From contig NPFB01000004.1 in NCBI GenBank assembly GCA_014084085.1, positions 101,096-165,095 on the forward strand: a DNA stretch of 64,000 nucleotides, read 5' to 3'. The position numbers were made by a program, and so were the translations under genes. The stretch is from Hondaea fermentalgiana. Lineage: Eukaryota > Sar > Bigyra > Thraustochytrida > Thraustochytriidae. Under the pieces are notes generated by a model. That model searched no databases. It was not told the origin of the DNA and worked only from the letters and a program-made list of their open reading frames with translations. Shown in pieces: positions 1-64,000 of this stretch. Position 1 is the first letter of the stretch. Each line of letters starts with the position of its first letter.

Positions 1-1554
1 CAGGTCCCAGCCACGCGCCACGCGAGCCAGAACACGTTTCGTCATGGCGCGCACCATTTTGTCATCGTCGACATGAAGTACCTTTGCTCGTGCCCGAAAA
101 GGCTTAAGATTTGGGTTCTGAGCAGAGGCGGCCGCAGGATCCGGCGATGCCTCTGGAAGCGGAAGCGAGATACGGAAGCGCGAACCAGGGCAACCCGGCA
201 CGCCAGAGTCATACTCGTCGGTATCAAGATGGAGGAGACCACCCATTTTCTCGGCTAGAAGCTTGGCAAGGGCCAAACCAACACCAGTTCCTTGACGCAT
301 GGTGTCGAGCGTCTCTTGGTACTTTTGAAAAAGGTACTCACGTTCCGCGGTCGATATGCCGGGCCCCGAATCTTCAACAAAAATGTGAACCCAGCGCTCG
401 TGCTGAGCGTCACGTTCGGCGCGCACGCGCAAGAAGCCAGAGGTGACGAACCGCACTGCATTCTGCGCCACATTGTTCACAAGCTGAAGAAGCCGAAGCC
501 GATCAGCTTGCACCCACAGGTCCTCGGAGCACACGACCTCGGCCTCGACGCCTTCGTTCACATTGCGCTTCAAAGCAGCGTGAACGGGCTCGAGTACATC
601 CTTGCGCAATGACGTTGGCTCTGTGCGAAGTTCGAGCAAGCCGACGGAAAATCGGTTGAGGTCGAGCATGTTGCGCAGCATTTCATCAATGAAGCGCAAA
701 CTCACGTCCATGAGCTGGAGGTCATTGAGTATCCCGTTCAGAGGGCTCGTGAGGGGTGTCTGTTTTCTCAGACGTTGGTTTTCTTTGGCGACTGCAGCTT
801 GCACAAAGACGACCGCCGAACAGCAAACAGAGAGCGGATTTCGGATCTCATGCGCAATGAATTCATTAAGAGCGCGCTCCGCTGTCGTTGCTGCGAGTAG
901 TGCGGTATAGCGTTCCATGATGGCAGCATTGACGCTCATGGAGTCGCGATTCGCGCGATAGCGCACAATTGTTAGGTACAGAGCGGCGATAAGAACGAGG
1001 CAGACCGCGAAGAGAACGCCGCCGGGAACATGGTTTGCGAATCCGAGACCGAGGCCGCCCGCGAGGCCGGCAACGACGAGGGTGCAAGCGACAGCGAGAC
1101 GTTCCCCGGTGAGCCAGAACCAGGAGCTTCGAGCCTTTGTTGCCTGCGAAGTCGTCTCTGCGTCTTTGTTGCACTCGCGGACGAGAAAGGCTGGTAGGTC
1201 GAGCTCAAAATCTCGGGTGCTTTCTTCGGCGGGAAGATTGCGAACGCTCTTCGAGAAGATACCCGAGGCACCCTCGTAGCCATCGAGGAGGACGCTTTGA
1301 TAGCCGCTGCCGAGATCTCCGCCTTGCGTCCCGCTCTGTATGGTTCGAGGGGTCACGGCGACGCTGCTCAGGTCGAGGCCCTCAAAGTTCGTCACGAGCT
1401 GAATCCCCTTTGGCGCCACCAGCATCGGCGCCGCCAGGTGCGCTGCCGCGCTCGCCGCTGTGCCATCTTCGTCCCTGCTGTCGAGCTCGGAGTCCTCCCC
1501 GCCCGACGACAGCGTCTGCGCCGTGGCCTCGGAGACCTCCGTCCGCGAGCTCAT
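1..1554 (-). CDS. Membrane hybrid sensor histidine kinase (3'-truncated by window edge)
   Basis: An uninterrupted frame of 518 codons runs from ATG (1554-1552) off the left edge with no stop. An N-terminal region of about 140 residues without recognisable fold leads to WFWLTGERLAVACTL, then two closely spaced hydrophobic helices (about residues 140-190). The kinase core follows: H-box AHEIRNPLSV with phospho-acceptor His235, N-box LVNNVAQNA, G1 box EDSGPGIS and G2 box GTGVGLALAKLLAEKMGG. A response-regulator receiver domain begins at VLHVDDDKMVRA (about residue 494) and is cut after 25 residues, so its phospho-Asp lies outside the window. This is a two-component phosphorelay sensor with its own receiver, anchored in a membrane. 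The two helices are too close together to bound an extracellular sensor domain, so the signal is probably sensed in the membrane or by the cytosolic N-terminus. Ligand and partner are unknown. Confidence 0.9.
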   Translation of the reverse strand, partial: MSSRTEVSEATAQTLSSGGEDSELDSRDEDGTAASAAAHLAAPMLVAPKGIQLVTNFEGLDLSSVAVTPRTIQSGTQGGDLGSGYQSVLLDGYEGASGIFSKSVRNLPAEESTRDFELDLPAFLVRECNKDAETTSQATKARSSWFWLTGERLAVACTLVVAGLAGGLGLGFANHVPGGVLFAVCLVLIAALYLTIVRYRANRDSMSVNAAIMERYTALLAATTAERALNEFIAHEIRNPLSVCCSAVVFVQAAVAKENQRLRKQTPLTSPLNGILNDLQLMDVSLRFIDEMLRNMLDLNRFSVGLLELRTEPTSLRKDVLEPVHAALKRNVNEGVEAEVVCSEDLWVQADRLRLLQLVNNVAQNAVRFVTSGFLRVRAERDAQHERWVHIFVEDSGPGISTAEREYLFQKYQETLDTMRQGTGVGLALAKLLAEKMGGLLHLDTDEYDSGVPGCPGSRFRISLPLPEASPDPAAASAQNPNLKPFRARAKVLHVDDDKMVRAMTKRVLARVARGWDL

Positions 1555-2123
1555 GCTTGCTTCTCCTGGGTTTGCTGGCCAGCGGACGCCAGCGGAGGTG
1601 TACTATGTATTATTACACACCGTCGCGGTCACGGTCACGGCCTTTGCTACCCTCGCGAGCTCCCTTTTCGCAAGCGAGCAAGTGCAGAGCGAGAAAGCAG
1701 GCACGCATCCATTACGAGCCAGCAGGGGTCTGTCCACGCTTGGGAGGGCAAGGGCGGTCGCGTTGGATGGTTGCAGCGTAGCGCAGCACTCACGGGCGAT
1801 GCTGGTATGATGCACAATCTCGTGCGGACGAGCTGGCGCGGAATGTGGAGAGAGATCTGTCCCGACCCACGAGCCCACACGTATGGACAAAAGGCAAGGC
1901 GAAGGTCAAGGCTCGATCGGCCGACGTCCAGGAGACTGCTGGCTCGAGTGTACGAGACAAGGCAGGCAGGCAGGCAGGCAGGCAGGCAAAAACATGCCGT
2001 ACGCTCAGCATTCTGTCTGTCCATGGTAAAATCTGAATGCAAAGAGACAGAGGGAAGATTGGATAGATTGGAATCTACGTGCACGGCACATCCTGGTCGT
2101 GTTTTGATTATTCTTTTCTTCTT
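1555..2123. other. Intergenic region, head of kinase gene to tail of methyltransferase gene
   Basis: No convincing coding frame is visible. It should contain the promoter of the leftward kinase gene and the 3' end of the methyltransferase gene. A (GGCA)n microsatellite lies at about 1961-1987. Confidence 0.5.
1961..1987. repeat. (GGCA)n microsatellite
   Basis: Six to seven perfect tandem copies of the tetranucleotide, in noncoding sequence. Confidence 0.9.
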
Positions 2124-3320
2124 CTAGGGAACCGAAACAGCGGCCTTGTTCGAGACCTTTACGAAGCGGTAGTGCGCGACGAACCACTCGTTGCCCGGTC
2201 CATCGCGACCATTGTCGTACTTGAACAGCTCAGAGCAGGCCATGCAGAAAAGACGCCAGGCTTGGTATTTCTCCGAGGCTTTGTCGCCATAGCCTTCCTT
2301 GAAGAATTTGATGAGGTCGCCCCGGTTCGCATCAAGGTTTTCCAGCCAGTGTTCAAGGGTGCGCGAGTAATGCACGCCATTAATTGCCCATCGGCGATCC
2401 ACGCGAAGGTGATCATTGATGAAGAGAAAGAGATCGTACGAGGGCATTGTGCCGCCGGAGAAGAAGTTGTCCGACATCCAGCCGTCTTGAAAGTGATAGG
2501 GGACGTCGCGATGGCAAAAGACGTGGACCATGACCTTGCCATCATCCTTGAGCCATTTTGACATGTTTTTGAAGAGCATCCAGTAGTTTTTGACGTGCTC
2601 GAGCATCTCGATACTGCAGATGCGGTCAAAGGACGCTTCGGGAAGATCGAGATCGTTGACGTCGCAGGTCCTGATCTCGACATTGGAGAGACCGTGTTCC
2701 TTGGCGCGTGCCATGATGAACTCGCGTTGAGAGTTCGAGTGCGAGACACCGATGACCTTGAGGTTGGGAAAGTGCTTTCCAATATACAGGCTGAGCGAGC
2801 CCCATCCGCAGCCCAGGTCCAGAACATCGGCGCCGTCGGGGAGGGCGGCAAGTTCTGCGCGCTCGCAAAAGAGCGCGAGCGCGTGGTCCTCGGCCTCGGC
2901 GAGCGTCGTCTTTGCGTCCGGGTACTGGCAGCACGAGTACTTCATTTGAGGACCCATCTTTTTGATGAAAAAGTCGGCGGGGACCTCGTAGTGCTGCTCT
3001 GCTGAGGCATCGGTTTGCTCGGCAATGCCTCGGGTCTTGAGGTCTTGCACAAAGGCGTCAATGTAGTCTGCCTGCTGCTCCTGGTCTCCGTGGAAAGTGA
3101 CGGTGTTGATGGTCGACGCCAGGAGCTTGCGCATGCCGAGGCGGACGACTCGATCCGGCATGTACCCCTTTTCGATCATGGGAAGGAGCGCCGGCTGCAC
3201 GACATCGTTCACAAGTTTGTCCATGACGGTCTGGTTCCCCTCGCCCTTTTCTCGCAGCGCTGCGGCCTTGCTCACGGACTTGCTCTCCTCGGCCATCGAG
3301 CCTTCTTCGTGCAGCGCCAT
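2124..3320 (-). CDS. SAM-dependent methyltransferase, coclaurine N-methyltransferase-like / CFA superfamily
   Basis: 398 residues, ATG start, no intron. The SAM-binding motif I VLDLGCGWGSLSLYIG lies at about 166-181, preceded by the superfamily's YSCC motif at about 128-131. Further on are SIEMLEHVKNYWMLFKN and GGTMPSYDLFLF. The C-terminal half (HYSRTLEHWLENLDANR, WRLFCMACSELFKYDNG, EWFVAHYRFVK) matches the layout of the (S)-coclaurine N-methyltransferase-like branch of the cyclopropane-fatty-acid-synthase superfamily, which occurs in plants and many algae. No signal peptide or membrane helix is seen, so it is probably cytosolic. In plants the family N-methylates benzylisoquinoline alkaloids; in protists the substrate is unknown and could be an amine or a lipid. 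It is divergently arranged with a true CFA-synthase fusion gene starting at 5575, which makes a lipid-related role worth considering. Confidence 0.88.
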   Translation of the reverse strand: MALHEEGSMAEESKSVSKAAALREKGEGNQTVMDKLVNDVVQPALLPMIEKGYMPDRVVRLGMRKLLASTINTVTFHGDQEQQADYIDAFVQDLKTRGIAEQTDASAEQHYEVPADFFIKKMGPQMKYSCCQYPDAKTTLAEAEDHALALFCERAELAALPDGADVLDLGCGWGSLSLYIGKHFPNLKVIGVSHSNSQREFIMARAKEHGLSNVEIRTCDVNDLDLPEASFDRICSIEMLEHVKNYWMLFKNMSKWLKDDGKVMVHVFCHRDVPYHFQDGWMSDNFFSGGTMPSYDLFLFINDHLRVDRRWAINGVHYSRTLEHWLENLDANRGDLIKFFKEGYGDKASEKYQAWRLFCMACSELFKYDNGRDGPGNEWFVAHYRFVKVSNKAAVSVP

Positions 3321-5574
3321 GGTTCACGAACGTGCCCCTGCTTTGCTTTTTTGCTTGGCTTTGCTTTGATTCCTCGCTCGCTCCTCGCCCGCCTGCTTTC
3401 TTGTTCGCTCGGCGCGGTCGGCTGATTGATCGTTTGCGAGGTGCCTCTGCTGCTCACGAGGATGACCTTGAAGATGAGAAAGATAGAGAGACGTCTTGTT
3501 GTTGATGTTCTGAGGCCAAAGCGCGAGTAACTAAAAGATGAGAAAAGATCAGTCTTCGCCACGACCGCGAGCGCGGGACGCAGTTTCTTCACTGCATGCA
3601 ACGAGCGAGGCCGGCGAGGCCCGGCTGCTTCTTCCCTCCGCGCCTTTCCCGCATCCGCTCCCTCCCTCCGCGGCGTGACGGAGGCTGGATCCAGCGGCAT
3701 CATCATCGCGGAGTCGGCGCGGGAGGAGCAGGGGTTCGTCGCCGGCCGCGCCGACTCGGGGCGAGCCCGGGGAAGCGCGGGAAGGAAGGAGAACTCGACA
3801 GATAGTTTCAGGGGTCATCAGGCGACGCAAGGGACCCCGGCACGAGAGCGGGGAGCGAGCGAGGCAGCGAAGGAAGGCACGGAGGGAGAGGGAAGGTTGT
3901 TGTATCCTATTTAGGGATGGGCGCGCACGCCAAGGGGGGCTCGGCACGGAGGAAAAGAAAGGCGAGGCGAGGCGAGCCTCTGTCCCGCAGCGGCGGGAGA
4001 AGCGAGTGGGAAGAGCGGCGGCTCCTCCACACACTGCGGCATGATGTGGGCTGCTCGGGCCCTCATAAGTCACAGCGATCAGCAGTTAGTCTGTGGAACG
4101 CCTCCACGCTGTGTGGACCAGGACCGGTGCGTAGCTGTGGGTAACGGCGGCGTCGCCTCACAAGCCGGCGAGGTTCGTTCGTATTATCGCGCGCCTCGCG
4201 GCCAGTGGGGGTGCCCAGAAGCTTCGCGTGTTCGCGAATCCTGCTTTATTCGCGAAGCCCGCTTCGACTTTCCGGCCGCACGCGATCCTGATCATGACGG
4301 CCTCGACGCGGGCAGGTAGCCTTTGAGGGAGACGAGGAGCGGAGCGGAGTCGGTTCTGCAGAGTCAGTTGTGTCTGCGCGCGGCGGCGCCGCCCCGCAGC
4401 GCCCTGACACCTCCCCCCCCCCCCCCCCCCCCGCAGTGCAGTGCGGGCTGGTGTGTACCGCTTCCAAACGTGTACGCGATGCGCGCCGCAGTGCCGTGCC
4501 AGGGCCTGATCCTAAAAATATCCAACCTGGCCTACCATGGCCAACTATAAACTAACCTACCCAGCGCGTCCGTGGCTCTGCAGCCGTTCGCTCTCCCTCC
4601 TTTCCTCCCTCAATCCCTCCCTCCCTCGCCCGCCGCGCTCTCCCGGCCGGTCTGGCGTGCCGGGTCTGGTCTGTTCGGCGTCGACGCAGGCGGCCTACGC
4701 CTTCCTTCCTCGCAGGCACGCAAACCAGTCACTCACTCATCTTCCCGTTTCTCCCTTTCCCAGCTTACTTATACTAGCCCAAACACAGGCAGCTCCTCCG
4801 CGACGCCAAGTAGGAGGCAGGATTCTCGCGCAAGATCTTCGCCGCCTCGCGGTCGCGGCAACTCGTGCCAGGTCCGGCGGTCTTCTGCTGCTACTTCGTC
4901 GTCGCGTCGTCGTCTTCTTCTTCTTCTTCTTCGTCGTCGGGATCGGCGTCATCGCGGTCGTCTACCTCGAGCTATGGAGTGAGGGAGGGATCGTGCGTGA
5001 ATGGTCGGTCGAGTCCCGTTTCGATCATGGCGTTGAATAACCCCGAAGCGAACAGACGACAACCAGGCTGACGGAGAGACTGACAAAGCAAGCACTCGAA
5101 GCAAACCAACCATCGCGTCCAAACAAACCCCGAACGGCTTTGGGCGCTAGCGACAACAAGCGAGCGAGCGAGCGAGCGAGCGAGGGAGCGAGGGGCCGTG
5201 CCAACTCGACTCGACTCAACTCGACTCGACTCATCGGAGATCAACTTTCACGGGCGTCTGCACTGCCGAGCGAGCGAGGCGCAGCGCGAGGTCGAGCGCG
5301 CCGAGTCCAGCGCTGCACGACGGCGCCGCCGCTCTTCCGGTAGACGGAGCTCGTGCGCCTGGCCGACATCACGCGTCGAACTGCCAATTCCCTCCAGTGG
5401 ACTGGGACTGACTTGCACGGTCAGCAGCAAGAGCAATTTTAGCAAGAGCTGAGCATAGATTGCAGAGGAGCTGGCGAGGAGGATAGCAGACGCAGACGCA
5501 GACGCAGACGCAGACCAGAGCAGAACAGAGCAGAGCAAAACAGACCAGCATCGAGCGAGAAAAGGGGACAGATC
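3321..5574. promoter_or_regulatory. 2.25-kb divergent intergenic region between two methyltransferase genes
   Basis: The gap separates two outward-reading genes, so it must hold both promoters. It is GC-rich with several simple repeats: a C20 run at 4413-4432, a CTT/CGT-type run at about 4910-4940, (GAGC)n at about 5158-5184, (CTCGA)-type repeats at about 5210-5235 and (GCAGAC)n at about 5487-5517. The ORFs on both strands here are low-complexity Arg/Ser/Pro frames that look noncoding. No TATA box or specific operator can be named with confidence. Confidence 0.5.
4413..4432. repeat. Poly-C tract (20 nt)
   Basis: Uninterrupted run of 20 cytosines in the divergent intergenic region; its length may be unreliable in the assembly. 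Confidence 0.85.
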
Positions 5575-8500
5575 ATGACCTCGGAGCAGGAACAGAGGAC
5601 ACAGAATGTGGCCGTCGTGGGCTCCGGCATCGCAGGGCTCGCGAGCGCGCTCTGCCTGGCCCAGCAAGGATGCAAGGTGACTCTCTTTGAGCGCGAAGAC
5701 CGCCTCGGCGGACACTCGCTCACGTTCCCGGGCGAAGGCGACAGGCCGCCCGTGGATCTCGGATTCCAGGTCATGAACAACACAACCTATCCGTACCTGA
5801 CAAGCCTCTTTGACTCGCTCGGCGTTGATACCGAGCCGTCCGACATGTCTTTCGCCTTTAGCGTGGACGACGGACGCGTCGAGTGGAGCTCGGACGCGCT
5901 CTTTGCCCAGCCGGGCAACGCGCGCGACCCGGCATTCCTCTACATGCTGCGAGAGATCTTTCGCTTCGCGAACGCCACCGAGGTTCTTGATGAGAACAAA
6001 AAGGAAGAGTTCGACACGATGACTCTCGGCGAGTACCTTGATTTGCGCGGATACAGCGAGCGTTTCCGCTCAGACTACATTCTCCCCACCACTGCCGCCA
6101 TCTGGAGCGTGCCGAATGGCACAATGGAGCAGCACCCAGTCAAGCCACTTGTTGCGTTCATGGCCAATCATCATCTCCTCGCCCCGCTTGGAGAACGCCC
6201 TCGATGGCGCGTCGTTGCCCAGCGCAGCGAAGCCTACGTCGACGCCATCGCCAAGGAACTTGAGCGCCTCGGTGCTTCGATCCAGCTTGAGGCCGCGGTC
6301 AAGGCCGTGCGTCTCAACAAGAACCATGGAAACGAAGCCAAAAGTGGCGGCTGCCGAATTACCTTCGAGCAAAAGGGCAAAGAGGATGCCGAGGCGAATT
6401 TTGACCATGTCATCCTCGCCTCGCATTCCGATGTCAGCGCACGCATCCTTGGCGATGGCGACGCAGAGGCACCGTATACCGACCTCGTAAAGCGCGTTCG
6501 CTACCAGCCGAACCGGGTCATCCTGCACTCGGATGTCTCACAAATGCCCCGAGAGCGCGCGGCGTGGGCTTCCTGGAATGTCCTCGACAAGCGCGCGAGT
6601 CCTGATGCAGAGGGATCCCGACCTTCGCAGAACTCACGCGACATTTGCGTCACCTACTGGCTTAACCACCTGCAGAATCTGCCAGAGTCAGCACCGCTTT
6701 TGCTCTGCACACTCAACCCAATCTCCGAGCCTGACGCCGACAAGGTCATTTTCGAGACAACCTTGGACCATCCCGTCTTTGACACCGCGGCGATGGATGC
6801 CCAACGACAAATCAACAAGGCTCAGGCACAAGCCGATGCGGGTTCTCGCTCCCTATGGTTTGCTGGCGCCTGGCTTGGGTCGGGCTTCCACGAGGACGGC
6901 ATTCGCTCTGCCCTCGCCGTCTGTAAGGCGCTTGCCGGCTCGGTCCCGCGCTGGGCCGTACAAGTCGGGGCACCCGAGCATCCGGGTCTGCAGCTCATTC
7001 GCGGCCCTAGCCCTAGCAAGTCTGTAAGCCAGCGACTTGGCCTTCAGGTCTTCCAGGCCGTTGCGTCGCGAGGCATCAAGCGTGGCCACCTCGTCATGAT
7101 GCTCCCGGACGGTAATGATCTCCATTTTGGACGTGAATCTGCTGCTGATGCCAAGAGCCGTGGCGAGCCCACCGTGCGGATGCGCATTCAGGATCTCGGG
7201 ATGCTCGCCAAATGCGTCGCCGAGTCCGACATTGGCCTTGGCGAGGCCTACATGCATCGCATGTTCGACGTCGACGATCTGCCTTCGCTCTTCGATGTTC
7301 TCATCGTCAACAACCAAACGCTTCGCGAGACCCTTAACCCGCTTGGTCTTTCTGCAAACTCGGGTCTCGCCTCCTTTGCTGGGGCTGTCATGTACTGCAT
7401 CGGCAACATCGTCGAGCACATTCGTCATCTTGGCAACGACAACACCGTCACTGGATCGCGCCGCAACATCGAGGCACACTATGACGCGGGAAACAGCATG
7501 TACAAGCTCTTTCTCGATGACACACTTACGTATTCGTGTGGTCTCCATAGACGCGAGTACGGCGCAGAAAATGCTGCACCGGGCGAGGAGCTTCCGCTGT
7601 ACGAAGCGCAGCTGGCCAAGCTCGACAGCATCATTCGCAAGGCCGACTTGAAGTCTTCGGACCATGTTCTCGAGATCGGCTGCGGCTGGGGGTCGTTCGC
7701 CATCCGCGCAGCGAGCACAGTCGGCTGCAGGGTTACCGGTATCACCATCTCCACCGAGCAGCTCGCCGAGGCCCAGGCACGCGTTCGTGCCGCGGGACTC
7801 GAGGACAAGGTGAATCTCATGATTTTTGATTACCGCAAAATGGGCGTGCCGCAGCGGACCCGAGCGCAAGCTGGCAAAAAGAACACGGGAGGCGAGACTT
7901 TTTACGAGCAAGACCTGGCGCCCGGACACTTTGACAAGATCGTCTCCATTGAAATGCTCGAAGCGGTTGGTCATGACCACTTGCCCGAGTACTTTGAGAC
8001 CGTTGATCGCATGCTCAAGCCCGGAGGCCGCGCTGTGATCCAGGTTATCTCCATCAAGGACGACCGCTACGAAGAGTATCGACGCACCTCGGATTTCATT
8101 CGGCGATACATTTTCCCTGGAGGCCACATGCCTTGCGAGGCTTCCATTCGCTGGGCATCCGAGGAAACCGACCTCCTCCTTGGCAACGTAGACGACATCG
8201 GACCCGACTACGCTGTTACGCTGCGTATGTGGCGCGAGAACTTTGTCAAGAATCGAGATGCCATCCTCGCTTTGGGCTACCCCGAGACTTTTTTTCGTTG
8301 CTTCGAAATGTACTTTGCGTACTGCGAGGCAGGCTTTGCTCAAAAGTACATTCACAACTACCATCTCACCTTTACAAAGGACGAAAAGGCCAAGTCCGCA
8401 GTGCGGGCAGAGGAACGCGAGGCCGAGAGTGCTGCGCGGTACAACCGGACGGTCATTCCGGCTGTCTTGGCCATCATGGCACTGATTGCGAGCCTTTCGC

Positions 8501-10788
8501 TGACCCTCAACCCGTTAATTCGCGAGGTCATGTCCATTCTGTGCAGTGCCCTGCTCTTCACCTCACTCATTGGCGACTTTTTGCCACGCATCAACCCCGC
8601 CATGGACACAACCTCGCGCCGAGCCACACGTTTTGGAAAGCTCGTCGGGGTTCGTCTTGCGATTTCGCTCTCCATGTGTGTCATTGTGGCCGGTCTCATC
8701 GCCTTCCATGAGGTCCTGTACACAACACGACTTGCCGGTAGCGATGCCTACATGTCTTTTGATGCCGAAAACGTGAACAGCGAGATCGTCGCCGATGACA
8801 CGGGCTTTGTCAACAATCTCTCTGAAGGCCCAGCACCTGTCCTTCACTTTTGCAACTGGCAAAGCGCAGAGTCTTCTTGCCAGCGACCTGCAAACGCTGT
8901 CGCTGCTGCAGTGAGCACGGGAGTCGCTGAAGCCACGGGGAAGCTCTATGTGCGAAGCCCGATGCATTTTGTGGTTGGCTGTCTGGCGTTTGCGTCCGTG
9001 TCTCGCTTTTTGCTCGAACGCAATTTGATGAACGCTCTGCACGCACTCGCATTAATGATGCTGAGTGTGCTTTCGCTTTCGTCGAATGCGAAAATGTCCA
9101 CCTCGGCGCTCGGCCTCGCCATTGTTCATGGTGCCAGCGAGCTGCACGCCTCTATTAGCGCTGCGCGTACCTTGCTAGGACTCCGGGGCCTCATGTGGAA
9201 TGATAGTCTTTACCGCCGTGCTTGGAGCATTGACATTTCCAGCATGCTGATCATCCGCTGGGTTCCCGTGCCGGTGCTTTTGTCTCCGGTCATTCTCCGT
9301 GCGCCGTGGCCTGTTTTGCTTGCCATTTGCATGATTGCCGTTCGAGAGACTTCGGTGCTCATCGACACACTTCTCGCTTTGAAAGAGGATTACGAGAACC
9401 GCCTCAACGCAGCTGACCTCTTGGACCAGGCGCGCAACCGTGACGAGATCGTCAACGCCATGGTCGGTGAGAAAGCACGTCGCAACGAGGCTGCTGCTAA
9501 TGCTGATGCTAATGCTACTGCTTCCGTGGCACTTCGTACGTGATGAATCGACCTCAAGTGCGCACCTCGCACCTCGTTCCCATGTCGCTCGATAGTTCGC
9601 CAAAGAAAACTGCTTGGACAACTAACATTTTTGCTTCTTTTTACCCTTCTCAACATATGGCCGGCCTCCTTGTCTGCCCGCCCTTCATCTGCACGCTCTG
9701 ATTTACCTTTCAACTCACTCGCAGGTTCTGGAATTTACCATGGAACACTCTATCACCAGCGCAACAAGGTTGAAGGCGCTTCCCCAGCTCGGCACGCTTT
9801 CAAGTACAACGTTTGGATGGCCTTGGTGAATCTGGATGAGGTGAAACGAGGCGAAGCCTTTGACGACACGCAATTTATCAGCGCTAATCGTGCGAATATC
9901 TTTTCGTGGTGCCGCAAGGATCACTTTGTAGGAACCCAAGGAGTTGCTCAGCCACTTGATGAGTGCGTGCGGGATCTCGTCAAGGAGCGGACCGGGCGCG
10001 CCGTTTCCGCCAATGGCTCTGTGCTCCTACTTACCAACATTCGTTGCTTTGGATTTTCTTTCAATCCCGTTTCCGTGTACTACTGTCTCAATGCCTCAGG
10101 GACGGCTCTAGAAGCCGCCGTGCTCGAAGTTTCCAACACGCCTTGGTTACAGAAGCGAATGTACGTCCTTCCCTTCTTCGACGACGACGACGACGACTGC
10201 AAGCACAAAGACGACTTGAATGAAAAGAAACGTGTGTGGCGCTCCAAGTGGAAGAAGGACTTCCACGTGAGTCCCTTTTTCGACGTTTTCTTCAATTATG
10301 AGTGGGTTCTCAACCTTCCCCGGGAACACATCAACATCCGTGCTCTCAGCACCCGGCGAGATCCGGAGACAGACGGCGCAGACGAAGCTCCTGCGCGCAA
10401 AGACGAGCCGTGGACACAAGTGGTCGGCACGGCCCCAACTGATCTTTTGCAAAAGAGAAACGCTTCAGAGCAAGGTGACGAGGAGTCGGAGTCTCGTACA
10501 TTTATTGTCAACCTCAACCTGCAGCGAGCTTCGGCTAGCGAGCGATGGCGCCAACTGCTTCACCAGCCGCTCATGACTTTTTCCATCGTCCTGTACATTC
10601 ACGTGCACGCCTTTATTGTGATGGTTCGCAAGGGCTGCGCGCAAAAGTTGACGCCGCGAAACGCTCCGGGTCTCGGCCTCGGAGACGCCGCGCGACATTT
10701 ACTTATCTTCACAATTGCAGGTCTCGCAGGCATCTGGCGCATTCTAACAGCACCATTTGTCAAGACGCGGGCGCAAGCCCGGGTCTAG
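5575..10788 (+). CDS. FAD oxidase / cyclopropane-fatty-acid synthase / multi-TM / DUF1365 fusion, two exons
   Basis: Proposed as one gene: exon 1 5575-9535, intron 9536-9724, exon 2 9725-10788, 1674 residues. Residues 1-460 are an FAD-dependent amine-oxidase-like domain (VAVVGSGIAGLASALCLAQQG, then RLGGHS). Residues about 490-930 are a CFA synthase with its N-terminal extension: YSCGL (Cys655), VLEIGCGWGSFAI (about 698), SIEMLEAVG (Glu796) and the plant-type segment YRRTSDFIRRYIFPGG. FAD-oxidase/CFA fusions are known from plants; they transfer a methylene from SAM to acyl chains of membrane lipids. Residues about 950-1300 add several hydrophobic helices. Exon 2 encodes DUF1365 (SGIYHGTLYHQR, CFGFSFNPVSVYYC, VLEVSNTPW, FHVSPFF). 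The intron has GTACGT at its 5' end, a CTAAC branch-like motif and CTCGCAG; splicing joins the frames exactly. The exon-2 frame has no ATG before the DUF1365 domain, which argues against a separate gene. Confidence 0.85.
9536..9724 (+). other. Predicted GT-AG intron joining CFA-synthase and DUF1365 exons
   Basis: 189 nt. The donor GTACGTGA overlaps the apparent exon-1 stop codon. A CTAAC motif lies at about 9626 and pyrimidine-rich sequence precedes the acceptor CTCGCAG. The split codon C|GT restores Arg and continues into SGIYHGTLYH, the conserved start of DUF1365. Confidence 0.75.
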
Positions 10789-10913
10789 CTAAGAAGAGGA
10801 CTCTTTGGTGCAAATTTTCCTTTGGTAAGCTCGATAGCTCAAGCTGTCGACCCTTGCTTGTTTCTTGAATTAGCGAAAAAAAATCCGTCTTTGTTGTTGC
10901 TCTGTTATAATTT

Positions 10914-11276
10914 TCAGATCTCGTCTAGCGAAGGGGCAGCGGAGCCCGTGGCGGGCGGTGGCGGCGTCTGCGCCGTGCCTTCTTGAGCCGATGAGGACTC
11001 TTGAGCGCCTCCGAGCTGGTCAATCTCTGCCTGCTTGGACTGGACGCTTTTAGCCAGTTCGTCAATCTTGGCCTTGTAGCTGGCATAGACTGCGTCGCGC
11101 TTTACTTGGTCATCCCAAAAGGCAAAGACCTCGACGCCGAATTCGTGCTTGAGCTTGGTTTGCTTGCGGCGCAAAAGCTCAATCTCGGCCTTGAGCTTGG
11201 TACGTTGCGCGGTACGCTTAGAGGCATCACGGGCGTCGGCAAGCCCGGATTTTGTGCGCGACCAAAAGTCAGACAT
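10914..11276 (-). CDS. Small coiled-coil protein, unknown function
   Basis: 120 residues with an ATG start (MSDFWSRTKSGL). The middle (residues about 20-90) is highly charged and heptad-like (LKAEIELLRRKQTKLKHEFG, KAKIDELAKSVQSKQAEIDQL), so a helical coiled coil is likely. The tail is Pro/Ser/Ala-rich (QTPPPPATGSAAPSLDEI). No family is recognised. The compact coding character, an ATG in good context and a tail-to-tail position 125 bp from the DUF1365 exon support a real gene. A tether or trafficking accessory role is possible but unsupported. Confidence 0.7.
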   Translation of the reverse strand: MSDFWSRTKSGLADARDASKRTAQRTKLKAEIELLRRKQTKLKHEFGVEVFAFWDDQVKRDAVYASYKAKIDELAKSVQSKQAEIDQLGGAQESSSAQEGTAQTPPPPATGSAAPSLDEI

Positions 11277-11632
11277 GGCGCTTTCCAGAGTCTTTCTTCT
11301 CCTCCGGTTTCTTCTGTTTCTTCTTCACTCCTTTCTTTGTCTTGAAGCGTATACGAAGGTTCTTCTGGCTGCTTGGTATGCAAGAGCGAAGTTCTTCGTT
11401 GGTCTCCTTGCTTCGCACGCCGGGTACGCGGGCACGTGGACAAGCGGCACGTCGCTGGGCCTCACTGCTTGGCCAGCGGCGACAGCGGCTGCTGGCTGCC
11501 CTGGGGATCAAACACGACACGCCGAGCTTGCTGCTGCTCGCCCGCTGCTGCGACGGCCCGAAACGATGCGTTCGTGGTGGGCGCGAAGTCGTCGCGGCCA
11601 AGCTTCGCGCGCACGTTCGTTCTCTGTTTGCG

Positions 11633-11684
<52 letters not shown>

Positions 11685-11817
11685 TTCATGCTCGGCTACC
11701 AGCGAGCGAGCGGTATAGCGCTCGCTGGGCGGCGGCGCGCCGAGCAAGTCCAGAACGGCAACGCAAGGAAAACCGAGAGGGGAAACGCGGCAGAGCAAGT
11801 CGCGGAGGCGGAGCAAG
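11277..11817. promoter_or_regulatory. Divergent intergenic region with (TTTC)n
   Basis: 541 bp between the outward-reading coiled-coil and TPR-TMEM33 genes, so it contains both promoters. A (TTTC)n tract fills about 11633-11690. No other element can be named. Confidence 0.5.
11633..11690. repeat. (TTTC)n microsatellite
   Basis: About 13 tandem copies of CTTT in the 5' flank of the TPR-TMEM33 gene. Confidence 0.95.
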
Positions 11818-12984
11818 ATGGTGGTGGCAGAGGCGGAGCGCGAGAAGGAGCGCGGCAACTCGCTGCTGCGCGAAGGCAAGAAGGACGAGGCCGCGGAAGC
11901 GTACTCGGCGGCGATCGAGCTCGACGGGTCGAACCACGTGTATTTCTCGAACAGAGCCCACGTGTACAACCTGTTGGGCGACTTTCCCAGCGCGCTCGCC
12001 GATGCGAACCGGTGCGTCGAGCTCAAGCCAGACTGGGCAAAGGGCTACAACCGCCTCGCGATGGCCTTTCAAGGCCTTGGCGATCAAAAGAAATACGAGG
12101 ATGCACTTGCCAAGTGGCGCGAGCTCGGCGGCGCGCCTGCTGCGACGAGGTCATCGGGGACCTCGGCGGCCTCGGCGACGGCATCGGGCCCCAGCAGCTT
12201 GCCTGACATGCTCTCCAAAGTACAGCTCGGACTTCGCGTCTTTCTCGTACTCAACTTTGCACTCTATGTCTTTCCTCTGACGTCTTCGTATGGAGCCTTT
12301 CAACGCGCGCTCTTCTCTGCGTGCGGAGTCTACATGATTCACCTTTACCGCGTGCACGGGAGACCGGTGCGTACACAAGCGTACGCCCAGCGTATTGTCA
12401 CAGATTATCGTTCCCACTACGCCATGGCGGCAATGCTCTTCGCTTTTAGTGGGTCTGGCCGCTTGATCGCCTTGATGCCGCACCTGCTCAGTGAGATTGG
12501 GTATGTTGCAGACTACGTGCTCACTGCCCAACCGCAGATTGCCGCGCAGCTTGCTCCGCCCCTCAACACTCATGTGTTGCCCCGTTTCACGCAGACTCCG
12601 CCGGAGCAATGGGCCAGTCTTGATCTGCGTTCCAAGTGGCAGCGTTACAACCAGGTCTCGATGCACTACGCAGCAAGTCTCGAAGTGGCGATTGGCCTTG
12701 GTCTCATCGTGGAGCTCGTCACGCCAAGCCGTAGCTTTTTGGTTCTCTTTGCGTACTGGCACTTTTTGCGTATTCGTTACATGGTTTCTGACGACATCAA
12801 GCAAACTTTTCGGGCGCTCGACACCAAGATCGCCAGCTATGCATCTCGAAACGCTACTGCAATGAACCTTTACGGAAAGATCCGCACATTTGCAGGGTCA
12901 ATGGTGCAGATGCCTTCCCAGGGTCAGCCAGCGCCGGGCGCAGGGGGGCTCGCTGGTCTCGCCTCGCGATGCACCATTTCTTAG
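11818..12984 (+). CDS. TPR domain fused to TMEM33/Pom33-type membrane protein
   Basis: 388 residues, single exon. Residues 1-110 form three TPR-type helix pairs of the Hsp70/Hsp90 co-chaperone kind (EREKERGNSLLREGKKDEAAEAYSAAI is split over positions 7-33; then YFSNRAHVYNLLGDF and GYNRLAMAFQGLGD). A Ser/Ala/Thr linker follows to about residue 145. The C-terminal 240 residues have about four hydrophobic segments and the TMEM33/Pom33 hallmark LFAYWHFLRIRYMVSDD followed by a charged helix. TMEM33/Pom33 proteins are ER and nuclear-envelope tetraspanning proteins that help shape ER tubules and position nuclear pores. A TPR front end is not part of the usual animal or yeast protein; it could recruit a chaperone or a C-terminal EEVD-type ligand to the ER membrane. 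Confidence 0.82.
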   Translation: MVVAEAEREKERGNSLLREGKKDEAAEAYSAAIELDGSNHVYFSNRAHVYNLLGDFPSALADANRCVELKPDWAKGYNRLAMAFQGLGDQKKYEDALAKWRELGGAPAATRSSGTSAASATASGPSSLPDMLSKVQLGLRVFLVLNFALYVFPLTSSYGAFQRALFSACGVYMIHLYRVHGRPVRTQAYAQRIVTDYRSHYAMAAMLFAFSGSGRLIALMPHLLSEIGYVADYVLTAQPQIAAQLAPPLNTHVLPRFTQTPPEQWASLDLRSKWQRYNQVSMHYAASLEVAIGLGLIVELVTPSRSFLVLFAYWHFLRIRYMVSDDIKQTFRALDTKIASYASRNATAMNLYGKIRTFAGSMVQMPSQGQPAPGAGGLAGLASRCTIS

Positions 12985-13593
12985 GCATTGTGGATCTCCA
13001 CCATTTTTTTCTTTTCTGTTTTAGACTACGGGCAAAGGATTGGAGGTGGTGCGAGGTGGTGAAGAAGAAAGCCCTTGCTGTTAGTTTCAGGAATGCATTT
13101 CATTTTACTTTTTTTTGTGTTCTCTTTAATGTAAACATGAAGCACGCGTACTCGCTTGCATACGCAGGATTTTGCTTGCATTCATTCATTCATTTATTCA
13201 TTCATCCATTCATCCATTCAACCATCTAGAATGAACAAGCTCAGTGTACCTGCAGGACATCGTGTACACAGGACGCATTATTCCTGTGGATTTGGGATGA
13301 AGTGAAAGTTGGTCGACCCCAAGATTTATCTATTACGTGGCATTTGGCTCCGACGAAAAGAGGTGACAGTTTATATGGCCATATGGCCGGGTGTAGGGTT
13401 GCAGGACTCGCACTGCAATGACGGATATCGAACGGAACAAGAGAAAGAGTTCATACAAGCATCATTTTTTTCTTCGGTTTTTGCAACTCTTATGTTTGTT
13501 GGTTGAATGGTCCGGTCCAGACAATCAGGGTGTCCCACGTCAGCACGTCTAGCCAAAAGCTGGATGTCAAAATGACGTTGCAAGATTTGAGAA
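12985..13593. other. Tail-to-tail intergenic region
   Basis: 608 bp between two converging genes. It holds AT-richer 3' flanks and an imperfect (ATTC)n tract at about 13180-13220. No coding frame or RNA gene is seen. Confidence 0.5.
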
Positions 13594-15672
13594 TTACTCG
13601 ATCGAAAAACCGCGGGAGAAGGAGTATGAGTATGCCTCGGACGGGTCGTGCTGCTCCATAATGATGAGGACCTCTGCGCCGGGTTCGACCGTGAGATCAG
13701 CAGCTGTACCGAATCTTGTACTGATCGACCCGGATGTGCGTACGATGGTGAGATTTCTGAGCTTGAAGTCGACGCTTTCAACGAGCTTGCGGTCGCTCTT
13801 GTTGGTATAAAGCATGCACACGATGCCGTCAAGCGCGGACGCCCAAGTGTACATCTTCATTTCAGGCTGATCAAACTCCATCAAAGTTGAAACCTTGCCT
13901 TCGCGAAGTGTACGAGCGCGATAGTTTGCTGTCATAATGTCGCTCACTGTCTTCCAATTCTCGTGCGTGGGCTGGTTTGCATGTGCACCCGTGTGCATCG
14001 CCTCGATCTGGGTGTCTCCGGGACCATTGACGCTGAGTGTAAACGAGAGCTCAGACCCCACAGGAATGCCGCCACCCACAACAAAGACGTAGTAGCTGCC
14101 TTCCTTGAGACTTGCAGATGGAATGTACACGTCCTTGGCGATTGTAAAGGCGCTGGATTCGATGGTGGAGGCGGCATCGTCGTGACTGACGAGCCACACG
14201 CGCACCGCTGCAAAGTCGGAATCCGCCGCTCCTTCTTCCGGGTTTCCTGAAGGGTTGATGGCACGGCGCTCGCGCTGATGCACACCAACGGTGTAGGCAC
14301 CGGATTGTGGGACGGTGAGCTGGAAGCAAGCACGGCGCGAAGGGAGCAAGACGTCCTTGATCTCGTGACGCTTGGGTTGCGGGCCAGGGACGCAAAAGAG
14401 CGCAGGCTTGGAGTTCGTGCGGACATCGTCCTTGCGGATACAGCAAATGTGCACGGCGGAAAAGGTCTTGCTAAAGTCTTGCAAGTCGATGAAAAAGATG
14501 CCGTCATTCTCGTTGGTCCAGCCAACCTCGCTGCGAAGGCTGTCCGTCCACAGCGATGACTTGTCGCTCCAATCGCCGTTCCACTCGAAGCGTCCCCAGG
14601 GGTTACGGATGCGCAAAACCTTGAGGACACGGCCCTTGGCGCGGATCGTATGCACACCGAGAATGGTGTAAGCGTGCATTTCAACGAGGCCTACGGAGGC
14701 TTCCAAGTCACCGGGTTGATCGTAAATGGTGGCCGACATGACAAAGCCTTGGCTCTCCGCGTCCGTCATGGCTTGCCACACCGTTGCAGGATCCTCGGTG
14801 TCGTAGCGCTGCGTGTAGCAGCCCGTGAGCATTTCGAGCGCGTTGCCGGCATCGCCTCCAGCAATTGCAGCATAGCTGCCACAGACCTTGGCCCAGGCCT
14901 TTTCGACGATGCAAGGCCATACGCCGGCGCCACTGTCGCGTTTGGGGTGCGCGAAAGCGAACTCACTCGTCTTTTCATCGTAAGGCGCATGGTCGTCAAC
15001 AAGGATTGTTTGCCAGCTGCCATGAAGACAGAGACGAACGCCAATGCATCCGCTTGGGACCTCGTCAAGAACAAAGAGGCTTCGGATGCGATCCGGATGC
15101 TCGGCAAGACAGCTTAACGAGCTCAAAAGATAGCAATCTCCAAGCGAACCCTGCTGGACGTCGGTCGGGCGAATCTCGTTGTTGTCGCCGTAGAGCTTGT
15201 AGAATTCAAACAGACGCTCCCACGAAAGTCCTTTCCAGGCCTCGACCTCGGGGCTATCGAAGGACTCGCTTAGAGACGAAGCCTCTGGCGGGAACTCCGT
15301 GTCGGTGAATTTACCGTCATCGGCCTTTTCGCGTTGCGCATCCAGGAACTCATTCAGGTCGACGCCCAGCCTTTTCAGACCGTGCATAAGGTCGCGTGCG
15401 AGCGGATCTTCTTCTTTCTTGACGATTTTGGGCATCGGCACCCTTACATCGCTTTCGAGCGTAATGCACTTGCGTTCGACGTCAGTATACTCGCCGGCCA
15501 TGACATGTTGATTCATGCGTGCAACGCGGCTCCTGAGCTCGCGGATCTGGGCACGCGCATTGGGCACACTCGTGACGTCCGAGGCATCGAGAGGCGCCTC
15601 AAGCTGGTGCCAGAAGATCTCCACGTCATGTCGTGCAGGTCCATTGTCGCATGAGCTTGCACCTGAACCCAT
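13594..15672 (-). CDS. Calpain-type cysteine protease, likely N-myristoylated
   Basis: 692 residues from ATG at 15672. The papain-like calpain core is complete: catalytic Cys180 in QQGSLGDCYLLSSL, His333 in VEMHAYTILGV and Asn357 in IRNPWGRFEWNGDW. Upstream is an approximately 145-residue N-terminal region with helical, charged sequence. Downstream are two beta-rich regions (about 410-545 and 560-690) that resemble calpain C2-like/domain-III folds. No penta-EF-hand domain is present, so this is a non-classical calpain. The start MGSGASS fits the N-myristoylation consensus (Gly2, Ser at position 6), suggesting membrane attachment. Calpains are Ca2+-regulated processing proteases; the target here is unknown. 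Four extra in-frame codons upstream open at TTG and were excluded. Confidence 0.9.
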   Translation of the reverse strand: MGSGASSCDNGPARHDVEIFWHQLEAPLDASDVTSVPNARAQIRELRSRVARMNQHVMAGEYTDVERKCITLESDVRVPMPKIVKKEEDPLARDLMHGLKRLGVDLNEFLDAQREKADDGKFTDTEFPPEASSLSESFDSPEVEAWKGLSWERLFEFYKLYGDNNEIRPTDVQQGSLGDCYLLSSLSCLAEHPDRIRSLFVLDEVPSGCIGVRLCLHGSWQTILVDDHAPYDEKTSEFAFAHPKRDSGAGVWPCIVEKAWAKVCGSYAAIAGGDAGNALEMLTGCYTQRYDTEDPATVWQAMTDAESQGFVMSATIYDQPGDLEASVGLVEMHAYTILGVHTIRAKGRVLKVLRIRNPWGRFEWNGDWSDKSSLWTDSLRSEVGWTNENDGIFFIDLQDFSKTFSAVHICCIRKDDVRTNSKPALFCVPGPQPKRHEIKDVLLPSRRACFQLTVPQSGAYTVGVHQRERRAINPSGNPEEGAADSDFAAVRVWLVSHDDAASTIESSAFTIAKDVYIPSASLKEGSYYVFVVGGGIPVGSELSFTLSVNGPGDTQIEAMHTGAHANQPTHENWKTVSDIMTANYRARTLREGKVSTLMEFDQPEMKMYTWASALDGIVCMLYTNKSDRKLVESVDFKLRNLTIVRTSGSISTRFGTAADLTVEPGAEVLIIMEQHDPSEAYSYSFSRGFSIE

Positions 15673-17044
15673 TGTGCCCAGCAAAGTTCTTCCCTAGGTC
15701 CGCTTCCTATAGCTCTCTCTTTCTTTAGAAACCCAACTTCAGATTTCGCTTTTGCTGCTTGGGCCCTGATGCGTCCGTCACGCGGTTGGTCAATCGCCTG
15801 GCTAGCCGGACGGCGCGGAGGCATGTGTTCATGCACGGATGGACTCGAGGAACTCTAGCGCGGACAGATTTTCTTTTTTTTTCAAACAGAATTTTTGAGA
15901 CCCACTGTGGCGAATCATACTCCACGCTGCGATACTTTACTGGCGCTTGCGGGGCAAGACGGTGTGGGGAACAAAGCAAATGATGCGTTGATGCGCCGGG
16001 CTGTGCAGTCCATTCGAGTCCAAAGATTTGACCCTTGACCCTCCAGTTCCCAGAAGTTCTCAAAAGTGTGTACCCGTAAGTAAATAGTGCGGAAATCCGT
16101 TGAGTACGCATCGAAGTTCGAAGTTTGAAGTTCTGAGTCCGAGTCCGAGTCCGAACGTGCAACTATCGTGACAGTGACTGTGAGAAAACGGGAAAAGTTT
16201 ATCGTTTTGCTCTCCTCTCTGACTGATGACATGCCTTGCGATCTCGACGCGAGTCTACAACCCCCCATCCCCCCACCGCGCGCCCCTGCGCGCAGCGCCG
16301 CCGCGCGGCAACAGAAAAGAAGTAGAGGTCCTGGAGGCTTGCCACGGACCAAGAAGGGGGGAAACATGCGATGAATTGGCGGCGTCACCTCACCAGCACC
16401 TTGGCGCGGAGTCCAGTCTCCATCGGGCGGCTCAGGCAAAGCGCAAGGTGGGGGCCATTGGCCGGAGCACGGACGTGAATCGACCGGATCTTAACGAACA
16501 AAAATGTGAGCGCAGCTTTGTTCGTTCAAGCATCATCTACCTGTATACAGTGGTGATAGGCAAGTCGAATCCTTTTTCGACTGCGAGCTAGATGAGGTGG
16601 GTGCTTGTAGAGCTTGTCTTGACTCGTGGGGCCACCGAGCAAAAAACGGTCCTCCGTTAGCTGGCTAGCTAGCTAGCTAGCTAGCTAGCTCATCTTGCAC
16701 CGGCAGGTATACATAACTACTTTTATTCCCTGATAGATGTACCTGAGATCGATAGAGACAGAATAGAGACAGAGAGACAGAGAAAGAGAGACAGAGGGGG
16801 AAGTCGAGCCTCTGGTGCAATTGAGTCCTGCGAAGCGTGGAGTCTCAAGCTAAAGTTGCATAGCTTGTAGCGCACGGGGAGGAAGGCGATCGTATCAGAA
16901 TCGTGACGATTGGTCGTCGGCGTCAGCAATACAAAGCGGCTGGCTGTTTGCGCACAAGTACGGAGAGCGCAAAGGTGGACTCTGCGAGCGTCGTGCCGAT
17001 CTCGCGTCAGTCGCAAGAAAGGACGACGGTAGTCATAGTAGCTG
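15673..17044. promoter_or_regulatory. Divergent intergenic region, calpain and CNB-RGS promoters
   Basis: 1.37 kb between outward-reading genes. Contains a (CTAG)n tract at 16664-16690 and (GACAGA)-type purine repeats at about 16755-16800. Short ORFs here lack recognisable domains. Confidence 0.5.
16664..16690. repeat. (CTAG)n self-complementary microsatellite
   Basis: About seven tandem copies of GCTA/CTAG, a palindromic tetranucleotide able to fold on itself. Confidence 0.9.
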
Positions 17045-19036
17045 ATGGGTTCTGCTTTGGGCGTATTCCGCGACGATCATGAACTCAAGGTGGCCGCGCT
17101 GCGAAAGACGCCCTTCTTCGTGCTGTTCTCCGATGAACAACTTGCAGGAATTGCCAAGTACTTCAAGTATGAACATCTAAAAGAAGGCGCACTGCTTGGC
17201 TCGCAGGCCATGGTCGTGGTCGTTGAGGGCGAACTCGCAGTGTCGACCCTCGTGCCACAACAAGGCGACAAGAAGAATAAGGCGCAAGTTTCGGAGCGCC
17301 TTTGCGTGAAAGGCCCTGGTGACTTTTTCAGTCGTCCATCACGCGAACTTGTCCGCGGGCGTGGCTCCTTTCGAGGAGACGTGAACTCGAAAGAGGCGTC
17401 GGCCGTCAAGATTGTTGAGGCCTTTGATTTCACGACAATTCGCGCCATTGTCGACACCAAGATTCTCAAGCTTGAGCAAAAGGCAATGGACGCCTACCTC
17501 GCCACACAAGGGGCTGCGGATGCGGGCTTGCTGCAAACCGTTTTGTCGACAGATATCCGCAAACTTCTGAAGAACGTTCCCTTTTTGCGCCAGCTTGAAC
17601 CTTCGAAATTAACTTCTCTGGCCGAGATGTTTGTCTTTGAGGCTTTTGAAGCCGGCTACGAGGTGATCAAAGAGGGCGACGTGGACGACGATTCGTACCT
17701 GCTTCTTGCGGGCGAGCTGGAAGCGACCGCAAAGGTTCACCACGAAAAATCGCTCGTGCGAGGAAGTGTACAGACTGCCATTGAACCACCCTCGAGCGGA
17801 GAAGCTCCAATGAAAACAGATGAAAAAGAAGAAGCACCGACTGAAGTAGCATCTAAAGGCGATGCGGATGCGAATGAGGAAAGATTTGTGCTGGGTGGAA
17901 ATGGGCCTTCCGGTCTGCGTACAGGCAGCGAGGCACCAATGACCAAAAAGGTGCCGATGTTAAAACCGGCTCCTTCTATGCGACTCTTGCGGAAAAGCTC
18001 GAATCTTATCAAGCCGCAGGGAGACACAGTATCCTTGGGTAAGGTTGCGCCAGGCTCGTACTTTGGTGAGATGTCCCTCATGGTGCGTATTCCTCGAACA
18101 GCGTCAGTAACCGCGTCAGAAAAGTGTCTGGTTGCAAAGATTCGCGGAAAAGACTTCCACAAAGTACTCCAGCTTACACCAGATGTATTGCGCGCTTTCG
18201 ATCAACATGCCAAGGAACGCATGGTGCGAAAATTGTATGCATTTAGGCTTCCCTTTTTCGCTGGGATCGAACGGGAAAAAATCATGTCTCTTGCATCACT
18301 TTTTGAGATCAACCAATTCAAGGAGAACGATGTGATCATGCGCGAAAAGGAAGTTTCGGGCAAGTTGCACATTCTCATCAATGGTGAAGTTAACGTTTCG
18401 CGCGATGGGGAAGCGCTCGTTCGTCTGTCCGAGGGCTCGTATTTCGGGGAAATAAGTATCCTCACGGACAGGCCGCATCTTGCGACTGTTTCTGCCAACA
18501 CAGCGTGCGTAACGCTGAGCATTGGCAAGGAAAAGTTTGGTTCCCTTTTTGCAGACTCTCCGAACATGAGCGCTGAGTTTCAGATGCGCCTGCTGGGTCC
18601 TCGGGAGATCGAGCTCCAGCACGTTTTGCGTCACACCTTGGGGCTTGATCTCTTTACGCAGCATCTCGAGACGGAGTATACGCGTGAGCACCTTGACTTT
18701 TACTTTGCGGTTATGGCGTTCCGTGCGGGCGAGGAGGGTGCGCTCACTGCTACGGATATCAAGCAAAAGTACATTGGGCCCGAATCAGAGACCCCTGTGA
18801 ATGTGTCTGCCTCCATGTCACAAGCTGTTTTGGATGCCGAGGAGGGTCTTGACATGTTCAATGCGGCGCACGACGAAGTGTATGCTCTCATGAAGCGCGA
18901 CAACTTTGAGCGTTTCAAGAAGTCACCTCTTTATGATGAGCTCATGGAAGCAATCCAATGCTATACGAGTGTGGACCTCAATATCGACGAAGCTGCATCA
19001 ACGAGAGCAGATTTTCTGGCGATGTTCGATGCCTAA
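17045..19036 (+). CDS. Tandem cyclic-nucleotide-binding domains plus C-terminal RGS domain
   Basis: 663 residues, no intron. Three CNB modules can be traced. The first (about 20-145) is degenerate. The second (about 165-385) carries a 90-residue charged insertion (about 240-325) before its phosphate-binding cassette GSYFGEMSLMVRIPRTASV. The third (about 395-505) has GSYFGEISILTDRPHLATV. The phosphate-contacting Arg is kept in CNB2 (PRTAS) but is His in CNB3 (PHLAT), so CNB3 may not bind cAMP or cGMP. Residues about 520-640 match an RGS domain: LFTQHLETEYTREHLDFYFA, a conserved vNVS segment, and ALMKRDNFERFKKSPLYDEL. RGS domains speed GTP hydrolysis by G-alpha subunits. The protein could therefore couple cyclic-nucleotide levels to G-protein shut-off. 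No kinase domain is present, so it is not a PKA/PKG enzyme. Confidence 0.85.
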   Translation: MGSALGVFRDDHELKVAALRKTPFFVLFSDEQLAGIAKYFKYEHLKEGALLGSQAMVVVVEGELAVSTLVPQQGDKKNKAQVSERLCVKGPGDFFSRPSRELVRGRGSFRGDVNSKEASAVKIVEAFDFTTIRAIVDTKILKLEQKAMDAYLATQGAADAGLLQTVLSTDIRKLLKNVPFLRQLEPSKLTSLAEMFVFEAFEAGYEVIKEGDVDDDSYLLLAGELEATAKVHHEKSLVRGSVQTAIEPPSSGEAPMKTDEKEEAPTEVASKGDADANEERFVLGGNGPSGLRTGSEAPMTKKVPMLKPAPSMRLLRKSSNLIKPQGDTVSLGKVAPGSYFGEMSLMVRIPRTASVTASEKCLVAKIRGKDFHKVLQLTPDVLRAFDQHAKERMVRKLYAFRLPFFAGIEREKIMSLASLFEINQFKENDVIMREKEVSGKLHILINGEVNVSRDGEALVRLSEGSYFGEISILTDRPHLATVSANTACVTLSIGKEKFGSLFADSPNMSAEFQMRLLGPREIELQHVLRHTLGLDLFTQHLETEYTREHLDFYFAVMAFRAGEEGALTATDIKQKYIGPESETPVNVSASMSQAVLDAEEGLDMFNAAHDEVYALMKRDNFERFKKSPLYDELMEAIQCYTSVDLNIDEAASTRADFLAMFDA

Positions 19037-19562
19037 ATTCCTTAACTTGAAAATCACTCGAGCTCGTTGTTTTGCCATTGTTCGTCTGTTTGATTGATTG
19101 ATCGATTGATTTTTCATCGATGAGACTATATTCGAAGACCGATGTCTAAATCACGCTCGGCGCTGCAAAATTCTCGAGATCCAACATTTTTTGTCAATAT
19201 GTTTAAGTATTTGCTAGTGTTGCATCCACTGGTGCTGCTAGTTCATCTGCTCGTGCTTCCGCAACGTATCGTGGAAAGCCAAGTGGAACTTGGAGGTTTT
19301 GCCAAAACAAAACAAAGCCCCAAGGTCCTCGTTGTTTGTACTCTTTCAAAGGACCGCACAGGTTTTGTCGCCTGAGACGAAGCCGTATTTGACCCAGGCG
19401 GTATTCGCTCGAATTTTCATCCTCAAAGAGACAGCACCAATTTTTGCTTGCTTGGTTGCCGAAATCCGTGCATGTCTCGCTCCACTCCTCCGAGGTACGA
19501 AGATGTTGGCAAGCTTGCGCGCGCTCAAAGTTAGGCAAGGTCTTTTTATATCCGTCAAATAT
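19037..19562. other. Tail-to-tail intergenic region
   Basis: 526 bp between converging genes; holds their 3' flanks. No coding frame with recognisable content. Confidence 0.5.
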
Positions 19563-20622
19563 TCAGTTCCTACGCAAATGCCCATTGGCGAAATCAAAGC
19601 CAGAGACTCGCTTTTTGCCTTCTACTTGCACCTCGGCAAGCTCGAGTACCGTACGATCTTTGCAGACAACCTGCAAGCGTCCATCACGTACGACAAATTC
19701 GCCGCTCGGAACGTCAGCGTCGACGCTCTCGTTTGAAGTTACGCAAAGCTGGTGAATCTTCAGGTCCTTGTCATTGAATTGAGCTACGATACCGCCATGC
19801 GCATGGAGTCCTCGCCAACGATTGTACACTTGGTCAGCAGTAAGCTTGGTAAAGTCTACGACTCGATGCCTGGGCTTAATTTTTGGAGCTTGCGTCGTAC
19901 CTGACGCGTCCTGCTCTCTTTCAACAAGTGTCCCGTTTTTAATTTGCTCAAGAACCTCTTGGAGTTGACGCGCGCCCTGTTCTGCAAGTCGCGCAGAGAG
20001 GGAGGTAAATGTATCACTCGGATTGATGAGAGCGCGCTCTTGACTAAGGATTGCCCCGGCGTCGAATTTTGCTGGATCGACACGTTGCACGGTGACACCT
20101 GTTTCGCTATCGCCGTTCATGAGAGAATGTTGAATTGGCGCCGCGCCCCTATATTTGGGCAGCAGCGAGGGATGCACATTGACTGCGCCTTGGGGAAATG
20201 CTTTGATGACTTCTGCAGGCTGTATGAGACCATGCATGGAATCGCGAGCGACGTCAGACGCGGCGTTCAAGTACGTCGAGAGCCGAATCAGGGCACCACT
20301 AACTCACCAGAAAATAGCCAAACGAGACGACAACGCCTACGTCAAAAGAGGCCCCAATTTCCTCGGGCGTGGGCGTCCAGTCCTCTATGCGAGGACGAAT
20401 TGACCTCGCTTGCGGCGCGTCGTGCACGCGCAAACTGTGTTCCTCGGCGTACCCGCGAACCACGCCTTGTGCCGCTGGTGCTCGTCGCGAGTTGCTGCGC
20501 CAGCGTTGCGCGGCGGCTGCTGGCGTGACGACCTCGACGCGTGAGCAGAGCTTGTCCGCGCCGTGGATGCGCCGCAGCGCCGCGAGGCTGAAGTGGTCGG
20601 TCCCAAAGAAGAGCACGCGCAT
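19563..20622 (-). CDS. MTFMT: Methionyl-tRNA formyltransferase, two exons
   Basis: Exon 1 is 20622-20308 and exon 2 is 20219-19563, giving 323 residues, normal for the family. Exon 1 starts MRVLFFGTDHFSLAAL and ends SFGYFL; exon 2 begins PAEVIKAFPQGAVNVHPSLLP and continues KYRGAAPIQHSL and KFDAGAILSQ. The Asn and His of NVHPSLLP and the Asp of FDAG are the expected catalytic residues. The C-terminal part (HRVVDFTKLTADQVYNRWRG) is the usual tRNA-binding formyltransferase C-domain. The enzyme formylates initiator Met-tRNA for organellar translation, so it should act in mitochondria, although no obvious targeting leader precedes the first Met. Splicing at GTGAGT and ATACAG is phase 0 and joins the conserved core exactly. 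Confidence 0.92.
20220..20307 (-). other. Intron of methionyl-tRNA formyltransferase gene
   Basis: 88 nt. Donor GTGAGT and acceptor CTCATACAG. Its removal joins SFGYFL to PAEVIKAF, as expected for the formyltransferase fold; retention gives a stop after three codons. Confidence 0.88.
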
Positions 20623-20915
20623 GGTGGACCGCAGAAAGTCAGGCAGTCAATCCGTGAATGTAGTAGCCAAGGTCGCTCGCAGCAAAGGCAATGCTCGAAG
20701 GTCAAGCTGGACCTTGGACGATGAGGCGTGCGTCGCGGGTCTCCGAGAGTTAGTGAAAGTCCCCCAACGAGCAAGTCGCGAACGAACGACGCGGAGCCGC
20801 CGCGGCGAGACGCACACGCTTGGGCATTGGGTTTCGCGAAGTAGAGCTGGCGCCGCTGGCTTCACTTCGCGCGACGCCGTGTTGCAAGTGGAACGCACTG
20901 GAAAAGAGACGTACC

Positions 20916-21380
20916 ATGAGCGAGAACGAGCCCAGCGCAGAAGCAACAACGAACAAGTGCGACGCCGAGGCAGTAGACGCCAGAGGCGCCGACGCACGCA
21001 GCGTGAGCGCCCCCGAAAATGCGCCTATTGCCCCAACGAGTTCATTGTGCACAAAGACTGACGCGAACGGCAAGGACCCAACGAAAGATATCGATGGTGC
21101 TGAGGACCAAGACGCACGAGCAGCGTTGCAAAGATTGGCAAAACGTGATGCGCAACGTGCAGCCTTCCGCGCGTTTCGCCAGGCGGCGCGTAGATCGCGT
21201 GTCGCAGGCTCGATGCGAGCGACTCGGGCTGAAACCTCGACTTCGATCAAAATGACAATTCCGGCACCACAAAGCGCCTCGTCTTTGCTGGACGATTTGA
21301 GTAGTCTCGGAATTGGGTCAGGAAAGGCTCCTCGTCGTGGTCGCCGTGGACGCGCCCGTCGTGCAAACTTGCTTGCCTAG
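20916..21380 (+). CDS. Small basic/low-complexity protein, unknown
   Basis: 154 residues from ATG (MSENEPSAEATT). The N-terminal half is acidic and polar. The middle is Ala/Arg-rich helix (DARAALQRLAKRDAQRAAF). The tail holds a short amphipathic segment SLLDDLSSLGIGSG followed by a basic cluster APRRGRRGRARRANLLA that could be a nuclear signal or bind nucleic acid. No family is recognised. It is divergent from the formyltransferase gene with a 293-bp gap. The longer frame starting at 20820 opens at TTG and was not used. Moderate chance that this is not a gene. Confidence 0.45.
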   Translation: MSENEPSAEATTNKCDAEAVDARGADARSVSAPENAPIAPTSSLCTKTDANGKDPTKDIDGAEDQDARAALQRLAKRDAQRAAFRAFRQAARRSRVAGSMRATRAETSTSIKMTIPAPQSASSLLDDLSSLGIGSGKAPRRGRRGRARRANLLA

Positions 21381-22017
21381 ATTGTGTGACAAGCCTCGAG
21401 ATTTACTGGCACTAAATTGTCTTTATGTGGATGACCGCTCTATCAAACAAAGTCCCCTTCCTTTCTCGTCCTCCCTTTCAACTTCCTTCCCTTTCCCGTC
21501 CTCTTCTTCTTCTTCTTCTTCTTCTTCTTCTTCTTCTTCGTCGTCGTCGTCGTCGTTACCGTGGCCGCCATCGCCGCTGCGTGTATTGTTCTGAGAGAAA
21601 GTGAAGTTGTGCGGTTTTTGCCTGTATCGCGTACGAGCAACATCACCTTCGTTTCATAGCCCAGCATAGCAAACTGTATACGTGTTATTCTTCAGATCTA
21701 CGCTGACGCCAGCCGCGGCGATCGTCCCATTCTCTTGTGCGCGCACGGCTCGCAATATTTTATCTTTCGCACACCCCTAGATCGAGCAAGATTGCATTAT
21801 CCAAACCCGAGATACGTCGATTGAGGTGCAAGCAAGCAGGCTCCAACGTGGGGGTTTCCGGCGCTCGCGGAGATCTCGCGGATGCAACCGATGTTGCTGG
21901 CGGGCATACTGCCGCTTGCGCTGGCGCCGAAGGTCCCTGCGCGCGAGCAAGTGGCTATTAACCTATATTCCTTTCTTTGCGACAGTACCCCGAAGGCCAG
22001 TAGGGCTTCACGATCCG
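21381..22017. other. Intergenic region with CTT/CGT trinucleotide run
   Basis: Contains a (TTC)n/(GTC)n run at about 21503-21556. No convincing gene until the kinase-like remnant begins near 22018. Confidence 0.5.
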
Positions 22018-22456
22018 CGTGGACACGGGCGACATCGACACGGTCGTTAAGGCCATGACTCCGTCGAAAGCCCCGGAATTAACGCACAGGGCCGAGCTCG
22101 CCTTTTGGCACGAGATAGACGTCAACCACGAGCTGCGCTCCCTCTGGGGAATGCACCTGCCCTGGTGTACGTTGCCACATCTTTAATGACTTCATCGTTT
22201 CCACCATCTACGCGGGCGGGTCGCTCGAAGCGAGCGCCGTGAGCGAGGGCGTTCGGGAGAAAGCCTGGGCGGCGCTCATGGCTGTGCACGCGGCTGGCGT
22301 CGCGCACCGCGACGTGCTGTTGCAAAACTTTGTCATGGACGATTCGGGACCGTCCGCATCATCGACTTTGCCCAGGCCAAGACCCGGCGCCTCATCCGCG
22401 ACTTTCAGAAGGACTGCGACGACTTTTACCGTTTCTTCCCTTTGCGTCCAAAATAG
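22018..22456 (+). pseudogene. Decayed protein-kinase-like domain gene
   Basis: A kinase-like coding sequence can be followed through at least three frames. Frame 1 gives FTIRVDTGDIDTVVKAMTP and ELTHRAELAFWHEIDVNHE, and runs into a stop at about 22184. A second frame gives DFIVSTIYAGGSLEAS and MAVHAAGVAHRDVLLQNFV. A third gives TVRIIDFAQAKTRR and DCDDFYRFF, then a stop at about 22456. HRDxxxxN and IIDFAQA look like the catalytic loop and DFG-equivalent of atypical kinase-like proteins. No GT-AG introns explain the frame changes, no start is visible and the N-lobe is incomplete. It is best read as a pseudogene of a duplicated kinase-like gene. Confidence 0.6.
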
Positions 22457-23057
22457 AGGCCGCCGCAAGACCGGACGCGCGCCCGCGGCTTTCTCTGTTC
22501 TCTCTGTTGCTTATGAGTTATTCATACAGTTATTGCCGGTTATTGCTCTGTGGATCGACTTTCCAGGTCCGTGGTGACCAAACAGACACCACGAGTCCGT
22601 TGTGGCGGCCAGCAGTGCCATCGCTGCTGCAGCCATCATTAGTCTTTTTAGGTCCACGTTGTGTTGTGACATACTGCGTCACCTCCACCATGACGACAAT
22701 GACGACGACAAGGTGTTGCAGCGCATTCCAGCGCCAACCAAGTGCCGCTCCTGCGGGTACCTCCTCCACGGCACAACTTGCGTAGCGGTAGACGCCCGGC
22801 TAGCAGGTACGCTAGGACCAGTTAGCGCGTGCACGGCGATGTCCAGCACGAGATCGCCCGAGCGAGGGAAGCGAGAGGGCACGCGGCGCTGGCAGCCAGC
22901 TCCGGCTCCGCGCGCACGAGGTAGCGGGGCCGGAGACTCTGTGGCCGCAGGCAGACCCGAAACGAGGGAGCGAGCACGCACATACACACGTACACGTTCG
23001 GGAGACGAGGAGAAGAAGCAGCTGCAGCGCGGGCACGCGACGTGGCAACTCGGGAAG
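22457..23057. promoter_or_regulatory. Upstream region of TIR protein gene
   Basis: The frame of the TIR gene stays open upstream to about 22602, but that part is low-complexity Arg/Thr/Ala sequence. It is better read as promoter and 5' leader; upstream coding cannot be excluded. Confidence 0.4.
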
Positions 23058-24797
23058 ATGGGGTTTTTCAGGCGCAGCCACGTTGCCTTCCGGCGCGAGC
23101 AAGAGGGCGCCGAAGAAGCGCCGTCGAGCCCAAAGGAATCAGGTAAGCGCGCAAGCCTGGCCAAAGCGACCGAGGAGCCCAAGCTCTGGCTCAAGCAGCA
23201 ACGCGATAACGCCATCGAGCTCGCCTATGAGGTTCCAGACAAATTCGTGGGCAAACCCGTGGTGGTCGCCGCCAGCCTGGTCAATGAGCGCAAGTTGATG
23301 CAGGACGCACAAGCCGACAAGAGGCTCAAGACATCGAAGCCAATGCCGGCTGGTGCTACGCCAATGCAAATGACAGAATTTGCCAAAGAACGTACGGCGG
23401 CCATGCGCTCGTGCGAGGAGGCCATGGATCGGGGGTATACTGCGTACCAGACCAAATTTGGTCAACCTGACCTCAGGCCGATCGATGGCATGGTCGAGTA
23501 CATTCGCCTGGAAGATGACTATGATGCGGACCAAGAGGACGACGACTTGGAGGACGGCAAGCCCCACTGGACCGACCTCAAGTACAGGACCAACTCCAGC
23601 GAGACTCCCTTTCTGGCCGAGTCGTCCGGCGTCTTTCATCTCCGACACACTCCTCAGAATGCAGAGCTGGAAATTTTTGTCTTCTTCGACGCTGTTGACG
23701 ACAGAGGTGAGCGTAACCTTGCTCCAATTCGTACGCTGTCCATCAAGGTCATCACCAACAAAGCCACCTGGGCAGCAATGCTCAGTCAAGAGGGCATGAG
23801 CTCCCTTGTTCCTACATTCGAAAGGAACAGTCTTACACATGTCAGGGACTGGGCGGAGATCATCGACGATGAAGAAGAACGCATCCGTTTGCAAATCGAC
23901 GAGGTTGCAGCTGAGCGCCTCAACGCCATCATTGCTCGCTTTGGTTTTATCACGACTGCTGAACGTGAGCGTATTGCTCGTGAAAATGAGGAGCTCCATG
24001 CTTTTCTCGAAGAAACCAAGGCGCTCATGGAGAATGATACGCAAGAGGTGTTTTACATGGGTCAGCTCGTGGAGACGCGCACGCGCCGGCCGGTTCAGTA
24101 CGTTGTTCTCACTAGTCCGGATGCCGACGACGAAGCCGTTGTCGCGCGCGAGGCCCTTGGCGAGTCAAAGCAGGTTGGCCAGCTGATCCCCGTCGCCGAA
24201 CTGCGCCCTTCGTCGTGGACTCTCTTTCTCTCGCATGCCCAGCGTGAGGCCCAGAACCAGGTTCAGTCATTGCACCTTTTGCTCCGCAACGAAAGCGTCC
24301 CTTGCTGGTACGATATGGATGCTGAAAAGCTCGAGGCGGTCGACATGCTTCGCGGTATTCGCGACTCCAAATTCTTTCTCCTGTACCTGACCGAGGGTTA
24401 TCTCGAGCGCTTCTTTTGCCGTCTCGAGGCCACTTTCGCGATGACCACGCAAAAGAAGGTCATCATCGTTTACGAGTCTGACAACCGCCACGGTGGTGGC
24501 CAGTACACGGACCTCATTGATCGTTGCACAGCCAAGTTCCCCGAGTTTCGTGACTGGCTCATGGCGACCGAGGCCATTCCAATGGCTCGCCGTGCCTTTC
24601 AGCGGGAGGCCATGATCCACGAAATCCTCAAGCGCGTCGGTATCACCAAGCACGTCCTTAGCCGCAACCGCGGCTCGGGATCGCTCACTGAGGCCAAGCT
24701 TCGCGGCGAGGTCGAGGACCTTAAGGAGGAGGTCAACAAGCTTTGGAGCGTGGTGGAAGCCCTTCAGGATCAGCTCGCTGCTCAGCAGCTCCAGTAA
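23058..24797 (+). CDS. TIR-domain protein with C-terminal coiled coil
   Basis: 579 residues from ATG at 23058 (MGFFRRSHVAFRREQE). The N-terminal approximately 380 residues contain a charged leader, an acidic loop (DADQEDDDLEDG) and a beta-rich module of unknown family, then a helical stretch rich in Glu/Arg. A TIR-like domain spans about residues 385-535: WTLFLSHAQREAQNQ (strand A), VPCWYDMDAEKLEAVDM (BB-loop region), KFFLLYLTEGYLERFFC and RLEATFAM, with Glu457 where the catalytic Glu of NAD-cleaving TIRs sits. The end (LRGEVEDLKEEVNKLW) is a short coiled coil. TIR domains act as protein-interaction modules or NAD+ hydrolases in immunity and cell death. Here the function is unknown; conservation of the Glu makes enzyme activity possible. 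Confidence 0.8.
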   Translation: MGFFRRSHVAFRREQEGAEEAPSSPKESGKRASLAKATEEPKLWLKQQRDNAIELAYEVPDKFVGKPVVVAASLVNERKLMQDAQADKRLKTSKPMPAGATPMQMTEFAKERTAAMRSCEEAMDRGYTAYQTKFGQPDLRPIDGMVEYIRLEDDYDADQEDDDLEDGKPHWTDLKYRTNSSETPFLAESSGVFHLRHTPQNAELEIFVFFDAVDDRGERNLAPIRTLSIKVITNKATWAAMLSQEGMSSLVPTFERNSLTHVRDWAEIIDDEEERIRLQIDEVAAERLNAIIARFGFITTAERERIARENEELHAFLEETKALMENDTQEVFYMGQLVETRTRRPVQYVVLTSPDADDEAVVAREALGESKQVGQLIPVAELRPSSWTLFLSHAQREAQNQVQSLHLLLRNESVPCWYDMDAEKLEAVDMLRGIRDSKFFLLYLTEGYLERFFCRLEATFAMTTQKKVIIVYESDNRHGGGQYTDLIDRCTAKFPEFRDWLMATEAIPMARRAFQREAMIHEILKRVGITKHVLSRNRGSGSLTEAKLRGEVEDLKEEVNKLWSVVEALQDQLAAQQLQ

Positions 24798-25864
24798 CTG
24801 TGGAAGGCGCTCAGTCATCTTGCCTGTTCCTTTCCCATCCTTTCCCATCCTTTAACCCGTCCATCATGGTGGCTACACATGAACTTCTTTACTTTCAATC
24901 TGTTGTCAATTCTCTGTTATACTTTCCACGACGTAGTCGTTGTCGCTTCCCACTTGCCGTATGAATCGTGCCAAAATTTGCAGAAAAGCCGGCACTACCA
25001 GGTGTCTGTCTTCTAAAGTCGATACATATGTGGACAACGCGTCTTTCTTGCTAAGTGCATCTGTCCCGGCTTGCGGTCAGTCAACCAGCCGCGGCTTGGA
25101 GGAGGCGCCGCCATGGTTACATTCCACCAAGAGAACAGGCCCCGTTCTCTCGTCACTCGCGGTGGTTAGGAGCATCCAGTTAAGGTGGGTCCTATTTCGC
25201 TCATATGGTACAATTGAGAGAGTACAGTTTATTTTGCCTTTATAAATTGTTACCACCTTATTTTTCCACCCCTGCTTGCGGTGAATGAATTTCAAATTCA
25301 AACGCCTCCTTCCTTTCGCGAGAGAAGCAAAGGCAAGGAACGCCAAAACTCGATCCCGAAGACCTCCCGCGCGACGAGCTGACGCCTTGCCTGGTCGCTC
25401 GCTCCTCTCTCTCTTCTGGCGAGACGCCCGCGGAGAACGCCGCTTTTGTCGCGGCGGATCCTCGCTCGCTCGCCGGCCCGCCCGGTCTGGGCTTCCGAGT
25501 CAACCATTCGGCCATCCACGGATCGCATCGGATCGTCGAGCGAGTGAACGTAGTTGCTCTCGTCCTCGCCTCGTCGCGCCTCGCGCCGAGGGACTCGCGA
25601 CACCGCGCGGAAACTGTCGGAGAGGGACGGACGCTTGAGACGCTTATCTCGACAGGCGCGTTCAACGTCGGCCGCTTTGCGCTCGTCGACATCAACTACC
25701 TCGCTGGCGGCGAGGAAAAAGGGCACCTTTAAGCGACAGCAGGAACAGCACAAGCAGGAGCAGCACCAGCGGCTCTGCGGCTTGCACATTGCTTGTTCGA
25801 GTGGTAAATCTACATAGAGCAGAAGAAGTCATCTTCGTGCGGATCATAGAGTGGCGTCGTCAAG
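24798..25864. promoter_or_regulatory. Intergenic region between TIR and HOP2 genes
   Basis: 1.07 kb with no recognisable gene. The left part is AT-richer 3' flank; the right part is the likely HOP2 promoter, GC-rich with basic low-complexity frames on both strands. Confidence 0.5.
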
Positions 25865-27544
25865 ATGGCCACGGAAGACGAGGTTGGCGAGGTGGTCATG
25901 CTGCAGGACAGTGCTCTCGAAGCCGTGTCCCCTTCGCGCGCTCGACAGGCACAACTGGCAGCTGATGGAGAAGAAGAAGGAGGGGAAGGAGATGCCGCGC
26001 ATGGCGTTACGAACAATGATCTAGCTGGAGAAATCGACGACAACGCCAACAACAAGCAAGATGAAAACGACAACGACGACAACGAAGAGGAAGAGGAAGA
26101 AGAAGAGGAAGAGGAAGAGGAAGAGGAAGAGGAGGACGAGTACAAGGAGGACGGATCGAGTGTCGAAGAAGACGACGATCAAGACGACGGTGAAGACGAG
26201 GCGTTCAGTGATGATTCTGACTTTGACGAAGCCCCAACAAAGAAGAAACGCAAAACTGGTGCCAAGTCCGAAATCAAGGTCAAGGACTCGGACGAGGAAG
26301 ATACTGCGGCTGTGAACGTCAACGCTAAAGCAGGACGCGGACGAAGGAATGCCGCCAAAGCGTCAGCTGATCCTGGAACACCTATGCGGCAGTCACGCAG
26401 GGGAAGTGTAACTACTCCTCCCGCTCAAAACAGCGGGCGCGGTCGAGCCCGCCGTTCGTCACCTCGCTCTGGCAGCGGAAAACGGCAAAAGGTACAGGAA
26501 AGCGACGAAGAAGTCGAACAAGAAGAGGAGATGCTTGATGCAGATGCAGATGCAGATGCGGAGCCCCAAGTTGTGCCAGAGGCAAGCAGCCGTGGGAAGC
26601 TGCAAGGGTCGACGCAAATGATTGATACCTCGCAGCTCTCGCAGGAGAGCGAGGAGTCGTCTGTCGGCAAGAGTTCCAGCAACGACATTGAGACCAAGGA
26701 TCACGATGACGCAGGAAGCGACGGCAAAAAAGGTTCCGCCAATGCTAAGAATGCTGTCAAAGATGAGGACGACAAGGACGACGAAGAAGAGGAAGAGGAA
26801 GCAATGAGCGAGGACGAGGACGAAGAGGGGGAAGACGACCAGATGGAGAACCCTTTGCAAGGCGAGATTGACTCACTCGACGTCGCCTCGCGCAAGGTCT
26901 ACGACTATTTGAAGCGCACGAACCGTCCTTTCAGCGTCCTCGACGTGTCCCGCGCACTTTCTTCACTCACCAAGCTGCAAGTAACCAAATCTCTTGCCAA
27001 GCTTGTGGACATGGGCATTGCCCACGCCAATGATAAAAAAGTTCACTGGCTTGAGCAGTCTGTCTTCGGGAGTACCGACGCCGCTGCTCTGGCGAAAACG
27101 ACAGCAAAAGTAGAGAAGCGTGAGCAGGCTCTCCAAGGCCTCAAGCGCAAGCTCGCGGCTCTCAAGCGTGACATTTCAGATCTCGCCGCAGAGCCGGCCG
27201 ACGCCGATCTTGACGCTGAGATCGAGCGACTTCGCGCGTCGATTGACGCCCAGAAATCGGAAATGGCGCAGCGAAATGCAGGCGGTGATGGTGGCGGTGA
27301 GAACAACGCCACTGCTGCCAATCTCCGGGAACGTGCCAAGGTGGGGCAGGAGACGCTCGAGAAGGAATTTAAGTTCTTCAAGGAAGCCTGGCGTCACCGG
27401 CGCGAGGTGGTCCAGAGTTGCTGCCAGGACATATTGGAGAACTCGGCCAAAAAAGTCAAAATCGAAAAGTTCTTTGAGGACATTGGCATCGAGTCCGACG
27501 CCGTCATGAAGGTCAATATCCGCGAGGTTCGTCTTCGCGACTGA
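25865..27544 (+). CDS. HOP2: HOP2/TBPIP homologue with long acidic N-terminal extension
   Basis: 559 residues, single exon. Residues about 335-559 are a full HOP2 (PSMC3IP/TBPIP): winged helix ASRKVYDYLKRTNRPFSVL and VTKSLAKLVDMG, leucine-zipper-like helices (about 405-450), and the C-terminal cap WRHRREVVQSCCQDILE plus KKVKIEKFFEDIGIESD. HOP2 acts with MND1 to help DMC1/RAD51 pair homologous DNA in meiosis. The first 330 residues are extra: poly-Glu/Asp runs (about 73-95), a basic KKKRKTG motif that looks like a nuclear signal, RGRARRSSPRSG basic/Ser patches and a second acidic block (about 300-330). Normal HOP2 is about 220 residues, so this is a large disordered extension. Its presence implies meiotic recombination machinery in this organism. 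Confidence 0.9.
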   Translation: MATEDEVGEVVMLQDSALEAVSPSRARQAQLAADGEEEGGEGDAAHGVTNNDLAGEIDDNANNKQDENDNDDNEEEEEEEEEEEEEEEEEDEYKEDGSSVEEDDDQDDGEDEAFSDDSDFDEAPTKKKRKTGAKSEIKVKDSDEEDTAAVNVNAKAGRGRRNAAKASADPGTPMRQSRRGSVTTPPAQNSGRGRARRSSPRSGSGKRQKVQESDEEVEQEEEMLDADADADAEPQVVPEASSRGKLQGSTQMIDTSQLSQESEESSVGKSSSNDIETKDHDDAGSDGKKGSANAKNAVKDEDDKDDEEEEEEAMSEDEDEEGEDDQMENPLQGEIDSLDVASRKVYDYLKRTNRPFSVLDVSRALSSLTKLQVTKSLAKLVDMGIAHANDKKVHWLEQSVFGSTDAAALAKTTAKVEKREQALQGLKRKLAALKRDISDLAAEPADADLDAEIERLRASIDAQKSEMAQRNAGGDGGGENNATAANLRERAKVGQETLEKEFKFFKEAWRHRREVVQSCCQDILENSAKKVKIEKFFEDIGIESDAVMKVNIREVRLRD

Positions 27545-28090
27545 CCTAGCCTAGCCTAGCCTTGCCTAGTCTGCCGATTCATTGTGATTTTTTCTTGCTT
27601 TAACTTCTATGTTTTCCCCAGCAACGCGCTCAAGAAGGGGAGAGTTCCACACTTGGAAGCTTGAAATGCGATTTGAAGGTCGGAACCAACAAATTGTACT
27701 CCCAATGCAAAAAAAAGAAGATGCCATGTTTTTTTCCGAGGGAGTGGGTGGAGGAAAAGGAAAATGAGAATGTAGATCAGTGGATTGATGGAATCAAAGT
27801 TTGGCACCTCTCTCGCCAAAGAAGCAAGCGCGCTCAGTCATGACCATGCTCGTCGCCCGCGTGTCGCACTGCATGTCAGGAGAATTTGCATATTTCTGTC
27901 ATGATCACGTACACGAAAAGCCGCCGATAGAAATTCTTTGCGCTATTTGGTATCGGAAATGACGAAAACAACAAAAATTGTTGATGATTCTGTTCAGTTT
28001 ATTTCATTTGCATTGCGCGCAATTTCGAGCAAAACGTGCAGCGGCGAGCGGCGAGCGGCAAAAAAGAAGAGAAATGAGTTAAAGGACTTG
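27545..28090. other. Tail-to-tail intergenic region
   Basis: 546 bp of AT-richer sequence between converging genes, starting with (CCTAG)n-like repeats just after the HOP2 stop. No gene seen. Confidence 0.5.
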
Positions 28091-30202
28091 TTAGGCCAGC
28101 GTCACGAGAGGGGAACGCTCAATCGCCTGCCACAGATTGGAACCATTGAGCAACATTTCCACTCGGCCACGGAAAATGTTGGGACCGAGGAAGCGAATCA
28201 GATGCATGACAAGGTCCGCACTCGCCGTCGCGACGAGCTGGTTCTCATCTGCCAGTGAGCGAATCATCAGGGGCAAAAGTCCCTCCAGGTAACGCTTAAA
28301 GCCGCGCTTGCCGAGCGATTGGCTCAAAGGCACGAGCTGCTTGAAAATGGTGACACGTAGCTCGCGCGTGGCCTGTGAGGACTCGAGCGCGCGCTGCACG
28401 GCATCCATCATCGAGGCGTCGACCTTGGAGGCATCGTAGGCAGCAAGTTCGCGCAAGAGGTAAATTGCGCCATCCGTCTCTTCCCACGGCCGCTTCGGCC
28501 GCGAGTACCCGTGGTCCATGCATCCCACGCCACGGCGCTTGAGCTTTGGTGCAAGGGAACCGCACGAGAACAGCTGCTGCTCCGAGTGCATGGGGTCAGC
28601 CTTTGCGCGACCCTCACGTAGGTCAACAAGCGAGCCCGAGACAACAGAGACCGGCTGTGACTCTGCACCAGCCATGACGCGCGGTGACGATGGGCGTTCG
28701 GGTATCGAACTTGAAGTTGACTTTGGACTACTGCAGCCGTCGCTGCTGTCTCCGCTCCCGTGATCGTGGTTCGCATGAGGATCTGGAGCGTGAACGCGTT
28801 CAAGCAGGCCAGGTAACTTTTCCATGATGCGCGCCACGCCCTCCTCCTGATACGCGCGAGCAGCGTTACCCAAAGCCACCGCAGAATCCTCGCGGACGGA
28901 CCAAATATTATCCGAGAGGTGCGAAAACCAAAGGGTGTAGAGCTCGTCAATCTGTGGGCGCGACTCATCTGGGAAACTGCGCACAAAATCACCCGAGGCG
29001 ACGCACGCCGCATCGCGCACAGGCCACGAATCATCACGAAAGCAATCAAGCAGGGCCTTGAGTAGCTTGTCAATGTGCGGACTGAGAGCATCCCGGGGAA
29101 TCTTGGTCGCGAGCTCCGCAATCGAGTGGCACGCCGCCTCGCGCACGCCGTGGTTGTCTGCGGCGGATTGGGCGCAGTAAAAGTCCACCACAGGACCGAT
29201 GTGCGCGCATACGACGGCAACACCCCCTTCTCCGAACGAAAGCGTCCACGTTTCTTGCGAGTACAAACGTACACCCATGGCCAGATAGTACCTATTGAGG
29301 CACATGCGCGGAACGAGAAGGTCCATGTGGGGTGTACGCGCTTCGCTTTGCAGTCCCGTCATGAGTTTGCGCACAGCCACGGATGCGGCGTAGCGCACTT
29401 GGCTCCAGTTATCGCTCAAGCCGCGTGCAATGGCCTGCACCATGGCCTGAATCTGCTCGTCGCTCTGGCCCCCATTGCCTGCAAGAATCGCCTCCACCAA
29501 GACACCACAGAGATCGTACCCTACTTCACGCACGTAGCGATTTTGATGCACGAGAGCGCGGTCGGATACGAGCGACAGCAAAAAGCCGTCCCGGTCGAGC
29601 GTGTGGCCATCGCGGACAAAGGCTTCGCCGTATCCGCGCACGAGTGCCTCGAGACCGCGCATTGAGGTCTCGAGGGCTTTCCAGCCGATCGTCTCGTGAA
29701 CAAGCATGGGGACTGCCGTAGATGTTTGCACAGCGAGCTCAGCTTGGGTCGTGGCGCGTTCGGACTCGTCAAGATCAAAGTTCTTGTCGACAATGTCGCA
29801 GAGCACGGATCCGAAACGAGCCCACGTTGCGGGGCCATCTCGGTGCGCGAGCGCCTCCAGCACTTTTACCACGCAGGAGCGTACGCGTGGCTCGCGGTCC
29901 TCGAGGTTTGTTTGCGCGCTCTCGCTAAGAAGCTGGACGAGATTTGTCTCGCCGCCCGCTGGTTCGTTATGGCCCGCGGGCTCCTCGAGACCAAGAAGAG
30001 CGCCGCCCACCAGGAGACCCGTGGCGCGGCACTCCCACTGGTTCGCAGTTAGCAGCGTTGCAAGCGCGTCATAGGTGCTTGAAGGTTCGCACGTGCCCTG
30101 GTCGAGCGCCGCGAGGAGTGCCTCGGCAGCGTCCACCTCCGACGCGCTCGCTTCACGCCGTCGCAGCGAGCGGACGGCCGACGTGCACGACGTAAGGTCC
30201 AT
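28091..30202 (-). CDS. HEAT/ARM-repeat protein, unknown role
   Basis: 703 residues from ATG at 30202 (MDLTSCTSAVRSLRRRE). Helical repeats cover most of it: VRSCVVKVLEALAHRDG, VRYAASVAVRKLMTGL, VREAACHSIAELATKIP, VRDAACVASGDFVRSFP and VREDSAVALGNAARAY have the VRxxAxxALG pattern of HEAT repeats. A Ser/Pro-rich acidic insertion (about 475-560) separates the N-terminal array from a C-terminal helical part with SRPKRPWEETDGAIYLLREL and QLVATASADLVMHLIRF. No signal peptide or membrane helix. HEAT solenoids usually scaffold protein complexes; no specific family is recognised. The longer frame upstream starts at GTG and was not used. Confidence 0.82.
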   Translation of the reverse strand: MDLTSCTSAVRSLRRREASASEVDAAEALLAALDQGTCEPSSTYDALATLLTANQWECRATGLLVGGALLGLEEPAGHNEPAGGETNLVQLLSESAQTNLEDREPRVRSCVVKVLEALAHRDGPATWARFGSVLCDIVDKNFDLDESERATTQAELAVQTSTAVPMLVHETIGWKALETSMRGLEALVRGYGEAFVRDGHTLDRDGFLLSLVSDRALVHQNRYVREVGYDLCGVLVEAILAGNGGQSDEQIQAMVQAIARGLSDNWSQVRYAASVAVRKLMTGLQSEARTPHMDLLVPRMCLNRYYLAMGVRLYSQETWTLSFGEGGVAVVCAHIGPVVDFYCAQSAADNHGVREAACHSIAELATKIPRDALSPHIDKLLKALLDCFRDDSWPVRDAACVASGDFVRSFPDESRPQIDELYTLWFSHLSDNIWSVREDSAVALGNAARAYQEEGVARIMEKLPGLLERVHAPDPHANHDHGSGDSSDGCSSPKSTSSSIPERPSSPRVMAGAESQPVSVVSGSLVDLREGRAKADPMHSEQQLFSCGSLAPKLKRRGVGCMDHGYSRPKRPWEETDGAIYLLRELAAYDASKVDASMMDAVQRALESSQATRELRVTIFKQLVPLSQSLGKRGFKRYLEGLLPLMIRSLADENQLVATASADLVMHLIRFLGPNIFRGRVEMLLNGSNLWQAIERSPLVTLA

Positions 30203-31264
30203 CGCCCTTGCGATGTGCTTGTTTCTTCGGTCTCCGCTCGCGTGTTCAGGCTCGGGTAGTCGCACTTGATCGCCGTGCGACTATCCGTCCGCTGGCGCAA
30301 AGGGACTGGCCGCCTGCCCGTACTCCGCTTGCGCTGCGTCCCTCGATGATCGCAGTGGTTTGCTTTCGCTTTTGCTATTGCTTTGCTTTGTGTGTGCGGG
30401 CGTGCGTGCATGTATTCACTAGTAGCAGGCGCCGCGAAATCGCCGTTGGGGCCTAGGAAGCCCAAAAAGACTTCATGATGCAGGGCAAGGTGCAGTCTGC
30501 GACAACGCGAAAGCAAGTATGTGGAGGCTTTCTTTCTCTCTTCTCGCGCAATCCGTACTGCCTCGTTTCTGGACTTTGCTTTTAAAAATTGCTTGATTGC
30601 GTGCATGCATGAATCTCCATCGATGCAAGTACTATCATGCTTGATGAGCCATTCTTTGCACGTTTGCTAGCTATCGACTCGTTGTTTGTTCGATAGACTT
30701 TCATTTTTTTAAAACGAGCAGAATGACCTTACTGCGAGATTCTTGTTCTTTTCCTTCAACAAACTGCGAATGCGAATGCTCTCGTCATCTCTCCAAGTAA
30801 CTCTGGTTTACCGCATCTCACCATGCTTGCGAGAAGAACTACTGCAGATGCAGGGGCCCAGAAGCAAGGAGCACTTTGTCATTGTGATTGATCTCATTTC
30901 GCGTTCACAGATCACAGATTTTATGTAAAGAATCAAAAAGAGGCAATGCGCTCGAGCGCCACCGCAACGCAACGACGCACTGGCAGACAGATCTCTCCTT
31001 GCACCCATTTCTCTTTTTTTTTTTTTTTTTTTGAGGGCCAATGGAAATGGCATTGGCGCCCAAATCCCAAGCTCGTCATACACTCTCGCGACACGGTGCA
31101 GAGCGACTCCGCAAGAGCGCGACGGGACTGCTTACCCGGAAACACTCCGCCGTGATCTGCGCGCGCGCCGTCCTTAACTTGCCGCGAGACAGCGGAGGCG
31201 GAGGCGGCAAAGGACCTCCATCGTCCACCGCCCACCATATATCCCATCCCACGCGAGCAGCACG
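30203..31264. promoter_or_regulatory. Divergent intergenic region with poly-T tract
   Basis: 1.06 kb between the outward-reading HEAT and eIF2B genes. Contains a T19 run at about 31014-31032. Small ORFs are featureless. Confidence 0.5.
31014..31032. repeat. Poly-T tract
   Basis: About 19 consecutive T residues upstream of the eIF2B gamma gene. Confidence 0.85.
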
Positions 31265-32713
31265 ATGGCGACCCCGAGCGACGAACGCGACGCCACCGCT
31301 GGCGAGGGTCCGCAGACGGGAGCTCTTGGGAATGCGGAGTTCCAGGCGCTGATCCTGGCCGGCGGACCTGGGTCAGGGCTCTATCCCTTGACCCAGTCGA
31401 GCCCGAAAGTCCTGCTCCCGCTCGCCAACCACCCGATGCTGTACTATCAGCTCATGGCGTTGGAAAAGGCCGGCTTTGCGGAGGTCATTGTTGCATGCAC
31501 AAAGCAGCAGGAAGAGGACATTGCCAGATATGTGTCGCAAACGTATTCGGGGCAAATTCGAGTGGATCTTGTTGGGCTCAGCGAGCCGGATGGTGACGCC
31601 CCCGAGGCCGAGGCCGGCACGGCCCAGGTCCTGCGCAGAGTGCGCGACAAAATAACCAAGGACGTCTTTGTCGTCTCTGGCGATGTCGTCACGATGGCGA
31701 GCCTCCTCGATCTGGCTGACCTCCATCGCACCAATGATGCTGCTGTGACCATGCTTTTGAAGCAACACCCCAACGTGCAGCTCAAGGAGCAACGATCCAA
31801 GCTCCGCAAAATGAACAAGCAGGTCGTTAATTATTTTGGTATTGTGCCCGAAGGCACATCTTCCAAAGGAAAAACACACGGCCGCGTTGTCCTCATGAAG
31901 AGTGCGGCGCAGGAAGACCCCGTCGGCGTGACGAAGCAGCTGTTGCGCCGCGAACCTGGGGTCAGACTGCATTCTGATCTCTTTGACGCGCACATTTATG
32001 TTCTTCGTCGCTGGGTGCTCGAGCTTCTCTGCAGCGACGGCGAGGATATTGCTAGCCGGCGCGCAAGCTCCATGGCCACCTTGCGCACAGACTTTTTTCC
32101 TTTTGTCATCAACCAGCTCCAGCCCAATGCTGCCAATCCTGAAGTGCGCGCGCTTACTGCGCGCCTGATCGACCGAACGGGTTTCTCTGCATCCACAACT
32201 CCTTCCGATCTCGCCGACACATCCGAGTACACGGTTGGCCGCACGGCTGCTCAGCGTAGTGCAGAGAAAATCACGTGTCAGGCCCTTGTGCTCCCCGCTA
32301 CAAGCGTCACGTTCCGCGCCAATACGCTTTACTCGTATGCGCTGGCGAACCATGCTCTTGCGAACCTTCCACGGGGCGCGCCAACCCCTTGGCCGCGCCC
32401 TCGAGCGGCACCCAAGTTCAAGGAAACCATTATCGGTGAGTCATCAGAAATTGATGAGACGGCCTCCATTCGCAACTGTGTTATTGGTGCACATTGCAAG
32501 ATTGGGGCTGGCGTAGAGATCTCCAACACTGTCATCATGGATCACTGCACCATTGAGGCCAACGTGTCCATTCTCAACTCCATTCTTGGAGAGCAGTCCT
32601 TTGTCCCGGAGGGATGCTCGCTCACGGAGATTCAGCTCCAACACGGATGCTCCATCTCGCCTCCCGGTCTCGTTCTCAAATCTCAGGCATACACCAAGAT
32701 TGACTTTAGCTAG
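31265..32713 (+). CDS. EIF2B3: Translation initiation factor eIF2B, gamma subunit
   Basis: 482 residues, single exon. The nucleotidyltransferase-like domain (about 25-280) starts FQALILAGGPGSGLYPLTQ and has SPKVLLPLANHPMLYYQL and VFVVSGDVVT. The C-terminal left-handed beta-helix (about 390-470) shows hexapeptide repeats: IDETASIRNCVIGAHCKIGA, then VEISNTVIMDHCTIEANVSI. Length and layout fit eIF2B gamma, the subunit that pairs with epsilon in the GDP/GTP exchange factor for eIF2. The GxG loop at the start is present, though gamma is usually not catalytic by itself. Cytosolic housekeeping gene of the translation-initiation and integrated-stress pathway. Confidence 0.93.
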   Translation: MATPSDERDATAGEGPQTGALGNAEFQALILAGGPGSGLYPLTQSSPKVLLPLANHPMLYYQLMALEKAGFAEVIVACTKQQEEDIARYVSQTYSGQIRVDLVGLSEPDGDAPEAEAGTAQVLRRVRDKITKDVFVVSGDVVTMASLLDLADLHRTNDAAVTMLLKQHPNVQLKEQRSKLRKMNKQVVNYFGIVPEGTSSKGKTHGRVVLMKSAAQEDPVGVTKQLLRREPGVRLHSDLFDAHIYVLRRWVLELLCSDGEDIASRRASSMATLRTDFFPFVINQLQPNAANPEVRALTARLIDRTGFSASTTPSDLADTSEYTVGRTAAQRSAEKITCQALVLPATSVTFRANTLYSYALANHALANLPRGAPTPWPRPRAAPKFKETIIGESSEIDETASIRNCVIGAHCKIGAGVEISNTVIMDHCTIEANVSILNSILGEQSFVPEGCSLTEIQLQHGCSISPPGLVLKSQAYTKIDFS

Positions 32714-32859
32714 CAAACTCATTTTAAATTCGCCCACACCCTGTAGTGGACTGTTCCGTCTGACTTCACTTTCATTCCACAATAGCACCTGCGATAGGCA
32801 GGACAATCACTACGATCGTAGAGATTTCATGACACTTTTGATGAAAGGCCTATTTGTTT

Positions 32860-33942
32860 TCAACGTGAAGTCGACTTTTTCTCTTCCGTGAATAGATTAC
32901 AGATCTGTCGCATTGTGATAGCTTCGAGAACTTGCCGCTCATGTGCCTCGCCGCCGTCAAGTAAACCTCGCACCGCGCCGTCTCCAAAAAGCACTGAAAT
33001 ACTGTATAAGAAATGAAAATCGCTCGTGCACGTCTCTTGAACGTCGCGCAGCTGCAGTGCGTCCCGGGCGCTTTGCCTTACTCGCTCAAGCAAAGCGGCT
33101 GCCGATTCGCATTGACCTCGAAATGGTCGAAAGTACGCACGTCGCTGGGCATGTACATTGACCATGCCAAGTGGCTCCCACGGTACAGAAACGGTGTTTC
33201 CTCGCTTGCGCTGACGAGAAAAGGCTGATAATTTGCGACCCTGAATTGTGAAAGCTCTGACTCTCTTTGGTGCGCGCGTGACGAGACACAGAATATTATC
33301 ATCAGAACGGCCCCTAGCCTCAAATAACGCTGCACATGCCACAGTTGCTGTAAATTGATGTTGGGGTGCTTTGAAGATGATGCAGCCGATCACATCGAGG
33401 CCCATTGCTCGAGCCACAGATATTCCTCGCGCAAGATCGCTATCCTCCAATACAAATTTTACAACGAATGCATGCGGGCCTTGCATCTTACCCACCAACA
33501 GCCCCACATCTTTTCCAGCGTTTCCTGCAAGTCTTGGCCCAAGAAATACATGCAATGCGCCGCAATCGATACTCATGTGTTCGTCTTTTTGCAAAAGTAC
33601 TTTGGCATCGGGTTTTCTGGGCCACATCGGACACTCGAAGTCGGCATCATTCCCATTCTTGTGATCACCATCGCCTTCGTCGTCTGTACCGTTCTCGTCT
33701 TCGTCGTCACTATGCTCGCTTCCTTTGACCTGATTGAGCAAATACACTTGAACTCCAGAGACGAGTTCGTAGCGATCCTCGAGCGGCCTTGCGCCCTGCG
33801 GATCGAGGCAGAGATCCTGATCCTTTTCCGGGACGCCGGTACGTTTGAGAACCTCCCTACGCAGAGCGCGGAGACTTCGGCTATCAAGCTCGATTCTCCG
33901 AAGACCTCGCGCCCAATGCAGGCGCACAATCGTGCCATGCAT
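32860..33942 (-). CDS. NPL4-like protein (ubiquitin-like plus degenerate MPN domain)
   Basis: 360 residues. The N-terminal 75 residues look like a ubiquitin-like domain (GTIVRLHWARGLRRIELD, ending ELVSGVQVYLLNQ). An acidic linker (about 76-100) follows. The middle resembles the MPN fold of NPL4: SIDCGALHVFL, VGLLVGKM, VARAMGLDVIGCIIF. A C-terminal SDFHFLYSISVLFGD segment resembles the end of plant NPL4-like proteins. NPL4 works with UFD1 and Cdc48/p97 to unfold ubiquitinated proteins. The N-terminal zinc finger of yeast/animal NPL4 is not evident and the protein is shorter than usual, as in the plant branch. The similarity is judged by eye and is moderate; an unrelated UBL-domain protein is the alternative. 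It lies tail-to-tail with eIF2B gamma (146 bp). Confidence 0.55.
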   Translation of the reverse strand: MHGTIVRLHWARGLRRIELDSRSLRALRREVLKRTGVPEKDQDLCLDPQGARPLEDRYELVSGVQVYLLNQVKGSEHSDDEDENGTDDEGDGDHKNGNDADFECPMWPRKPDAKVLLQKDEHMSIDCGALHVFLGPRLAGNAGKDVGLLVGKMQGPHAFVVKFVLEDSDLARGISVARAMGLDVIGCIIFKAPQHQFTATVACAALFEARGRSDDNILCLVTRAPKRVRAFTIQGRKLSAFSRQRKRGNTVSVPWEPLGMVNVHAQRRAYFRPFRGQCESAAALLERVRQSARDALQLRDVQETCTSDFHFLYSISVLFGDGAVRGLLDGGEAHERQVLEAITMRQICNLFTEEKKSTSR

Positions 33943-34565
33943 CTTGGCAAATTTGCACTACTCGAGCGCGCTTTGAAAGATCCGTTACGGTACAAATTTC
34001 TAATAGCCGCCGGAGCCACCCGCACGGCATGCCTACTACTACCTACCGTAGAACTTTCTCTCTCACAGTCAGGTATATATAGGTTGGTTGAGGCCGCCAG
34101 GTTTCCTTGAGTCGGAGTCGTGACTTGTATATAGTGCGGGCGTCGGTCGCAATTTGCGGGCTAAAATCCGGTGCTTCTGCAACGCTTCGAGACGAGGGGA
34201 CAAGGAAAGGGAGTCGGGTCCGATGTCTCACCCTTCTTCCTGACAGGAATTCCCGGTCCAGCCACGCGGACATTGATCGTTCTGAAACGATCGATCGACG
34301 AGGAAGTTTGCACTAGGCCAGGCGTAGGCGGACCTATGGAGCAGGCGATTGACCCTACGCGTCGTGCGACCTTTTGATTTTGTTTACTGCCATCACACAC
34401 CACCACTGCCAGTGCGAACGAAAAATTAACCTCGCACATCATCCATCCTTTTGTCATGCCTAGAAACAGAGAGACAGACAAAAAGACAGACAAAAAGACA
34501 GACAGACTCCTTTCTTGGAGCAAATAACGCCTTCGCCTCAGTTGTTGGCGAGGCAGGCTCAGCTG
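33943..34565. promoter_or_regulatory. Divergent intergenic region
   Basis: About 620 bp between outward-reading genes. A short TATATATAGG-like stretch is seen at about 34074-34083 and (AAAAGACAGAC)n repeats at about 34475-34505. No gene is visible. Confidence 0.45.
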
Positions 34566-35789
34566 ATGGCAAGCTTCGATTGCACAGAGGCCAGCTGGAG
34601 CGATGGCCTCGATGGGCAGATTGTTCAAGGCGTCAGTTTGGCGCTGTGCGTTGCCTATACCCTGGAGCTCGTCATCTCGCTAAGTGCGGCATGGCGATTT
34701 CTCTTGGAACGATTCCATGAGCGGAGAGCAGTGGTTGCTGCAAAGGGACAAGTTTATCAACCTGACAACGCACCAATGAAGAATCAAAACAGGCGCTCAA
34801 GCGATGCAGCATCAAGTGTTTCAAGTTTACCAGCACACAAGAAGGAAAAAGGAATAAAGCTTCCGCACAAAATTTTTGGACTTTGTGGTCTTGCGAGTGG
34901 CATGCAGGTCATACTCTGGGCAATTTTCGCTGACGCTCGCCATCACATTGCCGTGTGTGAGCGCAACGTCGTTTTTGCAATTACCCTGACGTACACAATC
35001 ACAATGGCAACCGCCTTCCACACTGTCGCAGTCTTTTTTGTCGCGCTGCGACGCATCATCTCGATGCAGGCACGCAGGCGTGTCGGAAGGGAAAAGCAAT
35101 TTCTCGTTCGCATCATGCTTGCACCTGGGTATGTCGTCAGTGCATTGATTCCTCTCCTTATTCTGGCAGGGGCCCTTCTCGACATTGTTGTTGTGATGCG
35201 CATACTCAACATTGCGCACGCCGTGCAATGTCTTCTTGTCGTCTTGCTCACGAGAAAAGCATTTCGCCGTGCGGCAGAGACGCTCGAAGGCGCCATCGCT
35301 CTATCTCTAAAGAGTGCGGGCGGCACAGATACCGCACGCATCTCAACGCTCCGCAAGCTCCGTCATAAGCTCATCGCGACCGGACACTTTCTGATCGCCT
35401 CTACTTTTTCCGTCGCGGTTGCACAGCTGGCGACAGCGTTTTCAATTGTGCTGCAAACGAGTCCTCATGCAATATTCTGGCTCCTTTTTTGCGTCGGTGC
35501 TGCAATTTGCGTGTGGAATCTGCTTTGTTTTGCTGTCTTTTGGCCATCGCGTGCCAAAGCCAAGCGCTGGCAAGTGCAGCGCTCGTCCCTCGACCAGACC
35601 GCTCCCGGGAATGGTAGTGTCGTGCTTTCTACAAAGAGGGTCAGCGTGGTTGACAGTGTGGTCTACACGCCGTCGCCGAAGAGGCCCAGCATGATCGATA
35701 GTCTCGACAGGAAAGGAAGCACCAGCACCGAGACGCCCTCGGGTGTAAAACCCGAACTTGAGATCTCCAATGACGAAGTGTCGTCCTGA
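34566..35789 (+). CDS. Polytopic membrane protein, about seven helices, unknown
   Basis: 407 residues from ATG at 34566 (MASFDCTEASWSDG). Hydrophobic segments occur at LALCVAYTLELVISLSA, IFGLCGLASGMQVILWAIF, VVFAITLTYTITMATAF, MLAPGYVVSALIPLLILAG, ILNIAHAVQCLLVVLL, LIASTFSVAVAQLATAF and IFWLLFCVGAAICVWNLL, about seven in all. The C-terminal 80 residues are Ser/Lys-rich and hydrophilic (KRVSVVDSVVYTPSPKRPS), as in a cytosolic tail with phosphorylation sites. The count and the tail resemble a seven-helix receptor, but no GPCR family motif (DRY, NPxxY) is seen. The frame extends upstream to a TTG at 34515. Confidence 0.75.
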   Translation: MASFDCTEASWSDGLDGQIVQGVSLALCVAYTLELVISLSAAWRFLLERFHERRAVVAAKGQVYQPDNAPMKNQNRRSSDAASSVSSLPAHKKEKGIKLPHKIFGLCGLASGMQVILWAIFADARHHIAVCERNVVFAITLTYTITMATAFHTVAVFFVALRRIISMQARRRVGREKQFLVRIMLAPGYVVSALIPLLILAGALLDIVVVMRILNIAHAVQCLLVVLLTRKAFRRAAETLEGAIALSLKSAGGTDTARISTLRKLRHKLIATGHFLIASTFSVAVAQLATAFSIVLQTSPHAIFWLLFCVGAAICVWNLLCFAVFWPSRAKAKRWQVQRSSLDQTAPGNGSVVLSTKRVSVVDSVVYTPSPKRPSMIDSLDRKGSTSTETPSGVKPELEISNDEVSS

Positions 35790-36852
35790 TGATAATAGTG
35801 ACTGTGAGTGCGCGCAAGACAACTTTGAGATGCCATAACTCCTAAGTGAAGCGCCGGCACCAAAGTCTTTTCCTGTGGAACAAGCATGCAGACATGGCAA
35901 AGGTTGCTGCAGCAGGCAGTGTCTCTTCTGCCCAGAATTTGACGTTTGAGCTTTTATAGTAGATTTGCGTTACAGCTGGATGTTCTGCTGCTGAGTACGA
36001 TTCACTCTTGGTTTCAACCCGGTCCCCTGCCAGCTTGACAGACTCTTTTGCGACTGCGACTGCGACTGCGACTGCGACTGCGACTGCGACTGCGACTGCG
36101 AACGAGAACAACTTCGCGAACAACGAACTTCTCGCCCACGATCTACCATTTGTGCTTTTCCTCGGTGCGGGCTTTTCCTCGGCCGCATGCCGCCAGCGCC
36201 ATTGATGCGCCTCCCGCACCAGCCCGCATCTTGAACGCTCGTGACCATCTCGGTCATCTCCCGAGCCAACTCTTAGCCCTCCCAGCCCAGCCCAGCCCCG
36301 CCCAGCCCAGCCACCATCCACAGGCCCGCCCAGCCAAGTCTTTCCTGCGCTGTGCGTGTCATTCCTTCGTCCGCAGTGAAGACCGCAGCCGCCTGCCTGG
36401 CTGTTCGCAAACGTACAGCCAGTCGCCATGGTTGTTGTTGCGCTGTTGCTGTTGCACTTGCTCTACTACCGCGCACGTGCACGCGGCGAATTCTCGCAAG
36501 CGCCGCCGCGGGGACCCGCAATCTCGGAGCCCGCCTCGGCGCCGCGCCCGCTCGGAGAATCTCTCCGCGGCTGCGGCGTCCACCCGTCCGTGCCGCCGGC
36601 ATTCCCGCATCCGCGCAGCCGGAGCCGGGCGCGAGAGAGGCGCGGGATCGCGAGATCGGGTACCGCGAGATCGGGTATCGCGAGACCGCGAGAGAGGCGG
36701 TGATAAATCCCAATCTCCATCGCGCAGAGCAGCGCAGCGCAGAGCAGCGCAGCGCAGAGCAGGGGCGCCGCGCAGCGCAGGGCGGCGCGGAGAAGGGCCG
36801 CGCAGGGCCGCAGAGGGCGCAGCAGACAGCGCGCGCGCGCGAGCCCGCGGAG
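35790..36852. promoter_or_regulatory. Upstream region of Rad16-like gene, hexanucleotide repeat
   Basis: 1.06 kb. Contains (GACTGC)n at about 36050-36101, a CAGCC-rich stretch at about 36280-36312, and (GCAGAGCAGC)-type repeats at about 36724-36762. The Rad16 frame is open upstream from 36352 but encodes low-complexity Arg/Ala/Pro sequence that is probably leader. Confidence 0.5.
36050..36101. repeat. (GACTGC)n hexanucleotide repeat
   Basis: About eight perfect copies in the gap upstream of the Rad16-like gene. Confidence 0.95.
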
Positions 36853-39800
36853 ATGGTGCGGCTCACGGTGGATGGCGACGAGCACTGGGTCGTGGCCTCC
36901 GACGGCGACCAGACGATCCGCGCCAAGGCCGAGTACAGCAAGAGCAGCCGCGCCAAGTGCAGGTTCTGCTGCGAGAAGATCCTCAAGGACACCCTGCGCG
37001 TCGGGAGGCCCGTCAAGTGGGCCGACTGGATCACGAGCTGGAGGCATCCCGACTGCTTCTACGTCGAGGATGGCCTCGGGCCCATCGCCGACAGCGAGGC
37101 GTTTGGCATGGACAAGCTCAAGGAGGAGGACAAGGCAGCGGCGCGAGTTGCTCTCGCACGGCTCAAGCCTCCCGTCGTCGACGAATCACTCAACCCTGAC
37201 AATCCGGACTTTGTCAAGCACACCGTCGCCGCAGGCAAGGCCGACACCCCGACCCGAATGACCACCAAGCTGCTCCCGTTCCAACAAGAAGGACTCCGTT
37301 GGCTGCTTGACCAGGAAGCGAGCGAGGTCGCGGGCGGTCTTCTCTGCGACGAAATGGGCATGGGCAAGACCATCCAGACTCTCTCGCTCATTGTTGCTAG
37401 CAAATTCGGAGAGCGCGATGCGGATGCTGGCGGCGACAAGGCTCTTCACGTGAAACCTGGACCCACTTTGGTCATTGCGCCCAGCAGCGCCATGCTGCAG
37501 TGGAAGGACGAAATCGAAAATGTCACTCGCGAAAACACGCTTAGCGTCCTTGTCTACTACGGCGCGGCGCGCGGCACGCTTACACCTGCGGATCTGCGCA
37601 AGCACGACGTCATTCTTACATCGTATCCGATCCTCGAGTACGAGTATCGCAAGTGCGTCGATCGCTGTAAAGTCGAGTGCAAGTATTGCCAGCGTCGTTT
37701 CCTTCCACGCAAGCTCATCGTGCACAATCAGTACTTTTGCGGCCCAAACTCGAAGCGCACGGCGAAGCTTGCGCTTCGAGACAAAAAAGAGACAGCCGCG
37801 AAGAAACAGCAAGCTATGGACAAGGCCATGGCCACGCTCAACATTATCAACAAGGGAGCGAATGTCGCAGAGGAAGACACGGGCGAAGCAAACGATGCGG
37901 CGGCCTCGAAAAAGACGCGTTCGTCCGCACGTAAACATTCTCTGCCCACCATGTCGAACATTTATCGTGATCTCATGAAGGAAGCAAAGCGCGAACCCAC
38001 CGGATTTTACGTGTCCAAAGAAGAAGCGCGCAAACAGGCGGCAGAAGCCGCAGCCAAGGCTTCCGCGCCTGTTGCGGATGGCGATGGGCCCGCGATCAAA
38101 ACCGAGGTCCAGGAAACAAATGATTTTGATGAGCCCAATGTGCGAGAGCGCCGCAATCTGTGGGCCTCAGACGACGGTGCGGCATACTTTTACAAGTGCA
38201 AAGCCAAGGTTTGGGCCAGCAACCTCGGCGTCTCTTTTAACTGTCTTCGTACCCAGCCTGTCGTGCTCGAGGCCGCGCAGCGCTCAGGGCTCACGCCGAA
38301 TTTCCGCGTAAAGTTTCTTAACGGCGCTGGCGCCGCTCAGTTGAGCATCGACGGCGGTGAAACCTGGGTCAATTGGCTGGCAGGCCGCTGGATCACCCCC
38401 CGAAAAGGTCGGCTCAAGAAGGACGAGCACCAAGATGGATGGCAGTGTTCCGGCCCCAAAATGGGGGCCCTGGTCTCTCGCGTCTTTGACGGCAAGTCAA
38501 TTGCCGCAGCTGTCGTTGCACATGCACCTGCCTCTGATGATGCCGGAAATGAGAATCCGGCGCTATGGCGTATTGAGCACACTGATGGTGATGAAGAGGA
38601 CCTCGAGGAAGCCGAGCTCTCCGACGCGCAGAAGCTTTTCGCGCAAGACTTTGTCGCTTCCTCAGCACCGAAGCAGGCCACAACATCATCCGTACTTTTG
38701 GATGCGGTTGCGGCTATGGCATCGGAGACGGAAGTGCCCGGGTCCAGTAAAGCTCCCAAGCGCGCGTCTGCAACAGCCGCCGCGGCGCAGATTAGCAAGG
38801 AAAGCGAAAAGACCAGCAAGGCGACGACCACGAACAAAAGGGCCGTGAGAAAGACGCGGAGTAAGAAGAAAACCAATGGCGCCGGTGATGGTGACGACGA
38901 TGATGACAACGATTCAGATTTCGAGCCCAAAAGCAGCAGCGACGCTCAGGATGATGACGATGACGATGACATTGACGACGATGTCAATGATGAAGAAGAG
39001 GCCGGCAAAAGCACGAGCAAGAGCAAGAGCAAGAGCAAGGCAAACGACGACGATCTTGCGTCCAAAATCGTCGATCTTCGACCTTGCTTTAGGCCTGTTG
39101 AGTGGGGACCTGGAAGCAAAGAAGCAAAGTTCCTTGCGCTGTTCAAGTCGCATTTCAAAGCGTCCGTCAAAGGAAAGCAGGCCGCCGCAAAGAAGCGCAA
39201 GAGGTCAGCACGTCAGCAACGAGGTAGGACGCGTAGTCGAGGTGAGCCCCCTTCCAAAGTAGCCAAGGGAACGAAGGCTGCGCCATCCGCGACGGTAAAG
39301 AAGGGCAAGTATCTCGAAGAGTCATCGGACGAGTCCGATTTCGAGAGCTCGTCCGATGAGGAGGACGAGGATGCCGCAGCGACCGCAGCTGGTGTGGATC
39401 TTGACATCGACATCAAGGAAGCCAAGTCGCGCTGCGAGGGAGATCTCTTTTGGTTTGCGGCGCCAGGGGATGTTGTCGACGATGATGGGATCGATATGGG
39501 TAGTTCCATTCTCCACTGCATTGGTTGGAATCGGATCGTGCTCGATGAAGCACACAAAATCAAGGATCGCGTCAATTCGACGGCCAAGGCCACGCTTGCG
39601 CTACGAGGCGCGCCGACGCGAGACTTGCAGGAGCGTTGGCCCGACGGAGGTCCCTGCTATCGATGGTGTCTTTCCGGCACCCCATTGCAGAACCGGGTTG
39701 GCGATCTTTACAGTCTTGTGCGGTTCTTGCGCGTTGAGCCCTATGCGTTCTATATGTGCAAAGTGAGCGGATGCGAGTGCCGCTCGCTGCACTGGGCAAT

Positions 39801-41607
39801 GGGCCGAGGCGGCCGTGTATGCGACGGTTGTGGTCACCCTCCCATGCGTCATTTTTCGTACTTCAACAAGGTCGTTGTGAACCCTATCAAACGAAATGGA
39901 TACGTCGGCGAAGGCCGCGTTGCCATGAAGCTTTTGCGCGACGACGTGCTAGGCAAGCTCATGTTGCGCAGAACCAAGAAAGAGCGTCAGGCCGACATCA
40001 AACTGCCTCCTTGTTCTGTCGAAGTTCGCAACCTTAAGTTTACCGAGCATGAGCGTGACTTTTACGAGAGCGTCTACAAGAATACACGCTCCAAATTTGA
40101 CACCTACGTTGGCAAGGGCACGGTTCTACACAATTATGCGCACATTTTCGAACTTCTGTCTCGTCTCCGTCGCGCTGCAGACCATCCTTATCTTGTCGTG
40201 CATGGCGCGGGTGACGACCCTTTTGGAACGAGCCAAGCGGCCGGTGACCGTACCAAGCGAACAGATATTTGTGGTATCTGTCACTTTGATATCGAGACGC
40301 TCGAAGAAGTCGCCGTGTCGCAGTGTAAGCACACTTTTCATCGCAACTGCATGGACAATTACATTGCCAAATATCAGGGCGAGAACGACGAAGACGACGA
40401 CGAAGACGACGAAGACGGGTCTGATCCCGTTGCGGAAGACTCTGGCCTTGTTCTCGGTCATGATGGCGTGACCAAGGAGAAGAAGGCGAAGCGGCGTCCC
40501 CCGAAAAAGGGTCGCAAATCGAAGACTTCCAAGTCCAAGTCACCTGCCGCCAAGGTGAAGAGCGAAACGCCGAACTGCCCGCTTTGCTACGTTCCTTTGA
40601 GCATCACGCTGAACCTTAAGGGCGGCACCGAGGGTAATCAGCTTTCAAGTACGGGTATGGCGGGAAGCGCGATGGAAGTCGGAACGAGCGCCGACGAAGA
40701 CCTTTGCGTAGTGTGCATGGATCGTCAGCGTGACGCCCTTCTCTTGCCATGCGGTCACATTTATCTTTGTATGCAGTGCGCACGTGGTCTCGACAACCGC
40801 GTTTGCCCGATGTGCCGAACCTCGATCTCTCGTATCACGCGCGTGGATCCCAACGTTGATGCTCCAATGAAGCAGGCAGTTGTCAAGGAGATCTTGGACA
40901 AGGAGCAGCAAGCAGCGGGCGAGACGACCTCGACACACGGAGTCCCCAAGCGCAAGATGGCGCCACCGTCTGCAGAGAGCGACAAGATCCTCAAGACGGC
41001 GCAAAAGGCGAGCGCCCTCATCGGTCGGCGCAGCATCATGCAGCGCATCAATACTCGCAAGTTTTCGTCAAGCACCAAGGTCGAGGCCGTTGTGAATGAG
41101 GTGAAAAATATGATGCGCGATGAGCGCAAGGACACCGATGAGTTGAACAAGGCCATTGTGTTTTCGCAGTACAATGACATGCTCGATCTCATCCAATGGC
41201 GGCTTTCTTCCGCCGGCATTGTTACGGTCAAGCTCGTTGGCGCGCTGTCTATGGTGGAGAGACGTGCTGTGCTAGAGGCCTTTAAAACGCGTGACGAGGT
41301 CCGCGTCATTCTTCTTAGCTTGAAGGCTGGTGGTGAGGGTCTCAATTTGACCGAAGCCTCGCACGTCTTTCTGTGCGATCCGTGGTGGAATCAAGCCGTG
41401 AGCGATCAGGCAATTATGCGTTGCCATCGCATCGGTCAGAAACGGTCCGTTACCGCGGTTCACTTTGTCATCAAGGATTCCATTGAGGAAAAGATGATGC
41501 AACTACAGGAAAAGAAATCTCTCATCTTCGATGGCGCAGTCGACGGCAACACGGCAGCCATGACCAAGCTGACCGAGGAGGATCTTCGATTTCTCTTCTC
41601 GCGCTAA
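36853..41607 (+). CDS. Rad16-like SNF2 ATPase with PARP-type zinc finger, Tudor-like domain and two RING fingers
   Basis: 1584 residues from ATG at 36853, no intron. Order: PARP-type zinc finger (about 26-76; AEYSKSSRAKCRFCCEKI, then WRHPDCFY); SNF2 N-lobe with Walker A LLCDEMGMGKTIQTL (about 165-180); a C2HC finger CKYCQRRFLPRKLIVHNQYF (about 275-297); a Tudor/agenet-like module ending WRIEHTDGDEEDLEE (about 450-590); two acidic/basic disordered blocks (about 660-850); DEAH box VLDEAHKIKD (about 896); RING 1 CGICHFDIET (about 1139) with an acidic insertion before CPLCYVPL; RING 2 CVVCMDRQRDALLLPCGH (about 1285); helicase C-lobe KAIVFSQYNDMLDL to WWNQAVSDQAIMRCHRIGQ (about 1430-1560). Yeast Rad16 acts with Rad7 in global-genome nucleotide-excision repair and as a ubiquitin ligase. 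The PARP finger, which senses DNA breaks, and the second RING are unusual additions. Nuclear. Confidence 0.92.
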   Translation: MVRLTVDGDEHWVVASDGDQTIRAKAEYSKSSRAKCRFCCEKILKDTLRVGRPVKWADWITSWRHPDCFYVEDGLGPIADSEAFGMDKLKEEDKAAARVALARLKPPVVDESLNPDNPDFVKHTVAAGKADTPTRMTTKLLPFQQEGLRWLLDQEASEVAGGLLCDEMGMGKTIQTLSLIVASKFGERDADAGGDKALHVKPGPTLVIAPSSAMLQWKDEIENVTRENTLSVLVYYGAARGTLTPADLRKHDVILTSYPILEYEYRKCVDRCKVECKYCQRRFLPRKLIVHNQYFCGPNSKRTAKLALRDKKETAAKKQQAMDKAMATLNIINKGANVAEEDTGEANDAAASKKTRSSARKHSLPTMSNIYRDLMKEAKREPTGFYVSKEEARKQAAEAAAKASAPVADGDGPAIKTEVQETNDFDEPNVRERRNLWASDDGAAYFYKCKAKVWASNLGVSFNCLRTQPVVLEAAQRSGLTPNFRVKFLNGAGAAQLSIDGGETWVNWLAGRWITPRKGRLKKDEHQDGWQCSGPKMGALVSRVFDGKSIAAAVVAHAPASDDAGNENPALWRIEHTDGDEEDLEEAELSDAQKLFAQDFVASSAPKQATTSSVLLDAVAAMASETEVPGSSKAPKRASATAAAAQISKESEKTSKATTTNKRAVRKTRSKKKTNGAGDGDDDDDNDSDFEPKSSSDAQDDDDDDDIDDDVNDEEEAGKSTSKSKSKSKANDDDLASKIVDLRPCFRPVEWGPGSKEAKFLALFKSHFKASVKGKQAAAKKRKRSARQQRGRTRSRGEPPSKVAKGTKAAPSATVKKGKYLEESSDESDFESSSDEEDEDAAATAAGVDLDIDIKEAKSRCEGDLFWFAAPGDVVDDDGIDMGSSILHCIGWNRIVLDEAHKIKDRVNSTAKATLALRGAPTRDLQERWPDGGPCYRWCLSGTPLQNRVGDLYSLVRFLRVEPYAFYMCKVSGCECRSLHWAMGRGGRVCDGCGHPPMRHFSYFNKVVVNPIKRNGYVGEGRVAMKLLRDDVLGKLMLRRTKKERQADIKLPPCSVEVRNLKFTEHERDFYESVYKNTRSKFDTYVGKGTVLHNYAHIFELLSRLRRAADHPYLVVHGAGDDPFGTSQAAGDRTKRTDICGICHFDIETLEEVAVSQCKHTFHRNCMDNYIAKYQGENDEDDDEDDEDGSDPVAEDSGLVLGHDGVTKEKKAKRRPPKKGRKSKTSKSKSPAAKVKSETPNCPLCYVPLSITLNLKGGTEGNQLSSTGMAGSAMEVGTSADEDLCVVCMDRQRDALLLPCGHIYLCMQCARGLDNRVCPMCRTSISRITRVDPNVDAPMKQAVVKEILDKEQQAAGETTSTHGVPKRKMAPPSAESDKILKTAQKASALIGRRSIMQRINTRKFSSSTKVEAVVNEVKNMMRDERKDTDELNKAIVFSQYNDMLDLIQWRLSSAGIVTVKLVGALSMVERRAVLEAFKTRDEVRVILLSLKAGGEGLNLTEASHVFLCDPWWNQAVSDQAIMRCHRIGQKRSVTAVHFVIKDSIEEKMMQLQEKKSLIFDGAVDGNTAAMTKLTEEDLRFLFSR

Positions 41608-43497
41608 GTATCCGCTGCACGCTCAAGTATAAATTGGTACTCCTTTTTTCTCTCTCTCTCATGCTCACTTTTTCTACTTTTTTATCCCTGTCTTCTCGTG
41701 GCCCAGAGTCTGATCACGAATTCCTTATTTGGTCAGACGCAGTTGCAGACGCGCCGCATCTAGCCTCGAGCGAGGCCTGGACGAGAACGGTGGTTTGTGA
41801 ATCAGAACCATCTTCGTTTTCTCCTTCGCCGTCGGTCCCGGTCTCGTTCGAGTACTGTTGGCGGTAGTATAGGTCTTCAAGGTCGGAGCTGATGGTGATG
41901 GTCTCGAAGGAGAAGATCGATCCCAGAGCCCGCGCCTGCGCCTGACTGCCTCCCTGGCCGCTGGCGACAGATGCAAGCTCGGCGGTTCCCGCAGCTATAA
42001 CGGTAGATAAAATCATAGAGACCACTTGCTCTCTGGAGAGCGTGGAGTCGTAGTCCCCCTCTGATATTGGGAATTCCACTGACGAACGCGACAGTGTGGC
42101 TGCGAAAGTAGGGCTCGCCGTAGGGGCTACTGTGGGATGTCCATTGAACGGGGCGTCAGCACAACACTTAGAGCGCAAGTGCTGCTCTCTACATTTGCAA
42201 GTGCGGAACCGCCCATCGCAAGTGCAGAATCAGTCTTTCTTGTTGCAAGAGACTGTCAGAGTGAACAGGGTGCCTTTCCAAAGTCCATCTGCAAGTGCAG
42301 ATTTCGCCTTGCGAATGAAGATTCTCTCTGATAATCGCCACTTCAATGGCAGACATGGGAGAACGTGCAGCTCGACTTGCTGCAAATGCAGAATTGTGGC
42401 TCGCAAATGCAAAATCACCTTTTGGGTACACTGTTTTAAAAATTGTGTGGGGTGGCGCATACCTCAGCAGATATATCAGTGTGGGGCAAGCTAACCACAG
42501 CGGAAATAGCAAATCAAGAGTCTGCAGAGAATAGGCCTAGTGTAGTGCATTTATGCTATCACAGCGGTGTCAAAGTGCAGCAGGAGCTGATTGCTTACGG
42601 CGTTCGTATAACACCAACAACAAGAGAATTCGGACTTATCTGCTTTGCGACAACAGCATCAGACTTCGAGCAAAGCATGTGGGGGTCCATTTACCTTTAA
42701 AGCAACAACAGCAAACTAGCAAGCCTTGCAAACGAAGAACTCGCTTTGTCAGTAGCCACACCAATGGCCAAGCGGGAGTGCGGGGAGATCCACTTGATGC
42801 CAACACAAAATTGTACCTCACAAATGCAGAATCAACTGTTGAGCAAAGTGCGGGAGCGCACATACCTCAGCAGCAACAACAGTCCGAGGTATGCTAACCA
42901 CAACAAAAACAGCTATCCGAGAGCCAGAAGCGAATAGTGTGGAGCGCTCACACCACAGCACCATTGGATTTATAAGGAGGGCTGCTTGCTGCAGGCGTCC
43001 GCACTATACAGCAACTGCAATAGAAACAGCACGAAGACCTGCCTGGAAAGCAGGCAAGGGAGCCTGCCTATACCACAGCAGCAACAACAGAATGAACATG
43101 AAAGTGCATTGTGACTTCAAGCGAAGCGTGTGGCATGGGTCGACATACCACAGCAATCACAACAGCTCGAATGCGGCACTCTCAGCAAATGAATAGAGAA
43201 ATAAATGTGCGGGATGAGCCTTCCGATTGTGGCGATGACGCGCCCTTTGAAGCGAAGCGACAAGGCTTTTGTGCAACAGCGGCTGCGGGCGAAACCCGGA
43301 CTTTACGTCAAAATACCTTGCTGGTGCGAAGGCCCCAAAGAGTTCAGGCGTGACCAATGCAATGTTGTAGGTTCAAGCATAGATACTGCTGAGCTTGCTC
43401 TCGTTCTTGCGTTCATTGCGGTAAAAGACAATCATCGAGAAGGCTGCGCTTACTGGTGTGATTCGACCAAGTCCTATGCTCCCTTAAGCGCGCTTGC
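41608..43497. repeat. Gene-poor region with ORF fragment and degenerate interspersed repeats
   Basis: About 41714-42178 on the minus strand is an open frame of about 150 codons without a usable ATG. It includes a VAPTASPT Thr/Pro motif typical of secreted protist proteins and could be the last exon or remnant of a surface protein gene. From about 42190 to 43190, diverged copies of related motifs recur: 'cataccTCAGCAG...caacaacag' near 42458 and 42860, related blocks with 'GCGAAGCGTGTGG/GAGCAAAGCATGTGG' near 42668 and 43120, and 'tgcaagtgcagaat / gcaaatgcagaat' near 42195, 42290, 42375 and 42820. Spacing is irregular (about 90-240 bp). A decayed repeat array fits, but its family is not recognised. 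Confidence 0.4.
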
Positions 43498-43948
43498 TTG
43501 ATACGACCTCGCGCAAACAACGGGGACAAAGTCAGCGCGACGCAGGGTGAGGTCATAGACGGGAACGACAGCGAGCATGCGCAGCTCACGGACGACGAAG
43601 ATGCTTATAGAGACCGCCTCGACAGAACTCAACAAGAGCAGCCGACTAGACGTCAGCTTTTCTCTGCGTCGAGATCTGCACCTGCTTTTTCTGCGAGAGA
43701 CGACTTTCAGCCTCCCCGATCCATTCAAGCAAGCCAGGTTTCCGCCTTAGCTTCCACACCTGAAAGGCCCGCGTCACAAGTGCAAGCCACAGCCTCTCCT
43801 GCCGCCAAATCTGCTCAATCTACTCCCAAGTCTCCTTCTTCTACAAGTCATCCTTCGTCAAGACCGGCTCCGCCGGCTACGAGTGTAACCAATAAGACAA
43901 TTCCATCGGAATTCCATCGGAAAAAACGCACTTCAGGTCGCGGGTGCT
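43498..43948 (+). other. Open frame rich in Ser/Pro/Thr, doubtful gene fragment
   Basis: An open frame of 164 codons (43498-43992) without an ATG start encodes an acidic stretch (TDDEDAYRDRLDRTQQEQ) followed by Ser/Pro/Ala-rich sequence (TASPAAKSAQSTPKSPSS). It overlaps the CHMP1-like gene on the opposite strand at its end. It could be an exon tail of a lost gene; no domain is recognised. Confidence 0.25.
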
Positions 43949-44727
43949 TTAGCCCCGCAGGGTATCGAACCTTGAGTGTTTATTCTTTTTGAAATAAAAT
44001 TTTGCAAGTCTCTCTTCCAATGACGCAGTGGTGGTGGTGGTGGTGGTAGTTTCCCCGGTGTTGGAGTTTGGGTGACAGGAGGGGGAAGCCGTGCTCGTGC
44101 TGCTCGTGCTCGTGCTCCCAGCGCGCTGGAGACTATGATTGCGCCCAGTAGTAACAGTCGCGTGAGTAGAGTAGTTAGGGGCAGGGACTGGGGCGGTGGG
44201 AAACATCGCGCGCGTGTCTTGCACTGCCAGCTGTTTGGCCCAATTCAAGACCTCGTCCTCCCGCGAAGAAGCTCCCTCATCGTGGCTCACAACAGCCGTA
44301 GTGAGTGTGTCGGTAATCATCCCCGAGGCAAGGTGATGTCGTCGTAGGCCTCGTTGAATGCATCCATGCTTTGCATCGTCTCCAAAGGCTTCAGGTGCGC
44401 CGAGACCACATTGACGGTCTCTCGGATCTCATTCGACATTCCGCCCGTTGCCATGGAGATCTGTGTCACGGAGGATACCATTTCTACCTTGCACGCAAGT
44501 TGCAGGGTGCGGTCAGCCATGTCTCCTAAATGAACCGCATGTGCAGCATAGGTTTGAGCAGCGCGTTCGTCGCCTGCAGAGACAGCCCGGGTCACTTTTC
44601 GAAGTGTCGCCTTCTCCTTGACCTTGAACTTCTTCGAATGTTTCCGAAGAGAAATTGAGGCGGCGCGCAGTCGGAAGAGCTGCTCATTACGCCGCCTCGA
44701 GCTGCTGCCGTTGCGCCAAGACAACAT
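43949..44727 (-). pseudogene. CHMP1: CHMP1/Did2-like ESCRT-III subunit with a single frameshift
   Basis: The first frame (44727-44317, ATG start) gives LFRLRAASISLRKHSKKFKV, GDERAAQTYAAHAVHLGDMA, LACKVEMVSSVTQISMA and LKPLETMQSMDAFNEAYDDI, the helix 1-4 pattern of CHMP1. The second frame (44320-43949) continues with MITDTLTTAVV, a Ser/Thr-rich linker and ASLEERLAKFYFKK, which resembles the C-terminal MIM1 motif that binds Vps4. CHMP1 regulates the Vps4 ATPase during endosomal sorting, cytokinesis and membrane repair. The two frames overlap at a G4 run (about 44320), and no GT-AG intron lies there. A sequencing error in the homopolymer or a genuine inactivating indel are both possible; no second copy is visible in this window. 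Confidence 0.65.
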
Positions 44728-44898
44728 TCGGAACGGTTGGTCGCAAAGTCAAAGTTGCAAAATGCACACAAAAACTTGCTTGGCCTGGCCTGGCCTGCTC
44801 TGGCCAAACCTTGCCTCATATCATATATAGTACCCATGGAGCTGGACATAGAGCATCAGAGCCGTACACAAAAAGCAACGTGAAAGTGAACGAACTTG

Positions 44899-45392
44899 AT
44901 GGGTATCTCTCTTTCCAAAAGGAAACTTGAATGGGGGATTCTCGCAAGCCTGCCCCCCAACCCTCACTCTCGCAAGAATTATGATTGCTACTACTATCTC
45001 TTCACATCCTACCCATCAAGCTTTGTCGTTCGAAAGAGTCTCACCACCGACGTCTCGCCAGATCACCGGTACTACACAATCAGAGACTTGGAAACAAATC
45101 ATAAACACGCCTTTGTCTTCTACCCCTTCGTCAGCAGCATCAGGAAGAAGCGGACCTGGCACGACTACTTCAAGCCCGGAACCATTGTCAAACTTCGCGT
45201 GACTACCTTTTCGTCAAAGGTCCTCGCAACAGAATGGAGGCACTTTACATCACCGAAATTCACACCAGCGAGGAGCACGAGGTCGTCGCTGACCTGAAAG
45301 ACTACGAAACGGGTGATATGTCCTACAACTGCACTCCAGACTCTTTCATGCTCGACTACAAGTACCTTACATACCACCCCGTATAAACGAAT
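44899..45392 (+). pseudogene. Unknown gene broken by a frameshift
   Basis: From ATG at 44899 (MGISLSKRKLEWG) an open frame of about 130 codons encodes a protein-like sequence: YYYLFTSYPSSFVVRKSL, DHRYYTIRDLETNHKHAFVF, YFKPGTIVKLRV. Around 45190-45240 the coding signal shifts to another frame (MEALYITEIHTSEEHEVV, DLKDYETGDMSYNC, LDYKYLTYHPV) that ends at 45387-45392. Both halves look coding, so a single indel or small intron separates them. MGISLS fits an N-myristoylation signal. No family is recognised. Confidence 0.35.
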
Positions 45393-45405
45393 GAATCAAT
45401 GCACG

Positions 45406-45462
<57 letters not shown>
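45406..45462. repeat. (CAAT)n microsatellite
   Basis: About 14 tandem copies of CAAT/AATC between the broken ORF and the astacin gene. Confidence 0.95.
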
Positions 45463-45513
45463 ATCAGATCAACACAATGTATTGTTGGTTAGTTTCGTAG
45501 GTAACAGAGATGC

Positions 45514-46767
45514 CTAGTAGAACATTGCGACGAGAATGCCTACCGCAAGCAACACCAAAATTGTCAGACCGGCCTTGCCTTCACTTGTGCTCAGGATACT
45601 GCCCTCACCCTCAGAGGACGAGACATCCGAATTTGCACTTGTCGGTGAACGTGTCACAGCTGGGAAAGGAGTTGGACGCAACGTTGGGGCTGGCGTCCCC
45701 GTGCCATTGCCATTGCCATTGCCGCCGCTGCCACCGCCAAAAAGAATACTGCAGAGCCCGCTTTCTTGATCGCATCGAAGAGGGAGAGCACACCCATCAT
45801 CAGAAACGCATTTTCCTTCCCCCTCGGAAGAACAAGGACAGCTCGCGTCGCAGTTTGAATCGAAAGCCCCCCGAACCGACCCTGAACACCTGTAAAGCAT
45901 GCGTGGCTGCAGCACGTCAGATGCAGACATCTCACTTGCGTCGCCAACTGAAGGGTCAGACGGGCCCGTGCTGGTGATCGTTTCAGAGCCATCCTTTGAA
46001 AATACCGATGAGTGGTAATGCATCACAGAGTGACGGTCGTAAGGTACACCGCGGCTGTCGATTCCATCCGCGATCTCGAAGTTGCTGAGACGGTCCACCT
46101 GAATGTTCTCCCAGTGAATCGTGACGTAGTCATTACGATCAGGTCGGCTCTGTTCGTGGTAGAACCCGAGCGCGTGCATGATTTCGTGCTCGACAGTGAA
46201 CACGCAGCTTGGGGCAAGATTTACGACTTGGGGCATGTAGGCATCCGGCACGCGCCCCACGTAGCTCCAGCACCCACTCTCAAAGTACCCCACGCGGAGA
46301 TACCTGTCTCCAAAACGAGCATTGTCCACGTCTCCGTCAAACACAAAGCGAGCCACACCTCCTAATTTGGCTGACATCGTTTTCTATTAGAAGCTTCGTT
46401 GTTTCTTCATCCTCAGCACTTATGCTGTTGGACCCTTCGTACGAATCATCCTCGCCAAACTTGATCGGAACGAGGAAAGCTCTATAGTCTGCGTCGTAGT
46501 TCTCTCGCCATAGAGAAGCAAGTGGGTCGGCGTCTGTGCGTCTGTCCCGATCGCCCCAAGCTTGCGCTGTCGTCGGTGGGGGTACATAGCTACCTCCTGC
46601 GCCTCCAGCAAGCGCATATCGTCATCGATAACCCGATAGCGGAGTCGCGTAGAGGAAGACGATGGTGACGCAGCCTCTGCGGGGGTAGACCAGCAACATC
46701 CAGCAACAAATAGAGATACTAGGCCTAATTGACTCCATCTGCTGCATCTCCATCTGGATCTGGTCAT
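45514..46767 (-). CDS. Secreted astacin-family metalloprotease, multi-exon, junctions partly uncertain
   Basis: The catalytic exon (46361-45514) carries the astacin zinc site HEIMHALGFYHEQSRPDR, preceded by GCWSYVGR and followed by the Met-turn SVMHYHSS. Downstream are a Cys-rich segment (CDASCPCSSEGEGKCV), a Gly/Asn then Thr/Pro-rich stalk (TPAPTLRPTPFPAV) and a C-terminal hydrophobic tail (TILVLLAVGILVAMFY), so the protein is probably secreted and membrane-held. The first exon, from ATG at 46767, encodes a clear signal peptide (LGLVSLFVAGCCWSTPAEA). Between them a third frame encodes LASLWRENYDADYRAFLVPI and KFGEDDSYEGSNSI. A 58-nt intron at 46419-46362 (GTGCTG...AATTAG, with CTAAT branch-like motif) joins this frame to the catalytic exon. 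The first junction (signal peptide to middle frame) could not be fixed; a 92-nt intron starting GTAGCT is one in-frame solution. Confidence 0.75.
46362..46419 (-). other. Predicted 58-nt intron in astacin gene
   Basis: Donor GTGCTG, branch-like CTAAT 25 nt from acceptor AATTAG. Its removal converts the middle frame into the catalytic frame (split codon A|GA). Confidence 0.5.
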
Positions 46768-47258
46768 TGAGCATGCTCGTGCGAGCCGTGCCGAGCCGTG
46801 CCGAGCCGTGCCGTTGTCGTTGCCGCGCCGTGCCGTGCAAGTAGCGAATGAATGACTTCTCACGTGGCAATGTGAAGCTTACTTATGCGAATTCTACATC
46901 GCAGATGCAAGATGGTCCAACACTGACATGTGAGTGCCCCACAAACCAACACCGACACCGATCCAAAGACTCCAGGGTCACTTGGAGCACGAGTCCGGTT
47001 TTTTGCACCCCCTCGCCAGCGCTTGGAGAACGTAAAATGAAAAAAGACCAGCGTGTGCCGTCCGTGCACACCGCCAGGCCAGACAGACCTGTATGCAATA
47101 TCGTCTGGACGGCGGAGCGACAGCGGAGCAGCGGAGCAGCGGAGCTACAGCCGCACGACCACGTCAGAGCCACTCACCTTCCCCCGCGCGCACCCGCAAA
47201 TGGTACGCGCTCCCTTTCATTTTTCCCCTTCATCGCGCAAATCAAGCCCTCGAGCAGA
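46768..47258. promoter_or_regulatory. Divergent intergenic region, astacin and TIR-TPR promoters
   Basis: 491 bp between outward-reading genes. Contains (GAGCCGTGCC)n short repeats at about 46782-46812 and GGAGCAGC repeats at about 47124-47145. No gene. Confidence 0.5.
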
Positions 47259-49332
47259 ATGGAGAACAAGAAGTCCAGCGCCGCACGCGCCAGCTTGTCG
47301 CGCTTGAGCTTCGCGCGCAAGGCGGACGACGTCATCTTCTCCGAGGACGCGCGTAAGGTCATCGACCCACGCAGCATCTCCCTGCGCGCCATCAAGGAAC
47401 TTCGTGACCAGGTGCTCAGCAGAGAGGTTGCACAAGGCGTTGAGCTCTACGTGGCCAAGCGGGACCATTCCAACAAAGTCCAGAAAGGCGCTACCATTCA
47501 GGCCGTGGAGACGATGAGTGATGGCAAAATGAAGGGCTTAGTGGCCTACGTCGACAATCCCATAATCTTTGAGCCCGGAAAAGACGCCGACCCCAAGCCC
47601 CGCCAAGACTGGAGCACGGAAGATGTGGCTGAGTACGTGGTACTCGCCTTGACCAGTAAATTTCCCAAAGCACAGCTCTACCTCAATCATCTTGACGAAG
47701 AGGACATCGGAAAAGATTTCCAAGGCACCTTTGTGAGCCAAGCGCGCAAGTGCCGCTTTCAGGACCTCGTCGCAGCGCTCGAAGACCATTTTGGGAAAGA
47801 CGCCGACACGACCTTTGTTTGGCTCGACCTCTTTTGCGCGAACCAACCTCTGCTGACCAGCGCAGACAAAACATTGTCTCGCGACGTTATTCTTGCGCGA
47901 AACCAGTATCTGACGCACGGCCTGCATCGGGCAATTGGCCGATTCGAAAGCGCGGTCATCTTCTTCGACCGCTGGGACATGCCAGCGCCTCTGCAGCGGG
48001 CCTGGTGCGTATGGGAGATTATGGGCGCCATTACGCAGGCGCAGAGTTTCCAGGTCGTCTTTGCGCCCGGACAAGTACAGGCTTTTATCAAGGCGCTACT
48101 TGAAGATGTTGATGGACTGGGCAAGATCCTAGCTCTCAACAACAACAACATGCGCGACGCGAAGTGTAACAAGAGAGACGACAAAGAGATGATCGACAAG
48201 GCAGTCGAGGCCACTGTGCCCGGCGGCTATGCCACACTCAACCGGCATGTGTTCTCATGGCGCATGCAAAAGGTTCGAGAGATAGTATCGCAAGCTCGCA
48301 ATGGAGATGCCCTCAGCCTCGCCAGACTCCTTTTTTCCACTGGCGTGCTCTGGTTCAAACAAGGCGAATACAAGGAAGCTTTGCAAAGTTTCAGCGAAAC
48401 GCTGTCGATTTTCAAGGAGGTCCTTCCTGACCGGCATCCCTATGTGGCTAGCACGCTCTTTGGCATCGCCAACGTGTACCGAGAACAAGGTCGCTTTGAG
48501 GAGGCCTTGGCGTGCTACGAGGAAGGGCTGTCAATTTACAAGGACGTCCTTGGCGACCGGCATCCCTCAGTGGCGAACACGCTCAACAGCATCGCCAGCG
48601 TGTATGACGATCAAGGCCGCTACAAGGAGGCCTTGGCGTACTACGAGGAAGCGCTGTCGATCCGCAAAAACGTCCTTGGCGACCGGCATCCCTTAGTGGC
48701 GAATACGCTCAACAACATCGCCAGCGTGTATGACGATCAAGGCCGCTACGAGGAGGCCTTGGCGTACTACGAGGAGGCGCTGTCGATANNNNNNNNNNNN
48801 NNNNNNNNNNNNNNNNNNNNNNNNNNNNNNNNNNNNNNNNNNNNNNNNNNNNNNNNNNNNNNNNNNNNNNNNNNNNNNNNNNNNNNNNGATCAAGGCCGC
48901 TACGAGGAGGCCTTGGCGAACTACGAGGAAGCGCTGTCGATTGCGAAGGAAAGTCTTGGCGACCGGCATCCCGATGTGGCGACCACGCTCAACAACATCG
49001 CCTTAGTGTATGCCAATCAAGGCCGCTACGAGGAGGCCTTGGCGTACTACGAGGAAGCGCTATCGATCCGCAAAAACGTTCTTGGCGACCGGCATCCTTC
49101 AGTGGCGAACACGCTCAACAGCATCGCCAGCGTGTATGACGATCAAGGCCGCTACGAGGAGGCCTTGGCGAACTACGAGGAAGCGCTGTCGATCCGCAAA
49201 AACGTCCTTGGCGACCGGCATCCCTTCGTGGCGAATACGCTCAACAACATGAGAGTCACTCGAGAGAGGATGCAAGCGAGCACGAAGAGAAGGTCCCCGC
49301 TGCGAAAGCTCGTGTGCCTTTGGGGCAAATAA
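47259..49332 (+). CDS. TIR-like domain plus kinesin-light-chain-type TPR array (interrupted by assembly gap)
   Basis: Starts at ATG 47259 (MENKKSSAARASLSRLS). Residues about 120-290 form a TIR-like effector module common in protist TPR proteins: TTFVWLDLFCANQP, SAVIFFDRWDMPAPLQ, then RAWCVWEIMGAI, which resembles the WCLxE motif of plant TIRs (Glu253 at the catalytic position). From about residue 365 come 42-residue TPRs of the kinesin light chain/nephrocystin kind (QGRYEEALAYYEEALSI, then GDRHPLVANTLNNIA). Three full units and part of a fourth lie before a 100-N gap (48789-48888); three more follow, then a short basic tail and TAA. Units next to the gap are nearly identical at DNA level. The frames on the two sides differ only because the gap length is arbitrary. 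TIR-plus-TPR layout resembles STAND-type immune receptors without an NB-ARC. Function unknown. Confidence 0.82.
48472..49248 (+). repeat. 126-bp tandem repeat encoding TPR units
   Basis: The unit begins near GATCAAGGCCGCTACGAGG and recurs at 126-bp steps (48610-, 48736-, then 48889-, 49015-, 49141-). The copies differ at only a few positions. The assembly breaks inside this array. Confidence 0.9.
48789..48888. other. Assembly gap (100 N)
   Basis: Exactly 100 N inside the TPR repeat array, the usual placeholder for a gap of unknown length. Matching the repeat phase on both sides needs 72 + 126k missing bases, so 100 is not the true length. Confidence 0.98.
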
Positions 49333-49577
49333 AGGGTATAATATCAAGACAAAATGAGTAATGACAAGAATGCGAATACTTTTGACTGGACGCGTCTATT
49401 TTCTACACTCCGATCCTAGAATAATATGAGTATGACGCGTACGATTCATACACCCATATTCTTTACAAGAGAAAAGCTTGAGCTTGATGATGCCTGCGCT
49501 GTTGCATAGGCATGGGACGTTGTTGAACCGTCCCTACTAAGACTCAGGGGTGTAGGGGGCCACTAAGGCCATCAGGC

Positions 49578-49701
49578 GAAAATTTTGCGGTGCGTTTCGA
49601 ATCCGTTTTTCAGTCTGATACTTAGAGCACTTCGAATACTCTAACCATCGCATTTTCCGAGCCATGTTTCAAGCGGGGATCCGGGAAACATAGCCCCCAC
49701 C
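49578..49701 (+). repeat. Dispersed repeat, copy 1
   Basis: About 125 bp, roughly 78% identical by eye to 49971-50096. Best-conserved core: GATACTT-GAGCAC, then CATCGCATTTTCCGAGCCATG, AAGCGGGG and TAGCCCCCAC. Confidence 0.75.
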
Positions 49702-49970
49702 CTTTTTTTTTTTTTTCGCATTTTTCAGGGGGGTAGAGAGGGTACTTTGTCTATGAGTGCTCACACGCAAAGACCACTAGTTTACTTCGCTTACGATACC
49801 GATAAAATCCTAGACTGTGCTCTTAATCTCTTATCTAACACGTTCCAGTTCTACTATAGTTTGTGGTAGGTAGGAATCTTCGACCCTCGACGATGACGAG
49901 CCGGCAGTTGCCGACGCTGACGACAACGCTCGCCTCGGTGGCAGGTAGGGGGGGTATCACTTGCAGCCCT

Positions 49971-50096
49971 GAAAAATTTTGCGGTGAGGTCTGGCCCCGT
50001 TTTTTGGCCTGATACTTGGAGCACTCTGAGCGCTCTAAGCATCGCATTTTCCGAGCCATGTTTTAAGCGGGGGTCCCGTGAAGATAGCCCCCCACT
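49971..50096 (+). repeat. Dispersed repeat, copy 2
   Basis: Same orientation as copy 1, 393 bp downstream. The pattern (GAAAA-TTTTGCGGTG at one end, TAGCCCCCCAC at the other) suggests one short element family; no terminal inverted repeats or coding content were seen. Confidence 0.75.
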
Positions 50097-50419
50097 TTCT
50101 TTTTGCAAGCGCAATTTGGAGGCCTGATGTTAATGCCAGCCGTGCCACGGCAAGTCTTCTCCCCCCTCTGCCTCTCTTCCTTTTTGATAAATCACTTCAT
50201 GAATTTGAACTTTGGGAACATTCAACGGACACCTGAACGTTTGGTCGAAACAGTCGCCTGGAGTGCGAGCGAGACTAGCAGAGACTCGTCTCTTATCACT
50301 CAGTATAGCTTGCTCATCCAGGCTAATCAGTCAGGAATAGAAAACAATCCTTTAGCCATAGCTAGACTTGGCAAGGTCAGTCCTCGAACCGGGCGGCCTC
50401 CGTGCCGGCCTTGTCGCGG

Positions 50420-53400
50420 ATGCCGGCTGCGCGCCGGCCACGCGGCGTGGCACCGCGTGGGGGGCATGCGACTGCTGTAGCCGAGGCTGTCGAGAACAAT
50501 GCGTCTACAGTCCTCGACAACGAGGAGGGAAAGCCGGCCCACTCGTTCACAGCCGCGACGGGCACCTCGATGACAGCGATGAGATCTACGTCGAAAGTAG
50601 CACAAGAGAAAGGAGCAGATGGTACAACGTCGTCGAGGTCATCTATCAAGCGAACATCACCAGAGTCTGTAGCGATGTCTGTAGCGATGCCAGAAATGGG
50701 AGAGCGTGGCTGGGTTCCCTTGCGATCGCGAAAGAAGCGAACTTCTACGAAACCACGACAAACACGCGACAGAAGCTCGAAAAAGCGACCGCGCCAAAAC
50801 CTGCATAGGATTGGCATCGAACCAGCTGCGCCAGCACCCCCGCTGCTTTATTTGCCTCTTGGCTCAGCTGTGCCCATGAAACAAAAGAAGTCAGCGGGAA
50901 TGCTTTTAGCAGGATCAGACTCTCGCGCAGAGGAAGAGCACCCAAAGGTCAGACGTGCGCGCATGGAGCGTCTCGAGCAGACCCGCAGGCTCTTACAAGC
51001 TCAGCGTACACTGACCACACCCCCTCGCGCTTCGCGTCACCAAACGACACAAGGTCGCGAACACCCGCAGCAAACCTGTTCATCGCCTTTGCTACCGACA
51101 CACGGCGGGACGCGTGGCCAACGTCTTGAAAACCGCAAGAAACAGGCGATTAACGTGGAAAAGCGTCTTCATGATCAGCTCCAAGTCGATGCACGGCGGG
51201 CTGTGGAAGGCCTTCCCGCCGATTTTCTCAGTAGCCTGCAGCTTCGATGCTATGCCCTCGAACGCGGCGCGGACGTGATTTTGCGGATCTTTGACCGTCT
51301 CGTGAACGCTCGTACACGGGAGGCAATGGCCATTTGGAAGGCCTTCGACGAGGCAGCCAAGGCCCGAGAGCAACACCACAAAATTCTTGCATTCACCCAG
51401 CAGCGAGGCTTGCTTCTTTTGCAGGAGATGATGCGACGTGTCCAGCTCGGAGCGCTTGTGCGAGTCATGGAAAAGTGGAAAGAGACTGCTCTCGTTCACC
51501 CCCGAAAATTGGAAAACCTTGCTGCCGCATTGCAAATACAGCGCTGGGCACGCGGGCAAATAGCTGTCTCACACTTTCGTAAGGAACGCGCAGCTCGGAG
51601 ACATGCGGTTCGAAATGAGGCGGCGCGAAAGATTCAATCGCTTGCTCGCAGGTGGCTGGCCACACGGCTGACGCAGCGTCTTTTGCGTGCCCGTGCACGA
51701 GAGTCTGCGGCGATTCGCATTCAACAGTTCGCCCGCATCATTGTCGCCAAGGTGATTTTCCGGCAGAGGATCCTTTATGCGGTCGAGGAAAAAAAGCAGC
51801 GCGCCGCCGCGACGCAGGTGCAGTGCTTCGTGCGTGGTCACTTTGCGAGACGACGCGTCGCTCTGCTTCGCCAGCAACGTCGAGAATTTTTCGCTGCGAC
51901 AATTATTCAATGTGCAGCACGCTCTTGGATTGCAAGGTTACAAGCAGAACGCCGGCGCGCCATCATTGCTGCTGCAGCCGCAGACGCCTCGAGGCTTGCT
52001 TTTGAGGCTGCAAGGCGCGAGATCTCTGCAGCCATGATTCAGCGTCTCTACCGCACCTACAGGCGGCACGCCATCTTCAACACTGCTGCAGAAGCGATGA
52101 TGGAGATGACGCTGGCAGCGGAACGGGACATCGCTGCGCGCACAATTCAGCAATTCGTGCGAGAAATCTCGATTTATCGCATGATGAAGCAGCTGCAAAT
52201 CAACGTGGAAACAAACATTCTTGAGAGCACCATCCGCATTCAGGCTCAAGTACGAGCATATTGGGCGCGCCAAGAATTCGCCCGACGTCGCAAAGAGTAT
52301 CGTGAGCGCAGAATTGCAGCAATTCGCCTGCAAGCATCGAGACGTGGACAGGTCGGTCGGAAAGCCGCAGTCGAGCGGCGCCGGTCCTCCATCAATCTTG
52401 TGCAGAAGCTTGAGCAAGCACGCTGGACACAATTACGTCAGCGACTTGGCCGTCGCGTTATCAAAAGGTTTTTGGACCGTCGTCGCTTTGTTCTCCAGCT
52501 GAGTTTCGAAGGCTGGAAACGGGCGCTGCAGGTGATGCGTGAGGAGCGAGAGGAGCAAAAGCTGATTCAGGCGCTCCGCCAAATGCGCATGGCGCATCTC
52601 GCGCGCCTCTTTCGATCGTGGTGTACTTTTGTCGAGGTTCAGAAGCAACGTCGAGACCTCATGCGCCGTGCCATCAACCATCTGCGTCTCCGTACATACA
52701 CGAGGACGTTTACGCAATGGGTCGAAGTGGTTCACGCTTCGCATGCCCACAAGCAGAAGCTTGTAAAGGTCTTTCTGGCCTGCGTGGATCTGAACGCACT
52801 CAACTCGCGAAGACAAGTCGAGCTGCGAAATCTCGCCGAAGCCTTTGCGTGGAACACAATGTGCACAATGGCGATGCGTCAGATTCGCGAAGTCGTCTAT
52901 GTGCGGCGTCTCCAGATGCAGCGAGCAGCGGTTCATTACGAGCGCGAGTGGGTAAAGCGAACGCCCGGCCGACGCTTCGCACGATGGACCTTGTTTGTAG
53001 AGCTTGCCAAGCACAGACGTGATCAACATCGACGTGCTGAACGCCTTCGAGACGAGCATGCAGTTAAGAAAGCCCGCGCTGCATGGAGAGCTTACATGGT
53101 GTACAAGGAACTTCGACGAGCCCAAAATGCCAAGGCTCTCGCGCATCGTCTGGTAGCCTTGCAGCAGTGGGCCATTCGCTCTTGGAGAGAGGGCGTCCAG
53201 GTAGTCAAGCAGGATCGAGCGAACTGGGCTGCAGCCGAAGCGCTGTGCGATCGCCATCGTTCAAGACGTGCTTTTTCGGGGGTGCATCTGGGGGTGATGG
53301 AGATTTTACGCATGCGTGCAGCCTTTGCGAAAGCAATTGCCCATGATCAGCGCAAAACGTTGAGTGTTGCCCTTCAGCGACTATTCGAAATTACACATGA

Positions 53401-56400
53401 GGAGTTGATGCGTCGACGCAACGCGGCAGCACTGATTCTCCAGTGCGCCTGGCGACGCCGATGGGCTCGTCTTGAGCGCTTTCAGCTCTGGATGGCACGC
53501 GAGTACAGGCGTGAAAGGGAGCTCCTGCGAGAACTCGAGGCGAAGCGACTTGCTTTCCAAACGGCCCGCGAACTCCAGGTTCTTGAAAGCCCTGATGATC
53601 TGGAAAAGGCACGAGACGCTTCACATCGCGCGCACATTTTTGTATTTACCGCGCCTTGGGTTCCTGCGCGACAGCACGAACATCTCACAGGTGTTCTTGC
53701 GTTGGGGAACGCAAAAGAAGCAGGACTTCGATGTATCGTATCGCTCGACCAGATTGGAGTGGAGAAAGCACTCGACTTTGATGCTCGGGCCTTTCCTTGC
53801 ACCACGCTTGTGTGGTTCGGGCATGCTTGTGGCATCGACAAACCGGATGAGGCGTGGACAAAAACCACGTCTCGCTTCATTCGCATGGTTCTCGATCCGC
53901 TGCGAGATGCGCTGCGCGTAGTCCCCACAGCAGGACTTGATTGGGACGCTCGCGCGTGCATTCCATTTCCTGGAGAAAAGGACATGGTCGGCGCCGTGAG
54001 TGCTGCACAGAGAAAGGCGCAAGAGCTTGGCCCTGTTGCCTTGGCAAAAGCTGCTACCTGCATACAAACCTTGTACAGACACACGCGCACATGGATATTA
54101 ACAAAAAAATGGCAGACGTTGGTCAACGATGTCGTTCGCGCCGAGGAAAAAGCTCGCGAGGCGCTCTTTTGGGAGAAGCAGTCATACGTTGCCTATGAGA
54201 CGCATCGAGATGGTCAGCCGGCACGGAAATTCCATTTTAATCACAAGCTTGCCGATTCCACATGGGCTGAGGTCCTGCCAATACAGCGCCGAGCGCTTCC
54301 ACTCATCCTCGTCTCTTCAACAGGCCACGTGCAAGAGCTTGATGGCCTGGTCAGAGGTTCGAGTGTAACTGACCTTCGCAGGCGAATTGAGAAAGAGCTC
54401 AACCTCTCGTGCGACGCACAGCGCGTATGCTTGCGTCCGGACGGGGTATGGTTTGATGGGAGCATCATCATACCAATTTACAACCGTGATCCAGAAGCGA
54501 AAATCGGCGCTGGGGCGAGCGTCGAGGTTTTAGACTTGGAAAGCAATACGTGGAGACCCGGGGTGGTCATCAAGGTTGACGCAAGCGAGAACGTTGACGT
54601 TGAGTTCGAGGGGGATGTTGTTGCGCAGAGCCCAATCGACGCCAGCAAGTCAAAACGCTCTTCTCTGCAACGTTCAAATACCGAAAAGCCCGCCATCGTG
54701 GCCGCGTCAAAGCAAAGCCCCGAACTGTATTCCTTTCAACGTGGAAAGACCGAGACTGCCATGACAGAAGCTGCCAAGGTCAGCATTCGGCGGGAAATTC
54801 CAAGAAGTGAAGTCAGGCTCCGCGAACTCGTCGATATGGATGCAACGCACTCTCTTTTTGATCTCGGATTCCGCGCAGGCGCAGTTGTCGAAGTGTCTCC
54901 CAAGCTAGAAGTGTCTTTACAGACCAAGGAAAAGGACGAAGCGGAACCAAAGGAAGACGCAGTGAGAGCGGCGAATCCGACCTCCAAGGAAAAGTCTGCA
55001 AAGCCTTCGATGGCGCAAGAGGAGGACGAATTTGCCATCTTGTGCGAGGGTGGGTGCGACGGATCTGGCGAGCTCTTGTGTCGCGAATGCAAAAAGGTCT
55101 TTTGCGATGCTTGCTTTATCAGGGTGCACAAGAGTGAAGATGCCGTTGACGAGCTTGGCGAATTCGACGCGTACTTGCATCAGAGACGGCACGCGAAACA
55201 TCACTTTGTGCCCATCGAAATGACCAAAATTGCAGACTCCATTCGCGATTCAATGCCTAACTCAGGAAAGAATCTGGCCGGCCTCCGTCTACAAAAGAGA
55301 ATGCTCAGGCTGGAAAAGACAGGTAGGGCTCCGACATTTGCACAGTTGCGTCGGATGAGCAAGCTGGCCGAAACACAAGCCGAACTTGCTCTCAAACCAC
55401 GAGCTCGACGCCAAGGCCCGCAGTTCTGTACAGAGTGCAATGTTCGCCTTGTCCAAGTCAATTGCTCCGCTTGCAGCGACAGCTTTTGCAAACTGTGTTT
55501 CGCGCACCTTCACGACAAAGGTGCGCGTATGAAGCACAGTCCAAGTAATTTGACTGGCAATGGCAAGCCACTGGCAGGCATGGAATGGTCTATGCGCGAG
55601 CTTAAGGACCGCAAGTGGCAATGCAAATTTACTGTTGCTGAAGCAAAGTCCGCTGCGGAGGAGGCCGAGCGCTTGCGGCTTGCTGAGCTGGCGGCTGCTG
55701 AATACATTATCAAAGAAGCGTTTCAGAGGTACGACGCTGACGGAAGCGGGGCACTGGATGCAGAGGAGCTCAAAGGCTTTCTTCGAAATGAGATTTGCGA
55801 GCCGGTTTCGGACGAAGAAGTGCAAGAGGCGATCCGACGGATGGACACGGACCAGAATGGCCTCATTGAGCTCAGCGAGCTTTTGGAGTGGTTTGTGGAT
55901 CTCCGCAAGCAAGAAGGCCGTGATTCGGCAAAGATGAGACTGTTGCGGATGAATCTGCAAGCGAAAAAGCGGTCGCGCATGTTCAAGGAGCAAGTCGACG
56001 CAATGCTGCCGAGGGAAAAGCTCGAGAGCACGCGAAAGTATCTCGAGGAGCAGGCGAAGAAATGGCGCGAGCGGCGTCCGCCCGTGCCGGGCTACAGCTT
56101 TTGCTCACAATTGCAGAAGAGCGACTTCTCTGCAATGCTGCCACTCTTTGAGAGGTACGTCAAGAGGGAATTTAAGCTTGATGTGAACTTGCAAATTCGT
56201 CATGGGCTATCGCAACCCCAAGAAAAAATAGAACGCATGAAGGTGGCCTTCTCTTCGGTCTTTATGCCCAATTACAACCGTGGCGTCTTGCCGCGAATTT
56301 ACTATGAGGACATGCGCGAAATCGCGCACGAAGGTGTGTCGTATCTGCAACGATGGAGCGAAGAAAAGGACTACTTTGAGTACGTGAATTGTTCGACGGG

Positions 56401-57004
56401 AGAGGTTCTCGAGCTGAATCCAGTCATGGTGGCAGAGCACGAACCAGGCGCCCAAGCAGCATTCGAACGTTTTGACAAAGACAAGTCTGGTGGTTTGTCA
56501 CGTGCGGAAGTCCGCTTGATGATCGAGCAAGAGCTTTGCTTGAAATTAAGCCGAGCACAGCTGAAAGCCGCGATGCAGCAGCTCGACCGCAACGACGACA
56601 ACAGTGTCTCCTTTGACGAGCTGCTCGCGTGGTTCGTTCGCGGCGTCGACAATGGCGAGTATGTATTTTCACGAGAGCTTCGTCGCAAACGCAAGATTCG
56701 GGAACTCGGGGGTCGTGTCCCGGATCTCTCGCGAACCGTGGTGGGTGGTATTTCCAGCAAGGCGTTGCTTGTGGGAAACTCGGTCGCCAAGGGAACGAGT
56801 GCGCAGATCACTTCTTTAAGGGCTACTCTGGCTGTGGCGGGCAAGTCACCATTGTACCGTCGGCTCATCGAGAGCGGCTGGAGACCCGTTGATATCGAAA
56901 AGGCTATGGACCGTTGCAAGGGTCAAAAAGGCAATCCTGATGCATTCGAGGCCGCCGTGGAGGCGTGGCTCGAGAAAAATGCTGTCCGAGACAACGAAGA
57001 ATGA
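50420..57004 (+). CDS. Giant IQ-motif / WW-like / B-box / EF-hand / UBA-like scaffold protein
   Basis: About 2194 residues in one exon. Numbering from 50402: residues about 370-670 carry an array of IQ motifs (AALQIQRWARGQ, AARKIQSLARRWLATRL, AAIRIQQFARIIVAK, ATQVQCFVRGHFARRR). Residues about 690-1040 are Arg/Trp-rich helices (LARLFRSWCTFVEVQKQRRD, FARWTLFVELAKHRRDQ) like the centrin-binding Sfi1 repeats. A WW-like segment lies at about 1262-1295, a ubiquitin-like segment at about 1298-1356, two B-box zinc fingers at about 1547 (CDGSGELLCRECKKVFCDAC) and 1675 (CTECNVRLVQVNCSACSDSF), EF-hand pairs at about 1772/1811 (YDADGSGALDAEE; MDTDQNGLIELSE) and 2020/2058 (FDKDKSGGLSRAE; LDRNDDNSVSFDE), and a UBA-like C-terminus (about 2149-2196). 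This suggests a calmodulin/centrin-binding, Ca2+-sensing scaffold at a basal body, centrosome or cytoskeleton. The first approximately 200 residues are low complexity and the start is uncertain. Confidence 0.85.
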   Translation: MPAARRPRGVAPRGGHATAVAEAVENNASTVLDNEEGKPAHSFTAATGTSMTAMRSTSKVAQEKGADGTTSSRSSIKRTSPESVAMSVAMPEMGERGWVPLRSRKKRTSTKPRQTRDRSSKKRPRQNLHRIGIEPAAPAPPLLYLPLGSAVPMKQKKSAGMLLAGSDSRAEEEHPKVRRARMERLEQTRRLLQAQRTLTTPPRASRHQTTQGREHPQQTCSSPLLPTHGGTRGQRLENRKKQAINVEKRLHDQLQVDARRAVEGLPADFLSSLQLRCYALERGADVILRIFDRLVNARTREAMAIWKAFDEAAKAREQHHKILAFTQQRGLLLLQEMMRRVQLGALVRVMEKWKETALVHPRKLENLAAALQIQRWARGQIAVSHFRKERAARRHAVRNEAARKIQSLARRWLATRLTQRLLRARARESAAIRIQQFARIIVAKVIFRQRILYAVEEKKQRAAATQVQCFVRGHFARRRVALLRQQRREFFAATIIQCAARSWIARLQAERRRAIIAAAAADASRLAFEAARREISAAMIQRLYRTYRRHAIFNTAAEAMMEMTLAAERDIAARTIQQFVREISIYRMMKQLQINVETNILESTIRIQAQVRAYWARQEFARRRKEYRERRIAAIRLQASRRGQVGRKAAVERRRSSINLVQKLEQARWTQLRQRLGRRVIKRFLDRRRFVLQLSFEGWKRALQVMREEREEQKLIQALRQMRMAHLARLFRSWCTFVEVQKQRRDLMRRAINHLRLRTYTRTFTQWVEVVHASHAHKQKLVKVFLACVDLNALNSRRQVELRNLAEAFAWNTMCTMAMRQIREVVYVRRLQMQRAAVHYEREWVKRTPGRRFARWTLFVELAKHRRDQHRRAERLRDEHAVKKARAAWRAYMVYKELRRAQNAKALAHRLVALQQWAIRSWREGVQVVKQDRANWAAAEALCDRHRSRRAFSGVHLGVMEILRMRAAFAKAIAHDQRKTLSVALQRLFEITHEELMRRRNAAALILQCAWRRRWARLERFQLWMAREYRRERELLRELEAKRLAFQTARELQVLESPDDLEKARDASHRAHIFVFTAPWVPARQHEHLTGVLALGNAKEAGLRCIVSLDQIGVEKALDFDARAFPCTTLVWFGHACGIDKPDEAWTKTTSRFIRMVLDPLRDALRVVPTAGLDWDARACIPFPGEKDMVGAVSAAQRKAQELGPVALAKAATCIQTLYRHTRTWILTKKWQTLVNDVVRAEEKAREALFWEKQSYVAYETHRDGQPARKFHFNHKLADSTWAEVLPIQRRALPLILVSSTGHVQELDGLVRGSSVTDLRRRIEKELNLSCDAQRVCLRPDGVWFDGSIIIPIYNRDPEAKIGAGASVEVLDLESNTWRPGVVIKVDASENVDVEFEGDVVAQSPIDASKSKRSSLQRSNTEKPAIVAASKQSPELYSFQRGKTETAMTEAAKVSIRREIPRSEVRLRELVDMDATHSLFDLGFRAGAVVEVSPKLEVSLQTKEKDEAEPKEDAVRAANPTSKEKSAKPSMAQEEDEFAILCEGGCDGSGELLCRECKKVFCDACFIRVHKSEDAVDELGEFDAYLHQRRHAKHHFVPIEMTKIADSIRDSMPNSGKNLAGLRLQKRMLRLEKTGRAPTFAQLRRMSKLAETQAELALKPRARRQGPQFCTECNVRLVQVNCSACSDSFCKLCFAHLHDKGARMKHSPSNLTGNGKPLAGMEWSMRELKDRKWQCKFTVAEAKSAAEEAERLRLAELAAAEYIIKEAFQRYDADGSGALDAEELKGFLRNEICEPVSDEEVQEAIRRMDTDQNGLIELSELLEWFVDLRKQEGRDSAKMRLLRMNLQAKKRSRMFKEQVDAMLPREKLESTRKYLEEQAKKWRERRPPVPGYSFCSQLQKSDFSAMLPLFERYVKREFKLDVNLQIRHGLSQPQEKIERMKVAFSSVFMPNYNRGVLPRIYYEDMREIAHEGVSYLQRWSEEKDYFEYVNCSTGEVLELNPVMVAEHEPGAQAAFERFDKDKSGGLSRAEVRLMIEQELCLKLSRAQLKAAMQQLDRNDDNSVSFDELLAWFVRGVDNGEYVFSRELRRKRKIRELGGRVPDLSRTVVGGISSKALLVGNSVAKGTSAQITSLRATLAVAGKSPLYRRLIESGWRPVDIEKAMDRCKGQKGNPDAFEAAVEAWLEKNAVRDNEE

Positions 57005-57549
57005 AAGTAAGCGTGTGGTGGACGAGAAAACTGTTCGTTCGATAATTATCAACAGGGTTGTGATCTACTTTTGTGATGTGCAAATTGGGGCGACGAATCA
57101 AAGGACGCCGCAAGCTTGCGAGCTTGCGAGCTGTGATTATCTTTGAAATTTTGCATCAATTTGCTTGTTTACTTGTTTGCTACTTCTCTGCCATGTTTCA
57201 TTTTTGCAGTGTGAGTTCCTTTGCCAGCTCTTGGATCAGCTCAAACTGTCTGTACATGTGTAAGATCAAGCTCGAAAGACTTTTGCAAATTTTTTGCCGC
57301 AACTAATATTCGTGATCTGACCAGCTTGCCGCAACACGAACAAGGAAGGCGACCTGCTCACTTGAAGTGCTTAAAAGTGCAACGTTTGGCTTTCGACAGA
57401 ACAAAATATTGAAATACTTGGCTCACCGCGCCCTTCATTCGGGATGTGATCAACTCGCCGTACTACAAACTCAGAACGAAACCCACTTGATCCTTCGAAC
57501 TCAACAGGTGGTGCGGTCAGTTCAACAGATAATTTCTTTCAAGGGGAAT
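57005..57549. other. Tail-to-tail intergenic region
   Basis: 545 bp of AT-richer sequence between converging genes; no gene or RNA recognised. Confidence 0.5.
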
Positions 57550-58098
57550 CTATGAGAGAAACCATATGATCAACAATGCCGCAAACACAGCAAAGTGGCG
57601 CTCTCGTTGCAAACCCGTCGCATCGCATGCAATTGCAACACTGCATTTGCAGTAGCGTGTGTCGAAAGCTTCCCATGTGTGCAGGATACCAGTTTCTTTC
57701 ATGAGATAATTGGTCGGTCTACGGTCGCACCAGGAGTCTGCGCTATGACCAAGGTCCGCAAGCGGGAAGACTTCGTCGAGTTCCTCGCATGCGCAAGTGC
57801 TTATTTCCTGCAAATAGTCGATGTTGCGTGCGTATTGCTGGCAAGAATTGTAACATGCTGCATTCTTGATCTCGATCTCGATTGGTGGGCCGTGGGCTCC
57901 AATGAGACCGGTTCGCAGGGCCTTGATGTCCTCCGCGCACTGTGTTTCCATCGAGTCCGTCTCGAACTGATAGTCTTCAATCCACTCTTGGAGCCTAGAG
58001 TTGGTGGAGACACAGTCCTGGGCCTGACAGAACTGCGTCGCAGCGAGAAAGACCGCCATCGCTAGCCACATTGTCTTTATGCTTGCTGAGCTTTTCAT
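57550..58098 (-). CDS. Secreted cysteine-rich protein, likely membrane-anchored
   Basis: 182 residues from ATG at 58098. The signal peptide (MWLAMAVFLAATQFCQA) has a cleavage site before QDCVS. The mature part has ten cysteines (DCVS, TQCAED, AACYNSC, STCAC, SWCD, RYCKC, IACD), enough for five disulfides. The C-terminus ends in a hydrophobic helix (FAVFAALLIIWFLS) with no charged tail, as in GPI-anchored precursors. No family is recognised. Likely a small cell-surface protein. The frame extends 15 codons upstream to a non-preferred start; the ATG that begins MKSSASIKT gives the best signal peptide. Confidence 0.75.
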   Translation of the reverse strand: MKSSASIKTMWLAMAVFLAATQFCQAQDCVSTNSRLQEWIEDYQFETDSMETQCAEDIKALRTGLIGAHGPPIEIEIKNAACYNSCQQYARNIDYLQEISTCACEELDEVFPLADLGHSADSWCDRRPTNYLMKETGILHTWEAFDTRYCKCSVAIACDATGLQRERHFAVFAALLIIWFLS

Positions 58099-58653
58099 GT
58101 TTATCATGCTGACTCTGTCTGTTCTGGGCTTGCTTGCACGCAAGGGAAGCTCTCTGTTCCCGTCGTCGCGCGAGCGCCCGCTCTTGCTCTCCTTCCCTCT
58201 CGAGGCGAGGCCGTGCGTGGCCCCGCACTTCCTTTACGCCAGAAAATTGCGCGTCTTACCTTCGACGGCCGTCGCGTATCTCCTTTCCCGGTCGTGGCAG
58301 CCCTTCCGCTCGCAGTCGAGCCGTCGCAGTCTTCCGCCCGGCCCAAGCAGGCCGCCCGCTCGCCGTCGCAGTCGCTCTCGCGCCCGAGCCGTTGGAGACC
58401 ACGCGTATACATACTCCTCCTTCCCACCAGTCCGGGACACGCGCTTCGCGTCCCCCTCCGAGTCCCGCGTCCGGCAGGCGCGGCGAGGGGGAGGCGGGGA
58501 GATAGGCGGGGAGATGGGCGAGGCGGGGAGGAGCTCGGCCCGCACCCAGCAGCGCGGGAGGAGGGCGCGAGAGACGGATTGGGTGGCCGCGCAGAAGAGC
58601 AGCAGAGCAGAGCAGAGCAGAGCAGAGCAGAACTGGAGCGAGAGGCCGCGAGG
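58099..58653. promoter_or_regulatory. Divergent intergenic region, Cys-rich and UTP7 promoters
   Basis: 555 bp, very GC-rich; open frames on both strands are Arg/Pro/Ala low complexity. Short (AGAGC)n repeats occur at about 58600-58632. Confidence 0.5.
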
Positions 58654-60363
58654 ATGGCGCCGGCGCGCGCGCGAGCGGAGGGGAAGGGCGGCACGCGGGG
58701 CGGCGGCGGCGGCGGCGGAGACGCGGCGCGGCGGAAGCGCCCTCGCGGCGCGGGCGGTGATGATCCTCGGCACGGCAAGCGGGCCGGCAAGGGCCAGGAC
58801 CGCGACGCGGACCCGGAGCTGGCCGCGCGGACGGCCAAGTACGAGCGCGCAGGCCCCTACGTGCCGCTCAAGAAGGTCAAGAACAAGCGCGTGAGAGAGG
58901 GCATCAGGGCCAACCTTGACGCCGGCCGCGAGGCCGCAGAGTCCGCGGCGCGCGCAGAGATCCTGCTCACCGATCAGGGTGGCTACCTCGAGGCAGAGAA
59001 CGATGTGGAGCGCACCTTCAAGGTAACGCAGAAAGACGTGTCGAAAATGGCCGATGCAAACACGCGGCAAAAGATGCTCGATCTGGAACTCACAGACTCG
59101 GCGCCATACCGTGTGTCATGGACGCAAAACGGTCGACACCTAGCCATGGGTGGCAGCAAGGGACATTTGAGTGTGCTCGATGCCCTGCGCATTAAGCCAT
59201 TGTGCGAGGTACAGGTAGGCGAGACGGTACGCGATGTGACCTTTTTGCACAACCACACGTTTTTTGCTGCAGCACAGCGCAAGCACATTTTCATTTATGA
59301 CGAAAAGGGCGTCGAGGTGCATCGTCTCCGGTCGCATGTACGCTCGTCACGTCTCCAATTTCTGCCGTACCATTTTCTGCTCGCAAGCGTCGGTCACGGA
59401 GGATGGCTCAAGTACCAAGACACGTCGACGGGCGAGCTCGTTTCGGAACACCGAACGAAACTTGGTCCTTGCGACGTGATGGCGCAAAACCCGGCGAATG
59501 CAATTATTTGCCTCGGCCACGGCAATGGCACAGTAACCATGTGGAGCCCGTCGTCGCCGCAACCTTTGGTAAAGATGCTGTGCCACAACGGTGCTGTTCG
59601 TGCAGTGGCCGTGAGTCGGCGCGGGACGGAGCTCGTGACGGCGGGTCTCGACGGCCGCATGAGTGTATGGGACGTGCGCACGTACAAACGTTTGCACAGC
59701 TACTACAATAGACGGCCGGCGACTTCGTTGGATGTGAGTCAGACGGGACTCCTGGCTGTGACAAGCGGGTACCAGGTGCAAGTGTGGAAAGACGCGCTGC
59801 GGACGAAACAAGACGCACCGTACATGCAGCACCAACTTCCCGGTCAGGAATTCCTGGACTGCAAGTGGCGACCTTACGAGGATGTTTTGGGCCTTGGCCA
59901 TACTGCAGGCGTTCAAACCATGGTTGTTCCGGGCGCTGGTGCAGCCAACTACGATGCCTTTGAAGCGAACCCGTACGAATCAACCAAGCAGCGTCGCGAG
60001 GGCGAGGTGCAACGTCTGTTGGACAAGTTGCAGCCGGAGATGATTGTCTTGGACCCGAATGCGATTGGCGGTGTCGACACGGCCGACAAGACGATCATTG
60101 CCAAGGAGCGCGAGCAAGAACTGGCAGAAGCCGCTGCGGCCAAGGGTGGTCCGAAGGAGCGCAACAAGATGAAGGGTCGCAGCAAAATTGGTGCCAAGCT
60201 CAAGCGCAAGCACCGCAACATTATTACTGCCGAGCGTGCAGCTGCCATTGAGGAGGTCGAGCGTGTGCGGGAGGAGCAGCGCAACAGCAAAAAGGATCGT
60301 GAGGCTGCACAAGCGGACATGAACCCGGTCTTCAAGCGCTTTGCGAAGAAACCTGTCAACTAA
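58654..60363 (+). CDS. UTP7: U3 snoRNP/SSU-processome WD40 protein UTP7 (WDR46)
   Basis: 569 residues from ATG at 58654. A basic Gly/Arg N-terminus (residues 1-60) leads into PYVPLKKVKNKRVREGI, then LLTDQGGYLEAENDVERTFK, hallmarks of UTP7. A WD40 propeller covers about 150-420 (GRHLAMGGSKGHLSVLD, GTELVTAGLDGRMSVWD). The C-terminal signature FEANPYESTKQRREGEVQRL and MIVLDPNAIGGVD, followed by a Lys/Arg-rich helix, is specific to the family. UTP7/WDR46 is part of the small-subunit processome that cleaves pre-rRNA in the nucleolus. The frame upstream to 58213 starts with GTG and is low complexity. Confidence 0.93.
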   Translation: MAPARARAEGKGGTRGGGGGGGDAARRKRPRGAGGDDPRHGKRAGKGQDRDADPELAARTAKYERAGPYVPLKKVKNKRVREGIRANLDAGREAAESAARAEILLTDQGGYLEAENDVERTFKVTQKDVSKMADANTRQKMLDLELTDSAPYRVSWTQNGRHLAMGGSKGHLSVLDALRIKPLCEVQVGETVRDVTFLHNHTFFAAAQRKHIFIYDEKGVEVHRLRSHVRSSRLQFLPYHFLLASVGHGGWLKYQDTSTGELVSEHRTKLGPCDVMAQNPANAIICLGHGNGTVTMWSPSSPQPLVKMLCHNGAVRAVAVSRRGTELVTAGLDGRMSVWDVRTYKRLHSYYNRRPATSLDVSQTGLLAVTSGYQVQVWKDALRTKQDAPYMQHQLPGQEFLDCKWRPYEDVLGLGHTAGVQTMVVPGAGAANYDAFEANPYESTKQRREGEVQRLLDKLQPEMIVLDPNAIGGVDTADKTIIAKEREQELAEAAAAKGGPKERNKMKGRSKIGAKLKRKHRNIITAERAAAIEEVERVREEQRNSKKDREAAQADMNPVFKRFAKKPVN

Positions 60364-60796
60364 ACGGAGCTTTTTTTTGCCTATGAGCTTGAGCCGATGA
60401 TGTGTGTCTTTTTGTTTTCTTCTCTTTTAGCGATAGCTTGCTCGACCATCGTCTACACTTTCTGGCCGAATCTTGCAGGATGTAAAAGGTAGACAAGCAA
60501 GTAAGCAAGCAAGCAAACTTGCAAACTAGCAGACAAGCAATCGAGGTCAACGCATGAACTACTCGTTCATTCGATCAAAAAGGATCGATATAAAAAGCAG
60601 AAAATATAAAAAACAAACTCGAACGTTTCCATTTTTAGAAGCGTGGCGCTCTTCTTTGAGAGGCCAAGTCACTCATCGTTTTGTGCATGAGAAAGAAAAC
60701 AGTCGAATTGGCGGGCAATCATGGATAAGGGTATCCGTCCGCTTCGCTGGGGGAAAATTAGTGGGAATTCTACGATGGTCAGTCGCAGATGTCAGC
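60364..60796. other. Tail-to-tail intergenic region
   Basis: 433 bp between converging UTP7 and glucose-6-phosphate isomerase genes; contains (GCAA)n-like repeats at about 60495-60530. No gene. Confidence 0.5.
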
Positions 60797-62518
60797 TCAG
60801 TTGGAAGAGCCCTCAAGGTAGGTTTTGAGAAGCGAGGTGGTGGCGGGATTAAAGCCCTTGACAGGGGCATTCTCCGCGCGTGCGCCCTGCAACGCACCTC
60901 GGACCTGCTTGGCCAAAACCTTGCCAAGCTCCACGCCCCACTGATCAAACGAGTTGACGCCCCAAATGAATCCCTTGACGGCAATGGAGTTTTCGTAAAG
61001 CGAAAGGAGCTGGCCAACACGCTTGGCATCAAAGCAGGGAAAAAGAAGCTGCGTCGAGGGCCGGTTGCCAGGGAACTCCTTGTGGTTAAGGAGGTCCTTG
61101 GGAACACCCTCGGCCTCGAGCTCCTTGATGGTCTTACCCGTGGCGAGCGCATCGGGCTGAGCAAAAAAGTTGGCCATGAGCTCGTCGTGGTTGCTCACAT
61201 CCTCGCCCTGGGCGGTAGCATCAATGGGCTGCTGGGACTTGATGGATCCAATAAAATCGCAAGCCATGACGCGACCCTGGTGAATGAGCTGATAGAAACT
61301 GTGCTGGCCGTTGGTCCCAGGCTCGCCGAGGACGATCTCGCCAGCCTCGATGGGAAGGTGCTCGCCCTCGAGGGTGACCCGCTTTCCGTTGGACTCCATG
61401 CTCACCTGCTGGATGTGCGCGGGAAAACGGAGGAGCGCCTGCGAGTAAGGGAGCAGTGCCTGCACATTATATTCGAGAAAGGTGGCGTTCCAGACGCCAA
61501 TGAGGCCGACAAGGACGGGCAGGTTCTCGCTAAAGTCAGCGCTGAGAAAGTGCTCGTCCATGGACCATGCGCCGTCGAGAAAGGCCTGTACGACGTCTGG
61601 ACCATACTGGAGCGCGAGAGGCATGACTCCGACGGCAGAGCAGACCGAGTAGCGGCCACCGACCCAGTCCCAGAAACCAAAGACGTTTTCTTCGGCAATG
61701 CCAAAATCCGTGGCCTTGGGCACGGCGGCCGAGACAGCAATCATGTGCTTGGCGATCATCTCGGCCTTGTCGGCGCCGGCCTTGGTGGCGGCATCCTCGA
61801 GCCAACGGCGCAGCGTACGGGCGTTGAGCATGGTCTCCGCGGTGGTAAATGTCTTGGAGACAACGACGACGAGAGTGGTTTCGGGGTCGACACCACTCAG
61901 GGCGCGGGCGACATCGACGGGATCGACGTTGGCCAGGAACTTGAGCGTGCGGCCCTGCGCGGCGGCAGCTGCCGTCTCATCGGTGCGAAGGGCCTCGAAG
62001 ACGAACTCTGGGCCAAGGTAGCTGCCGCCAATACCAATGGAAATGACGGTATCGATCTTTTTTCCCGTGGCGCCCTTGTGCTCGCCGCTACGGACACTTT
62101 CGGCAAAGGCGTAGACGCGGTCAAGAACTTCGTGGACCTCGGGAACGACATCGGAGTCTCCGACGAGGATTTTCTCGTTCTTGGGGGCACGCAGAGCCAT
62201 GTGCATAACGGCGCGGCCCTCGGTAGTGTTGATGGCCTTGCCGGATGCCATGGCGGTCATCTTGACCTTGAGGTGGGTAGCCTCGGCCAGCTCGAGAAGT
62301 TCGTTGACGGTCTCGGTGGTGAGCTTCTGTCGCGAGTAGTCCATGGTGATGCCGTCGAAGCTTGCGCGGAGGGCCTCGCAGCGGTCCTCATCTTCGATGA
62401 GCTGCCGCAGGTGGAGCGGGCCGTCCGCGTCGGACTGCTGCAGCTTCGCCGCGCTCTTCTCGAGCTTGCTCCAGGCGTCAGTCTCCCAGGCGGCCGGGGG
62501 GCCGGGCTTGCGCGACAT
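60797..62518 (-). CDS. GPI: Glucose-6-phosphate isomerase
   Basis: 573 residues, single exon, typical length. Both family signatures are present: DWVGGRYSVCSAVGVMPLAL (about 283-302) and GVNSFDQWGVELGK near the C-terminus. Substrate-binding SIGIGGSYLGPEFV, SKTFTTAETMLNA and NQHSF-type GTNGQHSFYQLIHQG are intact, so the enzyme should be active. It interconverts glucose-6-phosphate and fructose-6-phosphate in glycolysis and gluconeogenesis. No N-terminal targeting sequence is seen, so it is probably cytosolic. It reads toward UTP7 and is unlikely to be functionally linked to it. Confidence 0.97.
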   Translation of the reverse strand: MSRKPGPPAAWETDAWSKLEKSAAKLQQSDADGPLHLRQLIEDEDRCEALRASFDGITMDYSRQKLTTETVNELLELAEATHLKVKMTAMASGKAINTTEGRAVMHMALRAPKNEKILVGDSDVVPEVHEVLDRVYAFAESVRSGEHKGATGKKIDTVISIGIGGSYLGPEFVFEALRTDETAAAAAQGRTLKFLANVDPVDVARALSGVDPETTLVVVVSKTFTTAETMLNARTLRRWLEDAATKAGADKAEMIAKHMIAVSAAVPKATDFGIAEENVFGFWDWVGGRYSVCSAVGVMPLALQYGPDVVQAFLDGAWSMDEHFLSADFSENLPVLVGLIGVWNATFLEYNVQALLPYSQALLRFPAHIQQVSMESNGKRVTLEGEHLPIEAGEIVLGEPGTNGQHSFYQLIHQGRVMACDFIGSIKSQQPIDATAQGEDVSNHDELMANFFAQPDALATGKTIKELEAEGVPKDLLNHKEFPGNRPSTQLLFPCFDAKRVGQLLSLYENSIAVKGFIWGVNSFDQWGVELGKVLAKQVRGALQGARAENAPVKGFNPATTSLLKTYLEGSSN

Positions 62519-63590
62519 GGTCGGTCTGCCTCTTCTTGCTGCTGCTGCTGCTGCTGGTGGGTTCGCCTCTTCTCGCCTTCGAACTTTACCTCGTGCACGG
62601 GATGCGGCGCAGTCAGATCACTCGGGCGGAGCGGACGGGGTCGTCGGGGGCGCGTTTGGTTTCTGTATCCCGAGTCCGCGAGAGAGCCAAAGATAGCACA
62701 AGGTGGGGGTCCCCTCGCTCTGCCGGGCCTAGGTCCTTCCTAGCGATTCGCCTATCCGGGTGGCGGACGTCAAAACTCCCCTGTTCTTGCTCATGTTCAT
62801 GCTCGTGTTCTTGGTGTTGCTCTTGTTCTTGGTCTTGATCTTGCTCATGCCTGGGAGTCGTGGGAGGCCGGCCTGCTGTGCTGAGATGAGTGCGAGTCGG
62901 AGCCGGGCACTGAGGAGAAGGGCAACAAGGTATGCTGTGCGCGACTCCACCTTCCAGGGCACGGGCGCGATGGCACAAAGCTCCGTTTATCGCCGCGTTT
63001 TTGGCCGGCGCCGCCCGAAAATGCGCCTCCGCGGTGTATACGTCTCCGCAAGGTTGCGCCTTTCTCGGTGGTGCTGCAAGGAGATTCATGCAAGGAGGGA
63101 CGGAGCGGCAGCGGCTCGGCGCCGATAGCTGCGACATGCGGCTGCAGCTGTTCTGCTGTGCGTTGCAGTTGGTTGATGCATCTGCATGCTACTGCTGCGG
63201 CTGATGCTGGCTGCTGATGCTGGCTGCTGCTGCTTGCTCTAGTTCAAGCGTAGATGCTGAGTATAGAAAAGAGATTGGAGCAGACAGTAGGGTCGTTCTT
63301 GCGCGTGATGTGAGCAACGAATGACCCGAGTTGAACCAGCAGCAAGAGCCATTGCCAGCTACTGCTACTGGCTGCAGCTGCAGCGAGTTCGACTTGCTGG
63401 CATTGGTCGGATCGTTGGTTGGTTGGTGGTGACAGTGACTTGCAACTGACCGACCGACGAGACCGTGACCTTGTTGTATGACGCACAATCAATGGAGTCC
63501 CGTGCGGTGCGAACGCGGACTCCCTGAACCCTTGCTTCAGCCAGTGCAGTTGCAGCTGTCTATGTAGTGCAGCTGCAGTGCAGCTGCAGC

Positions 63591-63624
63591 TGTAGCTCAG
63601 CTGTAGCTCAGCTGTAGCTCAGCT
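63591..63624. repeat. Tandem AGCTGTAGCTC units
   Basis: Three copies of an 11-bp unit, within a longer AGCTGCAG-rich stretch from about 63540. Confidence 0.85.
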
Positions 63625-63859
63625 GCCACGCCACAGCCACTGCTCGCAGTCGCGTCGCGTCGAAGCCACCTCGAAATTCTGCCTGCTGCGCGTGACCTCC
63701 GCGACGCGCCTCGCCTCGCGGGCGAGGGGTCCCCGCGCGCCCCCCGGTGTGCGCCGCGGCACTTGCGTAGCCCTGCGCCTGCTCCCCTTTCGGCGCCGCC
63801 CCGAGCGGCGCGGCTGACCCCGGTGCGAATTCTGCGCGGCGCAAGTGCGGCCCGGCGGC

Positions 63860-63894
63860 GCGCAAGTGGGGCGGCGCGAATACCCCACTTGCGC
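63860..63894. repeat. 12-bp inverted repeat (hairpin)
   Basis: GCGCAAGTGGGG at 63860-63871 pairs with CCCCACTTGCGC at 63883-63894 across an 11-nt loop; a further partial copy CCCACTTGCGC follows at about 63907. Confidence 0.8.
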
Positions 63895-64000
63895 GGGCGC
63901 GGATAGCCCACTTGCGCGGCACGCCGGGCTCGCGCGGCGCGAGCTGAGCAAATTCGAAACCCCGGCTGGCTGGTCTGCCGCCGCGCGAGCCCAGCCCGGA

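What the first reader, a model, noticed from the sequence alone, without database searches (positions are those of the whole stretch)
5575..10788. Four-part lipid enzyme: FAD oxidase, CFA synthase, multi-TM and DUF1365 joined by one intron
Seen: the CFA-synthase ORF stops at a GTACGTGA donor. 189 nt later, after CTCGCAG, the DUF1365 core begins in frame (R-SGIYHGTLYH). The DUF1365 frame has no ATG upstream of the domain. Known: in bacteria, FAD amine-oxidase-like, DUF1365 and CFA-type methyltransferase proteins are often encoded side by side, and plants fuse only the first with CFA synthase. Inference: this gene collapses the bacterial neighbourhood into one 1674-residue membrane protein, placing DUF1365, a domain with no settled biochemical role, in the same polypeptide as the methyl-transfer step.
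Basis: partly seen in the sequence, partly recalled or inferred. Interest (0 to 1): 0.82.

Follow-up and report, generated by a model that had tools for sequence, protein, structure and literature searches.

The report
Fused furan-fatty-acid enzyme of a thraustochytrid
One gene of a marine protist appears to carry, in a single protein, relatives of all three enzymes that bacteria use to turn membrane fatty acids into furan fatty acids, and a gene next to it looks like the enzyme for the step after that.

Summary
Joining 5575-9535 to 9725-10788 across a 189-nt GT-AG intron gives one 1674-aa frame: FAD oxidase, CFA-type methyltransferase, membrane region, DUF1365. The organism is Hondaea fermentalgiana, judged by a 100% protein match. 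A transcript-derived protein of another eukaryote (P0006, 1586 aa) has the same parts in one frame. The deposited Hondaea protein (P0001) also reaches DUF1365, but with another intron that deletes 148 residues, three of them identical in 73 of 73 aligned relatives.

DUF1365 has a tested role: it is the domain of UfaO, which closes the furan ring in Rhodobacter (PMC7380195, passages). The three soluble parts match UfaD, UfaM and UfaO. Of 71 bacterial loci showing both FAD and CFA genes, 69 also show DUF1365. The membrane part models as TLC-like (ceramide-synthase fold). A divergent gene at 2124-3320 belongs to the family of FufM, which adds the second methyl.

Best reading: a single-chain furan-fatty-acid synthase with a linked FufM. 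The chemistry is inferred; no RNA or lipid data of this species were available. New variant of a known kind.

The parts
5575..9535 (+). Exon 1 of the fusion gene: FAD part, methyltransferase part, membrane region
   Evidence: open frame; Pfam
5575..6984 (+). UfaD-like FAD oxidase/desaturase part (residues 1-470)
   Evidence: Pfam Amino_oxidase 4.7e-21; nearest solved structure the amine oxidase LkcE, E 5.4e-23; GxGxxG (G16, G18, G21) and GFHEDG (437-442) invariant in the 15-sequence alignment A1
7255..8409 (+). UfaM-like CFA-family methyltransferase part (residues 561-945)
   Evidence: Pfam CMAS 1.1e-71; Q at 823 as in 80 of 80 ufa-locus CFA ORFs, where two other CFA-family proteins have H
8410..9534 (+). 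Membrane region, TLC-like by model (residues 946-1320)
9536..9724 (+). Intron, 189 nt, GT-AG (alternative in-phase donor at 9467)
   Evidence: homology to P0006 and P0007 on both sides
9725..10788 (+). Exon 2: UfaO-like DUF1365 part, then a hydrophobic C-terminal helix, to the stop
   Evidence: Pfam DUF1365 4.7e-49; 44% identity to P0006 over 345 aa; model pLDDT 80.7, pTM 0.82
2124..3320 (-). FufM-family methyltransferase, 398 aa, divergent; its ATG lies 2254 bases from the ATG of the fusion gene

Best explanation
The gene encodes a single-chain, membrane-bound furan-fatty-acid synthase: UfaD, UfaM, a TLC-like membrane domain and UfaO in one polypeptide. The likely order, taken from the Rhodobacter pathway, is: the UfaM part methylates a double bond of a lipid-bound monoenoic acyl chain with SAM; the UfaD part desaturates it to a methylated conjugated diene; the UfaO (DUF1365) part inserts one oxygen from O2 and closes the methylfuran ring. 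The separate FufM-family enzyme, encoded head to head 2.25 kb away, would then add the second methyl. The TLC-like region probably anchors the three soluble parts at the membrane and may hold the acyl chain. Shown here: one open frame with these domains, the same fusion in a transcript-derived protein, family relationship of each part, conserved residues, bacterial co-location. Inferred: the splice in vivo, each activity, the substrate, the role of the TLC-like part, and that FufM acts with it.
For: Domains and frame. Same four parts in one frame in P0006, an MMETSP 'type:complete' transcript ORF, 44% identical over 99% of the query; P0007 also runs into DUF1365 before it ends. The stretch between the two competing acceptors (residues 1321-1440) is 51% identical to P0006. 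Function of the bacterial counterparts: ufaM, ufaD and ufaO suffice for the monomethyl furan acid; UfaO works in vitro with O2; FufM adds the second methyl (PMC7380195, passages). Gene neighbourhood: 69 of the 71 loci with FAD and CFA in view also have DUF1365, and 32 of 80 loci have a FufM-family gene (> 130 bits) within the fetched flank. Conserved positions: H1331, R1333, P1435, N1458, K1498, S1503, P1504, I1612 and A1616 identical in 73 of 73 UfaO rows; Q823 and I825 in 80 of 80 bacterial and 22 of 22 eukaryotic UfaM rows. In the CFA-part tree the 18 eukaryotic rows form one side of a branch (SH-aLRT 97), and rooted on three other CFA-family genes they fall among the ufa-locus genes. Only one DUF1365 match in the own genome. 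Chlamydomonas CFA1, CFA2 (elsewhere listed as a coclaurine N-methyltransferase) and a DUF1365 gene are all SAK1-dependent singlet-oxygen genes (PMC4067076, passages), as the Rhodobacter pathway is tied to singlet oxygen (PMC8491031, passages).
Against: No RNA or lipid data of this species. P0002-P0005, close relatives of 1273-1322 aa, stop before DUF1365; I read them as ORF calls cut at the intron, as the window's own ORF would be, but could not fetch their contigs. The deposited model uses another intron. A search with the DUF1365 part alone found only P0001. DUF1365 and the CFA part are distant from the bacterial proteins (UfaO 32% to the Rhodopseudomonas protein). The positions E793, E796 and A797 are not independent support, because one of the two scan patterns contains them. 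In the three library papers holding 'furan fatty acid' and 'thraustochytri', the passages I saw in two report no furan acid from a thraustochytrid; the third I saw only in the listing. The FufM-family gene is closer to coclaurine N-methyltransferase (E 7.2e-65) than to CFA synthases (best 3.2e-27) among solved structures.
Confidence: 0.75

Rival explanations
1. Same fusion gene, other product: a cyclopropane or mid-chain methyl-branched acyl lipid is made, and DUF1365 modifies it in some other way or is a binding module.
For: The methyltransferase part is in the CFA family, and its nearest solved structures are CFA synthases. Plant proteins with an FAD part plus a CFA part are known as cyclopropane synthases (recalled, not tested here). 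FAD-CFA-membrane proteins without DUF1365 exist in Chlorella and others, so the first three parts can occur without it.
Against: NCBIfam CFA-synthase models are far below their cut-offs (235.5 of 600; 212.9 of 400). Residue 823 is Q, as in all 80 ufa-locus genes, while two other CFA-family proteins have H; that plant cyclopropane synthases lack Q was not checked. DUF1365 is present and its invariant residues are kept.
Confidence: 0.15
2. Two adjacent genes: exon 1 is a complete UfaD-UfaM-membrane protein, and DUF1365 is a separate gene or an occasional splice or read-through product.
For: Exon 1 is open to its own stop; P0002-P0005 end near the same point; Arabidopsis keeps UfaO separate (PMC10940516, passages).
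Against: P0006 and P0007 run on into DUF1365; the DUF1365 frame has no ATG of its own before the domain; the deposited annotation also joins them.
Confidence: 0.05
3. The deposited protein (1526 aa, 'Sphingolipid C9-methyltransferase', intron 9467-10099) is right, so DUF1365 is only a C-terminal remnant without activity.
For: It is the database model, and both its splice sites are GT-AG.
Against: It removes 148 residues: the part that is 51% identical to P0006 and three residues identical in 73 of 73 rows. Its name fits another gene better: the CFA-family frame on contig C14 (resemblance to fungal sphingolipid C9-methyltransferases is recalled, not tested).
Confidence: 0.05

Closest known systems
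Bacterial furan-fatty-acid pathway UfaM, UfaD, UfaO of Rhodobacter sphaeroides and Rhodopseudomonas palustris
   Same: The same three families; in bacteria FAD, DUF1365 and CFA genes lie side by side
   Different: Separate proteins there; here one chain with a membrane domain between UfaM and UfaO, and UfaO last
Arabidopsis AtUFAMD1 (AT3G23510), AtUFAO1 (AT1G30130), AtFUFM1/LIME1 (AT4G33110)
   Same: UfaD-UfaM fusion in a eukaryote, with UfaO and FufM relatives in the same organism (PMC10940516, passages)
   Different: UfaO is a separate protein there; the plant proteins are found on lipid droplets
Green-algal and other eukaryotic FAD-CFA-membrane proteins (P0008-P0025, e.g. Micractinium, Chlorella, Guillardia)
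   Same: First two parts plus a hydrophobic tail; in the Micractinium protein P0008 the tail gives a sub-threshold TLC match
   Different: No DUF1365 in these records; the tail is not alignable to the window's by BLAST
Bacterial DUF1365-CFA fusions (L003, L005, L021, L022, L046, L052)
   Same: UfaO and UfaM in one chain
   Different: Order reversed (DUF1365 first), no FAD part and no membrane region in the chain
FufM, second methyltransferase of Rhodopseudomonas palustris
   Same: Gene 2124-3320 is 43% identical over residues 44-392 to the family member in Rhodopseudomonas pseudopalustris
   Different: In another clade of the family; the family also holds plant N-methyltransferases

Membership tests
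Ufa furan-fatty-acid pathway | FAD amine-oxidase-like protein of the UfaD kind | tested here: met
   Finds the FAD gene of the ufa loci, including Rhodopseudomonas pseudopalustris L033 (279 bits); Pfam Amino_oxidase
Ufa furan-fatty-acid pathway | CFA-family methyltransferase of the UfaM kind | tested here: met
   Tree with 80 ufa-locus CFA rows and Q823/I825; quick tree with long-branched outgroups
Ufa furan-fatty-acid pathway | DUF1365 protein of the UfaO kind | tested here: met
   Pfam 167.6 bits against a cut-off of 25; nine positions identical in 73 of 73 rows; other DUF1365 kinds outside ufa loci were not sampled
Ufa furan-fatty-acid pathway | Makes a methylated furan fatty acid from an 18:1 chain, O2 and SAM | not testable with these tools
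   Needs lipid analysis or enzyme assays
FufM | Sequence family of FufM | tested here: met
   43% identity to the Rhodopseudomonas pseudopalustris protein; same family tree as 31 ufa-linked genes. The published FufM sequence itself was not in hand
FufM | Methylates a monomethyl furan acid and not an alkaloid or a plain 18:1 chain | not testable with these tools
   The nearest solved structures are plant N-methyltransferases
Canonical cyclopropane fatty acid synthase (NCBIfam equivalogs) | Score over the curated cut-off | tested here: not met
   235.5 of 600, 212.9 of 400, 183.8 of 650 bits
Canonical cyclopropane fatty acid synthase | Histidine at the position of residue 823 (role in bicarbonate binding recalled) | tested here: not met
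   Q in the window; H in the two other CFA-family proteins compared
TLC domain (PF03798) | Profile match over the cut-off | tested here: not met
   No Pfam family for the window's region at E <= 1; hence 'TLC-like', not a TLC member
TLC domain (PF03798) | Ceramide-synthase-like fold | tested here: inconclusive
   [not shown]

The most novel reading that the evidence does not exclude
A eukaryote carries out the whole route from a membrane monoene to a monomethyl furan acid on one polypeptide, with the acyl chain kept in or passed along a ceramide-synthase-like membrane barrel between the methyltransferase/desaturase and the oxygenase, and with FufM encoded next door to finish the dimethyl furan acids of the kind found in fish oil. 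The DUF1365 oxygenase would be a lipocalin/nitrobindin-like barrel, possibly a haem enzyme.
Probability: 0.25. Interest if true: 0.82.

Novelty: new variant of a known kind. Interest (0 to 1): 0.62.

Why it matters
Furan fatty acids are reported from fish, algae, plants and bacteria, and only the bacterial enzymes have been tested in the papers I could see. A single gene that should make them in an oil-producing marine protist turns the question of their eukaryotic source into a one-gene expression test. The fusion also links DUF1365 to the methyltransferase and the desaturase by covalent bond, which supports UfaO as the general role of at least this branch of DUF1365, and it gives an enzyme in which hand-over of an unstable diene between active sites can be studied. 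It also corrects a public protein record that lacks 148 residues and bears a doubtful name.

Tried and rejected
Search with residues 1321-1674 of the joined protein for other large DUF1365 fusions: only P0001 came back out of 3344 candidates. The search needs shared 5-residue words and missed even P0006, so it says nothing about how widespread the fusion is.

The loci are therefore chosen for FAD or CFA likeness; DUF1365 and FufM were not selected for. Of the 80, nine show no DUF1365 hit: in seven of them no FAD ORF was in view either (L002, L007, L023, L051, L064, L076, L080), and two have FAD and CFA side by side without it (L036, L042). Gene order in the 69 loci: 61 FAD-DUF1365-CFA; six have DUF1365 and CFA in one ORF; the remaining two (L011, L012) differ only in ORF starts that reach far upstream, as I read.

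Membrane region: no Pfam family at E <= 1, no ufa-locus ORF matched it (0 of 80 loci), and BLAST found no match to P0008, P0016 or P0020. Foldseek found nothing at E <= 0.001. The TLC-like call rests on the VIA alignment and on the sub-threshold TLC match of P0008's tail (18.5 bits, cut-off 24.6).

One search failed (frame error) and was run again correctly. Paper searches for furan acids with thraustochytrids, eukaryotes, fusion or UfaO listed no paper on this fusion; the library holds open-licence papers only, and one search showed 12 of 1,472 papers.
Full report
Anatomy. The joined frame 5575-9535 + 9725-10788 encodes 1674 aa. Pfam places Amino_oxidase at 19-295, CMAS over 781-929 as best stretch (two stretches), and DUF1365 at 1324-1624. 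Between residues 946 and 1320 lies a hydrophobic region without a Pfam family. In the intron, both in-frame TGA codons (9541, 9544) close exon 1, and no ATG in the DUF1365 frame precedes the domain.

Whose genome. P0001, from NCBI, UniRef and EukProt, is named 'Sphingolipid C9-methyltransferase [Hondaea fermentalgiana]' and is 100% identical over 78% of the query; the taxonomy copy puts Hondaea in Thraustochytriidae. The window is contig C162 of a 36.0-Mb assembly with 238 contigs.

Is the fusion real? By part it is 55% (FAD), 57% (linker plus CFA), 24% over 217 aa (membrane) and 44% (DUF1365) identical to the window. P0007, of 1364 aa, runs 89 aligned residues into DUF1365 at 51% and then ends. 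Three of the 28 listed proteins carry DUF1365 (P0001, P0006, P0007). P0002-P0005 (72-53% identical) lack it. P0002 ends '..TAART', much as the unspliced window frame ends '..VALRT', so I think their frames were cut at the same intron; their contigs could not be fetched.

The deposited intron. P0001 fits exactly one GT-AG intron in the range tried, 9467-10099, 633 nt. It leaves out residues 1299-1446. Of these, residues 1321-1440 are 51% identical to P0006, and H1331, R1333 and P1435 are identical in 73 of 73 rows (71 ufa-locus ORFs, the window, P0006). The donor may be 9536 or, in the same phase, 9467.

What the parts are. Passages of PMC7380195 state that ufaM, ufaD and ufaO suffice for the monomethyl furan acid; that loss of ufaO leaves the methylated diene; that recombinant UfaO with 18O2 puts the label into the ring; that UfaO contains DUF1365; and that FufM adds a second methyl. 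In bacterial genomes the best 80 loci were read for ORFs: 71 have FAD (> 100 bits) and CFA (> 150 bits) in view; 69 of these 71 also have DUF1365; 32 of 80 have a FufM-family ORF (> 130 bits). L033, Rhodopseudomonas pseudopalustris DSM 123, close to the tested R. palustris, has the three genes in a row. Six loci fuse DUF1365 in front of CFA, and an older domain survey lists DUF1365-OMT in Desulfococcus oleovorans (PMC2613160, one passage).

UfaM rather than CFA synthase. Residue 823 is Q in 80 of 80 ufa-locus ORFs and 22 of 22 eukaryotic proteins compared (of the 26 related proteins, P0001, P0014, P0019 and P0026 were left out), but H in the two other CFA-family proteins, L097 and L098. E793, E796 and A797 show the same split but lie in a scan pattern, so for the bacterial loci they do not count. 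NCBIfam CFA models are far below their cut-offs. In a quick tree of 101 rows the 18 eukaryotic rows form one side of a branch (SH-aLRT 97), which speaks for one origin; the three outgroup rows are long-branched.

The neighbour. The 398-aa protein at 2124-3320(-) is 43% identical (residues 44-392) to a protein of the Rhodopseudomonas pseudopalustris genome and lies in one family with 31 ufa-linked genes, though not in the Rhodopseudomonas clade. The closest relatives are P0030 (82%) and P0031 (64%). P0031 and the fusion relative P0003 each list two contigs with a longest of 301,552 bases, so they may lie on one contig; that is an inference. Against it: solved plant coclaurine N-methyltransferase is the best structural-library match.

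Context in other eukaryotes. Arabidopsis has UfaD-UfaM fused and UfaO and FufM relatives separate, all on lipid droplets (PMC10940516, passages; UFAO1 on droplets confirmed in PMC12712439, passages). In Chlamydomonas, CFA1, CFA2 and a DUF1365 gene need SAK1 for induction by singlet oxygen; CFA2 is listed elsewhere in the same paper as coclaurine N-methyltransferase (PMC4067076, passages). Furan acids are said to be known from Isochrysis and Phaeodactylum (PMC7922858, passages). Thraustochytrids are already known for another pathway in one chain, the trifunctional crtIBY gene (PMC10016063, abstract start and passages), so this would be a second such case.

Verdict. The category is a new variant of a known kind: known enzymes in a new, single-chain architecture with an added membrane domain. 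No paper on this fusion turned up in the searches named above, but the sequence itself is already in public databases under another name.

Noticed in passing
L003, L005, L021, L022, L046, L052: Bacterial ORFs in which DUF1365 (UfaO) is fused in front of the CFA-type methyltransferase: a second, differently ordered fusion in this pathway.
   Followed up: partly
P0016, P0017, P0022, P0024: Eukaryotic FAD-CFA proteins of 1396-1595 aa that carry a Pfam TLC domain; in P0016 and P0022 it lies at the very C-terminus after a long hydrophobic stretch.
   Followed up: partly
[not shown]
   Followed up: partly
G000:C14:396611-397393 (L082): The strongest CFA-family match in the own genome lies elsewhere, in a 476-aa frame; it may be the real sphingolipid C9-methyltransferase whose name the fusion protein bears in databases (recalled resemblance).
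   Followed up: no
window 11818-12984 (+): TPR repeats joined to a TMEM33/Pom33 domain in one 388-aa frame.
   Followed up: no
window 17045-19036 (+): Three cyclic-nucleotide-binding matches followed by an RGS domain in one 663-aa frame.
   Followed up: no
L036 and L042: Loci with the FAD and CFA genes side by side but no DUF1365 between them, so the pair can occur without UfaO.
   Followed up: no
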